A stretch of 64,000 nucleotides of DNA from Flavobacterium sp. Its GTDB lineage: Bacteria; Bacteroidota; Bacteroidia; Flavobacteriales; Flavobacteriaceae. The position numbers and the translations under genes are program-made. The DNA lies in contig NZ_JAIXWA010000072.1 of the NCBI RefSeq assembly GCF_027482425.1, positions 62,001-126,000 of the forward strand. The letters run 5' to 3'. Positions 1-64,000 of this stretch are shown here, piece by piece; position 1 is the first letter of the stretch; each line of letters starts with the position of its first letter. The notes under the pieces are model-generated. The model worked only from the letters and a program-made list of their open reading frames with translations. It made no database searches and was not told where the DNA came from.

Positions 1-1
1 A

Positions 2-400
2 AAACAAAATTTTTCTGAACACCCACTAGGGTCTGGATTGGGGAGTCATCACCATATGTATATCAACCATTATTATAAAAACATGAGAGCTCCTGAATAT
101 TTAAAATTCCTTAATCATGATAAAGATAACTCATATGACGCTAATTCACTCATGAATAGAATGGTCTCTGAATTCGGAATTCTGGGTATTTTACTAGTAG
201 TATTTTTATTGATAAAAGCTTATAAAAAATCTTTTAAAACTAATGATTTTTTACTGCAAGGAATATTTATTTACTTTTTATTAAAACTATTTAGAGACGG
301 CACATATTTTCCTCCCGAATTGTATTTTTTCGTATGGCTTTTTATTTTGTCGAATCCCCAAAAACCAGATCAAGAAAAGGTGTTAAAAACTTCTTTATAG
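2..400 (+). CDS. O-antigen polymerase/ligase-like membrane protein, C-terminal part (5' end outside window)
   Basis: Frame is open back to the window edge (KQNFSEHPLGSGLGSHHHMYINHYYKN...); GSG-G-HH motif and hydrophobic C-terminal helices typical of Wzy/O-antigen ligase ends. Confidence 0.6.
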   Translation, partial: KQNFSEHPLGSGLGSHHHMYINHYYKNMRAPEYLKFLNHDKDNSYDANSLMNRMVSEFGILGILLVVFLLIKAYKKSFKTNDFLLQGIFIYFLLKLFRDGTYFPPELYFFVWLFILSNPQKPDQEKVLKTSL

Positions 401-1467
401 AATAATTCTGTTTCCGAGCAACATTTCTCCCAACTGTATTTTTGAGATTGTAAAAACCCTTCGGAAATAAGTTCTTGACGAAAATCTGTATTCTCTATCT
501 TTTCAATAGCTTTATTAAATTCAGAAATGTCCAAATTCTCCAATAAAACTGCGCCTGAGGGAGCTATTTCAGCTATTGAAGAATTATTCATGCTAATTAC
601 GGGACAACCCGCTCGCATAGCTTCAATGATAGGTATGCCAAACCCTTCGTAACTTGAAGGATATAACAAGGCTACTGCTTTATTATAAATCCAATTCAAT
701 TGAATATCATCAACATTATTCAATTCAATTATTCGATTTAAAATTTCCTGTGGAATGTTCGTCTTCTCTTGTTTACTTAATGTAGAGCCAACGACACATA
801 GGTTATAATTGGGTAAAGTTTTAAGTAACTCTAAAACAAAATTAAAGTTTTTATATCCAGCTCTACTCCCTACAAACAAAAGAAATGGCGTTTCTAAATT
901 ATTTTCGACAATAAATTGATACCCTGATGATAACTCCAAATTTACATTTCTAAATTCTGGATTTACGCCATTGTATATCACTTCAATTTTTTTTGCAAAA
1001 TTAGTTCCGCATTTCTCTTTTAAATCTTTATAGGTATTCTTGGATACACAAATAATTCCTTTAGATCGTTGAATAGAAGAATATTTGAAATAATTATGTA
1101 GTTTTTTTTTATGATATGGAAAGAAAAAGTCGTGCGTAAAATCATGTATTGTGGTCACTTCAATTTTATTCTTTGCACCCAATAAATTTCTGTAAAAACT
1201 GGAATGATAAATAAATGGTTCTGTTGAAGAATAAAAAATTGGTTTTACGCGCTGTATTATTCCCGGTTTAACAGAGGATATGACTTTTGACGTATATTCT
1301 TTTTTTAATAAGTTATTTCTATGATAATTATACTCATTTTCACAGTCAATCATGGTGAGGTTAAATTCAGAATGATTGATAAAATAAGCAATAATTTCAC
1401 CCCAATAATTTGAGATACCTCCATTATTACTTTTTCCAAAAATGATATTATCAAGAATTAACTTCAT
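370..1467 (-). CDS. Glycosyltransferase family 4/1
   Basis: GT-B C-terminal motif YPSSYEGFGIPIIEAMRAGCPVI and LFVGSRAGYKN. Confidence 0.85.
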   Translation of the reverse strand: MKLILDNIIFGKSNNGGISNYWGEIIAYFINHSEFNLTMIDCENEYNYHRNNLLKKEYTSKVISSVKPGIIQRVKPIFYSSTEPFIYHSSFYRNLLGAKNKIEVTTIHDFTHDFFFPYHKKKLHNYFKYSSIQRSKGIICVSKNTYKDLKEKCGTNFAKKIEVIYNGVNPEFRNVNLELSSGYQFIVENNLETPFLLFVGSRAGYKNFNFVLELLKTLPNYNLCVVGSTLSKQEKTNIPQEILNRIIELNNVDDIQLNWIYNKAVALLYPSSYEGFGIPIIEAMRAGCPVISMNNSSIAEIAPSGAVLLENLDISEFNKAIEKIENTDFRQELISEGFLQSQKYSWEKCCSETELFYKEVFNTFS

Positions 1468-1475
1468 GATTTCAA

Positions 1476-1507
1476 AAAAAAAGAAGTTTATATAAACTTC
1501 TTTTTTT
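1476..1507. terminator. 32-bp perfect palindrome AAAAAAAGAAGTTTATATAAACTTCTTTTTTT, probable intrinsic terminator
   Basis: Perfect inverted repeat with A/T tails between two minus-strand genes. Confidence 0.7.
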
Positions 1508-1512
1508 GGTTC

Positions 1513-2037
1513 TTATTTAGTTAATAGTTCTAAAGCTTTTTCGTTACCTACAAATGTTGGTGGGTATTTTTTTGTGTGGTCTAAATTATATCTTGATTTA
1601 ACAGCATCCCAACTAAAACCATCATCAGTTAAAAAATATTGTGAATGTTTGCCTGAACTTCCGTCCAAAACCACTTTATTATTTTTAATTACTGAAATTG
1701 TATTTAAAACCAATGTCTGTTGATCTGGGTTTGTACTGCTAATTAATTTAATATTCTCCAAGGCTACACCAGAGGGAATAATTACTTCTATTCGCTGACT
1801 AACAGGATTTCCTTGAACCTTTTGTCCTATAGATTTATCATATTGGTAAAATCCTTTTTCTTGATAAACTACATTGATACTGTCATTTTTCTCGTAAACA
1901 CCTTCTAATACCAATGAATATTGATCAACTGGTTTTGAATTTGAATCTCCAGAGGTGTCATCGCTAGTTGCTGACTTATCTTTTCCGCAAGAACTAAATA
2001 ATGTTAATCCAATAAATATAAGGCAAATTTTTTTCAT
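1513..2037 (-). CDS. Hypothetical lipoprotein
   Basis: Signal peptide with lipobox-like LFSSC followed by a low-complexity linker. Confidence 0.65.
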   Translation of the reverse strand: MKKICLIFIGLTLFSSCGKDKSATSDDTSGDSNSKPVDQYSLVLEGVYEKNDSINVVYQEKGFYQYDKSIGQKVQGNPVSQRIEVIIPSGVALENIKLISSTNPDQQTLVLNTISVIKNNKVVLDGSSGKHSQYFLTDDGFSWDAVKSRYNLDHTKKYPPTFVGNEKALELLTK

Positions 2038-2140
2038 CTTTTGATTCTTTTGAAGACAAATCTACAAAATAAATTAGGATTGCTATTTAATGATAAAAAA
2101 TTTTTGAATAGTAAATCCTATATTTGCTCAAATAGTCATA

Positions 2141-3367
2141 ATGAAAAAAAATATTACCATTATTACTGCAAATTTTTATCCAGAAGATACTGCAATTGGC
2201 TTATATACTACTCAATTCGCAGAATATTTAGCAGTTGATAATCAAGTTACTGTTTTAACAGGATTCCCTTATTATCCCCAATGGAAAATTTACACGGAAT
2301 ATCAACAAAAAGAGAATATTGTAATTGAATACCTCAACGGTATAAAAATTATTCGATCTAAACAATATGTCCCATCAAAAGTAACTCTTATCAAACGATT
2401 GAAGATGATATTTTCTTTTGTTTTGGGAATTTCGAAAAATAAAAACAAAGTAAAAGAATGTGATGTTGTCATTTGCCTGGTTCCTTTTACATTTTCAATA
2501 TTTACAGCTTATAAACTCGCTAAACAGACCAATGCTAAACTTTGGATTCACATTCAAGACTTTGAATTTGATTTAGCCTTTGAATCCGGGATTTTTAAAA
2601 AAAGCAGTCTCATTAGTTTTATGACTCAAAAAACGGTCTATACCATTGAAAGATTTTTGTTGAATAAAGCCAATGTTATCAGTACTATCAGTAATCAAAT
2701 GATGCTGAAAGTTTCTGAAAAATCGAATAATAAAGATGTATTTTACTTTCCTAATTGGATTTCTAAAGAAAAAATTAATCCTGAAGTTGCGCAAAAGCAC
2801 GCTTTTTTTAAAGATAACAAGTTCTCTCTTTTGTATTCCGGTAATATTGGAGAAAAACAAGATTGGAATTTGTTTTTATCCGTAGCTGAACGATTACAAA
2901 ACAATACAAACATTGAAATCATCATCGTGGGTAATGGAGGGTATTTAAACACATTAAAGGAACGTTGTAAAATGTTAAACAATGTGACTTTTCATGATTT
3001 AGTTCCCTACGAAGAATTAAATAATTTGCTTTGTAGTGCTTCTTTACATTTTTTATTTCAAAAAAACGAAGTGCTAGACACCCTCATGCCTTCAAAATTA
3101 CTAGGTATGATGGCCAGTACTCGCCCTTGCCTTGTAACTGGAAACCCTAAATCTGAAGTCGCAAAAGTATTAACTGAAGATTGTGGATACTACATCGCGA
3201 ATCCATCAACCGAAACCATCTATGAAATCATCAACCGTATTTCACAAAACGAAATTGATAGTTCAAAATTGGGAATTAAAGCTCGAGAAAAAATAATTAA
3301 TCAATTTTCAGATTCAAAGGTATTAGCGCGATTTAAAGAAAAAATAAATGAAATTAGCAATGCATAA
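2141..3367 (+). CDS. WcaI-like glycosyltransferase (GT4)
   Basis: ITANFYPEDTAIGLYTTQFAEYLA N-terminus and LLYSGNIGEKQDWN; typical of WcaI/WbuB-type glycosyltransferases. Confidence 0.8.
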   Translation: MKKNITIITANFYPEDTAIGLYTTQFAEYLAVDNQVTVLTGFPYYPQWKIYTEYQQKENIVIEYLNGIKIIRSKQYVPSKVTLIKRLKMIFSFVLGISKNKNKVKECDVVICLVPFTFSIFTAYKLAKQTNAKLWIHIQDFEFDLAFESGIFKKSSLISFMTQKTVYTIERFLLNKANVISTISNQMMLKVSEKSNNKDVFYFPNWISKEKINPEVAQKHAFFKDNKFSLLYSGNIGEKQDWNLFLSVAERLQNNTNIEIIIVGNGGYLNTLKERCKMLNNVTFHDLVPYEELNNLLCSASLHFLFQKNEVLDTLMPSKLLGMMASTRPCLVTGNPKSEVAKVLTEDCGYYIANPSTETIYEIINRISQNEIDSSKLGIKAREKIINQFSDSKVLARFKEKINEISNA

Positions 3368-4607
3368 AATTAGAATAGATGCTATTCATTCGTATTTAAT
3401 TTATCCATTATTGGCATTTCCATTATGGAAAGAAAACATTACTATGTTATTTTTTGTTTTGTTTTCCGTTTTTAATATCCGGTCATTTATCATAACAAAA
3501 AAAGTGACTGGGATCCATAAAGTTGAAGGCTGGGTGCTATTTATCCCTTTTCTAATTGTCCTTTTTTCTAGTTTTTTAAGAAATGAAATTCACGAAAACA
3601 AAGATGCTCTAAATCATGCAGGTTTATTCGTCGCATTACCTTTGTCCTTCATAATGGCTCCAGATTATCTTTTTGATAAAAAAAAGATTTCGGGTTATTT
3701 GAATTTCTTACTATATTCTTCACTTATTTTAATACTCGCTTATTTACTTTTATTTTTTTATCATAATCCTGTAAATGATTTTTTCGGAACAAAGTATAAC
3801 AGTTCATTATTTAGAGACTTTGTTTATGAAAAAACAATAATATTCTCTATACACCCAGCCTACTTTAGCAGTGTTTTATTTCTAGGTATGGCATTTTGTG
3901 TTGAAAAAATAAAACACACATTTTCATTAAAATACCTTAGTTTTATTGTTGTTTTTTATGTATTTACTTTTCTACTATTGTCAAAATTGAACATACTTTT
4001 AATGCATATTTTATTAATTTATGCCTTATATTCTACTAAAACAATAACTAAAAAATCAAAGTTAATTTCTGGATTTGTATTTGGAATTTTAATGTCCCTT
4101 TTTGTAGTATTTACCCCAGGAATGTTCAAGCGAATTGAAGAAATTTATAAAAGTTTTAATACTGTCCCAAGCGGTCTGGCCTTTGATTCTACGAACATAA
4201 GAAGGGCAATTTACACGTGTGATTTTGAATTAATTCAAAGTAACTATTTAAGTGGGATTGGATATTCAAATATTGTAAACGATATACAACGCTGTTTTCA
4301 ATCAAAGTATGATTCAAGTTTTTTCGAAGGAGCCAATTATATGAGTCATAACTTTTTTATCTATACGCTCTTAGGTTCAGGAATAGTTGGACTTATTCTA
4401 TTCCTATTTTTTATCTTCAAAACAACCTTTTTTCTATTTCGTTTTCATAGCATAACCTTTCAAGCATTTGCTGTAAATACAATTGCAATGTGTTTGATAG
4501 AAGATTATTTCTACCGTCAAAATGGTGCTTTCTTTTTTCTTTTATGGTATTTGATATTATTACGCTTTGGAGCAAAAAATAACAAAATTGAAAATCCTAT
4601 TCTGTAA
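3348..4607 (+). CDS. O-antigen ligase family membrane protein
   Basis: Polytopic protein with SHNFFIYTLLGSGIVGLILF motif of Wzy/WaaL proteins; overlaps the upstream glycosyltransferase by 20 nt. Confidence 0.75.
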   Translation: MKLAMHKIRIDAIHSYLIYPLLAFPLWKENITMLFFVLFSVFNIRSFIITKKVTGIHKVEGWVLFIPFLIVLFSSFLRNEIHENKDALNHAGLFVALPLSFIMAPDYLFDKKKISGYLNFLLYSSLILILAYLLLFFYHNPVNDFFGTKYNSSLFRDFVYEKTIIFSIHPAYFSSVLFLGMAFCVEKIKHTFSLKYLSFIVVFYVFTFLLLSKLNILLMHILLIYALYSTKTITKKSKLISGFVFGILMSLFVVFTPGMFKRIEEIYKSFNTVPSGLAFDSTNIRRAIYTCDFELIQSNYLSGIGYSNIVNDIQRCFQSKYDSSFFEGANYMSHNFFIYTLLGSGIVGLILFLFFIFKTTFFLFRFHSITFQAFAVNTIAMCLIEDYFYRQNGAFFFLLWYLILLRFGAKNNKIENPIL

Positions 4608-5451
4608 TTTTCAATAATGCTGTTTTCCAATCTGAAATTTGAATATTAAATGCTTGTTTTATTTTGCCTTTCGATAAAACACTATAGGCTGGTCGGCGTG
4701 CAGGTGTGGGAAATTGATCCGTTGAAATCGGTTGAACAGGAATAGCAATTGAATTTTTTCTAAAAATGGCTTTTGCAAATTCATACCAGCTGCATTGTCC
4801 TTCATTGCTATAATGATAAATTCCATAGGGATGGACATCCATTACGCAGTCTTTTTGGATCAAATCGACCAATAAAACCGACAAATCCAACGCATTGGTT
4901 GGCGATCCAATTTGATCATTGACTACAGACAATCGGTCTCGTTCATGCGCTAATCGCAACATTGTCTTCATAAAGTTATTGCCGAAAGGAGAATAAACCC
5001 AAGACGTTCGGATAATATAATATGCACTCGAATAATTTTGAATGGCTTGTTCTCCAGCCAACTTGCTCGCACCGTAAACGCCGAGTGGAGCCGTAGTGTC
5101 GGTTTCCGTATAGGGCGTGTTTTGGGTGCCATCGAAAACGAAATCCGTGGATATGTGGACTAAAGTGGTCCCAAATTCGGAACATACGTTAGCCAAATAC
5201 TCCGGGCCCGTAGCATTAATTAAATAGGCTTTTTCTGGTTCGGATTCAGCTTTATCTACTGCCGTATAAGCCGCAGCATTGATACAATAATGGGGTCTAA
5301 CTTTAGAAAAAAGCGCTGTAATCGACGCTAATGAGGTAATATCAAGTTGCGTTGAGTCGCAAAATATCCATTTAATTGAGGTGTTTTTAGGTACACTATG
5401 TTGCAACGATTGCCCCAACTGCCCTCCTGCTCCAGTAACTAAAACTACCAT
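4597..5451 (-). CDS. rfbD: dTDP-4-dehydrorhamnose reductase
   Basis: VLVTGAGGQLGQSL, HISTDFVFDG, YGASKLAGEQ, RTSWVYSPFGNNFMKTML. Confidence 0.95.
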   Translation of the reverse strand: MVVLVTGAGGQLGQSLQHSVPKNTSIKWIFCDSTQLDITSLASITALFSKVRPHYCINAAAYTAVDKAESEPEKAYLINATGPEYLANVCSEFGTTLVHISTDFVFDGTQNTPYTETDTTAPLGVYGASKLAGEQAIQNYSSAYYIIRTSWVYSPFGNNFMKTMLRLAHERDRLSVVNDQIGSPTNALDLSVLLVDLIQKDCVMDVHPYGIYHYSNEGQCSWYEFAKAIFRKNSIAIPVQPISTDQFPTPARRPAYSVLSKGKIKQAFNIQISDWKTALLKITE

Positions 5452-5996
5452 ACTTTTCGAGCATTAATTAAATTGGGTAGTGTTTTGTCTTTATCTGAAA
5501 TAAGTAACGATTCTTTATCCATTGGCCAATCGATTCCTAATTCGGGATCGTTATAGGCGATTCCGCCTTCGCTTTCTCTATGATAAAAATTGTCGCATTT
5601 ATAAAAAAAGGTGGCAGTATCACTCAATACTAAAAAACCATGAGCAAATCCGCGAGGAATAAAAAACTGTCTTTGATTTTCACCGCTTAAATATACGCCC
5701 ACATGTTTTCCAAAGGTGGGAGAATTAGGACGAATATCTACCGCAACATCCCAAACTTCACCATATAAAACCCGTACTAATTTAGCTTGAGACTGTTCGC
5801 CGCATTGGTAGTGTAAGCCGCGTAAAACTCCTTTAGATGAATAGGATTGATTGTCTTGTACAAATTGAACTGAAAGACCTGTTTTTTCTTTAAACTCATT
5901 TGCGTTGAAACTCTCCATGAAATAGCCCCGTTCATCTTGTATGATTTTAGGTTCGATTACCAAAGCTCCGCTCAACTCCGTTTCAAAACACTTCAT
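5445..5996 (-). CDS. rfbC: dTDP-4-dehydrorhamnose 3,5-epimerase
   Basis: DERGYFMESF, GVLRGLHYQ, FIPRGFAHGFLVLSD. Confidence 0.95.
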   Translation of the reverse strand: MKCFETELSGALVIEPKIIQDERGYFMESFNANEFKEKTGLSVQFVQDNQSYSSKGVLRGLHYQCGEQSQAKLVRVLYGEVWDVAVDIRPNSPTFGKHVGVYLSGENQRQFFIPRGFAHGFLVLSDTATFFYKCDNFYHRESEGGIAYNDPELGIDWPMDKESLLISDKDKTLPNLINARKVW

Positions 5997-5997
5997 A

Positions 5998-6861
5998 CTA
6001 CCGCTCTAATAAAGACATTAAATGCACACCATATCCGCTTTTTAACAGCGGTTGTGCAATTGTTTCCAATTGGTTAGCATCGATATAACCCATTTTGAGC
6101 GCCGCTTCTTCAATCGAACCAATTTTTAATCCTTGGCGTTCTTCAATTACTTGAACGAACTGTCCTGCCTGCATTAATGATGGAAATGTCCCTGTATCCA
6201 ACCAAGCAGTTCCTCGGTCTAAAATACTGACTTTTAATTTTCCTTGTTTAAGGTATTCTTTATTTATATCCGTAATTTCTAATTCTCCCCTTAGACTGGG
6301 TTGTATGTTAGCGGCAATTTCTATGACTGAATTGTCATAAAAATAAATTCCCGGAACAGCATAGTTGGATTTGGGTTGTACCGGTTTTTCTTCAATTGAA
6401 AGTACGTTCCCTTCTTTGTCAAAATCAACAACACCATAACGCTCAGGATCTTGCACATGATAGGCATAAATAATTCCGCCATCAGGATTGTTATTGGCTT
6501 GCAATAATTCAGCTAATCCAGTGCCGTAAAAAATATTGTCGCCCAATATCAAAGCTACTTTATCATCTCCGACAAATTCTTTACCAATAATGAACGCTTC
6601 TGCTAATCCATTAGGGTGTTCTTGAACGGCATATTCAAAACGACAACCCAAACGCGATCCATCGCCTAACAATTGTCGAAATAATGGTAAATCATGTGGC
6701 GTTGAAATGATTAAAATTTCGCGAATCCCCGACCACATCAAAGTAGAAAGCGGATAATAAATCATCGGCTTATCATAAATGGGCATGAGCTGTTTGGAAA
6801 CGGCCAACGTTAAAGGGTGTAGTCTTGTACCAGATCCCCCGGCGAGAATTATACCTTTCAT
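5998..6861 (-). CDS. rfbA: Glucose-1-phosphate thymidylyltransferase
   Basis: [42 protein letters not shown]. Confidence 0.96.
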
Positions 6862-6862
6862 T

Positions 6863-7825
6863 TTAAATCAGTTTTTTTGCTTTTTTTATTCTTGTATATC
6901 TGTAAAATAAAATAAAACAAAAATAAAAAAATAAGGGAAATGCTATTTTTGCAGAAATCAGTGAATCATCTTTAATATTAGATACTATAGAATTTTCTTT
7001 AATTACTTTATCAAGACTTACCAGCTCTACTTTAAAATTTCCATTTTCCTTTATTAAAGCTTCTTTTGTCTTTATGATGTCATTCAATTGTGTATTTTCA
7101 TTGTAATAAACCAGACTACTATTTCTTTGATTCCCATTTGATGTGTTCTTAAAACCATTCAAAATACCATTTATTTGATTTATTATTGAATCATTTTGAG
7201 CCATTTTTAAGTAAACATTTTTGAGGTTCTCCTCTTGTATTTTCTTATAAAAATCAGAATTGTTCAAATAATTCAATATCGGTGTAATTGTTTTTTTATC
7301 TTCTGTAAGTCCTTTTGTGTTAAATGAAATTACGTGAAATGGGTAGTTTTTACTTGTTATCTCATCTTCCACTATTTTTTTTGCATCACTGTCTTCAGAA
7401 AACAATTTAATTAACTCAAAATTCTGTGGGTTACTAACGATAAATTTGTAAACGTCTGAAATTGGTTTTATAGTTATCTTGCCTATCTTTTTAGGTGATT
7501 GGATTCCAACAGTGTTTTTTAAGAAAGCAGTATCATTATCTTTTATTCTAGAATTAATTAATTCAATTTTAGAATATAAATAATCAACAGATGTAAAATT
7601 TGGAATTACAATAATATCATGACGGTATATTTTCTCCTTTTCATAAAAATATCCTAACACTACACCAACTAGAGTTAATATTACAAAGACTACTATTTTA
7701 CGTCTAATAAATGAAATCATTTTAAAAATTGCATTGAAAAAACTTTGTCCAATTTTCTTAAAAAAATTAGAAATACTCCCTAGGTCTATTTCTTGTCCAT
7801 CTGTAAATTGTGGTGTTGTACTCAT
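6863..7825 (-). CDS. Wzz-like chain-length determinant-type membrane protein
   Basis: N- and C-terminal TM segments flanking a long periplasmic domain; directly upstream of rfbA. Confidence 0.5.
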
Positions 7826-7829
7826 GCGG

Positions 7830-9518
7830 TTATTGATTAAAAAGTTGTTCTAAAATTTTAATGGTAATCAAATACGTGGGTTTCACCCCTGTGGTCCCCA
7901 ATCCGCCCGAAGCTAGTGTGCTTCCCGTTTCTAAGGGATTATCGGAGGCGTAATACGCGTATCGAACTCTTACATTGGGATTAATGCTTTTGCGAATGCG
8001 CGATGCCGACTGAACGGCTTTTTGGTAATAGGCGCCCTCCATTTCTAAACCGATAGCGCCCCACGTAGATTCGTGGAAAAACTTCAATAAATCTTTATTC
8101 TGCAAGGAAGTTCCCAAAACGGTGATCATCGGACCTGCATACACCGGTATACCGTGTCCTTCAAACAATTCCTTAGTCAATTCATTGTCAAAAGGATAGT
8201 TATCCGCCGTACCTTCGTTGATGTGGGCATTCGGAATCATAATGTCGCCTTTGCCGCCTTCCAATATTCCGGCTTTTCCCATAATTGAAACCGATTCTAC
8301 ATTTAAAAAAAGCTTCTCTTTTGCGGATTTATAGGGCTTCAACAACTCGTCAATGGTTTCAAAAGCTTGCTCGCCAAAAGCATAATCCATAACAACAATC
8401 ACGGGCGCTTCGCCTTTAATATTCACGTTCGGGAAATTGGATTTTTTCCAGTCTATTTTTGCCGTATCAAATACCTGCACATCAATGTTGGTTCCTGACG
8501 AATCGGGCAGCGAAATCATTCCGTTTTTCAGGGCATATTCTTCTACTTTTTTTCGCAGTTCCTTGTTTTCGGAAGCACTCAAATCTTCATAAATAGCATA
8601 TTCCGATTGCTCTTTGTACTTACTTCCGATAACCGTTTGTGCATAAATCGAATTCATTACACTGTGCATGTTGGCACTGATAATATGGATAGGCCGCTGA
8701 ATCAATCCGTTGTCATCCAACGTTTGTTTGATGGTATTGGCCCAAATCTCTCCGTGAATGTGGTGCCCCAAACGTTCCCGCAAAATAGGACTAAACGTAA
8801 TCGTACGCTTGTTATTGTCTACCGATTCTTCGATGGCTAACTTTCCCAACCAATAAATCACATGTAGAAACCGATCGGGTTTTTCGGGAATGGCAAAAGA
8901 ATCATAAATGGCCAATACCTCCGAAAAACTGCGACCTAAAATATTGGCCGCATGGGAAATGGCGACTTCTTTTTCAATTTGAGTTAATTTCTTTCCCTGA
9001 AGTACTGCTTGTTCTAATTTCTTCCAATCGCGGGTAACCTCTACTTCAAACTCGTCCAACAAGACGCGGTCTTTGATTTTATGCGATTCGATAAAAATAA
9101 AGGTCAAATGGGTGAGAATATCATAAATATCAGAACGTCCTCGGGTGATTTCCACATTCATTTGTTCGGCGTCAATGCGGTAACAATTGCGACGCCTTTT
9201 TGGAGGAATGATGACTTTAAAATGCGATTTGGAATACCCTTCATCGGAGGTTAAATTGATGTACCGGCACTCTTCAATTCCAATCGGCAAGCGCTCAATA
9301 ACATACAATAATCCGTTTAATTCTACTTTTTCTTCGGCAATACTGCCATAAATTTCGGGGCGAAGTTGAAGCAATGCTTCGCGTAAGGTGTCACCCGATA
9401 CGCCCATCGGTTTGTAGAAACCCCGGTTAAAAAGGTGACGCATGGTAATGTACAGTCGCTCGATAGCTGCCGAGGACTCTTGCGCTCTAGAGCGCGAAAT
9501 GTTTTTAATTTCATTCAT
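7830..9518 (-). CDS. Conserved protein, DUF6909-like, with a nucleoside-phosphorylase-like C-terminal motif
   Basis: 562-aa ORF; C-terminus contains GPMITVLGTS...WGAIGLEMEGAYYQKAV, resembling the EMEG motif of PNP/UDP phosphorylases. Family name from memory. Confidence 0.6.
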   Translation of the reverse strand: MNEIKNISRSRAQESSAAIERLYITMRHLFNRGFYKPMGVSGDTLREALLQLRPEIYGSIAEEKVELNGLLYVIERLPIGIEECRYINLTSDEGYSKSHFKVIIPPKRRRNCYRIDAEQMNVEITRGRSDIYDILTHLTFIFIESHKIKDRVLLDEFEVEVTRDWKKLEQAVLQGKKLTQIEKEVAISHAANILGRSFSEVLAIYDSFAIPEKPDRFLHVIYWLGKLAIEESVDNNKRTITFSPILRERLGHHIHGEIWANTIKQTLDDNGLIQRPIHIISANMHSVMNSIYAQTVIGSKYKEQSEYAIYEDLSASENKELRKKVEEYALKNGMISLPDSSGTNIDVQVFDTAKIDWKKSNFPNVNIKGEAPVIVVMDYAFGEQAFETIDELLKPYKSAKEKLFLNVESVSIMGKAGILEGGKGDIMIPNAHINEGTADNYPFDNELTKELFEGHGIPVYAGPMITVLGTSLQNKDLLKFFHESTWGAIGLEMEGAYYQKAVQSASRIRKSINPNVRVRYAYYASDNPLETGSTLASGGLGTTGVKPTYLITIKILEQLFNQ

Positions 9519-9559
9519 TCAATAGGTTTTACTAACCCGCAAAGGTAATAATTTTGGAT

Positions 9560-10432
9560 TTAGTTGGACAGAATTAGGGAAATGGATGGTTCAAGAATCA
9601 TAAGGGTCGCTGTCGGATCATTCGTGTCGGCGGAAGCCTTCTTCTGCCACTCACCTTCTTGGTAGGTCCATTGAAAATTGGCTTCAACATAAGCATACAA
9701 CAAAAAAGGATAATATTTTCGCTGTACTCGAGTCGTGCCTGAATTGGGATCGGCAATGGTTTTTTCCTCTTTATTTCGTTCGATCAACAATTTTTCAAAC
9801 CCGACAAAGAGTCCGTTTTTGGGCATCACCAAATTCCAATCGGATAAATCGACCGTAGTGTGCATGACCCCTTTTTTTACTGTAACAAGGATGTCTTTCT
9901 TGAGCAGCTCAGCGCCTGGTGCTCCTTTTTCATCTACGGCAAAAAAATGAAGTTTAACTAACGCATCTTCCAAACGGCAATCGGTTTGGATGCGAACTTT
10001 TTTAATATATTTTGTTTTTGTATAGGCTTGCAAATACGGAAAAAACTTGGTTTCAATTTTGGGTCCGTTATCAAAAGCTTGATAAATAGAATTTTTTCGA
10101 ATGCCTATTTCAAGAAGCTTCGTGTTTTTTTGGCCCGCAATAACGACTTCCTCCAAAATATATTCCTCGGGCGACAAAAGAACCGTTTTGGCTTGATCGG
10201 CAGTCACTCTTTTTTTGGTATAACCGACCGAAGAAAACACAATGGTTTTTCCCGAATCGAGAGCCGGTAATTCATACGTTCCTTCAAATTCAGTGGTCGC
10301 TGCCATTTGCTCCCCTTCAACCCAAATGGTTACATACGGAATAGGCTGCCCCGAAAGGCTGTCTTTGACCACGCCTTTGATTTGGGCAATGGCAACTACT
10401 GGAATGACGAGTAATAAAAGTATTTTTTTCAT
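9560..10432 (-). CDS. Carboxypeptidase-like regulatory domain-containing protein
   Basis: Signal peptide, then IKGVVKDSLSGQPIPYVTIWVEGEQMAATTEFEGTYELP (CarboxypepD_reg-like). Confidence 0.8.
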   Translation of the reverse strand: MKKILLLLVIPVVAIAQIKGVVKDSLSGQPIPYVTIWVEGEQMAATTEFEGTYELPALDSGKTIVFSSVGYTKKRVTADQAKTVLLSPEEYILEEVVIAGQKNTKLLEIGIRKNSIYQAFDNGPKIETKFFPYLQAYTKTKYIKKVRIQTDCRLEDALVKLHFFAVDEKGAPGAELLKKDILVTVKKGVMHTTVDLSDWNLVMPKNGLFVGFEKLLIERNKEEKTIADPNSGTTRVQRKYYPFLLYAYVEANFQWTYQEGEWQKKASADTNDPTATLMILEPSISLILSN

Positions 10433-11916
10433 AACAAAGGCAATTGATCGGCAATAGTGCGATCGTTACTTAGACGCGGAAGTTTGTTTTGACCTCCCAA
10501 TTTCCCAATCGACTTCATATAGGCTTGAAAACCGTTGGGCGCTACTAGCGTGATAACCACCGTTCGCAAAACATTCCCAGCGATTAAATCGTCATAATAT
10601 ACATTTTGTTGGCGCATGGCATTGTCGATTTTTAACGCAAATTCGGTTAAATTGTCGGGAGCTTGTTCAAATTCTATCAACCATTCGTGATACGGCAATC
10701 CTTCTTGAGGTGTTATTTGCGGTGCTACGGTAAATTCATTGATACGAATCGAAGTGCCTTCCACCGCTTGACGCAGGGCCTCCTCTACTTCTTTCCCAAT
10801 AACGTGTTCCCCAAAAGCTGAAATGAAATGTTTCAAACGACCCGAGACGATAACGCGATAGGGTTGTAAACAGGTAAATTGAACCGTGTCGCCAATATTG
10901 TAAGCCCATAACCCTGCATTGGTGGAGAGTAAAAGCACATAATTTATACCCAATTCGACCTCACCAATGGTGTAGCGCTTAGGATTTGGGGTAAAAAATT
11001 CATCGGCCTTCACAAACTCATAAAAGATGCCTGAATTCAAAAGCAACAACATCCCTTTTTCGGTTTGCGAATCTTGGTAAGCAAAAAATCCTTCCGAAGC
11101 GGGAAAAAGTTCGATGGAGTCCACTTTTCTCCCCATTAATTGTTCAAATTTAGCCCGGTACGGTTCATAATTGACACCACCATAAATAAACAAATTAAAA
11201 TGGGGAAACAGGGTTCCGACAGGCTTTCCTGAGACTTGAACCAGTTTTTCAAAATACATTTGTACCCAACTCGGAATCCCCGAAATTACGGTCATGTTTT
11301 GCGTAATCGTTTCCTGAACAATCGCATCTACTTTGGTTTCCCAATCGTCAATACAGTTGGTTTCCCAGCTGGGCAAACGGTTACGTTGCAAATATTGGGG
11401 CACATAATGGGCAACAATCCCTGAAAGTCGGCCCAATTGAATGCCGTTTTTGGACTCCAATTCTGGACTTCCTTGCAGAAAAATCATTTTTCCATCGACA
11501 AAATCGGCTATACCCGTTTCGTGGATATAACTCAAAATAGCATTTCGAGCCGCTTGAATATGAAACGGCATAGATTCCTTGGTTAAAGGAATATATTTGG
11601 CACCCGAAGTTGTCCCAGAGGTTTTGGCAAAATAAAGGGGTTTCCCCTTCCAAAGGACGTGCTCCTCCCCTTGCACAACGCGATCAACATAAGGTTTTAA
11701 TTGTTCATAGTCGCGAATGGGAACGTACTTGACAAAATCGGCATGGGAGTGAATGGCGTCAAAATGGTGGTCTTTTCCAAAAGCCGTGTGTTGTGCTTGA
11801 GCAATCAATTGACGGAAAACGTTTTGCTGGGTTTCTATCGGATTTTGGGCCCATTTTTGGGTGTCGTGATGCACTTTGTAGGCCAAAAGTCGGGCGGCAA
11901 ATGATTTTAACGACAT
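10429..11916 (-). CDS. GH3 auxin-responsive promoter family protein (acyl-adenylate-forming)
   Basis: FAKTSGTTSGAKYIPLTKES, YNIGDTVQFTCLQPYRVIVSGRLKHFISAFGEHVIGKEVEEAL. Confidence 0.9.
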   Translation of the reverse strand: MSLKSFAARLLAYKVHHDTQKWAQNPIETQQNVFRQLIAQAQHTAFGKDHHFDAIHSHADFVKYVPIRDYEQLKPYVDRVVQGEEHVLWKGKPLYFAKTSGTTSGAKYIPLTKESMPFHIQAARNAILSYIHETGIADFVDGKMIFLQGSPELESKNGIQLGRLSGIVAHYVPQYLQRNRLPSWETNCIDDWETKVDAIVQETITQNMTVISGIPSWVQMYFEKLVQVSGKPVGTLFPHFNLFIYGGVNYEPYRAKFEQLMGRKVDSIELFPASEGFFAYQDSQTEKGMLLLLNSGIFYEFVKADEFFTPNPKRYTIGEVELGINYVLLLSTNAGLWAYNIGDTVQFTCLQPYRVIVSGRLKHFISAFGEHVIGKEVEEALRQAVEGTSIRINEFTVAPQITPQEGLPYHEWLIEFEQAPDNLTEFALKIDNAMRQQNVYYDDLIAGNVLRTVVITLVAPNGFQAYMKSIGKLGGQNKLPRLSNDRTIADQLPLL

Positions 11917-12440
11917 TATCTTTTTCCTTTTAGAAACGGTTTAGCCGGCGATTTTTGTTCTTCCTTTTCAATTTCACGGCGCAGCTCCATTTCCTTTTCA
12001 GAAGGCGTCAATTCCAAATCAGGAAGGGTATCAACGGCGATAGCTAAAATCGAATCTTTATTGACTTTGGCATATTCTAAATTCCCGTTCAGCACCTTCT
12101 GAATTGACTGTAAGTAGGCTTCGTTTTTTTTGATGGCAAATTCCAACGAGTCGGATTTCAAGGCCAATTCGGTAGCATTGCGCTTTAACTCGGTGGAGGG
12201 ATACCCTGGAATATACTCGCGAAGCGGGGTAAAAGCAATGATAAAAGTGGTGACAAAAATGATCAAAATAGCACCCACCCCAGCGACCACAAACACATTC
12301 ATCAACGTAAGCCGAAGTGAAAAAATCTCCTCAAACGTATCGTCATTTAATATCACGAGCCTGTTTTTGGTAAACAGGTGCTTTTTAAGCCGTTCTTTTT
12401 TTAATTTTTTGGCTGACATACGGAGCGTTTGATGCAACAA
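11916..12440 (-). CDS. Membrane protein resembling the N-terminal part of Flavobacterium M23 metallopeptidases; no M23 domain
   Basis: RLVILNDDTFEEIFSLRLTLMNVFVVAGVG...TPLREYIPGYPSTELKRNATELALKSDSLE; stops at 174 aa where the GH3 gene starts. Start may be internal (MSAKKLKKER). Confidence 0.65.
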   Translation of the reverse strand: MLHQTLRMSAKKLKKERLKKHLFTKNRLVILNDDTFEEIFSLRLTLMNVFVVAGVGAILIIFVTTFIIAFTPLREYIPGYPSTELKRNATELALKSDSLEFAIKKNEAYLQSIQKVLNGNLEYAKVNKDSILAIAVDTLPDLELTPSEKEMELRREIEKEEQKSPAKPFLKGKR

Positions 12441-12578
12441 ATATAACCAAATTCAGCGGTGAAATGGGGATACTTTAACGTGAAATCTTTGTTAGAAAAT
12501 ATTCATCGTTTTATTTTTTACGTACCTTTGTACCGTAAACAAATATGAATAACTGCGAAAGCATTAATTAAATACGTT

Positions 12579-12758
12579 ATGGGAAGATTAGGAATGCCCG
12601 AAATTATTGTCATCCTTGTGATTGTTTTGTTATTATTCGGAGGTCGTAAAATTCCGGAATTAATGAAAGGATTGGGCTCGGGAATAAATGAATTTAAGAA
12701 AGCATCAAAAGGAGAAGAGCAACCAGCAAATTCTAAAAAAGAAGAAGATAAAAAATAA
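12579..12758 (+). CDS. tatA: Sec-independent protein translocase TatA/TatE
   Basis: Read from nucleotides (not in ORF track): [59 protein letters not shown]; canonical [14 protein letters not shown] motif. Confidence 0.93.
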
Positions 12759-12767
12759 TTATTAGTT

Positions 12768-12881
12768 ATGGGTAGATTAGGTATTCCTGAAATAATAATA
12801 TTATTTTTAATAGTCGCAATACCGGTAATTGTAATCCTGACGATACTTTTTCTGAGAAGAAATAAGAAAAATAAAATATAA
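12768..12881 (+). CDS. 37-aa TatA-like mini membrane protein
   Basis: Read from nucleotides (not in ORF track): MGRLGIPEIIILFLIVAIPVIVILTILFLRRNKKNKI*; starts 9 nt after the tatA stop, same MGRLGxPEI start, no amphipathic helix. Confidence 0.65.
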   Translation: MGRLGIPEIIILFLIVAIPVIVILTILFLRRNKKNKI

Positions 12882-12905
12882 AACCACTGTAGAGTGGTTT
12901 TTTTA
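12881..12905. terminator. Bidirectional intrinsic terminator between tatA pair and tex
   Basis: AAACCACT-GTAG-AGTGGTTTTTTT hairpin. Confidence 0.8.
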
Positions 12906-15035
12906 TAACACCATGGTCAGTTGAATACGTTTTCGAACCTCATCAACCTCCAAGACTTTTACCTGAACATGTTGGTGCATTTTGACGACTTCATTGACAT
13001 CGGAGACAAAGCCGTCTTTCAATTGGGAAATATGCACTAAACCACTCTCTTTAATACCAATATCGACAAAACAACCAAAGGCAGTAATGTTGTTTACAAT
13101 TCCGGGTAAAATCATTCCAGAACGCAAATCGTGTAGCGTTTTAACATGGGGATCAAATTCAAAAACCTTTGCGGCTTTTCGCGGATCCAATCCGGGTTTT
13201 TCTAATTCTTTTAAAATATCTTTAACCCCAAGAATTCCAACAGTATCGTTGACGTAATTCTCAGGCTTAATCTGGGCAATTTTGGTTTTGTTTGCAATCA
13301 ACTCGCCTACTTGAATCCCTAAATCTTTAGCCATTTTCTCGACCACTTTATACGATTCGGGATGCACCGCCGAATTATCCAAGGGATTTTTCCCGTCTTT
13401 GATGCGAATAAAGGCTGCGGCTTGTTGAAACGCTTTGTCGCCCAAACGAGGGACTTTTTTTAATTGATTACGATCTTGAAAGGGTCCGTTTTCGGAGCGG
13501 AATTTGACAATATTTTCGGCCATTTTTTCACCGATACCGCTCACATAACTCAGCAACGATTTGCTCGCCGTATTAATATTGATTCCTACCGCATTAACAC
13601 ATCGCATGACGGTGTTGTCGAGTTCTTCCTTTAACTTCATTTGATCTACATCGTGTTGGTATTGCCCCACGCCAATGGACTTAGGGTCGATCTTAACCAA
13701 CTCGGCCAAGGGATCGCACAAACGGCGCCCGATGGAAACCGAACCCCGCACGGTGACGTCGTAATTTGGAAACTCTTCGCGGGCTATTTTACTCGCTGAA
13801 TACACCGATGCCCCCGCTTCGGAAACCACAAAAACCTGAACAGACTTATCGAAGGCAATTTTCTTGATAAAAAACTCCGTTTCCCGACTCGCCGTTCCGT
13901 TACCGATGGAAATCGCTTCAATGTTGTACGCATTGACCATGGATTTTATTTTTTTCATGGCCATGGCGGTTTCATGTTGGGGCGCATGCGGATAAATCGT
14001 TTCGTTGTATAACAAGTCGCCTTTTTCATCCAAACAAACGACTTTACAACCCGTTCGGAAACCTGGATCGATCGCCAAAACGCGTTTTTCTCCCAAGGGA
14101 GAAGCGAGTAACAACTGCCGTAAATTTTCGGAGAAAACGGCAATCGCTTTAGCATCGGCTTTTTGCTTGGCTTCTTGTAAAGTTTCGTTGGAAATGGCGG
14201 GTTCCAACAAGCGCTTGTAACTGTCTTTTATGGCTAATTTTAAGTGGGGTGTCGTATCGTTATTACGTTTGATAATGGCTTCTTCTACCATGGCGATAGC
14301 TTCGTCTTTGTCGAGGGTGACTGAAAACTTGATACACCCTTCGGCTTCAGCACGCAACATGGCCAATAACCGATGGGAAGGTGCTTTTAATAAGGGTTCA
14401 GACCAATCAAAATACTGGGCAAACTTTTGGGCGTTCTCGTCGGTATCTTTTCCTTTAACGACTTTTGTTGTAATTACCGATTGTCGTTGAAATTGACGCC
14501 GAAGTTGTTTTCGAACAAACAGGTTTTCGTTGATCCATTCGGCGATAATATCGCGCGCGCCTTGTAGAGCATCGTCTTCGTTGACCACATTTTTATTCAA
14601 ATATTTGGAAGCCAAATAGTCAATGTCGTCGGAGTTTTGCGCCATGATTATTTTGGCCAAGGGCTCCAAACCGTTTTCTCGTGCGATATCTGCTTTGGTT
14701 TTCTTCTTCTTTTTATACGGCAAATACAAATCTTCGATTTCACTTGCGTCAAAACTCTTTTCAATTTTTGCTTGAAGTTCGGGATGCAATTGCCCTTGTT
14801 CGGCTATACTGGCCAAAATACTTTCCTTGCGTTTGAGAAGTTCGTCAAACTGCTTTTTGAATTTGGCAATTTTTTCAAGCACGACCTCATCGAGGTTGCC
14901 TGTTTTGTCTTTTCGATAGCGGGCAATAAAAGGAATTGTACAATCTTCTGAGAGCAATTGGAGTGCTGCTTCAATGTTTTTGGCCGCGACTTCAGGAAGT
15001 TGTAATTGACTTTGAATAAAAGAAATACTGTTCAT
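12903..15035 (-). CDS. tex: Tex-like RNA-binding transcriptional accessory protein (S1 domain)
   Basis: VLAIDPGFRTGCKVVCLD, RDIIAEWINEN, C-terminal S1 GMILPGIVNNITAFGCFVDIGIKESGLVHISQL; start MNSISFIQSQL inside the longer ORF. Confidence 0.95.
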   Translation of the reverse strand: MNSISFIQSQLQLPEVAAKNIEAALQLLSEDCTIPFIARYRKDKTGNLDEVVLEKIAKFKKQFDELLKRKESILASIAEQGQLHPELQAKIEKSFDASEIEDLYLPYKKKKKTKADIARENGLEPLAKIIMAQNSDDIDYLASKYLNKNVVNEDDALQGARDIIAEWINENLFVRKQLRRQFQRQSVITTKVVKGKDTDENAQKFAQYFDWSEPLLKAPSHRLLAMLRAEAEGCIKFSVTLDKDEAIAMVEEAIIKRNNDTTPHLKLAIKDSYKRLLEPAISNETLQEAKQKADAKAIAVFSENLRQLLLASPLGEKRVLAIDPGFRTGCKVVCLDEKGDLLYNETIYPHAPQHETAMAMKKIKSMVNAYNIEAISIGNGTASRETEFFIKKIAFDKSVQVFVVSEAGASVYSASKIAREEFPNYDVTVRGSVSIGRRLCDPLAELVKIDPKSIGVGQYQHDVDQMKLKEELDNTVMRCVNAVGININTASKSLLSYVSGIGEKMAENIVKFRSENGPFQDRNQLKKVPRLGDKAFQQAAAFIRIKDGKNPLDNSAVHPESYKVVEKMAKDLGIQVGELIANKTKIAQIKPENYVNDTVGILGVKDILKELEKPGLDPRKAAKVFEFDPHVKTLHDLRSGMILPGIVNNITAFGCFVDIGIKESGLVHISQLKDGFVSDVNEVVKMHQHVQVKVLEVDEVRKRIQLTMVL

Positions 15036-15163
15036 ATGAATACGAATAAACGCCTTTCTGCATTTGAAAAAAAATACAAATTGATTGGCTAAATGTACAT
15101 AAAAAAGCGAGGTATAAAAACGAAAATCCAAAGGATAAAAAGAAGCTTTATCTTAGGTAGACT

Positions 15164-15314
15164 GCGTTAGGGGGTGAGGGATTGTTGGAGCTCTCCCAAA
15201 GGTAGGGTTACTGTAGAAAAACAAAAATAGCTATTGGGAAGCGACTCCCGAACACCCGGCCCCGAAGTTGGAAGCATGATAACGTAAGGCAACTTTCATT
15301 GCGGGGAAACGCCC
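15164..15314. other. Structured intergenic element: three-stem fold, possible ncRNA or dispersed flavobacterial repeat
   Basis: Closing stem GCGTT(15164-15168)/AACGC(15308-15312); hairpin 1 GGGTG-A-GGGA(15172-15181)/TCCC-GAA-CACCC(15246-15257) plus TCCCAA/TTGGGA; hairpin 2 CCCCGAAGTTG(15260-15270)/CAACTT(15290-15295)...CGGGG(15302-15306). Confidence 0.55.
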
Positions 15315-15320
15315 AAAAAA

Positions 15321-15647
15321 TTATACTGGAGAAGACGTTTGATAGATATGTAATCCCAATTGAATGTAAAAATATCCGACGGGAATATTAGTGAGTAAAA
15401 GTACTATTGCGCCGGCTACAGCTTGACGGAATTCGGGTTCGGTAAACATAAGTTGTAACAATCGAATACCAAAATAACTGTTTAAAAACAGCATACTAAT
15501 GATGTAAAATAAACTTAGATAAATCACCTCACCGCAGGGGTTATAATAATACCAAACCATCAAACCGGTTCCCAAAAAAAAAGTGAGTATTACCACAAAT
15601 CGGGTAGCTCGAATAATGTCGGGAGTGGTTTTTAGCGAATTGAACAT
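15321..15647 (-). CDS. Small hypothetical membrane protein
   Basis: 108 aa with three hydrophobic segments; adjacent to rpiB. Confidence 0.6.
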   Translation of the reverse strand: MFNSLKTTPDIIRATRFVVILTFFLGTGLMVWYYYNPCGEVIYLSLFYIISMLFLNSYFGIRLLQLMFTEPEFRQAVAGAIVLLLTNIPVGYFYIQLGLHIYQTSSPV

Positions 15648-15650
15648 GGT

Positions 15651-16082
15651 TTAAGAACAGGCTATTTTTTGAACGCGGTTTTGATGTCGACCGCCTTCAA
15701 ATGGGGTTTCGAGAAACGTAGCCACCATTTCGATCGCTTGAGGAATAGCGGTGAATCGAGCGGGAATACTAATGATATTCGCATCGTTATGTTGACGCGC
15801 TAAAGCAGCAATTTCTTTGGTCCAACAAAGGGCTGAGCGAATCGCTTGGTGTTTGTTGACCGTCATATTGATTCCGTTACCTGAACCACAAATGACGATG
15901 CCTAAATCAGCACGCCCTTCAGCGACATCTAAGGCTACAGGATGGCCAAAATCGGGATAATCTACACTCGAATCGGTATCGGTTCCGTGATTGATAACTT
16001 CATAGCCTTGAGCCTGTAACCAACTTACAATAGCTTTTTTGTAATCGGGTCCGGCGTGATCGTTTCCTATTGAAATGCGCAT
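15651..16082 (-). CDS. rpiB: Ribose 5-phosphate isomerase B
   Basis: MRISIGNDHAGPDYKKAI, DTDSSVDYPDFGHPVA, GIVICGSGNGINMTVNK, HNDANIISIPAR; start is internal to the listed ORF. Confidence 0.94.
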   Translation of the reverse strand: MRISIGNDHAGPDYKKAIVSWLQAQGYEVINHGTDTDSSVDYPDFGHPVALDVAEGRADLGIVICGSGNGINMTVNKHQAIRSALCWTKEIAALARQHNDANIISIPARFTAIPQAIEMVATFLETPFEGGRHQNRVQKIACS

Positions 16083-16175
16083 TGGGTAAGGATTGAATTT
16101 TGGTCTTATAAATCGTTGAACAAAGTTAGGGAATAAATGCGCGCTACGGGCTATATTTGTTAAAAAATTTACGAC

Positions 16176-16700
16176 ATGGAATTCGAAGCATTTTTGGAAA
16201 CGTTTAAGGATCACGCGATTGGCTACGGACCACACTTTCAAATTCCAAATGAAGTTTATTTTAAGATGCTCAAAAAATGCAAAGACAAACGCGTGATTTG
16301 TACAATTAATCATACTGTGACGCTTCATTCGGCCCTGCTACAAAAATCGGGCTTATATTTTATATTACTCAACCAGCCTTTGGTGAAAAAGCAAAATTGG
16401 AATATAGGAGATTAATTAATGATCCATTTAGCGCCCGATGAATCAACTTATGGTATGCCTATTTCGGAAGAATTTCAGGAAGTTTTAGCGAGCGATCCTG
16501 AGGGGAGTGATTGGTTTCATCAATTGACGCCAGGAAAACAACGATCGCTACTTCATGTGATTAATAAAATTAAAAGTTCACAGCTTAAAATTCAGCGAAG
16601 TTTTGTGATTTTGGAGCATCTTAAACGGCAGCAAGGGAAGTTGGATTATCAAATTCTAAATCAGGACATTAAAGCGTTTAATGAAAAAATGAGTTTATAA
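16176..16700 (+). pseudogene. YdeI/OmpD-associated family (DUF1905) gene split by an in-frame TAA
   Basis: ORFs 16176-16415 and 16419-16700 are in the same frame, separated by TAA-TTA; together they read ...NWNIGD*LMIHLAPDESTYGMPISEEFQEVLASDPEGSDWFHQLTPGKQRSLLHVINKIKSSQLK..., one continuous YdeI-like protein. Confidence 0.7.
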
Positions 16701-17220
16701 TAAATAATTGATAATCAATATTTTAAAAGATTTTTTTTGAACGATGTTAATATCATTTTACAATAGCCTGATTTTCAGTTAACTTTAAATTAACATTTAT
16801 TGTTGATAATTTTGAAAAGAAAATCAGAAGTTTTTTTAAAGGGAAACCTAATTTTTATAAGCAAAAATTTCTAGGAGAAATCCAATGAAAGTTTTGCTTT
16901 TTTTTTGGAAAATTATTGACATCAAAAAATAGGTTTTCAACAGTTTTTGGTATAAAAAGTTATGCGAAAAAAAGAAGTAAATTTAATTATTGACAGTTGT
17001 TAATAAAATCTGTAATTTTCTTTATTTTAAAAGGATTAGGTTTTTAAAAAGCTGTTTATAAAACGGTATAATTTTCTATAAGTTTTTGAAAAAATAAAAA
17101 GCGAAAAAGTTTTACCCTTTATCAACACCCTATTATAACCATCATAATTTTTAAGAAATTTTAAAAATGAATTTGTTGTTTTTAAAAAGTGTTGAAAACT
17201 TCAATCTTTTGAAAATAATT
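16701..17220. other. Candidate chromosomal replication origin (oriC)
   Basis: ~520 bp AT-rich, ORF-free DNA. DnaA-box-like 9-mers: TGTTGATAA 16801-16809, TTTTCAACA 16934-16942, TGTTAATAA 16998-17006, TGTTTATAA 17053-17061, TTATCAACA 17119-17127, TGTTGAAAA 17190-17198. Flanking genes mostly diverge. Confidence 0.6.
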
Positions 17221-17454
17221 TTAAACGATATGAAGCGGGTTGTTGAGATCGTTAATTAATTGTTGGGTTCGTTCTTGATCGTTGGGATGTACTTTGAGTC
17301 GTATGCCGCCTAAGGCAATACTAGCAAAAGGATCTACGGAAACAATCGTTTCGTTTTCGAAAAAATGAGGAATGTTTTCTCGATCCAAGAGGGTTTTTAA
17401 AATATAGGTTTCTTGAGGTAAATGAAAGATGGCAACGGTAATAAAATCTTTCAT
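17221..17454 (-). CDS. DUF2007-type putative signal-transducing protein
   Basis: FITVAIFHLPQETYILKTLLDRENIPHFFENETIVSVDPFASIALGGIRLKVHPNDQERTQQLI. Confidence 0.75.
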   Translation of the reverse strand: MKDFITVAIFHLPQETYILKTLLDRENIPHFFENETIVSVDPFASIALGGIRLKVHPNDQERTQQLINDLNNPLHIV

Positions 17455-17586
17455 AAGCGAATGATTTTGCGTACTCAAAGGTAGTTTTTTTCAACTGTAA
17501 TATGTTATTTTCCTATTAAATGTTGGCTTTTTTCCTAGCAACTGAATTGGATTTCGTAATTTTCAACCGTAAAAGAAAAATGAAGT

Positions 17587-19767
17587 ATGCCAAGAAACCG
17601 AAAAAATCTTGGGAAAAAGAATAAAACCTTTTCCGAGAAAATCTTTAAAATCCTATCTAAAAGTCCGAATAAACCGTTTAACTACAAACAGATTGCCGCT
17701 ATTTTAGAGCTAGATGATACCAAAAGCCGTAATGAAATCATCAAGGACTTGAAAATTCTTGCTTCGCAAAAAGTTATCACTGAAATTGAGCCTGGAAAAT
17801 ATCTCATTCCTTCCGACCATCAGGAATATTACGAAGGAACTATCGATATGACTACGCGAAAAACAGCGTATTTTATTTGTGATGAATTAGAAGACGATGT
17901 TTTTATTCCGTTTATCAATTTAAATCACGCTTTGCATGGAGATCGAGTAAAAGTGTATGTGTACAACAAACGTGCTTCACGAAAACCGGAAGCAGAAGTA
18001 GTAGAGATTCTTGAGCGTGCAAAATTGGAGTTTGTGGGTGTCGTCGATGTACAAAAGAATTTTGGTTTTGTAACGACGGCCAATCCAAAAATGTATACCG
18101 ATATTTTTATTCCAAAAAATAAATTAAATGAAGCGCAACATGGTGATGTGGTGTTGGTTCGCTTGGAAGATTGGCCTCAAAAAGCCGATTCTCCTTTTGG
18201 TTCGGTGATTAAAGTTTTAGGTAAACCTGGAGAACACGATACAGAAATTCATGCCATTTTAGCCGAATACGGGCTACCTTACGATTTTCCGATTGAAGTA
18301 GAAGCTTTTGCTAATAAAATTGATACTTCGATTACAGCTGATGAAATAGCAAAACGCAGGGATATGCGCGGTATACTTACCTTTACTATTGACCCACGCG
18401 ATGCGAAAGACTTTGATGATGCATTGTCGTTTCAGGTTTTAGACAATGGAAATTACGAAATTGGTGTTCATATCGCCGATGTTTCGCACTATGTAAAAGA
18501 AGGAACAATTTTAGATGAAGAAGCCTATAAACGAGCGACTTCAGTCTACTTGGTCGATCGTGTGGTTCCGATGTTGCCCGAAGTTTTATCCAACTTTGCC
18601 TGTTCGTTGCGTCCTCATGAAGAAAAATTTACGTTTTCAGCCGTTTTTGAATTGAATAACAAAGCCGAATTGGTCCATCAATGGTTTGGTCGAACGGTGA
18701 TTTATTCTGATCAGCGATTTGCCTACGAAGAAGCCCAACATATTATTGAAACAAAATCAGATATAATTCCAGCGAAAACATCGTTAACTGGAAAAGATTA
18801 TCAAGTGCCATCTCCCATTGTTGATGCGGTTTTAACTATGCATGAATTGGCTAAAATTTTACGTCAAAAACGGATGGCAGCTGGAGCGATTTCATTTGAT
18901 AAAGTAGAAGTAAAGTTTAATTTGGATGAAAATGACGAACCGACAGGCGTGTATTTTAAAGTTTCCAAAGAAGCCAATTTCTTGATTGAAGAATTCATGT
19001 TACTGGCCAATCGAAAAGTGGCTGAATTTATTGGCAAACAAAAGAAAACTTTTATTTATCGGATTCACGATGAACCCAATGAAGATAAATTAATTGGACT
19101 TCAATCGGTGATTTCAAAGTTTGGGTATTCGATTAATTTCAAAAGCAAACAAACGATTTCCAAGTCGTTGAATGATTTATTGGCCGAAGTCAACGGTAGA
19201 AAAGAACAAAATTTAGTCGATACTTTGGCCATTCGTGCGATGAGCAAGGCTCGTTATTCTACAGAAAATATTGGTCATTACGGACTTGCGTTTGAAAATT
19301 ACAGTCATTTTACTTCACCTATTCGACGCTATCCTGATGTGATGGCGCATCGTTTATTGCAACATTATTTAGACGGTGGAAAAAGTGCCGATGAAGAAGC
19401 TTTTGAAGAAAAATGTGAACATTCCACCGATATGGAAATTTTAGCTGCCAATGCAGAACGCGATTCGGTGAAATATATGCAGGTTAAATACATGAAAGAC
19501 CATATGGATCAAGAGTTTTTGGGTGTTATTTCAGGGGTAACTGAATGGGGAATTTACGTTGAAATTATTGAAAACAAATGTGAAGGAATGGTTCGAATTC
19601 GCGATATCAAAGAGGATTATTATGTATTTGATGAGAAACAATATGCATACATCGGCGAGCAATACAAAGGCATGTTGCAGTTAGGCGATGAAGTTTTTGT
19701 GAAAGTGAAAAACGCCGATTTGGTAAAAAAACAATTGGATTTTACGTATTTGCGAAAAAAGGAATAA
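17587..19767 (+). CDS. rnr: Ribonuclease R
   Basis: RNB motif FTIDPRDAKDFDDALSFQ, HIADVSHYV, FTSPIRRYPDVMAHRLLQ, C-terminal S1 domain. Confidence 0.96.
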   Translation: MPRNRKNLGKKNKTFSEKIFKILSKSPNKPFNYKQIAAILELDDTKSRNEIIKDLKILASQKVITEIEPGKYLIPSDHQEYYEGTIDMTTRKTAYFICDELEDDVFIPFINLNHALHGDRVKVYVYNKRASRKPEAEVVEILERAKLEFVGVVDVQKNFGFVTTANPKMYTDIFIPKNKLNEAQHGDVVLVRLEDWPQKADSPFGSVIKVLGKPGEHDTEIHAILAEYGLPYDFPIEVEAFANKIDTSITADEIAKRRDMRGILTFTIDPRDAKDFDDALSFQVLDNGNYEIGVHIADVSHYVKEGTILDEEAYKRATSVYLVDRVVPMLPEVLSNFACSLRPHEEKFTFSAVFELNNKAELVHQWFGRTVIYSDQRFAYEEAQHIIETKSDIIPAKTSLTGKDYQVPSPIVDAVLTMHELAKILRQKRMAAGAISFDKVEVKFNLDENDEPTGVYFKVSKEANFLIEEFMLLANRKVAEFIGKQKKTFIYRIHDEPNEDKLIGLQSVISKFGYSINFKSKQTISKSLNDLLAEVNGRKEQNLVDTLAIRAMSKARYSTENIGHYGLAFENYSHFTSPIRRYPDVMAHRLLQHYLDGGKSADEEAFEEKCEHSTDMEILAANAERDSVKYMQVKYMKDHMDQEFLGVISGVTEWGIYVEIIENKCEGMVRIRDIKEDYYVFDEKQYAYIGEQYKGMLQLGDEVFVKVKNADLVKKQLDFTYLRKKE

Positions 19768-19803
19768 TTCTTGCGAAGATTGGTTTTTAAATAAATGTTT
19801 ACT

Positions 19804-20472
19804 ATGATGAAAAAGTTGATTTTTTTCGCTTTCGTATGTACGTCGCTAGCGAGTGCGCAAATTGAGAAGAAAGTGGGGGATTTTACCAAGTTGACCGCTT
19901 TTGATCAAATTGATGTTTTATTAGTTCCCGGAAAAGAGGATAAAGTGGTACTTACAGGCAAAGAAGCATCTTCAGTGGAAGTTGTTAATCGTAATGGCGA
20001 GTTAAAAATACGAATGCCTTTGACTAAAATGCTCTCAGGTGAATCGGTCTCAGCGACCGTTTATTATACCCATTTAGAAGCCGTTGAAGCCAATGAGGGT
20101 TCGCATATCGGCGGTGATACTGTCATAAAAACAACTTTTTTTGAGGTAATTGCCAAAGAAGGTTCACAAGTAAAATTAAAGTTAGAGGTTTCCAAATTAA
20201 CTGCGCGCATAGCCAATGGTTCGATAGTAGAGTTACAAGGTTTTGCCAAAACCCAAGAGGTGATTGTTAATTCAGGCGGACAATACGAAGCTAAAGATTT
20301 ACGCACAGAGCAAACCACCATTACAGGAAATGCAGGTGGAGACGCTGAGATTTATGCTTCCGAGTGGGTAGATGCCAAAATTCGAGCTGGCGGGAATATT
20401 GTAATTTACGGCAATCCGAAGCAAATTAACGAGAAAACCATCGCTGGAGGGAGCATTCGTCAAGCGAAATAG
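19804..20472 (+). CDS. Head GIN domain-containing protein (DUF2807)
   Basis: Signal peptide plus GxxGxxxxxA-rich beta-helix-like repeats typical of DUF2807. Confidence 0.8.
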   Translation: MMKKLIFFAFVCTSLASAQIEKKVGDFTKLTAFDQIDVLLVPGKEDKVVLTGKEASSVEVVNRNGELKIRMPLTKMLSGESVSATVYYTHLEAVEANEGSHIGGDTVIKTTFFEVIAKEGSQVKLKLEVSKLTARIANGSIVELQGFAKTQEVIVNSGGQYEAKDLRTEQTTITGNAGGDAEIYASEWVDAKIRAGGNIVIYGNPKQINEKTIAGGSIRQAK

Positions 20473-20531
20473 GTGGGGAATTTGCTTTTTCTTGGAAAAA
20501 GAATACCTTTACTTTTTAAGTTAATTATGCC

Positions 20532-21242
20532 ATGCTCAACGATATTTTAGCGGCCATACCTTGGGGATTTTTACTTGCCTTTACCATTGGGCCTGTTTTC
20601 TTTGTTTTATTAGAAACGAGTATCACCAAGGGTTTTCGTGCGGCTATGGTGTTTGATGCTGGAGTGGTTTTTGGTGATTTTATTTTTATTTTAATCGCTT
20701 ATTTTAGTACTAATCAAATCCTTGAACGGCTCAAAGATGATCCTGGTTTATTTATTTTTGGTGGGGTAATTATGCTTACGTATGGTATTATTTCATTCAT
20801 CAAAGAGAAAAAGAATTTCTTAAAAAAACGAGATGAAGAGCAGGTTGAAGAGGATAATATTCCCAAAAACAATTACTTAGGTTTATTTTTCAAAGGCTTC
20901 TTTTTGAATTTTATCAATATTGGGGTTTTGGCCTTCTGGATGGGAATTATCATCGTATTTGGTCCCAAATTAAATATGGAAACCGATCGAATTATTTTAT
21001 TTATTACGGTAATTATTCTAACTTATTTTGCCGTCGATATTTTAAAAATAATGGTGGCCAAACAATTGAAATCCAGACTTACCCCCAATAATATTTATAA
21101 GATAAAGCGGGTAATTAGCGTTATCCTAATGATATTCGGTAGTTTTTTAATCGTTCAAGGGTTTTTCCCCAACGAAAAAAAGATGATCGAACAACAATTA
21201 GGAATTGGTAAAACGCTTGAAAATGCCACGAATTCTCCATAG
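20532..21242 (+). CDS. LysE family translocator
   Basis: IPWGFLLAFTIGPVFFVLLETSITKGFRAAMVFDAGVVFGDFIFI, polytopic. Confidence 0.88.
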   Translation: MLNDILAAIPWGFLLAFTIGPVFFVLLETSITKGFRAAMVFDAGVVFGDFIFILIAYFSTNQILERLKDDPGLFIFGGVIMLTYGIISFIKEKKNFLKKRDEEQVEEDNIPKNNYLGLFFKGFFLNFINIGVLAFWMGIIIVFGPKLNMETDRIILFITVIILTYFAVDILKIMVAKQLKSRLTPNNIYKIKRVISVILMIFGSFLIVQGFFPNEKKMIEQQLGIGKTLENATNSP

Positions 21243-21879
21243 CTTTTTTCTTTTTATATCCTTTTTTAGTCTTGCTCAAAAGGATACGTTAGCTACTATT
21301 AAACACAAATCTGACTGGATAGTAAACCAAGATATTCGTGTAGTTTATCGCGGGATGCCTAATACATTTAGTATCGAAGTTCCCAATTCGTTGTCATTTT
21401 CTGTTTCTGGATTAGGAGTAAAATCAATTTCAAAAAACACATTTGAAATTAACCCAGGTGCTGGTACAGAACTCAATGTTTCCGTTCAAATAGTTTTAAA
21501 AAATAAAACCAAAAAAGAAGAAGTTTTTGTATTTAAAATTAGGAATATTGCTGTTCCATTAACTTCATTAAACTATAATAAAGATCCTATTTTACGGATG
21601 AGTAAGAACAATTTGAAAGGTGCAGTTGTTCGTATATTTTTTGAAGATAAAAACTTGGATTTTAAGTTCAATGTTCTTGAATTTACCTTAAGGATACCTG
21701 GTCAAAAAGCAATTGTGGTTCAAGGAAATACCATAACAAGTTCCGTTTTTGATCAAATCAATAGATATGCAAGGAAAGGAGATCAACTCACAATTTGTGA
21801 TATAAAAACAAGAGTAGGAATTCATAATAATAGAATTTCCATTTGTAAAATTACACCGGTAATAATTACTATTCTATAA
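21223..21879 (+). CDS. Stand-alone GldM C-terminal-domain-like secreted protein
   Basis: IRVVYRGMPNTFSIEVPNSL...FEINPGAGTELNVSV then FNVLEFTLRIPGQKAIVVQGNTITSSVFDQINRYARKGDQLTICDIKTRV, resembling the last two periplasmic domains of GldM. Confidence 0.6.
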   Translation: MPRILHSFFLFISFFSLAQKDTLATIKHKSDWIVNQDIRVVYRGMPNTFSIEVPNSLSFSVSGLGVKSISKNTFEINPGAGTELNVSVQIVLKNKTKKEEVFVFKIRNIAVPLTSLNYNKDPILRMSKNNLKGAVVRIFFEDKNLDFKFNVLEFTLRIPGQKAIVVQGNTITSSVFDQINRYARKGDQLTICDIKTRVGIHNNRISICKITPVIITIL

Positions 21880-21885
21880 TTTTTT

Positions 21886-21967
21886 AAAAAAACCTCCCAT
21901 TTCAGAGCCGTTTTAAGTAAGAGTCGCCCGTCCCGAAGCTTCGGGAGAACCGAGTGTGCGGTTTTGA
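21886..21967 (-). repeat. Degenerate partial duplicate of tRNA-Cys 3' part and terminator
   Basis: AAAAAAACCTCCCATTTCAGAGCCGTTTTAAGTAAGAGTCGCCCG...AACCGAGTGTGCGGTTTTG parallels 21984-22058, with the palindrome TCCCGAAGCTTCGGGA (21931-21946) inside. Confidence 0.65.
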
Positions 21968-21983
21968 AGTTATTATTTTCAAT

Positions 21984-22013
21984 AAAAAAAACCTCCCATT
22001 TCTGAGAGGTTTT
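21984..22013 (-). terminator. Intrinsic terminator of tRNA-Cys
   Basis: Minus strand: AAACCTCTCAGAAATGGGAGGTTTTTTT hairpin. Confidence 0.75.
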
Positions 22014-22020
22014 AAGTAAG

Positions 22021-22092
22021 AGGCATCGCCCGGATTCGAACCGGGGTACGCGGTTTTGCAGACCGATGCCTAGCCACTCGGCCACGACGCCT
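22021..22092 (-). tRNA. tRNA-Cys(GCA)
   Basis: Minus strand AGGCGTCGTGGCCGAGTGGCTAGGCATCGGTCTGCAAAACCGCGTACCCCGGTTCGAATCCGGGCGATGCCT; 7-bp acceptor stem, GGTTCGAATC T arm, GCA anticodon. Confidence 0.95.
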
Positions 22093-22183
22093 TTTTAGTA
22101 AGGGTAGCAAAGATAAAGTAAAAAAAAATCAATATCCAAATTCCCGACTTCAATTTATAGTGTAAAAACAAACTTATTTACCA

Positions 22184-22543
22184 CTAACTTCGGTACTCTT
22201 CCATGACGATGGTAACTGCTTCAACATCGCCACCAATAGGAGGATTACGTTTGGAAACTTCCAAAATGATACGCGAAACCGATGGAATTTCTCTAAAAAT
22301 GCGCTCAATAATGCGTTGCGCTACATGTTCCAATAATTTCGAACGAATCGCCATTTCTTCAACAACGATGCGATTAAGCAACACATAATCAACAGTATCG
22401 GTTAATTCATCGGTTTGGGCTGATTTGCGTAAATCGGTTTTTACTTCTAAATCTACCCGATAATCACTTCCAATTTTTGCTTCTTCCGGTAAACAACCGT
22501 GAAAAGAAAATGTGCGGATGTTTTGTAATTTAATTGTTCCCAT
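22184..22543 (-). CDS. folB: Dihydroneopterin aldolase
   Basis: MGTIKLQNIRTFSFHGCLPEEAKIGSDYRVDLEV...TVDYVLLNRIVVEEMA...VSKRNPPIGGDVEAVTIVM. Confidence 0.9.
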   Translation of the reverse strand: MGTIKLQNIRTFSFHGCLPEEAKIGSDYRVDLEVKTDLRKSAQTDELTDTVDYVLLNRIVVEEMAIRSKLLEHVAQRIIERIFREIPSVSRIILEVSKRNPPIGGDVEAVTIVMEEYRS

Positions 22544-22610
22544 TTTTATTTCGGTGCCAATTTTCAAATTGACGAATTAAACATATCTTTGCTAAAATTA
22601 AGAAATTTCT

Positions 22611-24296
22611 ATGTCTACCGAGGAAAAATCACTCAATTTTATCGAGCAAATCATTGAAGACGATTTAAACAACGGCTTATCAAAAGATAAACTTCGTTTT
22701 CGTTTTCCACCCGAACCCAATGGCTATTTGCATGTGGGGCATGCCAGTGCGATTTGTTTGAATTTTGGCTTAGGTTTGGACTATAATGCGCCGGTTAATT
22801 TACGTTTTGATGATACCAATCCTTCCAAAGAGGAACAAGAATATGTAGATGCCATCAAGCGCGATGTGCAATGGCTTGGATTCCAATGGGATCGCGAGTG
22901 TTACGCCTCTGATTATTTCCAACAATTGTATGATTGGGCGGTAGCTTTAATACAAAATGGGAAAGCCTATGTCGATAGCCAAACTTCGGAAGAAATGGCC
23001 AAACAAAAAGGTACACCCACACAACCCGGTACAGATTCTCCTTTCCGAAATCGTTCGATCGAAGAGAATTTGGACTTATTTACACGAATGAAACAAGGCG
23101 TATTTCCGAAAGGAACGCATGTGCTTCGTGCCAAAATCGATATGACTTCCTCCAATATGTTGATGCGTGATCCGATTATTTACCGCATTATGCATGAACA
23201 TCACCACCGTACAGGTAACGATTGGTGTATTTATCCTATGTATGATTGGGCGCATGGGGAAAGTGACTATTTAGAGCAAATTTCCCATTCGTTATGCACC
23301 CTAGAATTTTTACCGCATCGCGAATTATACGATTGGTTTTTGGATCAAATTTATGATGAATCAAAAGTACGTCCAAAACAACGTGAATTTGCCCGAAGAA
23401 ATCTATCACATACTGTGGTTTCTAAACGGAAGTTACTCCAATTGGTTGAAGAAAAACACGTTTCAGGCTGGGATGATCCTCGCATGAGTACCATTTCAGG
23501 AATGCGTCGTCGCGGTTATCCTCCAATGGCTATTCGAAACTTTGCCAAAACCATTGGAATTGCCAAACGTACCAATCTTATCGATGTATCCTTATTAGAA
23601 TTTTGTGTTCGTGAAGAGTTGAATAAAACTTCCGATCGCGTTATGGCTGTCCTCAATCCAGTAAAGTTGGTGATTACCAATTATCCTGAAGGTCAAGAAG
23701 AATGGTTGGATGCTGAAAACAATCCAGAAGCTGACCCGATGACCTATCGTAAAGTTCCTTTTACAAGAGAGTTATATATTGAAAGAGAGGACTTTAAAGA
23801 GGAAGCCGATAAGAAGTTTTTCCGTCTTACCCTAGGAACAGAAGTACGTTTAAAGAACGCATTCATCATAAAAGGCGAAAAAGTAATTAAAGATGCCAAT
23901 GGTGAAATAACTGAAATTCACTGTACGTATGATGCCGATAGTAAATCGGGAAGTGGAACAGAAGCGAGTATGCGTAAAGTAAAAGGAACCATTCATTGGG
24001 TGTCTATTCAACACGCTTTACAGGCAGAAGTTCGCATTTACGATCGTCTTTTTACCCATGAAAACCCAGATGGCGATAAGGAAGTGGATTTTAAAACTTA
24101 CATCAATCCCAATTCGTTGCAATTTATCACTGGATATTTGGAACCGAGTTTGCAACAAGCCCAACCGGGAACGTCGTATCAATTTCAACGCTTAGGGTAT
24201 TTTTGTGTGGATACCGATTCAACCCCTGAAAAATTAATTTTTAACAAAACGGTGGGCCTTCGAGACACATGGGCAAAAATTGAAAGCAAAGAATAA
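22611..24296 (+). CDS. glnS: Glutaminyl-tRNA synthetase
   Basis: RFPPEPNGYLHVGHASAICLNFGL, NLRFDDTNPSKEEQEYVDAIKRDVQWLGF, VVSKRKLLQLVEEKHVSGWDDPRMSTISGMRRRG. Confidence 0.97.
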   Translation: MSTEEKSLNFIEQIIEDDLNNGLSKDKLRFRFPPEPNGYLHVGHASAICLNFGLGLDYNAPVNLRFDDTNPSKEEQEYVDAIKRDVQWLGFQWDRECYASDYFQQLYDWAVALIQNGKAYVDSQTSEEMAKQKGTPTQPGTDSPFRNRSIEENLDLFTRMKQGVFPKGTHVLRAKIDMTSSNMLMRDPIIYRIMHEHHHRTGNDWCIYPMYDWAHGESDYLEQISHSLCTLEFLPHRELYDWFLDQIYDESKVRPKQREFARRNLSHTVVSKRKLLQLVEEKHVSGWDDPRMSTISGMRRRGYPPMAIRNFAKTIGIAKRTNLIDVSLLEFCVREELNKTSDRVMAVLNPVKLVITNYPEGQEEWLDAENNPEADPMTYRKVPFTRELYIEREDFKEEADKKFFRLTLGTEVRLKNAFIIKGEKVIKDANGEITEIHCTYDADSKSGSGTEASMRKVKGTIHWVSIQHALQAEVRIYDRLFTHENPDGDKEVDFKTYINPNSLQFITGYLEPSLQQAQPGTSYQFQRLGYFCVDTDSTPEKLIFNKTVGLRDTWAKIESKE

Positions 24297-24320
24297 TTTT
24301 TATATTCAAAAGCAATACAA

Positions 24321-24346
24321 AACCCGATACAACATCGGGTTTTTTT
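24321..24346 (+). terminator. Terminator downstream of glnS
   Basis: AACCCGAT-ACAAC-ATCGGGTTTTTTT. Confidence 0.85.
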
Positions 24347-24381
24347 ATTATTGTTAAAACTTATGTTATTATGAAACAATA

Positions 24382-24545
24382 TCAGTAATTATTATTAAAA
24401 ACAGCTTTAATACGTTCGATTTCCGCTTGTTTTAAAAATAGCCAATCTACTTTATTCACTAGAGATGAGAAAGTGTTTTAAATCGTTTAAATTAAAGTTT
24501 TCACTTAAATCACCTTTTTTTTGCTGCGATTTTTTATTTCAAAAA
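24382..24545 (-). pseudogene. Possible decayed coding remnant (two out-of-frame C-terminal-like segments)
   Basis: Minus strand reads ...QQKKGDLSENFNLNDLKHFLISSE* and, shifted, ...VNKVDWLFLKQAEIERIKAVFNNNY*. Confidence 0.3.
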
Positions 24546-24568
24546 AAAGAGGCCTGTAAAAGCCTCTT
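24541..24568 (-). terminator. Terminator downstream of the SPFH gene
   Basis: Minus strand AAGAGGC-TTTTACAG-GCCTCTTTTTTTT. Confidence 0.85.
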
Positions 24569-24583
24569 CTTATGTTCAAAATT

Positions 24584-25561
24584 TTACTCCGGTTGCGATG
24601 TATCGTTTGGATTATAGTCCAACGAGGTTTTATCATCACTATTTTTCAACCGTTTGTTTTGTCTTTTCATTTGTTCACCAATTTGATTGCTGGCGGCAAA
24701 ACTCGCTACCATATTATTCAACATATCGGTTGCCGCTTGTGGAGAATTGGGTAATAGAATTAAATTAGAATTCGAATCGGCACCAATGGCTTGCAGCGTA
24801 TCATAATGTTGCGTGACCACGATCAATGAAGAAGCTTCTTGTGAGTTAATGCCCACATTGTTCAACACTTCCACACTTTCGACCAATCCTTTGGCAATTT
24901 CTCGTCGTTGGTCGGCGATACCTTGTCCTTGCAAACGCTTGCTTTCGGCTTCAGCTTTGGCTTTGGCAACAATACGAATACGTTGTGCTTCACTTTCAAA
25001 TTCAGCAGCCACCTTTTCGCGTTCAGCGGCATTGATACGGTTCATCGCATTTTTCACTTGAATATCGGGATCAATATCAGTAACCAACGTATTGATAATG
25101 TCGTATCCGTAGGCCATCATCGCTTCGTTTAATTCGCGTTTTACAGCAATGGCAATATCGTCTTTTCGCACAAATACATCATCCAGAATAAGTTTTGGTA
25201 CTTCGGCACGAACAACGTCAAAAACATAGGCCGTAATTTGGTCGTGCGGATATTCGAGTTTGTAAAAAGCTTCGTACACATTTTCCTGAATCACTTTAAA
25301 TTGAACAGAAACTTTCATTTTCACAAACACATTGTCTTTGGTTTGTGTTTCAATAATAACATCCAATTGTTGAATACGCAGATTTACGCGACCTGCAATA
25401 CGATCAATGACCGGAATCTTCAATTGAAGTCCCGAGTTACGAATGCTTTGGAATTTTCCAAAACGTTCGATTACGACAGAGGTTTGTTGTTTCACCGTAA
25501 AAAAACAAGCCAAGAATAAAAACAGTCCGAAGACCAGCACAATAATTAAAATAGGATCCAT
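24584..25561 (-). CDS. SPFH/Band 7 (stomatin-like) protein
   Basis: QQTSVVIERFGKFQSIRNSGLQLKIPVIDRI..., ...INAAEREKVAAEFESEAQRIRIVAKAKAEAESKRLQGQGIADQRREIAKGL. Confidence 0.92.
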   Translation of the reverse strand: MDPILIIVLVFGLFLFLACFFTVKQQTSVVIERFGKFQSIRNSGLQLKIPVIDRIAGRVNLRIQQLDVIIETQTKDNVFVKMKVSVQFKVIQENVYEAFYKLEYPHDQITAYVFDVVRAEVPKLILDDVFVRKDDIAIAVKRELNEAMMAYGYDIINTLVTDIDPDIQVKNAMNRINAAEREKVAAEFESEAQRIRIVAKAKAEAESKRLQGQGIADQRREIAKGLVESVEVLNNVGINSQEASSLIVVTQHYDTLQAIGADSNSNLILLPNSPQAATDMLNNMVASFAASNQIGEQMKRQNKRLKNSDDKTSLDYNPNDTSQPE

Positions 25562-25631
25562 GAATAAATTTTTTGGATTAGACACTTGTTATACGGGAAT
25601 AGTGTATGTTTGTTACATAATTCCCTTTTTC

Positions 25632-26297
25632 ATGAAAAAATTAATAGTGTTAGGAGCCGTAATGTGTAGCTTTATAACTTTTGCTCAGTATGGGTATCGC
25701 GATGGAAATCGCATTGGTATTGCGGCTGGAGTCTCTCATTGTACCATTTTTACCTCAAGTTTTGATGCCAAATCCGGAATAGGTTTTGCAGGCGGAATGT
25801 CTGTTCGTGGTAATTATTACAACGATTGGAGCATGATTTATGGCATGCAGTTTTTTAATAGCCAATTTTCATTAGGGAAAAGCAGTCTTTATACACGTGA
25901 AACAGAATTTAGTTTACAAGGGGTGCAAATTCGATTGTTGTTTAGTTATAATATTGTACAAGATCATGTTTCGCTAGATTTTGGTCCCGTTCTTCAAGTC
26001 AATGGAAAATTGGCTGTAAATGCTTCCTCCAAAACGAATGTGATCAAATACGATGAAGTTTCTAAACAAGCGATTCGTGCTGAAGACATATTAGATGTAT
26101 CCAATATAGGCGGTGCTTTTTATTTGGGTTTTTCAGCCGGGAGTAAAACCGTTCGTGCCCAAGTATTTTACCAATATGGTTTTACCAATCTTTTCAATAA
26201 ACTCAATAAAAATACTGATCTAACCGCCTTAAATTCCAATGAAAATTTCAAAGGAAATTTAGGCACTATCAACGGTCAAATTGTCTTTAATTTATAA
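25632..26297 (+). CDS. Outer-membrane beta-barrel (PorT-like) protein
   Basis: Signal peptide MKKLIVLGAVMCSFITFAQ followed by alternating strand pattern; real start inside the longer ORF. Confidence 0.7.
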   Translation: MKKLIVLGAVMCSFITFAQYGYRDGNRIGIAAGVSHCTIFTSSFDAKSGIGFAGGMSVRGNYYNDWSMIYGMQFFNSQFSLGKSSLYTRETEFSLQGVQIRLLFSYNIVQDHVSLDFGPVLQVNGKLAVNASSKTNVIKYDEVSKQAIRAEDILDVSNIGGAFYLGFSAGSKTVRAQVFYQYGFTNLFNKLNKNTDLTALNSNENFKGNLGTINGQIVFNL

Positions 26298-26300
26298 GAT

Positions 26301-26330
26301 AAAGCCCCGATAATGTGTCGGGGCTTTTTT
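26301..26330. terminator. Bidirectional terminator
   Basis: AAAGCCCCGA-TAATGTG-TCGGGGCTTTTTT between convergent genes. Confidence 0.85.
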
Positions 26331-27838
26331 TATAAAGTAGCGTTTGCTTTTTGGATTCGTTTTTGAACTTCTTCTTTGCCCAAGAGTTCGATGATATCAA
26401 ACAAGTGTGGTCCTTTTAAAGCGCCCACTAGTGCCAAACGTAAAGGCTGCATAATTTTACCCATACCAATTTCTTGGGCGGTCATCCACGATTTTAAGGC
26501 GTTTTCAATAGTTACCGATTCAAAAGGCTCGACAGCGCTCATTACCGAAAACGCTTGTTCCAAAAGGGAAGGCGTATCTTCTTTCCAGTTTTTGGACGCC
26601 TTTTCATCATATGCCGTGGGTGCCTCAAAGAAATAATCGGCCAATTCCCAAAACTCCGATACAAAGTGTGCGCGTTCCTTGATGAGCGCAACTATTCGTT
26701 CCAAATCGAAGGAATATGAAACATTTCTAGAGGCCAAATCTTTTGCAAATAAATCGGCCAAAACGGTATTGGATTGATGTTGAAGATACTGATGGTTAAA
26801 CCATTTATTTTTTTCAGGATCAAATTTAGCCCCTGACTTGTGTACGCGATTTAAATCAAATTTTTGACATAATTCGTCCAAAGAAAACAATTCTTGTTCC
26901 GTGCCGTCATTCCAACCCAATAAAGCTAAAAAGTTGACCACCGCTTCAGGAAAGAACCCTTTTTCACGATAGCTAGCAGAAACTTCTCCCGTTGATGGAT
27001 CGGTCCAATTCAATGGAAAAACAGGGAAGCCCATTTTATCTCCATCGCGTTTTGATAATTTACCGTTTCCAATAGGTTTTAATATTAAAGGCAAATGAGC
27101 AAATTCTGGCGCTTCCCAACCAAAAGCTTTGTACAATAAATGATGCAAAGGAAGTGATGGCAGCCACTCCTCTCCGCGAATCACATGTGACGTTTCCATC
27201 AAATGGTCATCCACGATATTGGCCAAATGGTACGTTGGCATCCCGTCACTTTTAAACAGTACTTTATCATCGAGTAGGTTGGCATCAAATTTTAAATCAC
27301 CCCGAATAATGTCATGTAATTCCAAAATTTGATCTACAGGCGTTTTAAAACGAATAACATAAGCTTCTCCCGAAGCAATGCGTTTTTCAGTAGCTTCTTG
27401 GGTGAGCACAAGGGAGGTATCTAATTTTTCGCGATTATGCCAATTGTAAATAAACGTTTTTCCTTGTGCTTCGTGGTTTTTACGATGTTGGTCCAAGGAT
27501 TCGGCGGTATCAAAGGCATAGTAAGCCCATCCCGATAGAATCAATTGATCGGCATATTGCTTGTACAATGCTTTGCGTTCACTTTGACGGTAGGGTCCAA
27601 ATTTTTCATTTTTTCCTACGGTTTCATCAGGGGCAATACCCAACCACTCTAGCGCCTCAAAAATGTAAGCTTCCGCTCCAGGAACGAAACGATTTTGATC
27701 GGTATCTTCAATACGAAGGTAAAACGTACCTTGATTTTTTTTAGCAAATAAATAGTTGAATAAAGCCGTTCGAACACCGCCAATATGTAGTGGTCCGGTG
27801 GGGCTAGGGGCAAAGCGCACGCGTACTGGTCGAGCCAT
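26330..27838 (-). CDS. gltX: Glutamyl-tRNA synthetase
   Basis: VRVRFAPSPTGPLHIGGVRTALFNYLFAKKNQGTFYLRIEDTD; KLSKRDGD. Confidence 0.97.
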   Translation of the reverse strand: MARPVRVRFAPSPTGPLHIGGVRTALFNYLFAKKNQGTFYLRIEDTDQNRFVPGAEAYIFEALEWLGIAPDETVGKNEKFGPYRQSERKALYKQYADQLILSGWAYYAFDTAESLDQHRKNHEAQGKTFIYNWHNREKLDTSLVLTQEATEKRIASGEAYVIRFKTPVDQILELHDIIRGDLKFDANLLDDKVLFKSDGMPTYHLANIVDDHLMETSHVIRGEEWLPSLPLHHLLYKAFGWEAPEFAHLPLILKPIGNGKLSKRDGDKMGFPVFPLNWTDPSTGEVSASYREKGFFPEAVVNFLALLGWNDGTEQELFSLDELCQKFDLNRVHKSGAKFDPEKNKWFNHQYLQHQSNTVLADLFAKDLASRNVSYSFDLERIVALIKERAHFVSEFWELADYFFEAPTAYDEKASKNWKEDTPSLLEQAFSVMSAVEPFESVTIENALKSWMTAQEIGMGKIMQPLRLALVGALKGPHLFDIIELLGKEEVQKRIQKANATL

Positions 27839-27953
27839 GGTAAAAATTTTTGGCAAAGATAACGCAGTTTTTCAATTCTTGACTTGGCAATTATTTAACT
27901 TTTGATGTAGCCCATTTTTTGTATTTTTAGCGGTTATTAACCATAGATTCACT

Positions 27954-30900
27954 ATGACCGACGCATCGGCACTTATTTACCAGAAGCTGGAAGATTTTAT
28001 TCGCAAGTATTACACCAATGCATTAGTACGTGGTATGTTGCTGTTTACAGGGCTTGGTTTGCTTTATTTTTTATTCACGCTTTTTGTGGAGTACTTTTTA
28101 TGGCTGCAACCCGGTGCTCGAACTGTTTTATTTTGGGTGTTTGTTGGGGTAGAAATTTTTCTGCTTTCACGCTACATTCTTTTTCCTTTATTTAAATTGT
28201 TTAAGCTTCAAAAAGGAATCGATTACACACAAGCTTCTCAAATTATTGGCAACCATTTTCAAGAGGTTGGCGATAAACTAACCAATTTTTTACAGCTGGC
28301 CAACGATTCAAAAACTTCCGAGTTACTTTTGGCGTCTATTGAACAGAAAGCAGCCAATCTTCAGCCAATCCCTTTTTCCAAGGCTATTGATTTTTCGGCC
28401 AATAAAAAATACATTCCTTTGGCCGCCATTCCTGTTTTGTTGGTGTTATTTTTTATGTTAAGTGGGAAAAGTGAGGTGTTGACACAAAGCTTCAACCGTG
28501 TAGTGCATTATCAGGAACAATTTACACCACCTGCTCCCTTTGCATTTTTTATTACCAACAGCTCTTTGCAAACAGAACAAAACAAAGATTTTATTCTTCA
28601 GGTAGAAACCAAAGGAAAGGTCGTTCCCGAAAATGTGATGATTTTTTGGGATGATGAAAGTTATTTTATGGAAGCCACGGCCCCGGGGAAATTTCAATTT
28701 ATTATCCCGAAACCCAAAGAAAACATCGAATTTCATCTAGAAGCGAATACCGTGCGTTCCAAAACGTATACGCTTGACATTGTCACCGTTCCTACGATTG
28801 CTAATTTTCAAATGGTGCTGAAGTTTCCTTCGTATTTAAAAAAACCGTCAACCACAATCAAAGGAACTGGAAACGCCATTGTTCCTGAAGGAACCACCGT
28901 TGTTTGGCAAATGCAAACGGTGGCTACGCAACAAGTGGTTTGGACCAATGGTCAACAGAAAGCCAATTTTATGCGAGATAATAATGCTTTTACATGGGCT
29001 AAATCAATTACTCAAAATACCGATTATCAGATTCTAACTTCAAATGCGAAAATACCCAATTACGAACGACTAACGTATCGTATAGCAGTAGTATCCGATC
29101 AATATCCCACAATTTCAGTAGGAAACGCCCCTGATAGTTTAAAGGTTGAAAAAAACTTCTTGTTAGGTCAAGTTAGTGATGATTACGGACTTACCAAGTT
29201 ACAAGTCGTTTATTACCCCAAAAACAAACCTGAAACAGTTAAAAAGGCAATGCTTCCCGTGAAGAAGGATGTTTATGACCGCTTTATTTTTTCATTTCCA
29301 GGCAATTTAAGTATTGAAGCCGGTGTACCTTATGAGTATTATTTTGAAGTTTTCGATAATGATGCGCTACACAATTATAAATCAGCCAAATCCTCCGTTT
29401 TCAGTCATCGTGAAAGTACTGAATCAGAGAAGGCAGACCAATTATTGCAAGAGCAAAACAGTACCATCAATTCGTTAGAAAAGTCTCTGAAAACGCAAGA
29501 AAAACAGTTTAACGAAATGGATAAATTGCAAAAACTAGGCAAAGAAAAAGAGAGCCTAGAGTTTAAGGAGCAGCAAAAAGTAAATGATTTTCTTCAACGT
29601 CAAAAAAAGCAAGATGAGTTGATGAAGTCGTTCGCTGAAAAAATGAAAGAAAATTTGGAAAAAGTCAAGACCGATAAGAAAGACGAAACCAAAGAACTCT
29701 TGAAAGACCGCTTAGAAAAGGCCGATAAGGAATTTGATAAGAACAAAAAGTTGTTAGAAGAATTAGAACGTTTGAATGAAAAAATTCAAAAAGAGGAGTT
29801 GTTTGAAAAAATGGACCAGCTAAAACAACAGTCCAAAAACCAATCCAAAAACCTGCAGCAATTGGTTGAATTAACCAAGAAGTATTACGTTGAAAAAAAG
29901 GCGGAACAGATTGCAGACAAACTGGACAAACTCAGTGATAAGCAAGAAAAATTAGCTGAAAACGAGAAGGAAAATTCAGCGAATAAACAAGAGGATATCA
30001 ACAAAGAATTTGACGAGGTTCAAAAAGAATTAGACGAATTGCAAAAAGAGAACAAAGAGCTAAAATCGCCTTTAGAATTGCCTAACATCGAAGCGGGTGA
30101 GAAGAATATTGAAAAGGATTTGCAACAGGCTAAAGAACAGTTAGACAAGAATTCCAAAGCGGGTGCTAAACCTAAACAAAAAAGTGCAGCTCAAAAAATG
30201 AAGCAAATGAGTATGGATATGGGCGCTTCTATGGAATCAGGCGAAATGGAGCAAATGGATGAAGATGTCGCGATGCTACGTCAAATCATTGATAATTTAG
30301 TGGCGTATTCTTTTTCACAAGAGGACGTAATGAAGCAATTTAAAGGGATGAAGCGTGGTTCCCCATCGTATAATAAATACCTAAAACAACAACAAGATTT
30401 GAAGCTTCAATTCAAACACGTTGACGACAGCTTGTTTGCCTTGTCTTTACGCAATCCAAAAATTGCAGAAGACATCACCAAAGAAGTGGGTAATGTACAA
30501 TATAACATAGAGAAAGCACTCTCAACACTTGCAGATGCCAATGTCATGAAAGGGGCATCTCATCAACAATTTGCCGTTTCATCTTCCAATAAATTGGCGG
30601 ATATGTTGGCGAGTATTCTCAATGGCATGCAAATGTCAATGTCGATGGCGGGTGCTGGAAAAGGAAAACCCAAACCAGGCCAAGGTTCGGGGATGCAACT
30701 GCCCGATATTATTCAAAAGCAAGAAGGCTTAGGCGAAAAAATGAAGCAAGGGATGAAGAAAGGGCAAAAGCCTGGCGAGGGAAAAGAAGGTGGTCAAGGA
30801 GAAAAAGAAGGCGGAAAAGAGGGTCAGCCCAAGTCGGGTCAACAAGGCAATAAACCCGGACAAGGCAAACAAGGCTCCTCAGGAAAACCAAACGGATCGG

Positions 30901-31355
30901 GTCAAAACGGTCAAGGCGAAGGCGAGGAAGGCGAAGATGGTGAGGGTAATGCGCGTGCTATTATGGAAATCTACAAGGAGCAACAGCAGTTACGAGACGC
31001 TCTGGAAAAAGAACTGAACAAACAAGGGTTAGGTTCACAAGGTCAAAACACTTTAAATCAAATGAAAGCAATTGAAAAACAGTTGCTCAATAAAGGTTTT
31101 GACAATGAAGTTTTGCAACGCATTTTAAATGTGAAATACGAGATGCTTAAACTTCAAAAAGCGATTCAACAACAAGGTGAAGAAAAGAAACGGCAATCTG
31201 AAACTAATTCTAAGGAGTATACTAATCCTTCAACTCCTTTGCCAAAGCGCCTTCAAGAATATTTAAATAGTATAGAAGTTTTAAATCGTCAAACCTTACC
31301 TTTGCGCGCTAATTATAGTCGTAAGGTGCAAGAATATTTGAAAAGCAATGATTAG
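27954..31355 (+). CDS. DUF4175 family protein (large membrane protein with coiled-coil and Gly/Lys/Gln-rich C-terminus)
   Basis: Two N-terminal TM segments, long coiled coil, low-complexity GKPKPGQGSGMQ...GEGEEGEDGEGNA stretch; typical flavobacterial DUF4175 upstream of ybeY. Confidence 0.8.
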   Translation: MTDASALIYQKLEDFIRKYYTNALVRGMLLFTGLGLLYFLFTLFVEYFLWLQPGARTVLFWVFVGVEIFLLSRYILFPLFKLFKLQKGIDYTQASQIIGNHFQEVGDKLTNFLQLANDSKTSELLLASIEQKAANLQPIPFSKAIDFSANKKYIPLAAIPVLLVLFFMLSGKSEVLTQSFNRVVHYQEQFTPPAPFAFFITNSSLQTEQNKDFILQVETKGKVVPENVMIFWDDESYFMEATAPGKFQFIIPKPKENIEFHLEANTVRSKTYTLDIVTVPTIANFQMVLKFPSYLKKPSTTIKGTGNAIVPEGTTVVWQMQTVATQQVVWTNGQQKANFMRDNNAFTWAKSITQNTDYQILTSNAKIPNYERLTYRIAVVSDQYPTISVGNAPDSLKVEKNFLLGQVSDDYGLTKLQVVYYPKNKPETVKKAMLPVKKDVYDRFIFSFPGNLSIEAGVPYEYYFEVFDNDALHNYKSAKSSVFSHRESTESEKADQLLQEQNSTINSLEKSLKTQEKQFNEMDKLQKLGKEKESLEFKEQQKVNDFLQRQKKQDELMKSFAEKMKENLEKVKTDKKDETKELLKDRLEKADKEFDKNKKLLEELERLNEKIQKEELFEKMDQLKQQSKNQSKNLQQLVELTKKYYVEKKAEQIADKLDKLSDKQEKLAENEKENSANKQEDINKEFDEVQKELDELQKENKELKSPLELPNIEAGEKNIEKDLQQAKEQLDKNSKAGAKPKQKSAAQKMKQMSMDMGASMESGEMEQMDEDVAMLRQIIDNLVAYSFSQEDVMKQFKGMKRGSPSYNKYLKQQQDLKLQFKHVDDSLFALSLRNPKIAEDITKEVGNVQYNIEKALSTLADANVMKGASHQQFAVSSSNKLADMLASILNGMQMSMSMAGAGKGKPKPGQGSGMQLPDIIQKQEGLGEKMKQGMKKGQKPGEGKEGGQGEKEGGKEGQPKSGQQGNKPGQGKQGSSGKPNGSGQNGQGEGEEGEDGEGNARAIMEIYKEQQQLRDALEKELNKQGLGSQGQNTLNQMKAIEKQLLNKGFDNEVLQRILNVKYEMLKLQKAIQQQGEEKKRQSETNSKEYTNPSTPLPKRLQEYLNSIEVLNRQTLPLRANYSRKVQEYLKSND

Positions 31356-31767
31356 TTTCAATTATGAATCTGACTTCTCTCTCGAAAACGAGTCGCAATT
31401 TGAGGCTTGGATTCAACAAATAATTCTTTCTGAGCAAAAATCAGAAGGTGAGATAAATTATATTTTCTGTGATGACGAATATTTGTTGGGAATCAACCAA
31501 AAATATCTTGATCACGACTATTATACCGATATAATTAGCTTTGATTATTCTGTAGCAAATGAACTACACGGCGATATATTTATTTCTACGGATAGAGTAG
31601 CTGAAAATGCCTTAACATACAACGTTACTTTTCAGCATGAATTGCTACGTGTTATGGCGCATGGCATCCTTCATTATTGTGGGTATAAAGACAAATCCGA
31701 TGTAGAATCGCAGTTAATGCGCAATAAAGAGGATGAAAAAATAGCTTTGTTCCACGTGGAACATTGA
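31348..31767 (+). CDS. ybeY: rRNA maturation RNase YbeY
   Basis: LDHDYYTDIISFDY, GDIFIS, HELLRVMAHGILHYCGYKDKS. Confidence 0.93.
   Translation: MISFNYESDFSLENESQFEAWIQQIILSEQKSEGEINYIFCDDEYLLGINQKYLDHDYYTDIISFDYSVANELHGDIFISTDRVAENALTYNVTFQHELLRVMAHGILHYCGYKDKSDVESQLMRNKEDEKIALFHVEH
31748..31763. promoter_or_regulatory. parS-like ParB-binding palindrome 1 (inside ybeY 3' end)
   Basis: TGTTCCACGTGGAACA, perfect 16-bp palindrome with the TTYCACGTGRAA parS core. Confidence 0.75.
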
Positions 31768-31794
31768 ATTTAAAGAACAGTAAAAAATAAATAA

Positions 31795-31810
31795 CGTTCC
31801 ACGTGGAACA
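31795..31810. promoter_or_regulatory. parS-like palindrome 2
   Basis: CGTTCCACGTGGAACA (14-bp palindromic core), 47 bp from site 1. Confidence 0.75.
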
Positions 31811-31819
31811 TTGTGAATT

Positions 31820-33688
31820 ATGTTTTCAACGTATGATGTAATTGTGGTGGGTGCGGGTCATGCGGGCTGTGAGGCAGCTGCGGCTGCAGCCAATCTCGGG
31901 TCAAAGACGCTCCTTGTGACCATGAGCCTTCAGAATATTGCGCAAATGTCTTGCAATCCTGCGATGGGCGGTATTGCTAAAGGACAGATTGTTCGTGAAA
32001 TAGACGCGCTCGGTGGGTATTCGGGCATAGTTTCAGACAAAACAGCAATTCAATTCAAAATGTTGAATAAGTCGAAAGGTCCCGCCATGTGGTCTCCGCG
32101 TGTGCAATCTGACCGTATGCGTTTTTCGGAAGAATGGCGCTTAATGCTTGAAAACACCCCTAATTTGGACTTCTATCAAGAAATGATTCGTGGACTTATC
32201 GTAAAGAATGGTAAAGTTATGGGCGTACGAACAGCCTTAGGTATAGAAATACATGCCAAAGCGGTTGTACTGACCAACGGAACCTTTTTAAATGGATTGA
32301 TTCATATTGGAGAAAAACAATACGGTGGAGGTAGAGCAGGGGAGAGCGCCGCTACAGGAATTACGGAAGAGTTGGTTCAACTCGGGTTTGAAGCGGGACG
32401 CATGAAAACAGGAACGCCACCAAGAGTAGACGGACGTTCGTTGGATTATTCTAAAATGCGTGAGGAACCCGGAGACGATCATCCAGATAAATTCTCATAT
32501 GCCGCTATAACACGACCGTTAACACATCAAAAACTCTGTCATGTGACCTATACTTCTCCTGAAGTACATAGTATTTTACGAGAAGGGTTTGACCGTTCTC
32601 CGATGTTCAACGGACGTATTCAAAGTATCGGACCTCGTTATTGTCCTTCTATCGAAGATAAAATTAACCGTTTTGCTGATAAGGATCGACATCAATTGTT
32701 TGTGGAACCCGAGGGATGGAATACCGTTGAAGTGTATGTGAATGGATTCTCTACATCGCTACCCGAAGACGTGCAATTTAAAGCTTTGCGAACCGTTGAA
32801 GGTTTTGAAAACGTAAAATTCTTCCGTCCAGGCTATGCGATTGAATACGATTATTTCCCCCCAACGCAATTAAAACACACCTTAGAAACCAAATTGGTAG
32901 AGAATTTATATTTTGCGGGACAAATCAATGGAACCACAGGTTACGAAGAAGCGGCCTCCCAAGGCATAATGGCTGGGATTAATGCCCATTTGAAAATTCA
33001 TGAACAAGACCCCTTAATTCTCAAGCGCGATGAAGCGTATATTGGGGTGTTAATTGATGATTTGATTACCAAAGGAACTGAGGAACCCTATCGTATGTTT
33101 ACTTCGAGAGCTGAATATCGTACGTTGCTTCGTCAAGACAATGCCGATTTCCGTCTTACCCCTAAAGCCTATGCTATCGGTTTGGCCGACGAGAGCCGTT
33201 ATGTTCGAATGCAAGAAAAGTATTCAAAGAGTGACGCGTTATTAGACTATTTTAAAGAAACAAGTGTTACACCCGAAGAAGCTAACCCAATTTTGATTGA
33301 AAAAGGAAGCTCGCCGATGATTCAAACCGACCGGATGTTTAAAGTTTTCTCACGACCTCAAATTGATTTGAGTGACATTGTTCGTTTTGAAAAAGTGAAA
33401 ACGTATATTGAAACCCATCAGTTGGATGCTGAAATTGTAGAACAAGCCGAAATACAATTGAAATATTCGGGCTATATTGAAAAGGAACGAAATAATGCTG
33501 AAAAACTTACCCGTTTGGAAGAAATGAAAATCCCAGACGATTTTGATTTTTATAAAGTTCATTCCTTGTCTATAGAAGCCAAACAGAAATTAACGGCCAT
33601 TCGTCCAGTAACAATTTCTCAAGCTTCGCGAATTAGTGGTGTTTCACCGGCTGATATTTCAATCTTATTAATTTACATGGGGCGCTAA
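31820..33688 (+). CDS. mnmG: tRNA uridine-5-carboxymethylaminomethyl modification enzyme MnmG (GidA)
   Basis: YDVIVVGAGHAGCEAAAAAANLGSKTLLVTMSLQNIAQMSCNPAMGGIAKGQIVREIDALGG. Confidence 0.97.
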   Translation: MFSTYDVIVVGAGHAGCEAAAAAANLGSKTLLVTMSLQNIAQMSCNPAMGGIAKGQIVREIDALGGYSGIVSDKTAIQFKMLNKSKGPAMWSPRVQSDRMRFSEEWRLMLENTPNLDFYQEMIRGLIVKNGKVMGVRTALGIEIHAKAVVLTNGTFLNGLIHIGEKQYGGGRAGESAATGITEELVQLGFEAGRMKTGTPPRVDGRSLDYSKMREEPGDDHPDKFSYAAITRPLTHQKLCHVTYTSPEVHSILREGFDRSPMFNGRIQSIGPRYCPSIEDKINRFADKDRHQLFVEPEGWNTVEVYVNGFSTSLPEDVQFKALRTVEGFENVKFFRPGYAIEYDYFPPTQLKHTLETKLVENLYFAGQINGTTGYEEAASQGIMAGINAHLKIHEQDPLILKRDEAYIGVLIDDLITKGTEEPYRMFTSRAEYRTLLRQDNADFRLTPKAYAIGLADESRYVRMQEKYSKSDALLDYFKETSVTPEEANPILIEKGSSPMIQTDRMFKVFSRPQIDLSDIVRFEKVKTYIETHQLDAEIVEQAEIQLKYSGYIEKERNNAEKLTRLEEMKIPDDFDFYKVHSLSIEAKQKLTAIRPVTISQASRISGVSPADISILLIYMGR

Positions 33689-33704
33689 TGTTTCACGTGA
33701 AACA
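33689..33704. promoter_or_regulatory. parS site 3, consensus type
   Basis: TGTTTCACGTGAAACA, identical to the widely conserved bacterial parS; begins right after the mnmG stop codon. Confidence 0.85.
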
Positions 33705-33737
33705 AAAGGCTTTAACCCTTATCAATACTGGTATTGC

Positions 33738-34595
33738 ATGAGTTTTTCTAAAGATAAATTTGTTTTTAAAGTTAAAGATCATTCTGTTTCTGGAGAGGAA
33801 TTTGAATTGTGGATGGATAGGCAATGGGAGCTTTTAGTGACCCATCCTCAACCCACTCCAGAACAACTGCCTGCCTATTATGAAAGTGCCGATTATATTT
33901 CTCATACCGATGGGAAACGAACGCTTTTTGAAAAGGCATATCAATTCGTCAAAGGCATTGCTTTGGCTAACAAGTTGCAATTGATTAATTCGATGAGCCC
34001 GAAAGGGACCATTTTAGACATTGGTGCGGGTACCGGTGATTTTTTATTAACATGTAAAAATGACGGTTGGCAGGCAACTGGAATTGAACCTAGTGCTAAA
34101 GCAAAATCGATTGCAGAGTCCAAAGGAATTACCATGACCGCATCACAAAACGATTTGCCCGATCGTTCCTTTGATGTGATTACTATGTGGCATGTGTTGG
34201 AACATGTACCTGATTTGGAAGCACAACTACAATCGTTAAAGCGTTTGCTCAAACCCGAAGGCACGGTGATTGTTGCAGTGCCCAATTTTAAATCCTACGA
34301 CGCCCAACATTACCAATCGTATTGGGCTGCATACGATGTGCCCATCCATTTGTGGCATTTTTCAAAAACAGCTATCGAAAAATTATTTGCGCAACAGACG
34401 ATGCAACTCGTAAAGGTACTCCCCATGAAATTTGATTCCTATTATGTGAGTTTACTTTCTGAAAAGTATAAAACAGGAAAAATGAATTATGTGAAGGCTG
34501 TATGGATCGGATGGCGCTCGAATGTGAGAGCGAAACAAACTAAAGAGTATTCATCACACATTTATGTCCTAAAAAACATGAAAAACGTCAAATAA
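33738..34595 (+). CDS. Class I SAM-dependent methyltransferase
   Basis: GTILDIGAGTGDFLLTCKNDGWQATGIEPS..., FDVITMWHVLEHVPDLEAQL. Confidence 0.9.
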   Translation: MSFSKDKFVFKVKDHSVSGEEFELWMDRQWELLVTHPQPTPEQLPAYYESADYISHTDGKRTLFEKAYQFVKGIALANKLQLINSMSPKGTILDIGAGTGDFLLTCKNDGWQATGIEPSAKAKSIAESKGITMTASQNDLPDRSFDVITMWHVLEHVPDLEAQLQSLKRLLKPEGTVIVAVPNFKSYDAQHYQSYWAAYDVPIHLWHFSKTAIEKLFAQQTMQLVKVLPMKFDSYYVSLLSEKYKTGKMNYVKAVWIGWRSNVRAKQTKEYSSHIYVLKNMKNVK

Positions 34596-34660
34596 AAACG
34601 TATTTTCAACTTTTATTATCGTTTCCAAAGCACAAGGCACGCGATTTTTAAAACGCGCTT

Positions 34661-34686
34661 AAAACGGCTAAAACGAGGCCGTTTTT
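34661..34686 (+). terminator. Intrinsic terminator
   Basis: AAAACGGC-TAAAACGAG-GCCGTTTTT. Confidence 0.7.
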
Positions 34687-34794
34687 AATCAAGTAACCGT
34701 ATAAATACGCCGGCAGCTATAAATATTACTTATATTTCAATCTCAAGGGAATAATGTTAAATATATCGAACGAAATATTTACTTTTGAGGCCAA

Positions 34795-35391
34795 ATGAAA
34801 AAAACCATGATTATGAAAAAATTGTTTGTAGGAGTTATTTTGGTATTCGCCATGATTTCTTGCGAAAAAGCAACCGAAGCGAAAGAATTTAAAACAGCGT
34901 ACATTGATACCAGTAAATTATTAGACGAATCAACAGAAGCGAATGATATCAAAGCTAAATATGAAGGAATAGCCAAAGAAAAAGGTTCGCGCATTAAAGT
35001 CGAAATCGATCGTTTAGAAGCCGAACAAAAAAGCTTTTCTATCAATGCACAAAAAAATGGACAAGCTTGGGCACAACAAAAATATGGTGAACTTCAGCAA
35101 CGCGGTCAAGAAATTCAATATGCCGAGCAAATGTTGACGCGTCAGTTGCAAGGAGAAATGGGGATTGAAATGGATTCTTTAGTCAACACCTATCGTAAAT
35201 CCATCAAAGATTACGGTAAAGAAAAAGGGTACGACTATATTTATGGAACAGGCGAATCAGCTACTGTTTTATATGCCAAAGACGCCTATGATATCACCAA
35301 AGAAGTAGTAAAACTTGTCAATGATAAATATAAATCAGGAGCAAAGTCAGATAAAAAAGCAGCGACTAAAGAAAAAACAGATAAAAAGTAA
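34795..35391 (+). CDS. OmpH/Skp family lipoprotein-like chaperone
   Basis: Lipobox-like MISC; KTAYIDTSKLLDES...YDYIYGTGESATVLYAKDAYDITKEVVKLVNDKY. Confidence 0.8.
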   Translation: MKKTMIMKKLFVGVILVFAMISCEKATEAKEFKTAYIDTSKLLDESTEANDIKAKYEGIAKEKGSRIKVEIDRLEAEQKSFSINAQKNGQAWAQQKYGELQQRGQEIQYAEQMLTRQLQGEMGIEMDSLVNTYRKSIKDYGKEKGYDYIYGTGESATVLYAKDAYDITKEVVKLVNDKYKSGAKSDKKAATKEKTDKK

Positions 35392-35411
35392 TCCATGAAT
35401 ACTTTAAAGAT

Positions 35412-35438
35412 AAAGCCCTATTTTTCAGGGCTTTTTTT
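35412..35438 (+). terminator. Terminator downstream of ompH-like gene
   Basis: AAAGCCCT-ATTTTTC-AGGGCTTTTTTT. Confidence 0.85.
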
Positions 35439-35466
35439 GTTTGTCCTCAGAAGATTTCTATCTTTG
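35437..35466 (+). promoter_or_regulatory. Bacteroidota-type promoter of the helicase gene
   Basis: TTG (35437-35439) - 19 nt - TATCTTTG (35459-35466), matching the TTG-N19-TAnnTTTG consensus. Confidence 0.6.
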
Positions 35467-35484
35467 TCTTTTAGTTTATAAGCC

Positions 35485-37749
35485 ATGGAATCATTATCTA
35501 CCGAAGCACACTACGCGCTCCAATTCATCAACCAAACCAATCGATCTGTATTTTTAACAGGAAAAGCAGGGACAGGAAAGACCACGTTGTTGCGTGAAAT
35601 AATTACCAAAACCTACAAAAACACCGTCGTCGTTGCCCCTACAGGAATTGCTGCTTTAAACGCAGGAGGTGTTACGATTCATTCTTTTTTTCAATTGCCT
35701 TTTTCCGCTTTTATTCCGGATTATTCGATCCCAACGACCCAGCCTTTTTTAAAATTAGAGTCTCGAACAAGCTTAAAGCGTCATTTTAAATGGAATGGAA
35801 CACGCATAGCACTTCTTCGTAACCTCGAATTGTTGATTATAGATGAAGTTAGTATGCTTCGTCCCGATATTTTAGATGCTATCGATTTTGTATTGCAATC
35901 GGTTCGACGTAACAATAAACCATTTGGTGGTGTTCAAGTACTCTTTATTGGTGATTTAATGCAGCTACCACCTATAGTTAAGGAAGTAGAATGGACCTAT
36001 TTAAAAAAGTATTACCACGGAAAATACTTTTTTCACGCCCAAGTGTTAAAGCATTTTCCACCGCTGTATATTGAACTCCCTAAAATATTTAGACAAACCG
36101 ATACAACCTTTATTAATTTGCTTAATCAACTGAGGAACAACACAATAACTAAAGACGATCTGTCGGTTTTAGCCCCATATATTCAACCTAATTTTCAACC
36201 TGAAAACCACTTAGGATACATTACCTTAACCACCCATAATGCCAAAGCCGATCGAATAAATACCCAAGCTTTGTCAAAAATTACCATCGAACCCAACGTG
36301 TATCATGCCGAAATAATTGGTGATTTTCCTGAAAAAGCCTATCCATTAGACCCCAACTTGATCTTAAAGGTCGGCGCACAAGTAATGTTTGTCAAAAATG
36401 ATTTGTCTCAAGAGAAACGTTTTTTCAATGGTAAAATGGGCGTCGTAAAAGCATTATCAACTCATGAGATTATCGTTGAATTTCCTGAGGAAAAACGAAC
36501 CATTGAAGTCGAAAAATACGAATGGCAAAACATCCGCTACACGCTCAATGAAAGTACCAAAGATATTGAAGAAGAAGTATTGGGAACATTTACCCATTAT
36601 CCCCTAAAATTAGCTTGGGCTATTACCGTACACAAAAGCCAAGGATTAACTTTTGATAAAGCCGTTTTAGATGTCTCCGATGTGTTTTTACCCGGTCAAG
36701 CTTATGTTGCTTTTTCGCGTTTACGCAGTTTACAAGGTTTAGTTTTAAAAGCGCCCATCCAGTTGCAAGGCATTCATAATGACCCTGATGTGCTTGATTA
36801 TGTAAGTCAAAAGTCGGAACCCGATCAACTTGAAGTTACTTTATCCCTTGAAAGCCAATCTTACCTCAAAAATTATGTGCTGCAAGCCTTTGATTGGGAG
36901 GAATGGCACCGTGTGGTAAAAGCACATCAATTATCGTATTTAGAATTGACCGATAAATCCCCCAAAGTAGCTTTTAAAATGTGGGCTCAAGAATTTGAAC
37001 GTTCTTTATTGGCCATAAAAGTTCAAGCCCAAAAATTCCAACTTCAATTACGGCGAATTTTCGATGGCCAATGGGATTATCCGTTTCTCAAAGAGCGCCT
37101 CGATGCTGCAGTTGACTATTTTTATCCTACCTGGGAATCCATGGTTTATGGGCTTCTTTTGAAAATGGAGGAGGTTAGAACTCTTAAAAAAGTCAAAGAA
37201 TTTCATGAAGAACTACTTCATTTAGAAACGGTTTCTCTTCAAACCATTCTACAAGCGTTCAAAGTACAACAATTTGTCACTTTAACCCTTCAAAACCAAC
37301 CTGTAACGAAGGAAAACTTGGTGACCGAACGGCAAAAAGAGTTTAAACGTACCTTGCGCAAAAGAGTGTTGGAGGATTTCAAATCGTCTGGTTTTCAACC
37401 AGCTGAATTAGAAGAGGATGAACCGATTTATACACGAAAAAAATCGCCTAAAGTTGCCAAAAAATCAACCTATCTTATCACTTTTGAACTTTGGAAGCAA
37501 TCCCTGTCTATGGAACAAATAGCGGCCGAACGCAAACTTACCCTCAATACCATTCAAGGGCACATTGCGAAGTTAATTGAACAAAAGGAGATTCAAATAG
37601 AAGAAGTCTTACCGAAAGATCGATTTCTTGGTATTATTGACTTGTTTCGACAACATCCCAACAGCACTTTATCTGAATTAAAGGAATTGGTGGGCGAAAC
37701 AATCGGCTGGGAAGAATTGAAGTGGGCCAGAGCGGCATGGGTTAGCTAA
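35485..37749 (+). CDS. PIF1-like AAA helicase with C-terminal helix-turn-helix
   Basis: VFLTGKAGTGKTTLLREI, PTGIAALNAGGVTIHSFF, LIIDEVSMLRPDILD, LAWAITVHKSQGLTFDKAVLD; C-terminal HTH-like SMEQIAAERKLTLNTIQGHIAKLI. Confidence 0.9.
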   Translation: MESLSTEAHYALQFINQTNRSVFLTGKAGTGKTTLLREIITKTYKNTVVVAPTGIAALNAGGVTIHSFFQLPFSAFIPDYSIPTTQPFLKLESRTSLKRHFKWNGTRIALLRNLELLIIDEVSMLRPDILDAIDFVLQSVRRNNKPFGGVQVLFIGDLMQLPPIVKEVEWTYLKKYYHGKYFFHAQVLKHFPPLYIELPKIFRQTDTTFINLLNQLRNNTITKDDLSVLAPYIQPNFQPENHLGYITLTTHNAKADRINTQALSKITIEPNVYHAEIIGDFPEKAYPLDPNLILKVGAQVMFVKNDLSQEKRFFNGKMGVVKALSTHEIIVEFPEEKRTIEVEKYEWQNIRYTLNESTKDIEEEVLGTFTHYPLKLAWAITVHKSQGLTFDKAVLDVSDVFLPGQAYVAFSRLRSLQGLVLKAPIQLQGIHNDPDVLDYVSQKSEPDQLEVTLSLESQSYLKNYVLQAFDWEEWHRVVKAHQLSYLELTDKSPKVAFKMWAQEFERSLLAIKVQAQKFQLQLRRIFDGQWDYPFLKERLDAAVDYFYPTWESMVYGLLLKMEEVRTLKKVKEFHEELLHLETVSLQTILQAFKVQQFVTLTLQNQPVTKENLVTERQKEFKRTLRKRVLEDFKSSGFQPAELEEDEPIYTRKKSPKVAKKSTYLITFELWKQSLSMEQIAAERKLTLNTIQGHIAKLIEQKEIQIEEVLPKDRFLGIIDLFRQHPNSTLSELKELVGETIGWEELKWARAAWVS

Positions 37750-38125
37750 GCCAATACACCCCAATAATCGCGGGAATAAAATACAGGGTAATATTTCTTG
37801 CCCCGTCATAATCTTTGGCCAAACGCTGGCCGATAAGCATTTCTAATAAGGCAATGCAACTAAATACAGCGCCCCAAAAGCCAAAGTTGCGTTCGCCATT
37901 GATATACAATTGCAAACAACCAATCGCGGCAAGAATACCCGCAATCAATTCGGTGACTAATAAAACACCCATTAATAACGCTACTTTATCTTTTACAGGA
38001 CTGTTGGCAAAATAACTTTGCATCCCTTGTAAAGTGGTTTTCCAATGAAAAACTTTTTCATGTGACGACATTAAAAAGGTAATCGCCAAAAACAACAAAA
38101 CGAAAAATGAAGCGGGATTGGTCAT
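37742..38125 (-). CDS. DoxX-family-like membrane protein
   Basis: 127 aa, four TM segments, MGVLLVTELIAGILAAIGC. Confidence 0.6.
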   Translation of the reverse strand: MTNPASFFVLLFLAITFLMSSHEKVFHWKTTLQGMQSYFANSPVKDKVALLMGVLLVTELIAGILAAIGCLQLYINGERNFGFWGAVFSCIALLEMLIGQRLAKDYDGARNITLYFIPAIIGVYWLS

Positions 38126-38127
38126 GG

Positions 38128-39285
38128 TTACGAATGTTTGTGAATGAGACGCGTAAGTTTTATCGACAAATCGGTGAGCACGATTTTGGCATTTCCATTT
38201 CGTTCGATTAAATAGGTCGCTTGTTCAAGTTCATGCGCTATTTCAACAATATTGTTGCCTGTAACAAAGGGCGCAAATTTTTCCAAAGCAAACCCTTGAA
38301 CTTCAGGTTCCATATAAACTAAATCGTTTGCTTGGTAATTGAATACCAAGGCTTGACGAAACATTTCTAGGCAAAATAGTAAAAACCGCTTCTGGGTTTC
38401 ACGACCCAAACCGGCAATTTCTTCACTCCAAGCAATCAAATCATGGATGGCTGTAGCATTTCCTTTGGCTCGAAAAGCGGCTCTCACCCATTGTACAAAC
38501 CATTGTTCAAAGGGAAGATCTTCATCCTCTTTTCGCATTAATTTTAATGCTTTGGCATAATTACCCTGGGCTTGATGGGCAATTTTTTTGGCCGTTGATT
38601 CATCACATGATTCCTGTGAAATCAATGCTTCTTGAATCACAGCATCGGTCAGCGCGTTAAAATGTAATACTTGACACCGTGATCGAATGGTTTGTAAAAC
38701 ATCTTCTTCATGCTCCGCAATTAAAAGAAAAACCGTTTTATCGGTGGGTTCTTCCAACAATTTTAAGAGTTTGTTGGACGCTTCAATATTCATTTTATCA
38801 GCACTCCAAATAATCATCACTTTATAGCCCCCTTCATGCGCTTTTAAGGATAATAAACGAACAATTTCATGCGCATCTTCTACGCGAATAAATCCCTGCT
38901 TGTTTTTTACATCCAGTACAGCATACCAATCAAATAAGGTGCCGTAGGGGTTTTCAGTTACAAACTGCCTCCATTCACGCAAAAAATCTAAACTTTTGGG
39001 TTTTGATTTGACATCATCGGTAGTTACGGTAGGGTAGATAAAATGCAAATCAGGATGCCCCAACTGTTCAAATTTCAACTGACAAGCCGCTCGACTGGAT
39101 TCATTTGAAGTGGATAGCGCCTGACAAATAATGTGTCGTGCATACGCAATCGCCATAGGTAAAATACCACATCCTTCAGGCCCAGTAAAAAGTTGCGCAT
39201 GGGGAATACGACCCGAATCGGCACTTTTAAGTAAATGATTTTTAAGGTGTTCGTGCCCTAAAATTTCTGAAAACAACATAAGCAA
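38128..39285 (-). CDS. holB: DNA polymerase III subunit delta'
   Basis: ILGHEHLKNHLLKSADSGRIPHAQLFTGPEGCG, MNIEASNKLLKLLEEPTDKTVFLLIAE, TIRSRCQ. Confidence 0.92.
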   Translation of the reverse strand: MLMLFSEILGHEHLKNHLLKSADSGRIPHAQLFTGPEGCGILPMAIAYARHIICQALSTSNESSRAACQLKFEQLGHPDLHFIYPTVTTDDVKSKPKSLDFLREWRQFVTENPYGTLFDWYAVLDVKNKQGFIRVEDAHEIVRLLSLKAHEGGYKVMIIWSADKMNIEASNKLLKLLEEPTDKTVFLLIAEHEEDVLQTIRSRCQVLHFNALTDAVIQEALISQESCDESTAKKIAHQAQGNYAKALKLMRKEDEDLPFEQWFVQWVRAAFRAKGNATAIHDLIAWSEEIAGLGRETQKRFLLFCLEMFRQALVFNYQANDLVYMEPEVQGFALEKFAPFVTGNNIVEIAHELEQATYLIERNGNAKIVLTDLSIKLTRLIHKHS

Positions 39286-39494
39286 ATATAACTCAAATCT
39301 CGTTTTCTTCCCTTTTGTTGCCTAAAAAAATACAATATACAAACATAAAAACACCTTGTATGTGTAAGAAATTACAGTAATATAATAATAAAAAGTAATT
39401 TATAACGACAAAAGTATACACTTTATCGATATTTGTATATAATTTTGTCTTGTTGTTTTTCATGTTCAAAAAAGCAACCCCAAAAAAAGTGACC

Positions 39495-41465
39495 ATGGAT
39501 CAATTGTCAACATCCCTAAAAAAAATAATGCTACTTGGCTTTTTGTGCTCAGGTACTTTAGGCTACGCGCAATTGATGGTTCCGTTTAAATCACGTTTTG
39601 AAAAACATTTAAAGGGCGATTTAGTGGTCATTGCGAACAACATCGTAAACCGTAGTGATTTTAACAACCATGCCAACGATGCGTACTACAACCACACCAA
39701 CCAAGCGTTGTTGAACGATGAGTTCTATATGGATTACATTGATATTGACAAAGAAGAAGCTACGTTTTCGTCCAGTAGTGCCGAATTGTATGTAGAAAAT
39801 CCTTCGGGGAAGAAAATTGTTTTTGCGGGATTGTATTGGGCAGCCAACTACAAATATGAAGAAGGAGCCCAAAAAGGTTCAGAAAAGTATATTCCCGTCA
39901 ATCCACAACGCAATGCTTTTACATCCGTCTTGTTGAAACTGCCTGGTTCAAAACAATATACTTCGGTTCAAGGGCAATTATTGTTTGATGGAATCAATTC
40001 CAAAGCAACCCAAGATATGGCTCCTTATGCCGTATTTGCCGATGTTACAAGTTTGGTTCAATCTTTATCCAATCCGTTTGGGGTATATACGGTGGCCAAT
40101 ATCAGAGCAACATTGGGAACGCTTTCAGGAGGTTCTGCGGCAGGATGGTCATTGTTTGTGGTGTATGAAGATGCCTCGTTGTCTGAAAAGTTTATTTCCC
40201 TCAATGATGGGTTTCTTTCGCTGAATCAACAACCGATTGATTTCACCTACATGGGATTCCATACGCCTGCTTCGGGAGAGGTTCGGGTGAAATTAGCCTT
40301 TGCCAATTTAGAAGGCGATAACACTTTAATTGGTGACCAAGTTTTGCTTGGAAATGCCAAAACAGGAAGCTTTTTACCGATTACCGATTCCCGTCGGAAA
40401 CCCAATAATTTTTTCAACAGTAGTATTACCCTAGACGGGCAGTACATGATGAACCGATTTCCCGACAGTAAAAATACACTGGGATATGATACCTGTTTGT
40501 TTTCCATTTTTAATTCCAACAATCAATTGGTGCCCAACGATGCTCGAGAGGCTACGTTGCGATTGTTGTCTTCGGGCGATCAAAGTTTTGTTTATGTTAC
40601 CGGAATGGTCGTCGATTCAGACAATCAACCGAAAGCAATCGAGAAAAAAGGACTCACGCAAATCCCGAATAAAAACGAGTACAAACTCACAGGAACGCAA
40701 AGGACCTTAAAATTTATCCCCGCAAATATTGATTTATTATCCGAAAACAACGCCAAAACAACTTCATCGTTTAACCGTTTTTGCCGTGATCAAGCGGTAG
40801 AAAGTCAGAAATCAACCGACATTCAAATGCTTAAAATATCTGGCGCCGAAGCCGCGTATTATTTGGTTACTGGTATTTTCAAAACGGAAGGCGCTGCCAA
40901 CGAATACTATCGTTTTTTAAAATCTAAGGAGTTTGAACCGGTTGAGTTTACCAATCCGCTCAATCAATACCGTTACATTGCAATTTTAAAAACCCAAAGT
41001 CAAGAACAGGCAGTGATTAAGTTACTCAACAAAATGGAGGGAACGTATAAAGAGTGTATTCAAATTGTGGCTGTGAACAAAAATATTAACCAACTGTATG
41101 CTGACGCCGCTTGGAATATCAAACGCTTGGAAACCTCGAGAGTGACACAACAAGAAGAGGAGTCTGTAAAGATTCAATGGGCCAAGATTCCCAATGAAGA
41201 CCAAGGATATTATATCATTGCCAATGTATTTGCCATTTCAGAGAATACCGATAATTTCATGAACGCCCTTAAAAAGAAAGGATTCCACCCCAAAAAAATG
41301 GTGAATACGCAAAACAAGTTTCAATACGTATACCTTAAAAAAGTTGCCTCCCAACAAGAAGCTCAAATTTGGGTGCAATCGCAAATGAATGGCCAATACC
41401 ACGATAAGCTTTGGGTGCTTTCTGTCAATAATAGTAACGAAACCATTACCGATAATGATCATTAA
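39495..41465 (+). CDS. Secreted adhesin-like protein with C-terminal SPOR-like repeats
   Basis: N-terminal region KKIVFAGLYWAANY...YAVFADVTSLV...YTVANIRAT...GGSAAGWSLFVVYED as in flavobacterial surface adhesins; two ~80-aa SPOR-like units at the C-terminus. Confidence 0.6.
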   Translation: MDQLSTSLKKIMLLGFLCSGTLGYAQLMVPFKSRFEKHLKGDLVVIANNIVNRSDFNNHANDAYYNHTNQALLNDEFYMDYIDIDKEEATFSSSSAELYVENPSGKKIVFAGLYWAANYKYEEGAQKGSEKYIPVNPQRNAFTSVLLKLPGSKQYTSVQGQLLFDGINSKATQDMAPYAVFADVTSLVQSLSNPFGVYTVANIRATLGTLSGGSAAGWSLFVVYEDASLSEKFISLNDGFLSLNQQPIDFTYMGFHTPASGEVRVKLAFANLEGDNTLIGDQVLLGNAKTGSFLPITDSRRKPNNFFNSSITLDGQYMMNRFPDSKNTLGYDTCLFSIFNSNNQLVPNDAREATLRLLSSGDQSFVYVTGMVVDSDNQPKAIEKKGLTQIPNKNEYKLTGTQRTLKFIPANIDLLSENNAKTTSSFNRFCRDQAVESQKSTDIQMLKISGAEAAYYLVTGIFKTEGAANEYYRFLKSKEFEPVEFTNPLNQYRYIAILKTQSQEQAVIKLLNKMEGTYKECIQIVAVNKNINQLYADAAWNIKRLETSRVTQQEEESVKIQWAKIPNEDQGYYIIANVFAISENTDNFMNALKKKGFHPKKMVNTQNKFQYVYLKKVASQQEAQIWVQSQMNGQYHDKLWVLSVNNSNETITDNDH

Positions 41466-41685
41466 TTTTATTCTCTTCGGCTCGGTGCTTTCGATTAAAA
41501 ATCGCCGTAACATGTTCCCCGAAATGTTTAAAAAAGTTCGGGAAAAAGTACGGTTTTAAGTCTATCGTAACCCTTCTTTTTATCCGATGAAAAGCGTTAA
41601 AAAATCGACCAATGCTTTTTGTCCTTTCCCCAACACGTTTATTTCGTTATATTTGCCACAAAATTTCTAAGTGTAGCATAAGCTG

Positions 41686-42873
41686 ATGAAAACAATTAAC
41701 GACTTCAATTTTCAGGGAAAAAAAGCTTTAATCCGGGTAGATTTTAATGTTCCTTTGGACAAACAATTTAACGTAACAGATACCAATCGTATCGAGGCGG
41801 CGCAACCCACCATTGCCAAAATTTTAGCCGATGGCGGTAGTGTGATTTTAATGTCGCATTTGGGACGACCTAAAGGAAAAGAAGCGAAATATTCTCTAGA
41901 ACACATTGTAGCGACCACAGCAAAAGTATTAGGTGTTCCTGTGCAATTTGCCTCCGATTGTCGTGGAGCTATTGCGCAACAAGCGGCCGCTCAACTTCAA
42001 CCCGGACAAGTGTTATTGTTGGAAAATTTACGTTTTTACCCAGAAGAAGAAGCAGGCGACGTTGCTTTTGCTCAAGAATTGGCTTCTCTAGGCGATATTT
42101 TCGTGAATGACGCTTTCGGAACGGCTCACCGCGCCCACGCTTCTACAACCATTATTGCGCAGTTTTTTCCTGAGGCCAAATGTTTCGGTAGCTTGTTGGC
42201 CAAAGAAATTGAGAGTTTAAATCGCGTATTAAAACAATCCGTAAAACCCGTAACTGCCGTCTTAGGAGGTTCAAAAGTTTCCTCTAAAATTACAGTTATT
42301 GAAAATATTTTAGACAAAGTCGACCACATGATCATAGGCGGTGGGATGACCTTCACCTTTATCAAAGCGCTTGGTGGAAACGTAGGCGATTCTATTTGTG
42401 AAATGGACAAACTCGATTTAGCGCTCGAAATTTTACACCAAGCGAAAATCAAAAATGTACACATTCATCTTCCCGTTGATGTGGTAGCGGCCAATGCATT
42501 TGCCAATGATGCTGCAACTCAAATTGTAGACGTTCGTCAAATTCCCGAAGGATGGCAAGGTTTGGACGCCGGACCGAAGTCGTTGGAGAATTTTAAATCC
42601 ATCATCATGCAATCCAAAACAATATTGTGGAACGGTCCCCTAGGCGTTTTTGAAATGGAAAACTTTGCAAAAGGAACGATATCCTTGGGGGAATTTATTG
42701 CTGAATCGACGGCTCAAGGCGCTTTCTCACTCGTGGGAGGCGGAGATTCTGTGGCGGCCGTGAAGCAGTTTGGTTTGGAACCCAAAATGAGCTATGTATC
42801 CACTGGTGGCGGTGCTATGTTGGAAATGTTGGAGGGCAGAACCCTTCCAGGAATTCAAGCGATTTTGGACTAA
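41686..42873 (+). CDS. pgk: Phosphoglycerate kinase
   Basis: [74 protein letters not shown]. Confidence 0.97.
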
Positions 42874-42972
42874 ATACCTGATTTTAACAATAAATAAGTA
42901 AATATTAACGTTATACGGTTTAGTTTTGCAAAACCTTAAGAGGTTGATAAATACACTATTAAAATTGATTTC

Positions 42973-45288
42973 ATGACTTTAAAAAACCGAATAGCAACGC
43001 TTTTCTTTTGTGCTTCTGCCAGTATTTTTGCGCAAGAAACACAGGCGCCTCAAGCCAAACAAGATAGCGTTGTAAAACAAGAAATTAAAGTTTCCTTTCT
43101 CGATTCGATTAAAGCAACCTTTGTTCATGACGAAATGGCTTCCTGCATCGACAGCATGTGGATGAAAGAATTAACGTCATTGGATTTATACAACACCATG
43201 TTGGAAGATATCAAAACGGTTGATATTGACCAACCGGTGGATTATGAGTTGCCAACGGAGTTGCTGAAAGAGCGTCTTCGTCGTTTGGATGAAAAATCAC
43301 CCTTCAATATTGAGTATAATCCTGGCCTTGAAAATATCATCAAGTCTTTTTTGAAAAACAGAAAAAAGCACTTTGAACGGTTGATGGGCGTTTCTCAATT
43401 TTACTTCCCCATTTTTGAAGAAGAATTGGCGAAAAACAATATTCCTCTCGAAATTAAATACTTAGCTATTGTAGAATCTGCGTTAAATCCGTTGGCGGTT
43501 TCTCGTGTAGGGGCTACAGGGTTGTGGCAGTTTATGTACCAAACCGGAAAGCAATACGGCTTGTCGATTACTACTTATGTAGACGAACGAAGTGATTCAA
43601 TGAAAGCGAGTAAAGCCGCATCGCAATACATGAAAAACATGTATCAAATTTTTGGCGATTGGGATTTGGTCCTGGCGTCGTACAATTCAGGCCCAGGAAA
43701 TGTTGCTAAAGCAATCCGTCGCTCGGGAGGGCAGCAAAATTATTGGAACATTCGTAAACATTTACCCAAAGAAACGCAAGGCTATGTTCCTGCATTTTTG
43801 GCCACTATGTATATTTTTGAATACCACAAAGAACATGGCATCACACCAAGTAAAGCAATTGCCAATCACTTTGCTACTGACACCATCCAGATTAAGCACC
43901 ACATGACGTTTAAGCAAATTTCGGATTTGTTGGATATTCCTGTCAATGAAATTTCGTTTTACAATCCTTCCTACAAACGCAAAGAAGTTCCTGCCATTAC
44001 TGGAGAAACGCATTACTTACGTTTGCCTAAAGACAAAATAGCGCTCTTTACTTCCAATGAAGAAAAAGTGTATGCCTATGTGAAATATGAGGAAAGCAAA
44101 CGCGAGAAACCTTTTGAACGTTTACAACCACAGCGGGCCAAAGACACAAGCGCCATTGCTGCTTTAAACCGTGATTTTATTGCCCGAACACGATACCACA
44201 AAGTGCGTCGCGGCGATAATCTCACCGAAATTGCAGCCAAATATGACGTAACCGTTACCGACATCAAACGATGGAACCATTTAAAAAGCAATCGTGCACC
44301 TTTGGGACGAAACTTAAAAATTAAGATGCCGGAGGAGATTATCGTGAAGAATGTGAAAAACGAAGCGGTGAAAGATTCCACTCAAAAAGCCGTTGCCGTT
44401 CAAAACAACACCGCTGAGCCTAAGTATACCCTCACCTACAAAACCGAAAAAGTGGTAGTCAACAAAGACGTTATCAAATACCACAAAGTGAAGAGTGGTG
44501 ATGTTTTGGGGGAAATTGCTTCCAAATACGACGTTTCGGTAGCCGACCTTAAAAAATGGAATAAATTACGCGGCACCAACATTGGCATTGGCGATCAGTT
44601 GAAAATTGTAAAAAATGAACGTGTAGTTACTACCGTTCGTAAGGAAGTTAAAGTTCCTGTAACCGAACGCACAGAAGATATTGCAGTACAAGAGAAAGTG
44701 GCAAAAATCGAGAAAATGCGAACCACAGGGATCAAAGATTCTACCCAATTGGTGAACTATTATGTGGTAGCCAAAGGCGATAATCTTTTTGGTATTGCCA
44801 AGAAAAACAATATATCTGTCGATAACTTAAAAGCGTGGAATAATTTGAAAGACAACGCGGTAAAAGTGGGAAGCCAACTCATTATTTCGGGTGAAGTAGC
44901 CGAAGTTCCAGTGGATGAAACACCCAAAAAAGAGTTCCGTACAGAAGAGTACGTTGTAGCACGTGGGGATAATTTGGGTGCAATTGCCAAAAAACACCGC
45001 ACCACTGTTGATCAGCTAAAAGCGTGGAACGGAATCGCGGATAATAGTATTCAAGTGGGAATGAAATTGGTGGTCCAGAAAACAGAAATCAATAATGAAG
45101 AGACGCAATCGCGTGTGGCATCGTCAAAATCAAAATCAAAAGAGAAATTGTATCATGTACGCAAAGGGGATTCGTTATTCAGCATTTCTCAAAAATTCCC
45201 AGGCGTAACCATTGCCGATATCAAACGTTGGAACAACATCAAAGGCGAAAGTTTACGCCCCGGAATGAAGTTAAAAATCAACGGATAA
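42973..45288 (+). CDS. MltD-like lytic transglycosylase with five C-terminal LysM domains
   Basis: SLT motif IKYLAIVESALNPLAVSRVGATGLWQFMYQTGKQYGL; five LysM units (YHKVRRGDNL, YHKVKSGDVL, YYVVAKGDNL, YVVARGDNL, LYHVRKGDSL). Confidence 0.93.
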   Translation: MTLKNRIATLFFCASASIFAQETQAPQAKQDSVVKQEIKVSFLDSIKATFVHDEMASCIDSMWMKELTSLDLYNTMLEDIKTVDIDQPVDYELPTELLKERLRRLDEKSPFNIEYNPGLENIIKSFLKNRKKHFERLMGVSQFYFPIFEEELAKNNIPLEIKYLAIVESALNPLAVSRVGATGLWQFMYQTGKQYGLSITTYVDERSDSMKASKAASQYMKNMYQIFGDWDLVLASYNSGPGNVAKAIRRSGGQQNYWNIRKHLPKETQGYVPAFLATMYIFEYHKEHGITPSKAIANHFATDTIQIKHHMTFKQISDLLDIPVNEISFYNPSYKRKEVPAITGETHYLRLPKDKIALFTSNEEKVYAYVKYEESKREKPFERLQPQRAKDTSAIAALNRDFIARTRYHKVRRGDNLTEIAAKYDVTVTDIKRWNHLKSNRAPLGRNLKIKMPEEIIVKNVKNEAVKDSTQKAVAVQNNTAEPKYTLTYKTEKVVVNKDVIKYHKVKSGDVLGEIASKYDVSVADLKKWNKLRGTNIGIGDQLKIVKNERVVTTVRKEVKVPVTERTEDIAVQEKVAKIEKMRTTGIKDSTQLVNYYVVAKGDNLFGIAKKNNISVDNLKAWNNLKDNAVKVGSQLIISGEVAEVPVDETPKKEFRTEEYVVARGDNLGAIAKKHRTTVDQLKAWNGIADNSIQVGMKLVVQKTEINNEETQSRVASSKSKSKEKLYHVRKGDSLFSISQKFPGVTIADIKRWNNIKGESLRPGMKLKING

Positions 45289-45327
45289 ATTTAAAATCTT
45301 ACTACCTTTGGGGCTTTATTTCACACT

Positions 45328-46308
45328 ATGAATAAAGCCCTTTTTTTTGGTTTTTTGGTTTCCTTGTTAGGCGTGTCGTGTACAGGAAAGCAATCCAAAA
45401 ATGTTGCTGCAACAGTCACTAAGCCCAATCAAGTTTCGGTTTTAATTGACGACCAACTTTGGAATGGTGAAGTGGGCGACACCCTACGCAACAAACTCGC
45501 GACTCCGTTTTTGGGATTGCCCCAAGAGGAGCCGGTACTCACGTTGAATCAGTATCCCGTCAAATTATTGGAAGGGTTTACCTCCAACAGCCGCAATATT
45601 ATTATCATCAAACGCGAGCCTAAGAGTCAGTTTCGGATAGAAGAAAATGAATACGTTAATCCGCAAATGGTGGTTCATATTTCCGGGCGAACGGTGCAAG
45701 AGCTGCTGGATTCCATTCAAAAAAATGATTCCCTAATCATTCAACGCATCAAAACCTCCGAAGTTCGGGTATACCAACAAGCCTTAAAAAACGATACCCT
45801 TCAAAATTTAACGCCGTTGCAAGAACGTTTTGGCATTACCATGGACGTGCCCGCGCGCTACAAAATGGTGATGAGTGGCAAACGTTTTTTTTGGTTAAAA
45901 AAAGAGATTACTAGCGGCAATTTAAGTTTGATCGTCTACCAATTGCCTTTATCCAAATTCAAATCGTCCAAAATCAGCACCCGTCGTATCATCAAAATTC
46001 GCGATTCCATTGGCCGCATTTATATTCATGGGGCTGTGCCGCGAACGTATATGATGACCGAAAAAGCGTTTACGCCCTACCAATTTGAAACCGAAGTAGC
46101 TGGGGTAAAAGCGATTGAAACCCGAGGAAGTTGGGAGTTGTCGCGCGAATTTATGGGCGGTCCGTTTTTGAATTATGCACTTATTGATAAGGCCAACAAC
46201 CGCGTGGTGTTTATCGAAGGATTTTGTTATGCCCCCTCCAAAAAGAAACGCGACTTGATGTTTGAACTCGAGGCCATTATTCGTTCCACCCGATTTGTAA
46301 AAAAGTAG
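45328..46308 (+). CDS. DUF4837-like lipoprotein
   Basis: Lipobox LLGVSC; IDDQLWNGEVGDTLRNKLATPFLGLPQEEPVLTLNQYP. Confidence 0.75.
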   Translation: MNKALFFGFLVSLLGVSCTGKQSKNVAATVTKPNQVSVLIDDQLWNGEVGDTLRNKLATPFLGLPQEEPVLTLNQYPVKLLEGFTSNSRNIIIIKREPKSQFRIEENEYVNPQMVVHISGRTVQELLDSIQKNDSLIIQRIKTSEVRVYQQALKNDTLQNLTPLQERFGITMDVPARYKMVMSGKRFFWLKKEITSGNLSLIVYQLPLSKFKSSKISTRRIIKIRDSIGRIYIHGAVPRTYMMTEKAFTPYQFETEVAGVKAIETRGSWELSREFMGGPFLNYALIDKANNRVVFIEGFCYAPSKKKRDLMFELEAIIRSTRFVKK

Positions 46309-46309
46309 T

Positions 46310-46756
46310 ATGGCATTAGCATTTAAAATAAAGCGATTTAACAAACTTTCTTTAGACGAACTATATGAATCTCTAAAACTCCGCTCTATTGTCTTTGTCG
46401 TCGAGCAAAATTGCGTCTATTTGGATATTGACAGCAAAGATCAAAAAGCATGGCATGTTTTAGGCTACGAAGGCGACACGTTGGTGGCCTATGCGCGGTT
46501 GTTTGCGCCAGGCGATTATTTTACCGAATCTTCGATTGGTCGTGTAGTGGTGCATCCTGACTTTCGGGGTATTCAAGCGGGACATGCTTTGATGAAAGCA
46601 GCTATGGCGGCGCTATATGATTTGATGGGGCCGCAACCCATTACGATTTCGGCCCAGTGCTATCTCGAGAAATTTTATGAATCGCACGGATTTGAAAGCA
46701 TCAGCGAGCCGTATCTCGAAGACGATATTCCCCATGTGCGTATGCGCAAAAACTAA
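46310..46756 (+). CDS. GNAT family N-acetyltransferase (ElaA-like)
   Basis: ELYESLKLRSIVFVVEQNCVYLDIDSKDQKAWHVLGYEGD..., IGRVVVHPDFRGIQAGHALM. Confidence 0.9.
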   Translation: MALAFKIKRFNKLSLDELYESLKLRSIVFVVEQNCVYLDIDSKDQKAWHVLGYEGDTLVAYARLFAPGDYFTESSIGRVVVHPDFRGIQAGHALMKAAMAALYDLMGPQPITISAQCYLEKFYESHGFESISEPYLEDDIPHVRMRKN

Positions 46757-47571
46757 ATTTTGGTAATCACGAGTTCCACTCTACGGTCATACTGAGGGTC
46801 TTTGCCCAACGGCTTGGTGTTTCCGTAGCCTTTGAAGGTCATACGATTTTTAGGCACGCGCCGAAAAACCAAATATTTGTATACCGCCATGGCTCGATTT
46901 TCAGAGAGTTTTCGTTTGCGGGTATCTTTGTCAATGGCTTCTTTTTGATTGGGCGGTGTACAGCACACATGGCCTTGAATTTCAAATTGTAAATTGCTAT
47001 ACCGCAACGTCAACAAAGCCACTTTATCCAATTCTTGTTTGGCTTTCGAAGTCAATCGGCTGCTTCCCTTTTCAAACAAAATATTATCCAAAATGATGTG
47101 ATCGCCTACCACATGGTTTTTTTGCAAAATATTGTAATACCCTGGTAATACGAGTTTGGGCAACTCTCGTAGGTTGATTACGATGTCCACTCGTCGGTTT
47201 TTGGAACGTTTCTCAGGTAAATTAGCTACGATATCATCATCGATCAATACCTTTCCTTTACCTTCAATGGTCACAATAATCTTGTTGGTAATCCCGTTTT
47301 CGACCAATTTGGTTTGAATCGTTCCAGCACGTTTGTTAGAGAGTTTAAAATTGTAATCTTCTTTTCCCACATCGTCGGTATACCCAAAAATTTGGATGGA
47401 TTCAATGCGTGTCGAATCGGTTCCTTTAACAAAAGCCACCATATCCTTTACTTGCTTATCATTGACCTCGGCTTTGTCAAAATCAAAATACACCGAATGC
47501 ACAATTTCTTCTTGCGCCAATCCTTTTCCCCAAGAAAAAAAGAGCAATAAGACTAAATAACGAGTCATCAT
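46753..47571 (-). CDS. OmpA family protein
   Basis: IQIFGYTDDVGKEDYNFKLSNKRA, NRRVDIVINL, ENRAMAVYKYLVFRRVPKNRMTFKGYGNTKPLGKDPQYDRRVELVI. Confidence 0.88.
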   Translation of the reverse strand: MMTRYLVLLLFFSWGKGLAQEEIVHSVYFDFDKAEVNDKQVKDMVAFVKGTDSTRIESIQIFGYTDDVGKEDYNFKLSNKRAGTIQTKLVENGITNKIIVTIEGKGKVLIDDDIVANLPEKRSKNRRVDIVINLRELPKLVLPGYYNILQKNHVVGDHIILDNILFEKGSSRLTSKAKQELDKVALLTLRYSNLQFEIQGHVCCTPPNQKEAIDKDTRKRKLSENRAMAVYKYLVFRRVPKNRMTFKGYGNTKPLGKDPQYDRRVELVITKI

Positions 47572-49205
47572 TGTAATATTTTTTGATATTCCGAAGGATT
47601 AGCGAGCAATTGGGTAGCGCGTGCAATTTCACTGTTGTTTTTCACATAGTATTGGTACAACCCTTCTTTGTATTGGTAACGGCGAATCAATTCGTCTAAA
47701 ATCAACCGTTTGATTTCTTTTCGGTGTTTATCGAGCAAGGCTTCTTCACTTTTTTGCAAAGCGGCAAATAAGACATCGTATTGGGCTTTGATTGATTCGT
47801 CGATTTTCTCTTTTTTAGCTTTCTCCAACGTCGCTTTTAGGGCCAATTCGGTTTCGGTATCAAAGCTAATTTTCTCTTTTTTCAAAAACGCTTTAAAGTC
47901 GACATAATCGGCATCTGTGAGCGCAGGAATAGCATTTCCCACGTTGGGATTACGGTAATAATACGCCGTGGCATAGTTGAAAATGGCATCATTTTTTTGT
48001 AAAACCTCGGCAATGGTGCTCATTTTGGTTTCCTCCATTTCAATATCGGGTTGGATACCCCCGCCATCATACACGGTACGTCCCTTTTTGGTTTTAAACG
48101 CATTGTATTTTTCGGCTTTTTGTGCTTTCCCATCTTTGTCTTTACGACCGTAATCCAACGCTTGAATACAGCGTCCCGAAGGCGTGTAATAGCGTGAAAT
48201 GGTCACTTTCACTTGGGTTCCATAGGTCATATCCAACGGACGTTGCACCAATCCTTTTCCAAAACTACGACTGCCAATAACCACCGCACGGTCCAAATCT
48301 TGTAGGGCACCCGAAACAATTTCAGAAGCCGAGGCACTTTTTCCATCGACAATAATCGCCAAGGGAATGGAAAGATCTACGGGTTCCCGCGTGGTTTTGT
48401 AGGTCGCGTTGTATTTCTCGTTTTTCGATTTGGTGGTCACAATGGTTTCGCCTTTGGGGACAAACAAACTGCAAATATTGACCGCTTCATTCAACAATCC
48501 CCCGGGGTTGCCGCGCAAGTCTAGAATAATTCGCTCAGCGCCTTGGGCTTTCAATTTCTCCAGCGCTTCTTTGGTTTCCGTTGTGGTTTTGCGGTTAAAT
48601 GCCGATAACACGATATAACCCGTTTTGGCATCGACCATCCCAAAGTAGGGCACGGCGTTGATTTCGACTTCATCCAATACAATCGTGGTCTCCATGGTTT
48701 TTCCTTGGCGCAGATATTTGACAGCCACTTTTGTGTTTTTGGCGCCTTTCAACAACTGCGAAGCATCGTCTTTAAAGTCGGCCAACAACACATCGCCAAT
48801 TTGAATAATAGCATCCCCCGCTTTGAGTCCCGCTTTATCGGCGGGATAGCCTTTGTAGGGCTCCTTGATGATTAACTTATCTTCTTTGCGCGAAATCATT
48901 GCCCCAATACCCGTGTATTCTCCGGTATTGTTGATTTTGAACTTCACCACATCTTGTTCGTTGAAATAGTTGGTATACGGATCCAAATCGGCCAACATGC
49001 TTTTGATGGCTTTGTCCATTAACTCGGCGGGATTGACCTCATCCACATAGTTTTGGTTGACCGTTTTAAACAGTGTAGTAAAGATTTCAATCTGTTTGGC
49101 AATTTCAAAAAAATCGTCTTTAAAACTGCTGCCCACAAACAACATACCGGCAGCAACAACGGGCAGGACATACCTTTTTTTATACTTTTTAAACATCTTT
49201 TTCAT
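47568..49205 (-). CDS. S41 family C-terminal processing peptidase
   Basis: PDZ and S41 motifs: GLKAGDAIIQIGDVLL, IILDLRGNPGGLLNEAVNI, GKSASASEIVSGALQDLDRAVVIGSRSFGKGLVQ; start assigned to MKKMFKKYKKRYV, overlapping rnpA. Confidence 0.93.
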   Translation of the reverse strand: MKKMFKKYKKRYVLPVVAAGMLFVGSSFKDDFFEIAKQIEIFTTLFKTVNQNYVDEVNPAELMDKAIKSMLADLDPYTNYFNEQDVVKFKINNTGEYTGIGAMISRKEDKLIIKEPYKGYPADKAGLKAGDAIIQIGDVLLADFKDDASQLLKGAKNTKVAVKYLRQGKTMETTIVLDEVEINAVPYFGMVDAKTGYIVLSAFNRKTTTETKEALEKLKAQGAERIILDLRGNPGGLLNEAVNICSLFVPKGETIVTTKSKNEKYNATYKTTREPVDLSIPLAIIVDGKSASASEIVSGALQDLDRAVVIGSRSFGKGLVQRPLDMTYGTQVKVTISRYYTPSGRCIQALDYGRKDKDGKAQKAEKYNAFKTKKGRTVYDGGGIQPDIEMEETKMSTIAEVLQKNDAIFNYATAYYYRNPNVGNAIPALTDADYVDFKAFLKKEKISFDTETELALKATLEKAKKEKIDESIKAQYDVLFAALQKSEEALLDKHRKEIKRLILDELIRRYQYKEGLYQYYVKNNSEIARATQLLANPSEYQKILQ

Positions 49206-49593
49206 TTTTTTGGGTGCTTTGGACTTTCTCCCATTTGGCAAATAAAAGTTGCGTTTTTTCTTCAATTTCTGCAAACGGCAAACGGTCGCGGGTTTGGTAA
49301 AAAAACAACATCACTTGGGGTTCCACGAGCTGTTCTTTGATTTGGTGTTGGTGTTTACGATAACATTCGCGCAATACCCGTTTGAAATAGTTGCGATCGA
49401 CGGCTTTTTTGAAATATTTTTTAGAAACCGAAACGGCTATTTGCAACGGCACTTTATTCTCGGGCACCGAGAGAAACACTAGGCGCAACGGATATTGTCC
49501 CACGCTTTGTCCCTCCGTAAAAAGCCGTTCAATTAGTTTTTGCCGCTTGAGTTTTTCCGATTTGGGATAACTAGCCGTCTTTTGTGTTTCCAA
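49189..49593 (-). CDS. rnpA: Ribonuclease P protein component
   Basis: KLKRQKLIERLFTEGQSV, IAVSVSKKYFKKAVDRNYFKRVLRECYRKHQHQI. Confidence 0.93.
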   Translation of the reverse strand: METQKTASYPKSEKLKRQKLIERLFTEGQSVGQYPLRLVFLSVPENKVPLQIAVSVSKKYFKKAVDRNYFKRVLRECYRKHQHQIKEQLVEPQVMLFFYQTRDRLPFAEIEEKTQLLFAKWEKVQSTQKNEKDV

Positions 49594-49596
49594 AAG

Positions 49597-50010
49597 TTAT
49601 TTCGAATTATAGACGTTATACACCATTTTTAAATCGCGGTAATTGATGTAAAATTGCATGCGTCCCCCTTCGTCTTTACGGGTTACCAACAAAACCACAC
49701 ACATTTCCCCATTATTATCTAAACATTCAAACCCAAGGGTTTCTTCTTTATCGTTGGCAATTTTATCATAATAAGCGGTGATGCGGTACAATTGCAAGTC
49801 TTTGGAATGCACCACAATCCGGTCTTTATCACCATCGAGGGTAATAACCACATCGGCGGGTTTAAATTCTGACCATTCCGACCACTGCCCTTTTTTATCC
49901 CGATCCATAATACTTAAACTGCTGGCTTTAAAGCGGTATTTCTGTGCCGAAACCGGTTGCATTACCGCCAACAAAAGCCCTAAAAGCAAGAGAAGTCGTA
50001 AATATTTCAT
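49597..50010 (-). CDS. Hypothetical secreted protein
   Basis: Signal peptide MKYLRLLLLLGLLLAVMQPVSAQ; 137 aa. Confidence 0.65.
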   Translation of the reverse strand: MKYLRLLLLLGLLLAVMQPVSAQKYRFKASSLSIMDRDKKGQWSEWSEFKPADVVITLDGDKDRIVVHSKDLQLYRITAYYDKIANDKEETLGFECLDNNGEMCVVLLVTRKDEGGRMQFYINYRDLKMVYNVYNSK

Positions 50011-50589
50011 CCTGAAAAAATTATACGGTGTAAAACTACAAATTCTAATTTAGAAAATATGTCTTTACTAAAACGATAAGACCATAGTTTTATTTTTCTA
50101 AAAACGCTCTTTTCAAAGTATAATTATTACCATTCGTTTCTAAAAAAAAGAAATCTTTGCTTCTATTCGTTACTTAATTCTCATATTTAATGTTTTTGTT
50201 ATTTTTTTTCCCAAAGTCAGGAGACTGTTGCTTCAGCATAATATATTGAAGAACACTTATGATGGTAAAGGGGTTTTACATTTCCCTGTGAAAGGACGCG
50301 CTGTGACTATATAAAGCGAAGCAGAGTTAACTTCAAAATTTAAACTTTAAACCAATAAAATGAATCAAGCCTGCTTAAAAATAGCGCATGACCGGGTTTT
50401 ATGATGAAGACTAAGCGATTGGAATCGTTTGGTAGCGGGTCCTAAATCGTACTATCGAGGTATTATCAATTTTAAAAAGATAAAACATTTAAAAAAGGTT
50501 TACCACCTGATCTGAATAGAATAAAATTAACCATTTCATAAACCATAAATTTATGGATATGTTTAATTTTGAAAGTTAAAACCTACTAA

Positions 50590-52272
50590 ATGACTAAAAT
50601 TTATTTTATTGCAATATTTTTTTTGGGAATAGGATTCAATTATGCACAAATAGGGATTGGTACAACAACACCGCAAGGCGCCTTGGATGTTACCTCAACC
50701 TCCGATGGTTTGTTGATACCGAGAGTTGCTTTAGTAGATACTGTAACTCCAGTGGTAGAAACGCCTACACAATCGGAGCTGGTTTTTAATACGGCTACTA
50801 GTGGAATAGCCCCCAATCAAGTTTCTCCCGGATTTTATTATTGGAATGGCACTCTTTGGGTAAAATTATTATCTGAAAGTTCGGCAATAGTTGGATGGGA
50901 TTTAGTTGGAAATTCTGGCACAAATGATAATATCAATTTTATTGGAACGACCGACAATGTCCCTTTAAATTTTAGAATAAATGACCAAAAATCGGGACGT
51001 TTAACCTCTACAGGCGAAACTTTTTTTGGGTATCAAGCAGGTTTTGCCAATACAGAAGTTTATAATTCAGGATTAGGTTATCAATCGTTGTTTGCAAATA
51101 GTACAGGAAATTGGAACACTGCTACGGGTTATCGTTCTTTGTTTTCAAATACTACGGGATCTTTAAATTCCGCTACGGGTAGTTTTGCCTTACAAAACAA
51201 CACCACGGGTTTTCAAAATACGGCCATCGGTAGTTTTGCATTGAATTTGAATACAACCGGATATGATAATGCTGCAACCGGAAGTTATTCTTTGAATTTT
51301 AACACAACCGGATATGGCAATACAGCCAATGGGAGCTATTCGTTGTTTGTTAACAGTACTGGAATTTTCAATACAGCCACTGGAGGTTATAGTTTACATA
51401 ACAACACCATCGGAAATAATAATACATCTAATGGATATTATTCATTATTCTCAAACACGACCGGAATCGAGCATTCAGCATTTGGATCGTATAGTTTACA
51501 AAAAAACACTACAGGGAGTCGAAATACCGCATTTGGATCAAATGCATTACGCGAAACGACTACAGGTTCAAATAATGTAGCAATTGGCACGTTTTGTTTA
51601 CAAAATGCTACCACTGCAATTGGAAATACGGCTATAGGTTTTCAAACAGGTGTTGCAGGAACATCAATTCTAACGGGTAGTTTTAATACACTTGTGGGTT
51701 ATACCGCAAGTTCGGATAGTTCAGTAAGGAGAAATTGTATTGCATTGGCGGGAAATGGGAATCTAAATTTTGGAGGAGATAATCGTGTACGCATAGGTAA
51801 TAACGCGATGACGTCAATAGGTGGTCAAGTAAGCTGGACAACGATCTCTGATCAGCGGGTGAAACAAAACGTGCAGCAGGATGTTAAGGTGTTGGATTTT
51901 ATTTTAAAATTAAAACCGGTAACTTATAATTATAGTATTGAACAATCCAATCAAATTCAAAAAGTCAATTCTTCCGATGATTGGGCTGGGAAATACAATA
52001 TTGAAAAAATGCGATTTAGTGGTTTTTTAGCCCAAGAAGTTCTAAATTCGGCTCGAGAAGTGGGTTATGATTTTAGCGGGGTTGACCAGCCCGAAGACGC
52101 CAATGGATTGTGGGGTTTGCGCTATGCTGAGTTTACGGTTCCCTTGGTTAAAGCTGTTCAAGAACTTCATGAAAAAAATGAATTGCTAATGCAACAAAAC
52201 GATTTATTACAACAACAGATTCAGTTGTTAACTACTCGGCTACAAAAACTCGAACAGCAAGTAAAACCATAA
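50590..52272 (+). CDS. Tail-fiber-type protein with S74-like intramolecular chaperone domain
   Basis: Signal peptide, IGIGTTTPQGALDVTSTSDGLLIPRVALVD, YadA-head-like 17-aa repeats, and C-terminal WTTISDQRVKQNVQQDVKVLDFILKLKPVTYNYS with coiled coil. Confidence 0.85.
   Translation: MTKIYFIAIFFLGIGFNYAQIGIGTTTPQGALDVTSTSDGLLIPRVALVDTVTPVVETPTQSELVFNTATSGIAPNQVSPGFYYWNGTLWVKLLSESSAIVGWDLVGNSGTNDNINFIGTTDNVPLNFRINDQKSGRLTSTGETFFGYQAGFANTEVYNSGLGYQSLFANSTGNWNTATGYRSLFSNTTGSLNSATGSFALQNNTTGFQNTAIGSFALNLNTTGYDNAATGSYSLNFNTTGYGNTANGSYSLFVNSTGIFNTATGGYSLHNNTIGNNNTSNGYYSLFSNTTGIEHSAFGSYSLQKNTTGSRNTAFGSNALRETTTGSNNVAIGTFCLQNATTAIGNTAIGFQTGVAGTSILTGSFNTLVGYTASSDSSVRRNCIALAGNGNLNFGGDNRVRIGNNAMTSIGGQVSWTTISDQRVKQNVQQDVKVLDFILKLKPVTYNYSIEQSNQIQKVNSSDDWAGKYNIEKMRFSGFLAQEVLNSAREVGYDFSGVDQPEDANGLWGLRYAEFTVPLVKAVQELHEKNELLMQQNDLLQQQIQLLTTRLQKLEQQVKP
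51076..51636 (+). repeat. Coding tandem repeat, 11 x 51 bp (17-aa units G-x-x-x-L-x-x-N-T-T-G-x-x-N-T-A-x)
   Basis: Units from GYQSLFANSTGNWNTAT to GTFCLQNATTAIGNTAI; first unit at 51076 and following GFQTG at 51637 give exactly 561 bp. Confidence 0.85.
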
Positions 52273-52374
52273 TAAAGATCCTCTTTTTTTAAAATAACCC
52301 ATAGTTCTATTGTTCTAGTTAAAGTCTCATGACATTTAGCAAGGCAATAAAAACGCTTTGCGGCGCTCGATGTA

Positions 52375-54240
52375 TTAGTTTTCGTATTGGTTATTATTTC
52401 CTTTCACATCGGCCATCAATCCCATTGGGTCAATGACAATGCTTTTGATCGTAGCCAACGGTTTTTCGATGCGGAACTGATAACGGGGATTGCCCCAAGT
52501 CCAGTCCGTTAAAATTTTACGCGGTAATTCCGGGTCGGGATTGGGTTTGATATAATGCAACATCCGCAACGGAATATAGAAATTCTCTTTCGATCCGTCG
52601 GTGTAGGTCACCTGCAAGTCAATTGGCATCGGCATGCGGCCCAAACGCTCTAGATTAACGACAGCGGCCCCCTCTTTTTCCTCCACCGAGGCAATGCTGT
52701 AGTCAATCGTGTTGGTGGTTTGGGTAAAATCGATCAAATACCAATCCAACACCGCGCCCGAAACCCGCTCGGCTGTGCGTTTAATGTCGTTCGGAGTTGG
52801 GTGTTTGAACTTGAAGTCTTGGTAATAACGGCGTAAGATTTTATCAAGGTTCACACGCCCTAAAAGGTATTCCAATTGTGCCAAAAACACTTCTCCTTTG
52901 CTGTACGAAGCAATACTGTAACTGCGGTTCTCATCATAGCGGTCGGCATGCGTTGATAAGGGCTGTTCTTTACCGCTGTTGGCCAAATTGATATAGGCTT
53001 TGTAAGCTCCCGCATACGGATTGGCCACAGGTTGCGGTGATAACGTGTTCATTGCACGGTCTTCGATATACGACGTAAATCCTTCATCCATCCAAGGGTG
53101 TTTACTTTCGTTGGTAGCCAAGATATGCTGAAACCAAGAATGGCCCATTTCGTGTGCAATTAAACCCGTTAAGCCGTTCAATTCGCCTTCGCCTAAAATC
53201 AAGGTACACATGGCATATTCCATACCACCATCGCCGCCTTGAATAACACTATATTGCTTGTACGGATAAGGTCCCACCCAATAATTGAACAAATCCATGA
53301 TAGTAACCACTTTGGGTTGTACCGCCTTCCAGGTGAGCGCTATTTCAGGTTTGTTTTTGTATAAAAAATGAAGCGCGACTCCGTTCGGACCCTTTGCTAT
53401 GTCATGCACATAATCGGGGTCGGCCGCCCAGGTAAAATCGTGAACCTGCGGGGCCACAAAATGCCAAGTCAGCGTTTTTTGCTTCTTTGGAATAGTCACT
53501 TTTACCCCCGAATCTTGATAGTTGTATCCGATTTCATTTCCGTTTTGCAAATACCCTGTACCGCCGAGAATATACGATTTGTCAATGGTGATTTTCACAT
53601 CAAAATTACCCCAAACACCCTGAAATTCTCGGGCAATGTACGGATCCACATGCCAGCCTTCAAAATCAAATTCGGCCATTTTAGGATACCACTGACTCAT
53701 CGAAAGGGCAACCCCTTCGCGATTGTTTCGTCCCGAGCGTCGAATTTGCAGTGGAACTTGACCTTCAAAGTTAAGCGTAAGCATGGTTGATTTGCCCGGA
53801 AGCAAAGGCGCGGCTAGGGGTACTTTGAGTAAGGTTCCGCTCATGGTGGTTTCGAGTAGCGCTCCGGCTTGACGTACATTGCTAACGTTCAAATACCCTA
53901 TTTCATCTGGCTTGAGTTGCGCAATGCGACTCTGTTTGATTTCTTTATCGCCCTCTTTGATTTTGTTGACCATACGGCTGTCAGGATCCTTGATGTGTTG
54001 AATGCGCATGTCCATCTCACTTCCCGGTTGAAAAGCGTTGTTGTACAAATGATAGTATACCGTTTGTAAGGTGTCGGGCGAATTATTGGTGTAAGTGAGT
54101 TCTTGGGTTCCCGTGTAGCGATAGGTGGTAACATCCATGGAGACTTCCATTTTGTAATCAACATGTTGTTGCCAATATCCATTTTGTGCCTGACACAAGA
54201 GGGAACAAAAGAAGGTTCCAAAAATCAAAAGTGGTTTCAT
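52375..54240 (-). CDS. M1 family aminopeptidase
   Basis: GLIAHEMGHSWFQHILATNESKHPWMDEGFTSYIEDRAM; YSKGEVFLAQLEYLLG. Confidence 0.92.
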   Translation of the reverse strand: MKPLLIFGTFFCSLLCQAQNGYWQQHVDYKMEVSMDVTTYRYTGTQELTYTNNSPDTLQTVYYHLYNNAFQPGSEMDMRIQHIKDPDSRMVNKIKEGDKEIKQSRIAQLKPDEIGYLNVSNVRQAGALLETTMSGTLLKVPLAAPLLPGKSTMLTLNFEGQVPLQIRRSGRNNREGVALSMSQWYPKMAEFDFEGWHVDPYIAREFQGVWGNFDVKITIDKSYILGGTGYLQNGNEIGYNYQDSGVKVTIPKKQKTLTWHFVAPQVHDFTWAADPDYVHDIAKGPNGVALHFLYKNKPEIALTWKAVQPKVVTIMDLFNYWVGPYPYKQYSVIQGGDGGMEYAMCTLILGEGELNGLTGLIAHEMGHSWFQHILATNESKHPWMDEGFTSYIEDRAMNTLSPQPVANPYAGAYKAYINLANSGKEQPLSTHADRYDENRSYSIASYSKGEVFLAQLEYLLGRVNLDKILRRYYQDFKFKHPTPNDIKRTAERVSGAVLDWYLIDFTQTTNTIDYSIASVEEKEGAAVVNLERLGRMPMPIDLQVTYTDGSKENFYIPLRMLHYIKPNPDPELPRKILTDWTWGNPRYQFRIEKPLATIKSIVIDPMGLMADVKGNNNQYEN

Positions 54241-54391
54241 AGTCTTGAATTACAAGGGTTCATTTTTTGTAACAAATCATGCCACAAACTACGGGGTAAC
54301 TTGTGGCATGTTTGCTATTTTCGGGTTTTTATTTCATCCAAAAGAGTGGCGAAAATACCCTATTTATTCAGCGGTAAAGGAGTATACTCGC

Positions 54392-56017
54392 TTAGTTTTT
54401 TGCCGCACGTACCATTTGATCCGCCATTAGCAACGCATTGTAGGCATTTACAATTTTGCCCGATACGCAAGTGGCGCTAAAAGGAATTTGTACTTTTTCT
54501 TCGCCAACACCCACATTGGTTGCAATAGCAATTCCTGAATCCATCAAAATGTGTTTCACCTGTGAAGCAGTCAAAGAAGGGTAATACGAACGGATTAACG
54601 CTGCAACGCCCGCCGCGTTAGGGGAAGCCATCGAGGTGCCTTGCTCGTATTTGTATTTGTTGTTGGGATAGGTAGCGTAGATTTTTACCCCAGGAGCAAA
54701 AACGTCGACATTTTTCTGACCGTAGTTGGAGAAGTCAGCGACCATTTTAGTACCCGTCGCGGTATTTAAGGCTCCGATGGTAATAAGGTTGTCGGCAATT
54801 TCCTTTCCGTTGACTTCATCGGTGGGGAAATTCGGTTCCACATCAATGTCTTTGCTGTCGTTTCCTGCCGCATGAACAATAAGTACATCTTTACTTTCGG
54901 CATATTTAATAGCATCCCACACCCATTCTCTGTGTGGAGAATAATCTTTACCAAAACTGCCGTTGATGACTTTGGCGCCATTATCCACCGCATAACGAAT
55001 CGCCAAGGCAATGTCTTTATCGTATTCATCACCGTTGGGCACCGCACGAATCGCCATGATTTCAACATTTTTAGCCATCACACCATCGCCGCCGATGCCG
55101 TTGCCTCTCACTTGTGCAATGATTCCCGCAACGTGCGTGCCGTGCGACGCATCCGCTACATCGGGGCCTTTTACATTCCCGTTACCGTAGTTGCGATCAT
55201 TCAAATCTTCAGGATTATCCCCTACCGCTTTTCGACCGTCAAATTCTACGTTGAGGTTGTAATTGAGTTGGTCATAAATATAATCCACATACGATTTGAT
55301 TTCCTCTTGAAATTCGTCACCCGCTTGGGCCGCAATACTCATCATAATCATTTTACTGCGGTTGAGATTGGCATCTGTGGTGCTTATTCCTTTGAGGTCT
55401 TCTTTCGTGTACGTTTCTTTTTTCAAGAAGGTTCGAATGTCTTTATCGGCCTTCGCAATCATATCGACTTGTGGCTTTTGCTGTTTCATTTCCTGCAACT
55501 TTTGGTCCAGTTCAGCTTTAGCACGTTTGTACGTATCTGAACCGTCATCGCCTTTTTTCACGATACGGGTGAGCTCCAAATTCATGGCCGTAGCCTCACC
55601 CAAAAAGTTCCACCCATGGACATCATCGACAAATCCATTTTTGTCGTCATCGATATTGTTGTTGGGAATTTCTTTGGCATTCGTCCAAATCCGGCCTTTC
55701 AAATCGGGATGATCGATATCAACCCCCGAATCGATAACGCCTACGATGATTTTCGTTCCTTTACGCTTTTTCAACAATTCGGCATACGCGCGATCCACAC
55801 TCATCCCCGGAACCGTGTCTTTAATTAAGTCCAAGTGACTCCATCGTTTTAAGTCGGATTCCTTAATCGGCGTTGTTTTTAAAACAGTTTTGTCAATTTT
55901 TGCGGGATCGGTGCTTACAAACGGCGCATTAGACGACCCACAACCGGTGAGCAAGGAGGCAGTAACAAGCGCAATCCATGCTGATTTTTCAAAATTCAAG
56001 TGCAACATAATTTTCAT
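54392..56017 (-). CDS. S8 family (subtilisin-like) serine peptidase, lipoprotein
   Basis: GVIDSGVDIDHPDLKG, ASHGTHVAGIIAQVRGN, GTSMASPNAAGVAALI; lipobox LLTGC. Confidence 0.94.
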   Translation of the reverse strand: MKIMLHLNFEKSAWIALVTASLLTGCGSSNAPFVSTDPAKIDKTVLKTTPIKESDLKRWSHLDLIKDTVPGMSVDRAYAELLKKRKGTKIIVGVIDSGVDIDHPDLKGRIWTNAKEIPNNNIDDDKNGFVDDVHGWNFLGEATAMNLELTRIVKKGDDGSDTYKRAKAELDQKLQEMKQQKPQVDMIAKADKDIRTFLKKETYTKEDLKGISTTDANLNRSKMIMMSIAAQAGDEFQEEIKSYVDYIYDQLNYNLNVEFDGRKAVGDNPEDLNDRNYGNGNVKGPDVADASHGTHVAGIIAQVRGNGIGGDGVMAKNVEIMAIRAVPNGDEYDKDIALAIRYAVDNGAKVINGSFGKDYSPHREWVWDAIKYAESKDVLIVHAAGNDSKDIDVEPNFPTDEVNGKEIADNLITIGALNTATGTKMVADFSNYGQKNVDVFAPGVKIYATYPNNKYKYEQGTSMASPNAAGVAALIRSYYPSLTASQVKHILMDSGIAIATNVGVGEEKVQIPFSATCVSGKIVNAYNALLMADQMVRAAKN

Positions 56018-56086
56018 TTCTAGGGAATTTGCCATAATTGGGTTTAAAAATATTCGCTTTTGCAGTAAAAGCCTTAGCGATTAACA

Positions 56087-56950
56087 TTAGATTAAGATAT
56101 CTTCCAAACGATACACCTGATCGAGTCGGATGCCTTTTTCGGTGTGCTGCACGGTCACAATAGGATTGTGCGCATCGTGTTCCAACCACAAATAGTATCC
56201 CAGGTCGGCGGCATCGGTCAAGAATTTTGTTTTTTCATCCAAGGTCAACAGCGGTCGCGTATCATAACCCATCACATAGGGAATAGGAATATGGCCTGCT
56301 GTAGCCAACAAATCGGCACAAAATACAAGGGTTTTATTGCCGTATTGAATGTGAGGCAACATTTGCTTTTCGGTATGTCCGTCGGCGAAGAAGATGTTGA
56401 ATCCCATTTCGTTGGAAAAGCCAAAATCACTTTCAGGACGGTTGATAAAATGCAATTGTCCACTCTCTTGCATCGGGATAATATTTTCGTGTAAAAATGA
56501 CGCTTTTTCCCGTGCATTGGGTTGTGTGGCCCACTGCCAATGGTTTTCGTTGGTCCAAAATTTAGCATTTTTAAACGCAACTTCATAGCCTTCTCCCGAC
56601 GATTTACGGTTTACACTTCCCCCACAATGGTCAAAATGCAAGTGGGTCATAAACACATCAGTAACATCATCGCGGTGAAAGCCATGTTTAGCCAACGAAG
56701 CATCGAGCGAATGATCGCCCCAAAGGGAATAATAACTAAAGAATTTTTCCGACTGTTTGTTGCCCATACCCGTGTCAATCAAGGTCAATCGATTTCCCTC
56801 TTCAATCAACAAACAACGCGCGGCAATATCAATGAGATTGTTGGCATCTGCTGGATTGGTTTTGTGCCAAATGGTTTTGGGAACGACCCCAAACATAGCG
56901 CCACCGTCCAATTTAAAATTACCGGCTTCAATAGCATAGAGTTTCTTCAT
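56087..56950 (-). CDS. MBL-fold metallo-hydrolase
   Basis: LTLIDTGMGNK, DVTDVFMTHLHFDHCGGSVNR. Confidence 0.92.
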   Translation of the reverse strand: MKKLYAIEAGNFKLDGGAMFGVVPKTIWHKTNPADANNLIDIAARCLLIEEGNRLTLIDTGMGNKQSEKFFSYYSLWGDHSLDASLAKHGFHRDDVTDVFMTHLHFDHCGGSVNRKSSGEGYEVAFKNAKFWTNENHWQWATQPNAREKASFLHENIIPMQESGQLHFINRPESDFGFSNEMGFNIFFADGHTEKQMLPHIQYGNKTLVFCADLLATAGHIPIPYVMGYDTRPLLTLDEKTKFLTDAADLGYYLWLEHDAHNPIVTVQHTEKGIRLDQVYRLEDILI

Positions 56951-57119
56951 ATAAATCCTTGTAAACGTTCACTATTTTGGGTGGACAAGGTACAAAATCC
57001 AAACGGTAACTTTTGATAAACTTTATTTATAAGAATTCGACTAAAAAATATGTTAAATCGACGAGTGAAAAGCTTTAAGGTGTATCTTTGCAACAATTTA
57101 GACAAAATTAAAATAAGCT

Positions 57120-57449
57120 ATGATTAAAGTGTCCGAATCAGCCAGTAAAAAAATTGTCGAAATGATGCATGACGACGGTTTTGATGCCTCTCACGACTAT
57201 GTTCGTGTTGGAGTAAAAAGCGGTGGATGTTCTGGTTTGTCCTATGAGCTAAAATTTGATAAGTCGATCGGTGAAAACGATAAAGTTTTTGAGGACAACA
57301 ACGTTCGCATCGCCGTGGAGAAAAAGTCCTTTTTGTATTTAGCGGGAACTGTTTTAGAATATTCAGGCGGTTTGAATGGAAAAGGCTTTGTTTTTAATAA
57401 TCCCAATGCGAGTCGCACGTGTGGATGTGGGGAGAGTTTTTCGCTCTAA
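57120..57449 (+). CDS. Iron-sulfur cluster assembly accessory protein (SufA/IscA-like)
   Basis: VRVGVKSGGCSGLSYELKF...NPNASRTCGCGESFSL (C-x-C-G-C motif). Confidence 0.95.
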   Translation: MIKVSESASKKIVEMMHDDGFDASHDYVRVGVKSGGCSGLSYELKFDKSIGENDKVFEDNNVRIAVEKKSFLYLAGTVLEYSGGLNGKGFVFNNPNASRTCGCGESFSL

Positions 57450-57498
57450 AAAGCGCAAGCTAATTATGTTGCATTGCAATAATTTTTAAATCAAAACC

Positions 57499-58947
57499 AT
57501 GGCAAAATATACCGAAGACGATTTAAAAGTCGAACTCGAGAATAAAGAATACGAATACGGCTTTTACACTGATATCGAAAGTGAGACTTTCCCAGCCGGA
57601 TTGAACGAAGACATTGTGCGCGCGATTTCAAAAAAGAAAGGTGAACCCGAGTGGATGACCGAGTGGCGTTTGGAAGCCTTCCGAGCTTGGTGCGAAATGG
57701 TTGAACCCGAATGGGCTAATGTACATTACGAAAAACCCGATTTTCAAGCGATTTCCTATTATTCGGCGCCCAAGAAAAAGGACAAATACGCTTCCCTTGA
57801 CGAGGTGGATCCCGAGTTGTTGGATACCTTCAAAAAGTTGGGAATCTCGTTAGACGAACAAAAGAAATTGGCAGGAGTAGCCGTAGACATTGTGATGGAC
57901 TCCGTTTCGGTGGCCACTACGTTCAAAAAGACCTTGGCAGAAAAAGGAATTATCTTCTGTTCCATCTCGGAAGCCATTCAAGAGCATCCCGAATTGGTTC
58001 AAAAATACATCGGTTCGGTTGTACCCCAGAAAGACAACTTTTATGCGGCTTTGAACTCGGCCGTGTTCTCTGATGGCAGTTTTTGTTATATTCCCAAAGG
58101 CGTTCGGTGTCCGATGGAATTGTCTACCTATTTCCGCATCAATCAAGGAGGAACAGGACAGTTTGAGCGCACGTTGGTGATTGCAGACGAAGGCAGTTAT
58201 GTGTCGTACCTAGAAGGGTGTACCGCACCGAGTCGCGATGAAAATCAATTGCATGCGGCAGTGGTCGAATTAATCGCGTTGGATAATGCCGAAATCAAAT
58301 ATTCAACCGTTCAAAACTGGTATCCCGGAAATAAAGAAGGAAAAGGCGGTGTGTACAACTTTGTGACCAAACGTGGGTTGTGCGAAACCAATGCTAAAAT
58401 TTCGTGGACGCAGGTAGAAACCGGTTCGGCAGTTACCTGGAAGTATCCAAGTTGTGTGTTGAAAGGCGATAATTCAATCGGAGAATTTTACTCCATTGCG
58501 GTTACCAACAACTTCCAACAAGCCGACACGGGAACGAAGATGATTCATTTAGGGAAAAATACTCGTTCGACCATTATCTCCAAGGGAATCTCTGCGGGGA
58601 AATCACAGAATAGTTACCGAGGATTAGTTCAAATTGGTGCGCGTGCCGAAAATGCGCGTAATTTCTCGCAATGTGACTCGTTGTTGATGGGGAACCAATG
58701 TGGGGCGCATACTTTTCCGTATATCGAAAGTAAAAACGTGACGGCTCGAATTGAGCACGAAGCCACCACGTCTAAAATTGGTGAAGATCAAGTATTCTAT
58801 TGCAACCAACGCGGGATTCCCACGGAAAAGGCGATTGCATTAATCGTGAACGGATTCAGTAAAGAAGTCTTAAACAAATTACCAATGGAATTTGCGGTTG
58901 AAGCCCAGAAATTGTTGGAGATTTCGTTGGAGGGAAGCGTAGGATAG
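57499..58947 (+). CDS. sufB: Fe-S cluster assembly protein SufB
   Basis: [74 protein letters not shown]. Confidence 0.97.
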
Positions 58948-59087
58948 TTTTAGACATTTTGAAATTTAAATTCTAAATGATTCTAGTTGACGAAAATCAT
59001 ATAAAAAAACACACTATTTAAATAAAAGTTTCAAGAGTGCACTTAGCTAACCTGAAACTTTAAACTTTAAACCTGAAACTTAAAAAA

Positions 59088-59837
59088 ATGTTACGTATAA
59101 AAAATTTACATGCTTCAGTAGAAGATAAAGACATCTTAAAAGGCATTAATTTAGAAATTAAAGCGGGAGAAGTACACGCGATTATGGGGCCAAATGGTGC
59201 CGGTAAGAGCACGTTGTCTTCCATCATTGCTGGCAATGAAAATTATGAAGTTTCGGAAGGGGAAATTATTTTGGATGGGGAAGATATTTCTGAATTGGCT
59301 CCTGAAGAACGCGCACACAAAGGGGTGTTTTTATCGTTTCAATATCCGGTTGAAATTCCAGGGGTTTCGGTGACCAATTTTATCAAAACCGCCATCAATG
59401 AAAAGCGCAAAGCCAATGGAGAAGAGGAAATGCCTGCCAATGAAATGTTGAAGAAAATCCGTGAGAAATCGGAGTTGTTGGAGATGGATCGTAAATTCTT
59501 ATCCCGTTCCTTAAACGAAGGGTTTTCTGGAGGTGAGAAAAAACGTAACGAGATCTTTCAAATGGCGATGCTGGAACCCAAATTGGCCATTCTCGATGAG
59601 ACCGATTCAGGGTTGGATATTGACGCCTTGCGTATCGTAGCCAACGGCGTGAACAAGTTGAAAAACGAAAACAATGCCGTTTTGGTAATTACCCACTACC
59701 AACGTCTTTTGGATTATATCATCCCCGATTATGTGCACGTCTTGATGGACGGTAAAATCGTGAAAACCGGTGGCGCTGATCTTGCCTTGGCTTTGGAAGA
59801 AAAAGGGTACGATTGGATTAAGAGTGAGATGAATTAG
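59088..59837 (+). CDS. sufC: Fe-S cluster assembly ATPase SufC
   Basis: [54 protein letters not shown]. Confidence 0.97.
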
Positions 59838-59840
59838 TAA

Positions 59841-59863
59841 GCAGTCGCAGTCGCAGTCGCAGT
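59841..59863 (+). repeat. Short tandem repeat (GCAGTC)x3.8
   Basis: GCAGTCGCAGTCGCAGTCGCAGT just after the sufC stop. Confidence 0.9.
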
Positions 59864-59906
59864 AATCAGTAAGCTGACTGTAACCTTAAACTTGAAACTT
59901 TACACA

Positions 59907-61223
59907 ATGGAATTGAAAGAAAAGCTTATTTCCTCATTCATGGCCTTTGAAGGGCAAATCGATGTGAATTCCGATTTGTACGATGTGCGCACTTCGGCGA
60001 TTAAGAATTTTGAACAAAAAGGGTTTCCTTCCAAAAAGGAAGAGGCCTGGAAATATACCTCGTTGAATACCGTGTTGAAGCATGATTTTACCGTGTTTCC
60101 AAAGCATGATTCGGCTATTGAGTTTAAAGACGTCAAGAAGTATTTTTTGCATGAAATTGACACGTATAAAGTCATTTTTATCGATGGAAAATACAGCTCG
60201 TTTTTATCGCAAACCACGCATGAAGGACTGGATGTTTGTTTGATGTCGTCCGCCTTTACCAAGCCTAAGTACAAAATGGTGATGGATACTTATTTCAATC
60301 AAATCGCCAACAAAGACGAAACCTTAACCTCCCTAAACACGGCCTTTGCAGCGGAAGGGGCCTACATCAATGTCCCCAAGAGTAAGGTGGTCGACAAACC
60401 TATCGAAATCATTTACTTCTCTACAGGCCAAGAAAACGCCTTGATGGTTCAACCGCGTAATTTGATTGTGGTGGGCGAAAATGCCCATGTGCAAATCATT
60501 GAGCGCCATCAAAGTTTGAATGAAAATCCTGTATTGACCAATGCCGTAACAGAGGTATTTGCTCAAAAACGCGCTATTGTAGATTATTATAAAATTCAAA
60601 ACGATTTGGGGTCAGCCAATTTGATTGACAACACCTATATCGCTCAAAAACAAGAAAGTCACGTTTCGGTGCATACCTTCTCTTTTGGAGGTAATGTGAC
60701 ACGCAACAATTTGAATTTCTACCACCAAGGCGAACGCATTGACTCTACCTTAAAAGGAATTACCATTATCGGTGGAAAACAACATGTGGATCATTACACC
60801 TTGGTACACCACGCGCAACCCAACTGCGAAAGCCATCAAAACTACAAATGCATTGTCAATGACAGCGCAACCGGAGTTTTCAACGGAAAGATTTTTGTGG
60901 AAAAAGAAGCGCAAAAAACCGATGCTTTTCAGCAAAACAACAACATCTTGTTGAGTGAAAAAGCGGTGATTAATGCCAAGCCTCAATTGGAAATTTTTGC
61001 CGATGATGTCAAATGTTCCCACGGCTGTACGATTGGTCAATTGGACGAAAGCGCCATGTTTTATATGCAACAACGCGGTATTCCCAAAAAAGAAGCCAAG
61101 GCCTTATTGATGTATGCTTTTTCCAATGAGGTGATTGAAAGTATCAAAATCCCCGAATTGAAACAGCGTATCACTAAAATCATTGCTCAGAAATTGGGTG
61201 TGAATTTGGGATTTGATTTGTAA
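59907..61223 (+). CDS. sufD: Fe-S cluster assembly protein SufD
   Basis: GFPSKKEEAWKYTSLN, DDVKCSHGCTIGQLDESAMFYMQQRGIPKKEAKALLMYAFSNEVI. Confidence 0.95.
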   Translation: MELKEKLISSFMAFEGQIDVNSDLYDVRTSAIKNFEQKGFPSKKEEAWKYTSLNTVLKHDFTVFPKHDSAIEFKDVKKYFLHEIDTYKVIFIDGKYSSFLSQTTHEGLDVCLMSSAFTKPKYKMVMDTYFNQIANKDETLTSLNTAFAAEGAYINVPKSKVVDKPIEIIYFSTGQENALMVQPRNLIVVGENAHVQIIERHQSLNENPVLTNAVTEVFAQKRAIVDYYKIQNDLGSANLIDNTYIAQKQESHVSVHTFSFGGNVTRNNLNFYHQGERIDSTLKGITIIGGKQHVDHYTLVHHAQPNCESHQNYKCIVNDSATGVFNGKIFVEKEAQKTDAFQQNNNILLSEKAVINAKPQLEIFADDVKCSHGCTIGQLDESAMFYMQQRGIPKKEAKALLMYAFSNEVIESIKIPELKQRITKIIAQKLGVNLGFDL

Positions 61224-61267
61224 AAATTCTTTTTGATATACGAAAGACGCAGGTTGAACGACCTGCG

Positions 61268-62617
61268 TTATTTTTTGATACTCTTCACAATCCCACGCAA
61301 CAAACCATTAAAATCAAAGCCGGGATCTTCTTTTAATCCCATGCGCACCACGACCAAATCATGGCTGGGGAAAATGGCTACCATTTGCCCTTGATACCCG
61401 CTGCAGTAAAACATATCGCGCGGAACATCGGGAAATTTACCCCCTGCATTCAACCAAAATTGTGCGCCATAACGTCCCTCCGAGGTTGGGGTGGGCGTGG
61501 CGACATAGTTTGCCCAATCTTCAGCAAAGATACGCGCTCCATTCCACAACCCTTTTTGCAAGTACAACTGACCAAATCGAGCCCAATCTCTAGGGGTGGC
61601 CCAACCGTAGGACGACCCCACAAAGTTGCCCGCCATATCGGTTTCTACAAGGGCCGAATGCATGCCAATTTTATCCAACAAACTGGTATACCAAAAGTCG
61701 AGATACTCTTGGTGCGATTTAAACTGTTGCCGTAAAATACCACTCAATAAGTTGGTCGTCCCCGAGGAGTAGTTCCAACTCGCATTGGGTTTTCCCACCA
61801 AGGGTTTGTCGCGTTGTACCGCTGGCATATCGCGCGCTTGGAAAAGCATTTGCGTGGCATCACAAATTTTGTCGTACTGTTCTTCCCATTCCAAACCCGA
61901 ATTCATTTGCAACAAGTTGTGAAGGGTAATCTTTTTGCGTTCATCGTTTTGCCATGCCGCGATGGGTGCGGGTTTGCGAACGTCGATTTTTCCTTGGTAC
62001 TGAAGAATTCCGAAATAGGTTCCGGTTAAACTCTTCGTCATTGACCATCCTAGTAACCTCGAATCTTTGGTAAACCCGTCGGCGTAGTGTTCATAAACCA
62101 AGTGGCCTTTGTACAATACAACTACCGCACGAGTACGTTTATTTTTTTCACCCTTGGCATCAAACGCTTGGGCCACTGTCTTTTTTAGTAAGGCATAGTC
62201 GATAGTAGCAAACGCACTGTCTTTGGGCGCTCCCGCTCCAAAAGGATACGGAAGCGATGTATTGGGTTTTAGCGTTCGCCGCGGTACTAGATAGGGTTGC
62301 GAAACATCAAAATCATCATCAATCAAAGTGGCACCCAGTCCAGGACGGTAAATGGCTTTGCGTTCTTTGATTCCATAGACACTGGAAAGGGCAAATTGTT
62401 CCGTTTTATTGACCGAATTTCGGGCCAAATCCACCAACGAGATATCATTATCGCCCGATTCAATTACCTCCAACGAACGGTTGTCGATGAATGTTCCCGA
62501 GGCAACACTTTTGGCTGAAAATCCTGAGATTAAATCCAGTTTTGGGTATACGGTAAGATAAAAAATAAGGACAAGAAGCGTGAGGAGTATAGCAACGTAT
62601 TTCAGGAATTTTTTCAT
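61268..62617 (-). CDS. Beta-lactamase-family serine hydrolase
   Basis: LLGWSMTKSLTGTYFGILQ (SxxK), NYSSGTTNLLSGIL. Confidence 0.9.
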   Translation of the reverse strand: MKKFLKYVAILLTLLVLIFYLTVYPKLDLISGFSAKSVASGTFIDNRSLEVIESGDNDISLVDLARNSVNKTEQFALSSVYGIKERKAIYRPGLGATLIDDDFDVSQPYLVPRRTLKPNTSLPYPFGAGAPKDSAFATIDYALLKKTVAQAFDAKGEKNKRTRAVVVLYKGHLVYEHYADGFTKDSRLLGWSMTKSLTGTYFGILQYQGKIDVRKPAPIAAWQNDERKKITLHNLLQMNSGLEWEEQYDKICDATQMLFQARDMPAVQRDKPLVGKPNASWNYSSGTTNLLSGILRQQFKSHQEYLDFWYTSLLDKIGMHSALVETDMAGNFVGSSYGWATPRDWARFGQLYLQKGLWNGARIFAEDWANYVATPTPTSEGRYGAQFWLNAGGKFPDVPRDMFYCSGYQGQMVAIFPSHDLVVVRMGLKEDPGFDFNGLLRGIVKSIKK

Positions 62618-62773
62618 GGGAATAGCTTGGTTTTAGATGTTCTAAAGTACAGAAAAATTAGATTCAAAAAACAGCGTAAAATGGACAAGTGATAAGGAAA
62701 AGTTAATTGACCGAAATGCCTGTAGAAAGGCGAAAGTTTTAATATCTTTGTATTTAGAAAAATTCTAAATAAA

Positions 62774-63988
62774 ATGCTAGACCTACACAAAATTCGCGCG
62801 GATTTTCCCATTTTAACACAGCAAGTGAATGGCAAACCGTTGGTCTATTTTGATAACGGCGCTACGGCCCAAAAGCCCCAAGTAGTGCTCGATGCCATCA
62901 CGAAGTATTATAGCGAAATTAATGCTAATATTCATCGTGGTGTGCACACCTTGAGTCAGCTCGCCACCGATGCATACGAAGAATCCCGCGGCAAGATTCA
63001 GCGTCATTTGAATGCCAAACACGCGCATGAAATTATATTTACCTCGGGCACAACCCATGGCATCAATGCGATAGCGAATGGATTTGCAACTTTATTACAA
63101 CCCCATGACGAGATTTTAGTCTCGGCGATGGAGCACCACAGCAATATAGTCCCTTGGCAAATGTTGTGCGAACGTACAGGAGCCGTGTTGAAAGTCATCC
63201 CCATGAATGAAAAAGGGGAATTAATTCTATCGGAATACGAGGCTTTATTGTCGGAGAAAACTAAAATCGTAACCGTTAATCATATTTCCAATGCGTTAGG
63301 TACGATTAATCCGGTAGAATATATTATTCAAAAAGCGCATGAAGTTGGCGCTGCCGTACTAATTGATGGCGCACAAGCCACCCCACACTTAAAACCGGAT
63401 GTACAGGCTATGAACTGCGATTTTTATGTTTTTTCGGGACATAAAGTATGTGGTCCAACGGGAACTGGAATTTTGTATGGCAAAGAAGCATGGTTGAATA
63501 AGTTGCCACCGTATCAAGGTGGTGGGGAAATGATTGCCACCGTGAGTTTTGAAAAGACTACCTATGCCGATTTACCGCATAAATTTGAAGCCGGAACACC
63601 CAATATTGCTGGAGGTATTGTATTGGGAACGGCCATTGATTATTTGAACGAAATTGGTTTTGAGGCTATCGCAACCTACGAACACGAATTGTTGGAATAC
63701 GCGACTCAAAAGTTGCAACAAATAGAGGGATTGCGAATTTATGGTACCGCTGCCCATAAAACCTCAGTAATCTCATTTAACGTAGGTACCATTCACCCCT
63801 ATGATATTGGCACGATTGTCGATAAGTTAGGCATAGCGGTGCGCACCGGACACCATTGTGCCCAACCCGTCATGGATTTCTTCGGAATTCCCGGAACGGT
63901 TCGCGCTAGTTTTGCTTTTTACAATACCAAACAAGAAATTGATACTTTTGTAGAAGCACTGCACAAGGCCGTGATGATGTTATCTTAA
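62774..63988 (+). CDS. sufS: Cysteine desulfurase SufS
   Basis: YFDNGATAQKPQVVLDAI, EHHSNIVPWQ, DFYVFSGHKVCGPTGTGILYG, VRTGHHCAQPVMDFFGIPGTVRASFAFYNT. Confidence 0.96.
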   Translation: MLDLHKIRADFPILTQQVNGKPLVYFDNGATAQKPQVVLDAITKYYSEINANIHRGVHTLSQLATDAYEESRGKIQRHLNAKHAHEIIFTSGTTHGINAIANGFATLLQPHDEILVSAMEHHSNIVPWQMLCERTGAVLKVIPMNEKGELILSEYEALLSEKTKIVTVNHISNALGTINPVEYIIQKAHEVGAAVLIDGAQATPHLKPDVQAMNCDFYVFSGHKVCGPTGTGILYGKEAWLNKLPPYQGGGEMIATVSFEKTTYADLPHKFEAGTPNIAGGIVLGTAIDYLNEIGFEAIATYEHELLEYATQKLQQIEGLRIYGTAAHKTSVISFNVGTIHPYDIGTIVDKLGIAVRTGHHCAQPVMDFFGIPGTVRASFAFYNTKQEIDTFVEALHKAVMMLS

Positions 63989-64000
63989 AAGTTTCGTTTA

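What the first reader, a model, noticed from the sequence alone, without database searches (positions are those of the whole stretch)
16701..17220. Candidate oriC: AT-rich ORF-free region with six DnaA-box-like 9-mers and mostly divergent genes
Seen directly: ~520 bp with no plausible ORF, very AT-rich, containing TGTTGATAA, TTTTCAACA, TGTTAATAA, TGTTTATAA, TTATCAACA and TGTTGAAAA (16801-17198). These are two inverted pairs of TTATCAACA/TTTTCAACA-type boxes plus two variants, all near the DnaA consensus TTATNCACA. Most genes from 4.6 to 16.1 kb are on the minus strand and most after 17.6 kb on the plus strand, as expected of leading-strand bias either side of an origin. dnaA is not in the window, so an origin here would be unlinked to it at this scale. 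The assignment as oriC is inference.
Basis: partly seen in the sequence, partly recalled or inferred. Interest (0 to 1): 0.75.

Follow-up and report, generated by a model that had tools for sequence, protein, structure and literature searches.

The report
Flavobacterium replication origin with spaced DnaA-type boxes
This short AT-rich stretch is very probably where this Flavobacterium starts copying its chromosome; it carries seven binding sites for the starter protein whose spacing has been kept almost to the base across the genus, far from the gene for that protein.

Summary
The oriC reading is strongly supported, by computation only. In two complete same-genus chromosomes the cumulative GC-skew minimum falls in the orthologous box cluster (G010, 1,040,057) or about 190 bp from it (G036, 871,230), while dnaA lies 0.87-1.04 Mb away. 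The seven boxes have near-invariant spacing (56/134/64/55/66/71 bp) across the genus, although the spacers are only about 50% identical. A three-box spacing signature occurs exactly once in each of 66 of 121 genus genomes, never in the control. All exact parS matches of the window's genome flank gidA, 14.6-16.5 kb from the array. In relatives where the array left the rpiB-rnr gap it persists near gidA/parS, so it is not an rnr or rpiB regulatory site. Boxes read TTATYAACA rather than TTATNCACA; DnaA carries changes in its DNA-reading motifs. No conserved DnaA-trio or unwinding element was identified. Origins unlinked to dnaA, and at mnmG/gidA in this family, are already known; the rigid array and shifted box appear undescribed in the literature searched.

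The parts
16701..17220 (.). Proposed oriC: gene-free, 20% G+C region between two convergent gene ends
16745..16753 (-).
   Evidence: box at this offset (+-1 bp) in 21 of 21 aligned loci, but shifted control positions also reach 15 of 21; the least certain of the seven
16801..16809 (-). Box B2 TTATCAACA
   Evidence: 56 bp from B1; 21 of 21 loci
16934..16942 (+). Box B3 TTTTCAACA
   Evidence: 133 bp from B2 (134 in most relatives); 19 of 21 loci
16998..17006 (-). Box B4 TTATTAACA
   Evidence: 64 bp from B3; 20 of 21 loci
17053..17061 (-). Box B5 TTATAAACA
   Evidence: 55 bp from B4; part of the three-box signature found once per genome
17119..17127 (+). Box B6 TTATCAACA
   Evidence: 66 bp from B5; part of the three-box signature
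17190..17198 (-). Box B7 TTTTCAACA
   Evidence: 71 bp from B6; part of the three-box signature
15651..16082 (-). rpiB, ribose-5-phosphate isomerase B; left neighbour in most Flavobacteriaceae
16176..16415 (+). small ORF, no family match
   Evidence: a homologue in L033 and L030
16419..16700 (+). YdeI/OmdA-like gene (PF13376), ends at the left edge of the array region
17221..17454 (-). small conserved ORF, no family match, ends at the right edge of the array region
   Evidence: homologues at 39-66% identity in most Flavobacterium relatives and some other genera
17587..19767 (+). rnr, ribonuclease R; right neighbour
   Evidence: TIGR02063, 735 bits
31749..31762 (.). parS-like site GTTCCACGTGGAAC
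31796..31809 (.). parS-like site GTTCCACGTGGAAC
31820..33688 (+). gidA (mnmG), with parS-like sites beside it in all seven relatives examined
   Evidence: PF01134 E 5.8e-162
33690..33703 (.). parS-like site GTTTCACGTGAAAC

Best explanation
The region is the chromosomal replication origin, oriC. DnaA is proposed to bind seven boxes of consensus TTATYAACA (B1-B7, 454 bp from end to end) set at fixed distances and orientations (- - + - - + -), so that the bound molecules form a nucleoprotein scaffold of fixed geometry that opens the AT-rich DNA and lets DnaB helicase load in both directions. ParB bound at the parS sites around gidA, 15 kb away, would then move the new origins apart. Shown by computation: box array, spacing conservation, coincidence with the GC-skew minimum in complete relatives, proximity of parS, separation from dnaA. 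Inferred: that DnaA is the binding protein, the unwinding site, helicase loading, and segregation.
For: GC skew: in complete congener G010 samples around the chromosome are negative before and positive after 1.04 Mb, and the minimum of 80 contiguous kb is base 1,040,057, inside the box cluster 1,040,034-1,040,487; in G036 it is 871,230, with the cluster at 870,512-871,043; in near-complete G032 it is 807,447, with boxes at 806,276-806,685. In G010 the skew turns back between 2.57 and 2.80 Mb; the point opposite the array would be 2.77 Mb. Boxes: six strict boxes, 0 of 2000 shuffles; TTDTCAACA occurs 2.48 times per orthologous region against 0.08 expected, in 38 of 42 loci. Spacing: 56/134/64/55/66/71 bp across the genus; B1-B4, which were not used to select the rows, are present at the expected offset in 21, 21, 19 and 20 of 21 loci while spacers are 50% identical. 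Uniqueness: one match per genome in 66 of 121 genomes, 64 of them with the same 146-bp span, none in the reversed control. Segregation marker: all exact parS matches lie beside gidA within about 21 kb of the array in G000, G010, G036 and G032. Initiator: a standard DnaA is present.
Against: No marker-frequency or binding data. The window's genome is an 83-contig draft, so its whole-chromosome skew was not computed, and within its contig the minimum is at 14,094, 2.7 kb from B1. In G011 the skew minimum (533,871) lies 17 kb from the displaced array, and in G009 about 8 kb. 55 of 121 genus genomes lack the strict three-box signature; some of these have the array with variant boxes, the rest were not examined. 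No conserved DnaA-trio was found. The boxes deviate from TTATNCACA at position 6.
Confidence: 0.93

Rival explanations
1. The boxes are operator sites of a transcription factor that controls rnr, rpiB or the small neighbouring genes.
For: The array lies between rpiB and rnr in most Flavobacteriaceae, and multi-site operators can have fixed spacing.
Against: In the window the array lies between two gene 3' ends, not promoters. In G009 and G011 the array with the same spacing sits 12-14 kb away from rnr while rpiB and rnr remain together with a 60-70 bp gap to the small ORF. The signature occurs once per genome. The skew minimum falls at the array in G010 and G036.
Confidence: 0.03
2. The array is a DnaA-binding site of regulatory type (a titration or reset site such as datA or DARS), and the true origin is nearby, for example beside gidA.
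For: Clusters of DnaA boxes also act as regulators in E. coli (general knowledge). In G022, which lacks the array between rpiB and rnr, a box cluster lies directly beside gidA (999,399-999,821 against 1,000,448). A published Ori-Finder prediction for a Flavobacteriaceae genome places oriC at mnmG/gidA (PMC12843772).
Against: In G010 and G036 the skew minimum is at the array, 16-19 kb from gidA. The G022 cluster is easier to read as the same origin relocated, since the genome has lost the one between rpiB and rnr.
Confidence: 0.04

Closest known systems
Escherichia coli oriC
   Same: One non-coding AT-rich region with several 9-bp DnaA boxes in both orientations, not next to dnaA, at the GC-skew minimum, with gidA/mnmG in the neighbourhood (E. 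coli comparison from general knowledge).
   Different: Box consensus TTATYAACA, not TTATNCACA; spacing, number of boxes and flanking genes differ; no DUE or DnaA-trio was identified, and IHF or Fis sites were not looked for.
Ori-Finder predicted oriCs of Flavobacteriaceae and Weeksellaceae (Algorimicrobium, PMC12843772; Elizabethkingia meningoseptica, PMC8994065)
   Same: Origin predicted from box clusters and skew; away from dnaA in Elizabethkingia; in Algorimicrobium assigned to mnmG/gidA, which lies 15 kb from the array here.
   Different: The Elizabethkingia report uses TTATCCACA with up to one mismatch (three boxes); I found no spacing rule in the passages read; here the array is between rpiB and rnr and position 6 is A.
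Lineage-specific DnaA boxes (Epsilonproteobacteria, PMC5043019; Cyanobacteria TTTTCCACA, PMC10225481)
   Same: The box consensus shifts with the lineage, and changes in helix 5 of DnaA domain IV are the suspected cause in Epsilonproteobacteria.
   Different: Epsilonproteobacterial boxes keep the core TTCAC and show no common box arrangement across species; the genus here has CAACA or TAACA and one common arrangement.

Membership tests
Bacterial chromosomal oriC | Lies at the GC-skew minimum of the chromosome | tested here: met
   In complete congeners: inside the cluster in G010, about 190 bp from it in G036. Own genome: draft, contig minimum 2.7 kb away.
Bacterial chromosomal oriC | Cluster of DnaA boxes in a non-coding AT-rich region | tested here: met
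   Seven boxes, 20% G+C, 0 of 2000 shuffles reach the observed count; that DnaA binds them is inferred.
Bacterial chromosomal oriC | Boxes fit the E. coli-type consensus TTATNCACA (TTWTNCACA) | tested here: not met
   No TTATNCACA in the region, and 0.05 per locus against 0.08 expected in the genus; TTDTCAACA is enriched instead. Lineage-specific boxes are accepted in other groups (PMC5043019, PMC10225481), so this lowers only the claim of a canonical origin.
Bacterial chromosomal oriC | One copy per chromosome, conserved between related species | tested here: met
   Signature once per genome in 66 of 121 genomes, no second copy, control 0.
Bacterial chromosomal oriC | parS sites of the ParABS system nearby | tested here: met
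   All exact parS matches in G000, G010, G036 and G032 are 14-21 kb from the array and lie beside gidA.
Bacterial chromosomal oriC | DNA unwinding element / DnaA-trio (BUS) | tested here: inconclusive
   No register of three or more NAN trinucleotides is present in more than 63% of rows, and the best register gives only two in the window; AT-rich stretches are everywhere in the region.
Bacterial chromosomal oriC | Replication starts here in living cells | not testable with these tools
   Needs marker-frequency or start-site mapping.
DnaA initiator (own genome) | AAA+ and domain IV of standard type | tested here: met
   PF00308 E 1.7e-62, matches the solved DnaA 8btg at E 3.4e-102; domain IV motif reads SLANIG..IGDRDHATV where 8btg has SLPKIG..FGGRDHTTV; the same motif letters recur in G010, G036 and G022.

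The most novel reading that the evidence does not exclude
Flavobacterium has evolved its own DnaA box, TTATYAACA, together with changed base-reading residues in DnaA, and uses a seven-box scaffold whose inter-box distances are under selection to the base pair; the whole module can move as a unit within tens of kb of gidA/parS. This would make spacing, rather than sequence, the most conserved property of the origin.
Probability: 0.45. Interest if true: 0.65.

Novelty: new variant of a known kind. Interest (0 to 1): 0.5.

Why it matters
Origins of Bacteroidota are little studied: in the literature searched, origins in this phylum appear as skew- or Ori-Finder-based predictions. A single-copy spacing signature gives a direct way to find the origin in many Flavobacterium drafts, shows that numbering chromosomes from dnaA can put base 1 about 1 Mb from the likely origin, and offers a natural test of whether DnaA-oligomer geometry constrains box spacing. 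If the DnaA changes explain the shifted box, it is a clear case of initiator and origin evolving together.

Tried and rejected
First genus-wide signature scan failed because the run of N in my pattern had the wrong length (even the own genome gave 0); repeated with explicit gap lengths. DnaA-trio search: no register conserved. Boxes near dnaA: no box cluster at the start of the G010, G036 or G022 chromosomes, so a dnaA-linked origin is not supported. More distant G049 (another family of the order): no box cluster near rnr; skew minimum (768 kb in the fetched stretch), parS (749-751 kb) and a cluster of canonical-type boxes (787 kb) are all well away from rnr at 944 kb, so the rpiB-rnr location does not extend to it. 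Rfam: only one tRNA in the window. Literature: nothing on an rpiB-rnr origin; DoriC entries could not be inspected.

Full report
What is there. Region 16701-17220 is 20.2% G+C in a 38.9% window and holds no gene. It is bounded by the 3' end of a YdeI/OmdA-like gene (16419-16700, plus) and the 3' end of a small conserved ORF (17221-17454, minus), between rpiB (15651-16082, minus) and rnr (17587-19767, plus). A dinucleotide shuffle of the same 520 bases gives 0.15 boxes of that kind on average, never more than 3 in 2000 trials; no other 520-bp stretch of the window has more than 1. A seventh box at 16745 was missed.

Neighbourhood in relatives. RNase R was found in 59 of 60 relatives and in 80 named loci. 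rpiB (minus) and rnr (plus) with a gap between them recur through the Flavobacteriaceae, from Flavobacterium to Aquimarina, Winogradskyella and Tenacibaculum. In 42 Flavobacterium-like gaps TTDTCAACA occurs 2.48 times per locus against 0.08 expected, in 38 of 42; TTATNCACA is not enriched (0.05 against 0.08). In 40 other gaps TTATNCACA is enriched (0.57 against 0.10). Unconstrained k-mer counting picked out the same box words. So the A at position 6 appears to be a feature of the genus; a few loci in the first group are unnamed MAGs.

Spacing. Box positions in the relatives fall at 56/134/64/55/66/71 bp, with orientations - - + - - + -; the window has 56/133/64/55/66/71. 21 non-redundant loci selected only by B5-B7 were compared without gaps. 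B1-B4, which were not used for selection, are found at the expected offset (+-1 bp) in 21, 21, 19 and 20 of 21; positions shifted by 5-30 bp average 0.06-1.1, though for B1 one shifted control reaches 15, so B1 is less certain. Ungapped identity to the window is 50% in spacers and 73% in boxes. The three-box signature with small tolerances in the two gaps was searched in 121 genus genomes: one match in each of 66, none twice, none with the pattern reversed; 64 of the 66 have exactly the same 146-bp span and two have 147.

Replication evidence. Complete congener G010 was sampled at 20 places: GC skew is negative from 2.8 Mb through 0 to 1.04 Mb and positive from 1.04 to 2.57 Mb. In the contiguous 1.00-1.08 Mb the cumulative minimum is base 1,040,057, inside the box cluster 1,040,034-1,040,487. 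In G036 the minimum of 835-915 kb is 871,230 and the cluster is 870,512-871,043; the sampled skews of G036 are noisier but follow the same pattern. In G032 it is 807,447, with boxes at 806,276-806,685. dnaA is at position 415 in G010 and G036, so 1.04 and 0.87 Mb away. In the window's own contig the minimum is at 14,094.

parS. Exact GTTYCACGTGRAAC matches in five genomes lie only around gidA. In the window they are at 31749, 31796 and 33690, flanking gidA (31820-33688), 14.6-16.5 kb from the array. In G010 the distance is 16-18 kb, in G036 19-21 kb, in G032 15-17 kb.

The array is a module. In G009 and G011 the array has left the rpiB-rnr gap and lies 12-14 kb downstream of rnr, 3.8 kb before the first parS site; spacing is the same (all six distances in G009, the last four in G011). 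The skew minima are 8 kb (G009) and 17 kb (G011) away, with a nearly level or gently rising curve between. In G022 the gap has shrunk to about 220 bp, no array matching the signature exists, and a box cluster (999,399-999,821) lies 0.55 kb before parS and gidA, where the skew changes from negative (960-980 kb sample) to a rising curve after 1.0 Mb. This argues against a regulatory role for rnr or rpiB.

Initiator. Own DnaA (475 aa, contig C46) is of standard type. In the part of domain IV that reads bases, the solved DnaA 8btg has SLPKIG..FGGRDHTTV and Flavobacterium has SLANIG..IGDRDHATV, recurring in G010, G036 and G022. PMC5043019 names residue 399, residue 423 and the start of helix 5 as base-reading in E. 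coli DnaA; the P-to-A and T-to-A changes fall at these places by my own alignment by eye. That they cause the shifted box is a hypothesis.

Limits. No experiment; draft genome; 55 of 121 genomes lack the strict signature and were mostly not examined; box consensus at positions 6-9 was partly imposed by the definition used, though not; DUE and DnaA-trio not found. G049, of another family in the order, does not have the origin near rnr.

Relation to what is known. Unlinked origins and lineage-specific boxes are known, and Ori-Finder has placed an origin at mnmG/gidA in another Flavobacteriaceae genome. What I did not find described is the conserved seven-box spacing and the TTATYAACA box.

Noticed in passing
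L196, L197, L200 (G010, G036 and G022 C1:1-2500): Three complete Flavobacterium chromosomes are numbered from dnaA although their GC-skew sign change is about 0.87-1.04 Mb away.
   Followed up: yes
G022 C1:999399-999821 (L215): A species that lost the rpiB-rnr array has a different box cluster directly before parS and gidA, probably a relocated or rebuilt origin.
   Followed up: partly
L043: A contig filed under a Candidatus Nitrotoga MAG encodes an RNase R 83% identical to this Flavobacterium's; probably a mis-binned contig.
   Followed up: no
window 17221-17454: Small ORF (77 aa) without any family match, conserved at 39-66% identity beside the origin in most Flavobacterium relatives; function unknown.
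   Followed up: no
window 1-5000: Lower G+C (0.28-0.32) than the rest of the window (about 0.39), extending to the left on the contig; possibly foreign DNA.
   Followed up: no
other Flavobacteriaceae gaps (loci L044-L081): Words of an extended motif TACCGCTATTAACA are strongly enriched in rpiB-rnr gaps outside Flavobacterium (ATAGCGGTA in 13 of 40 loci against about 0 expected).
   Followed up: no
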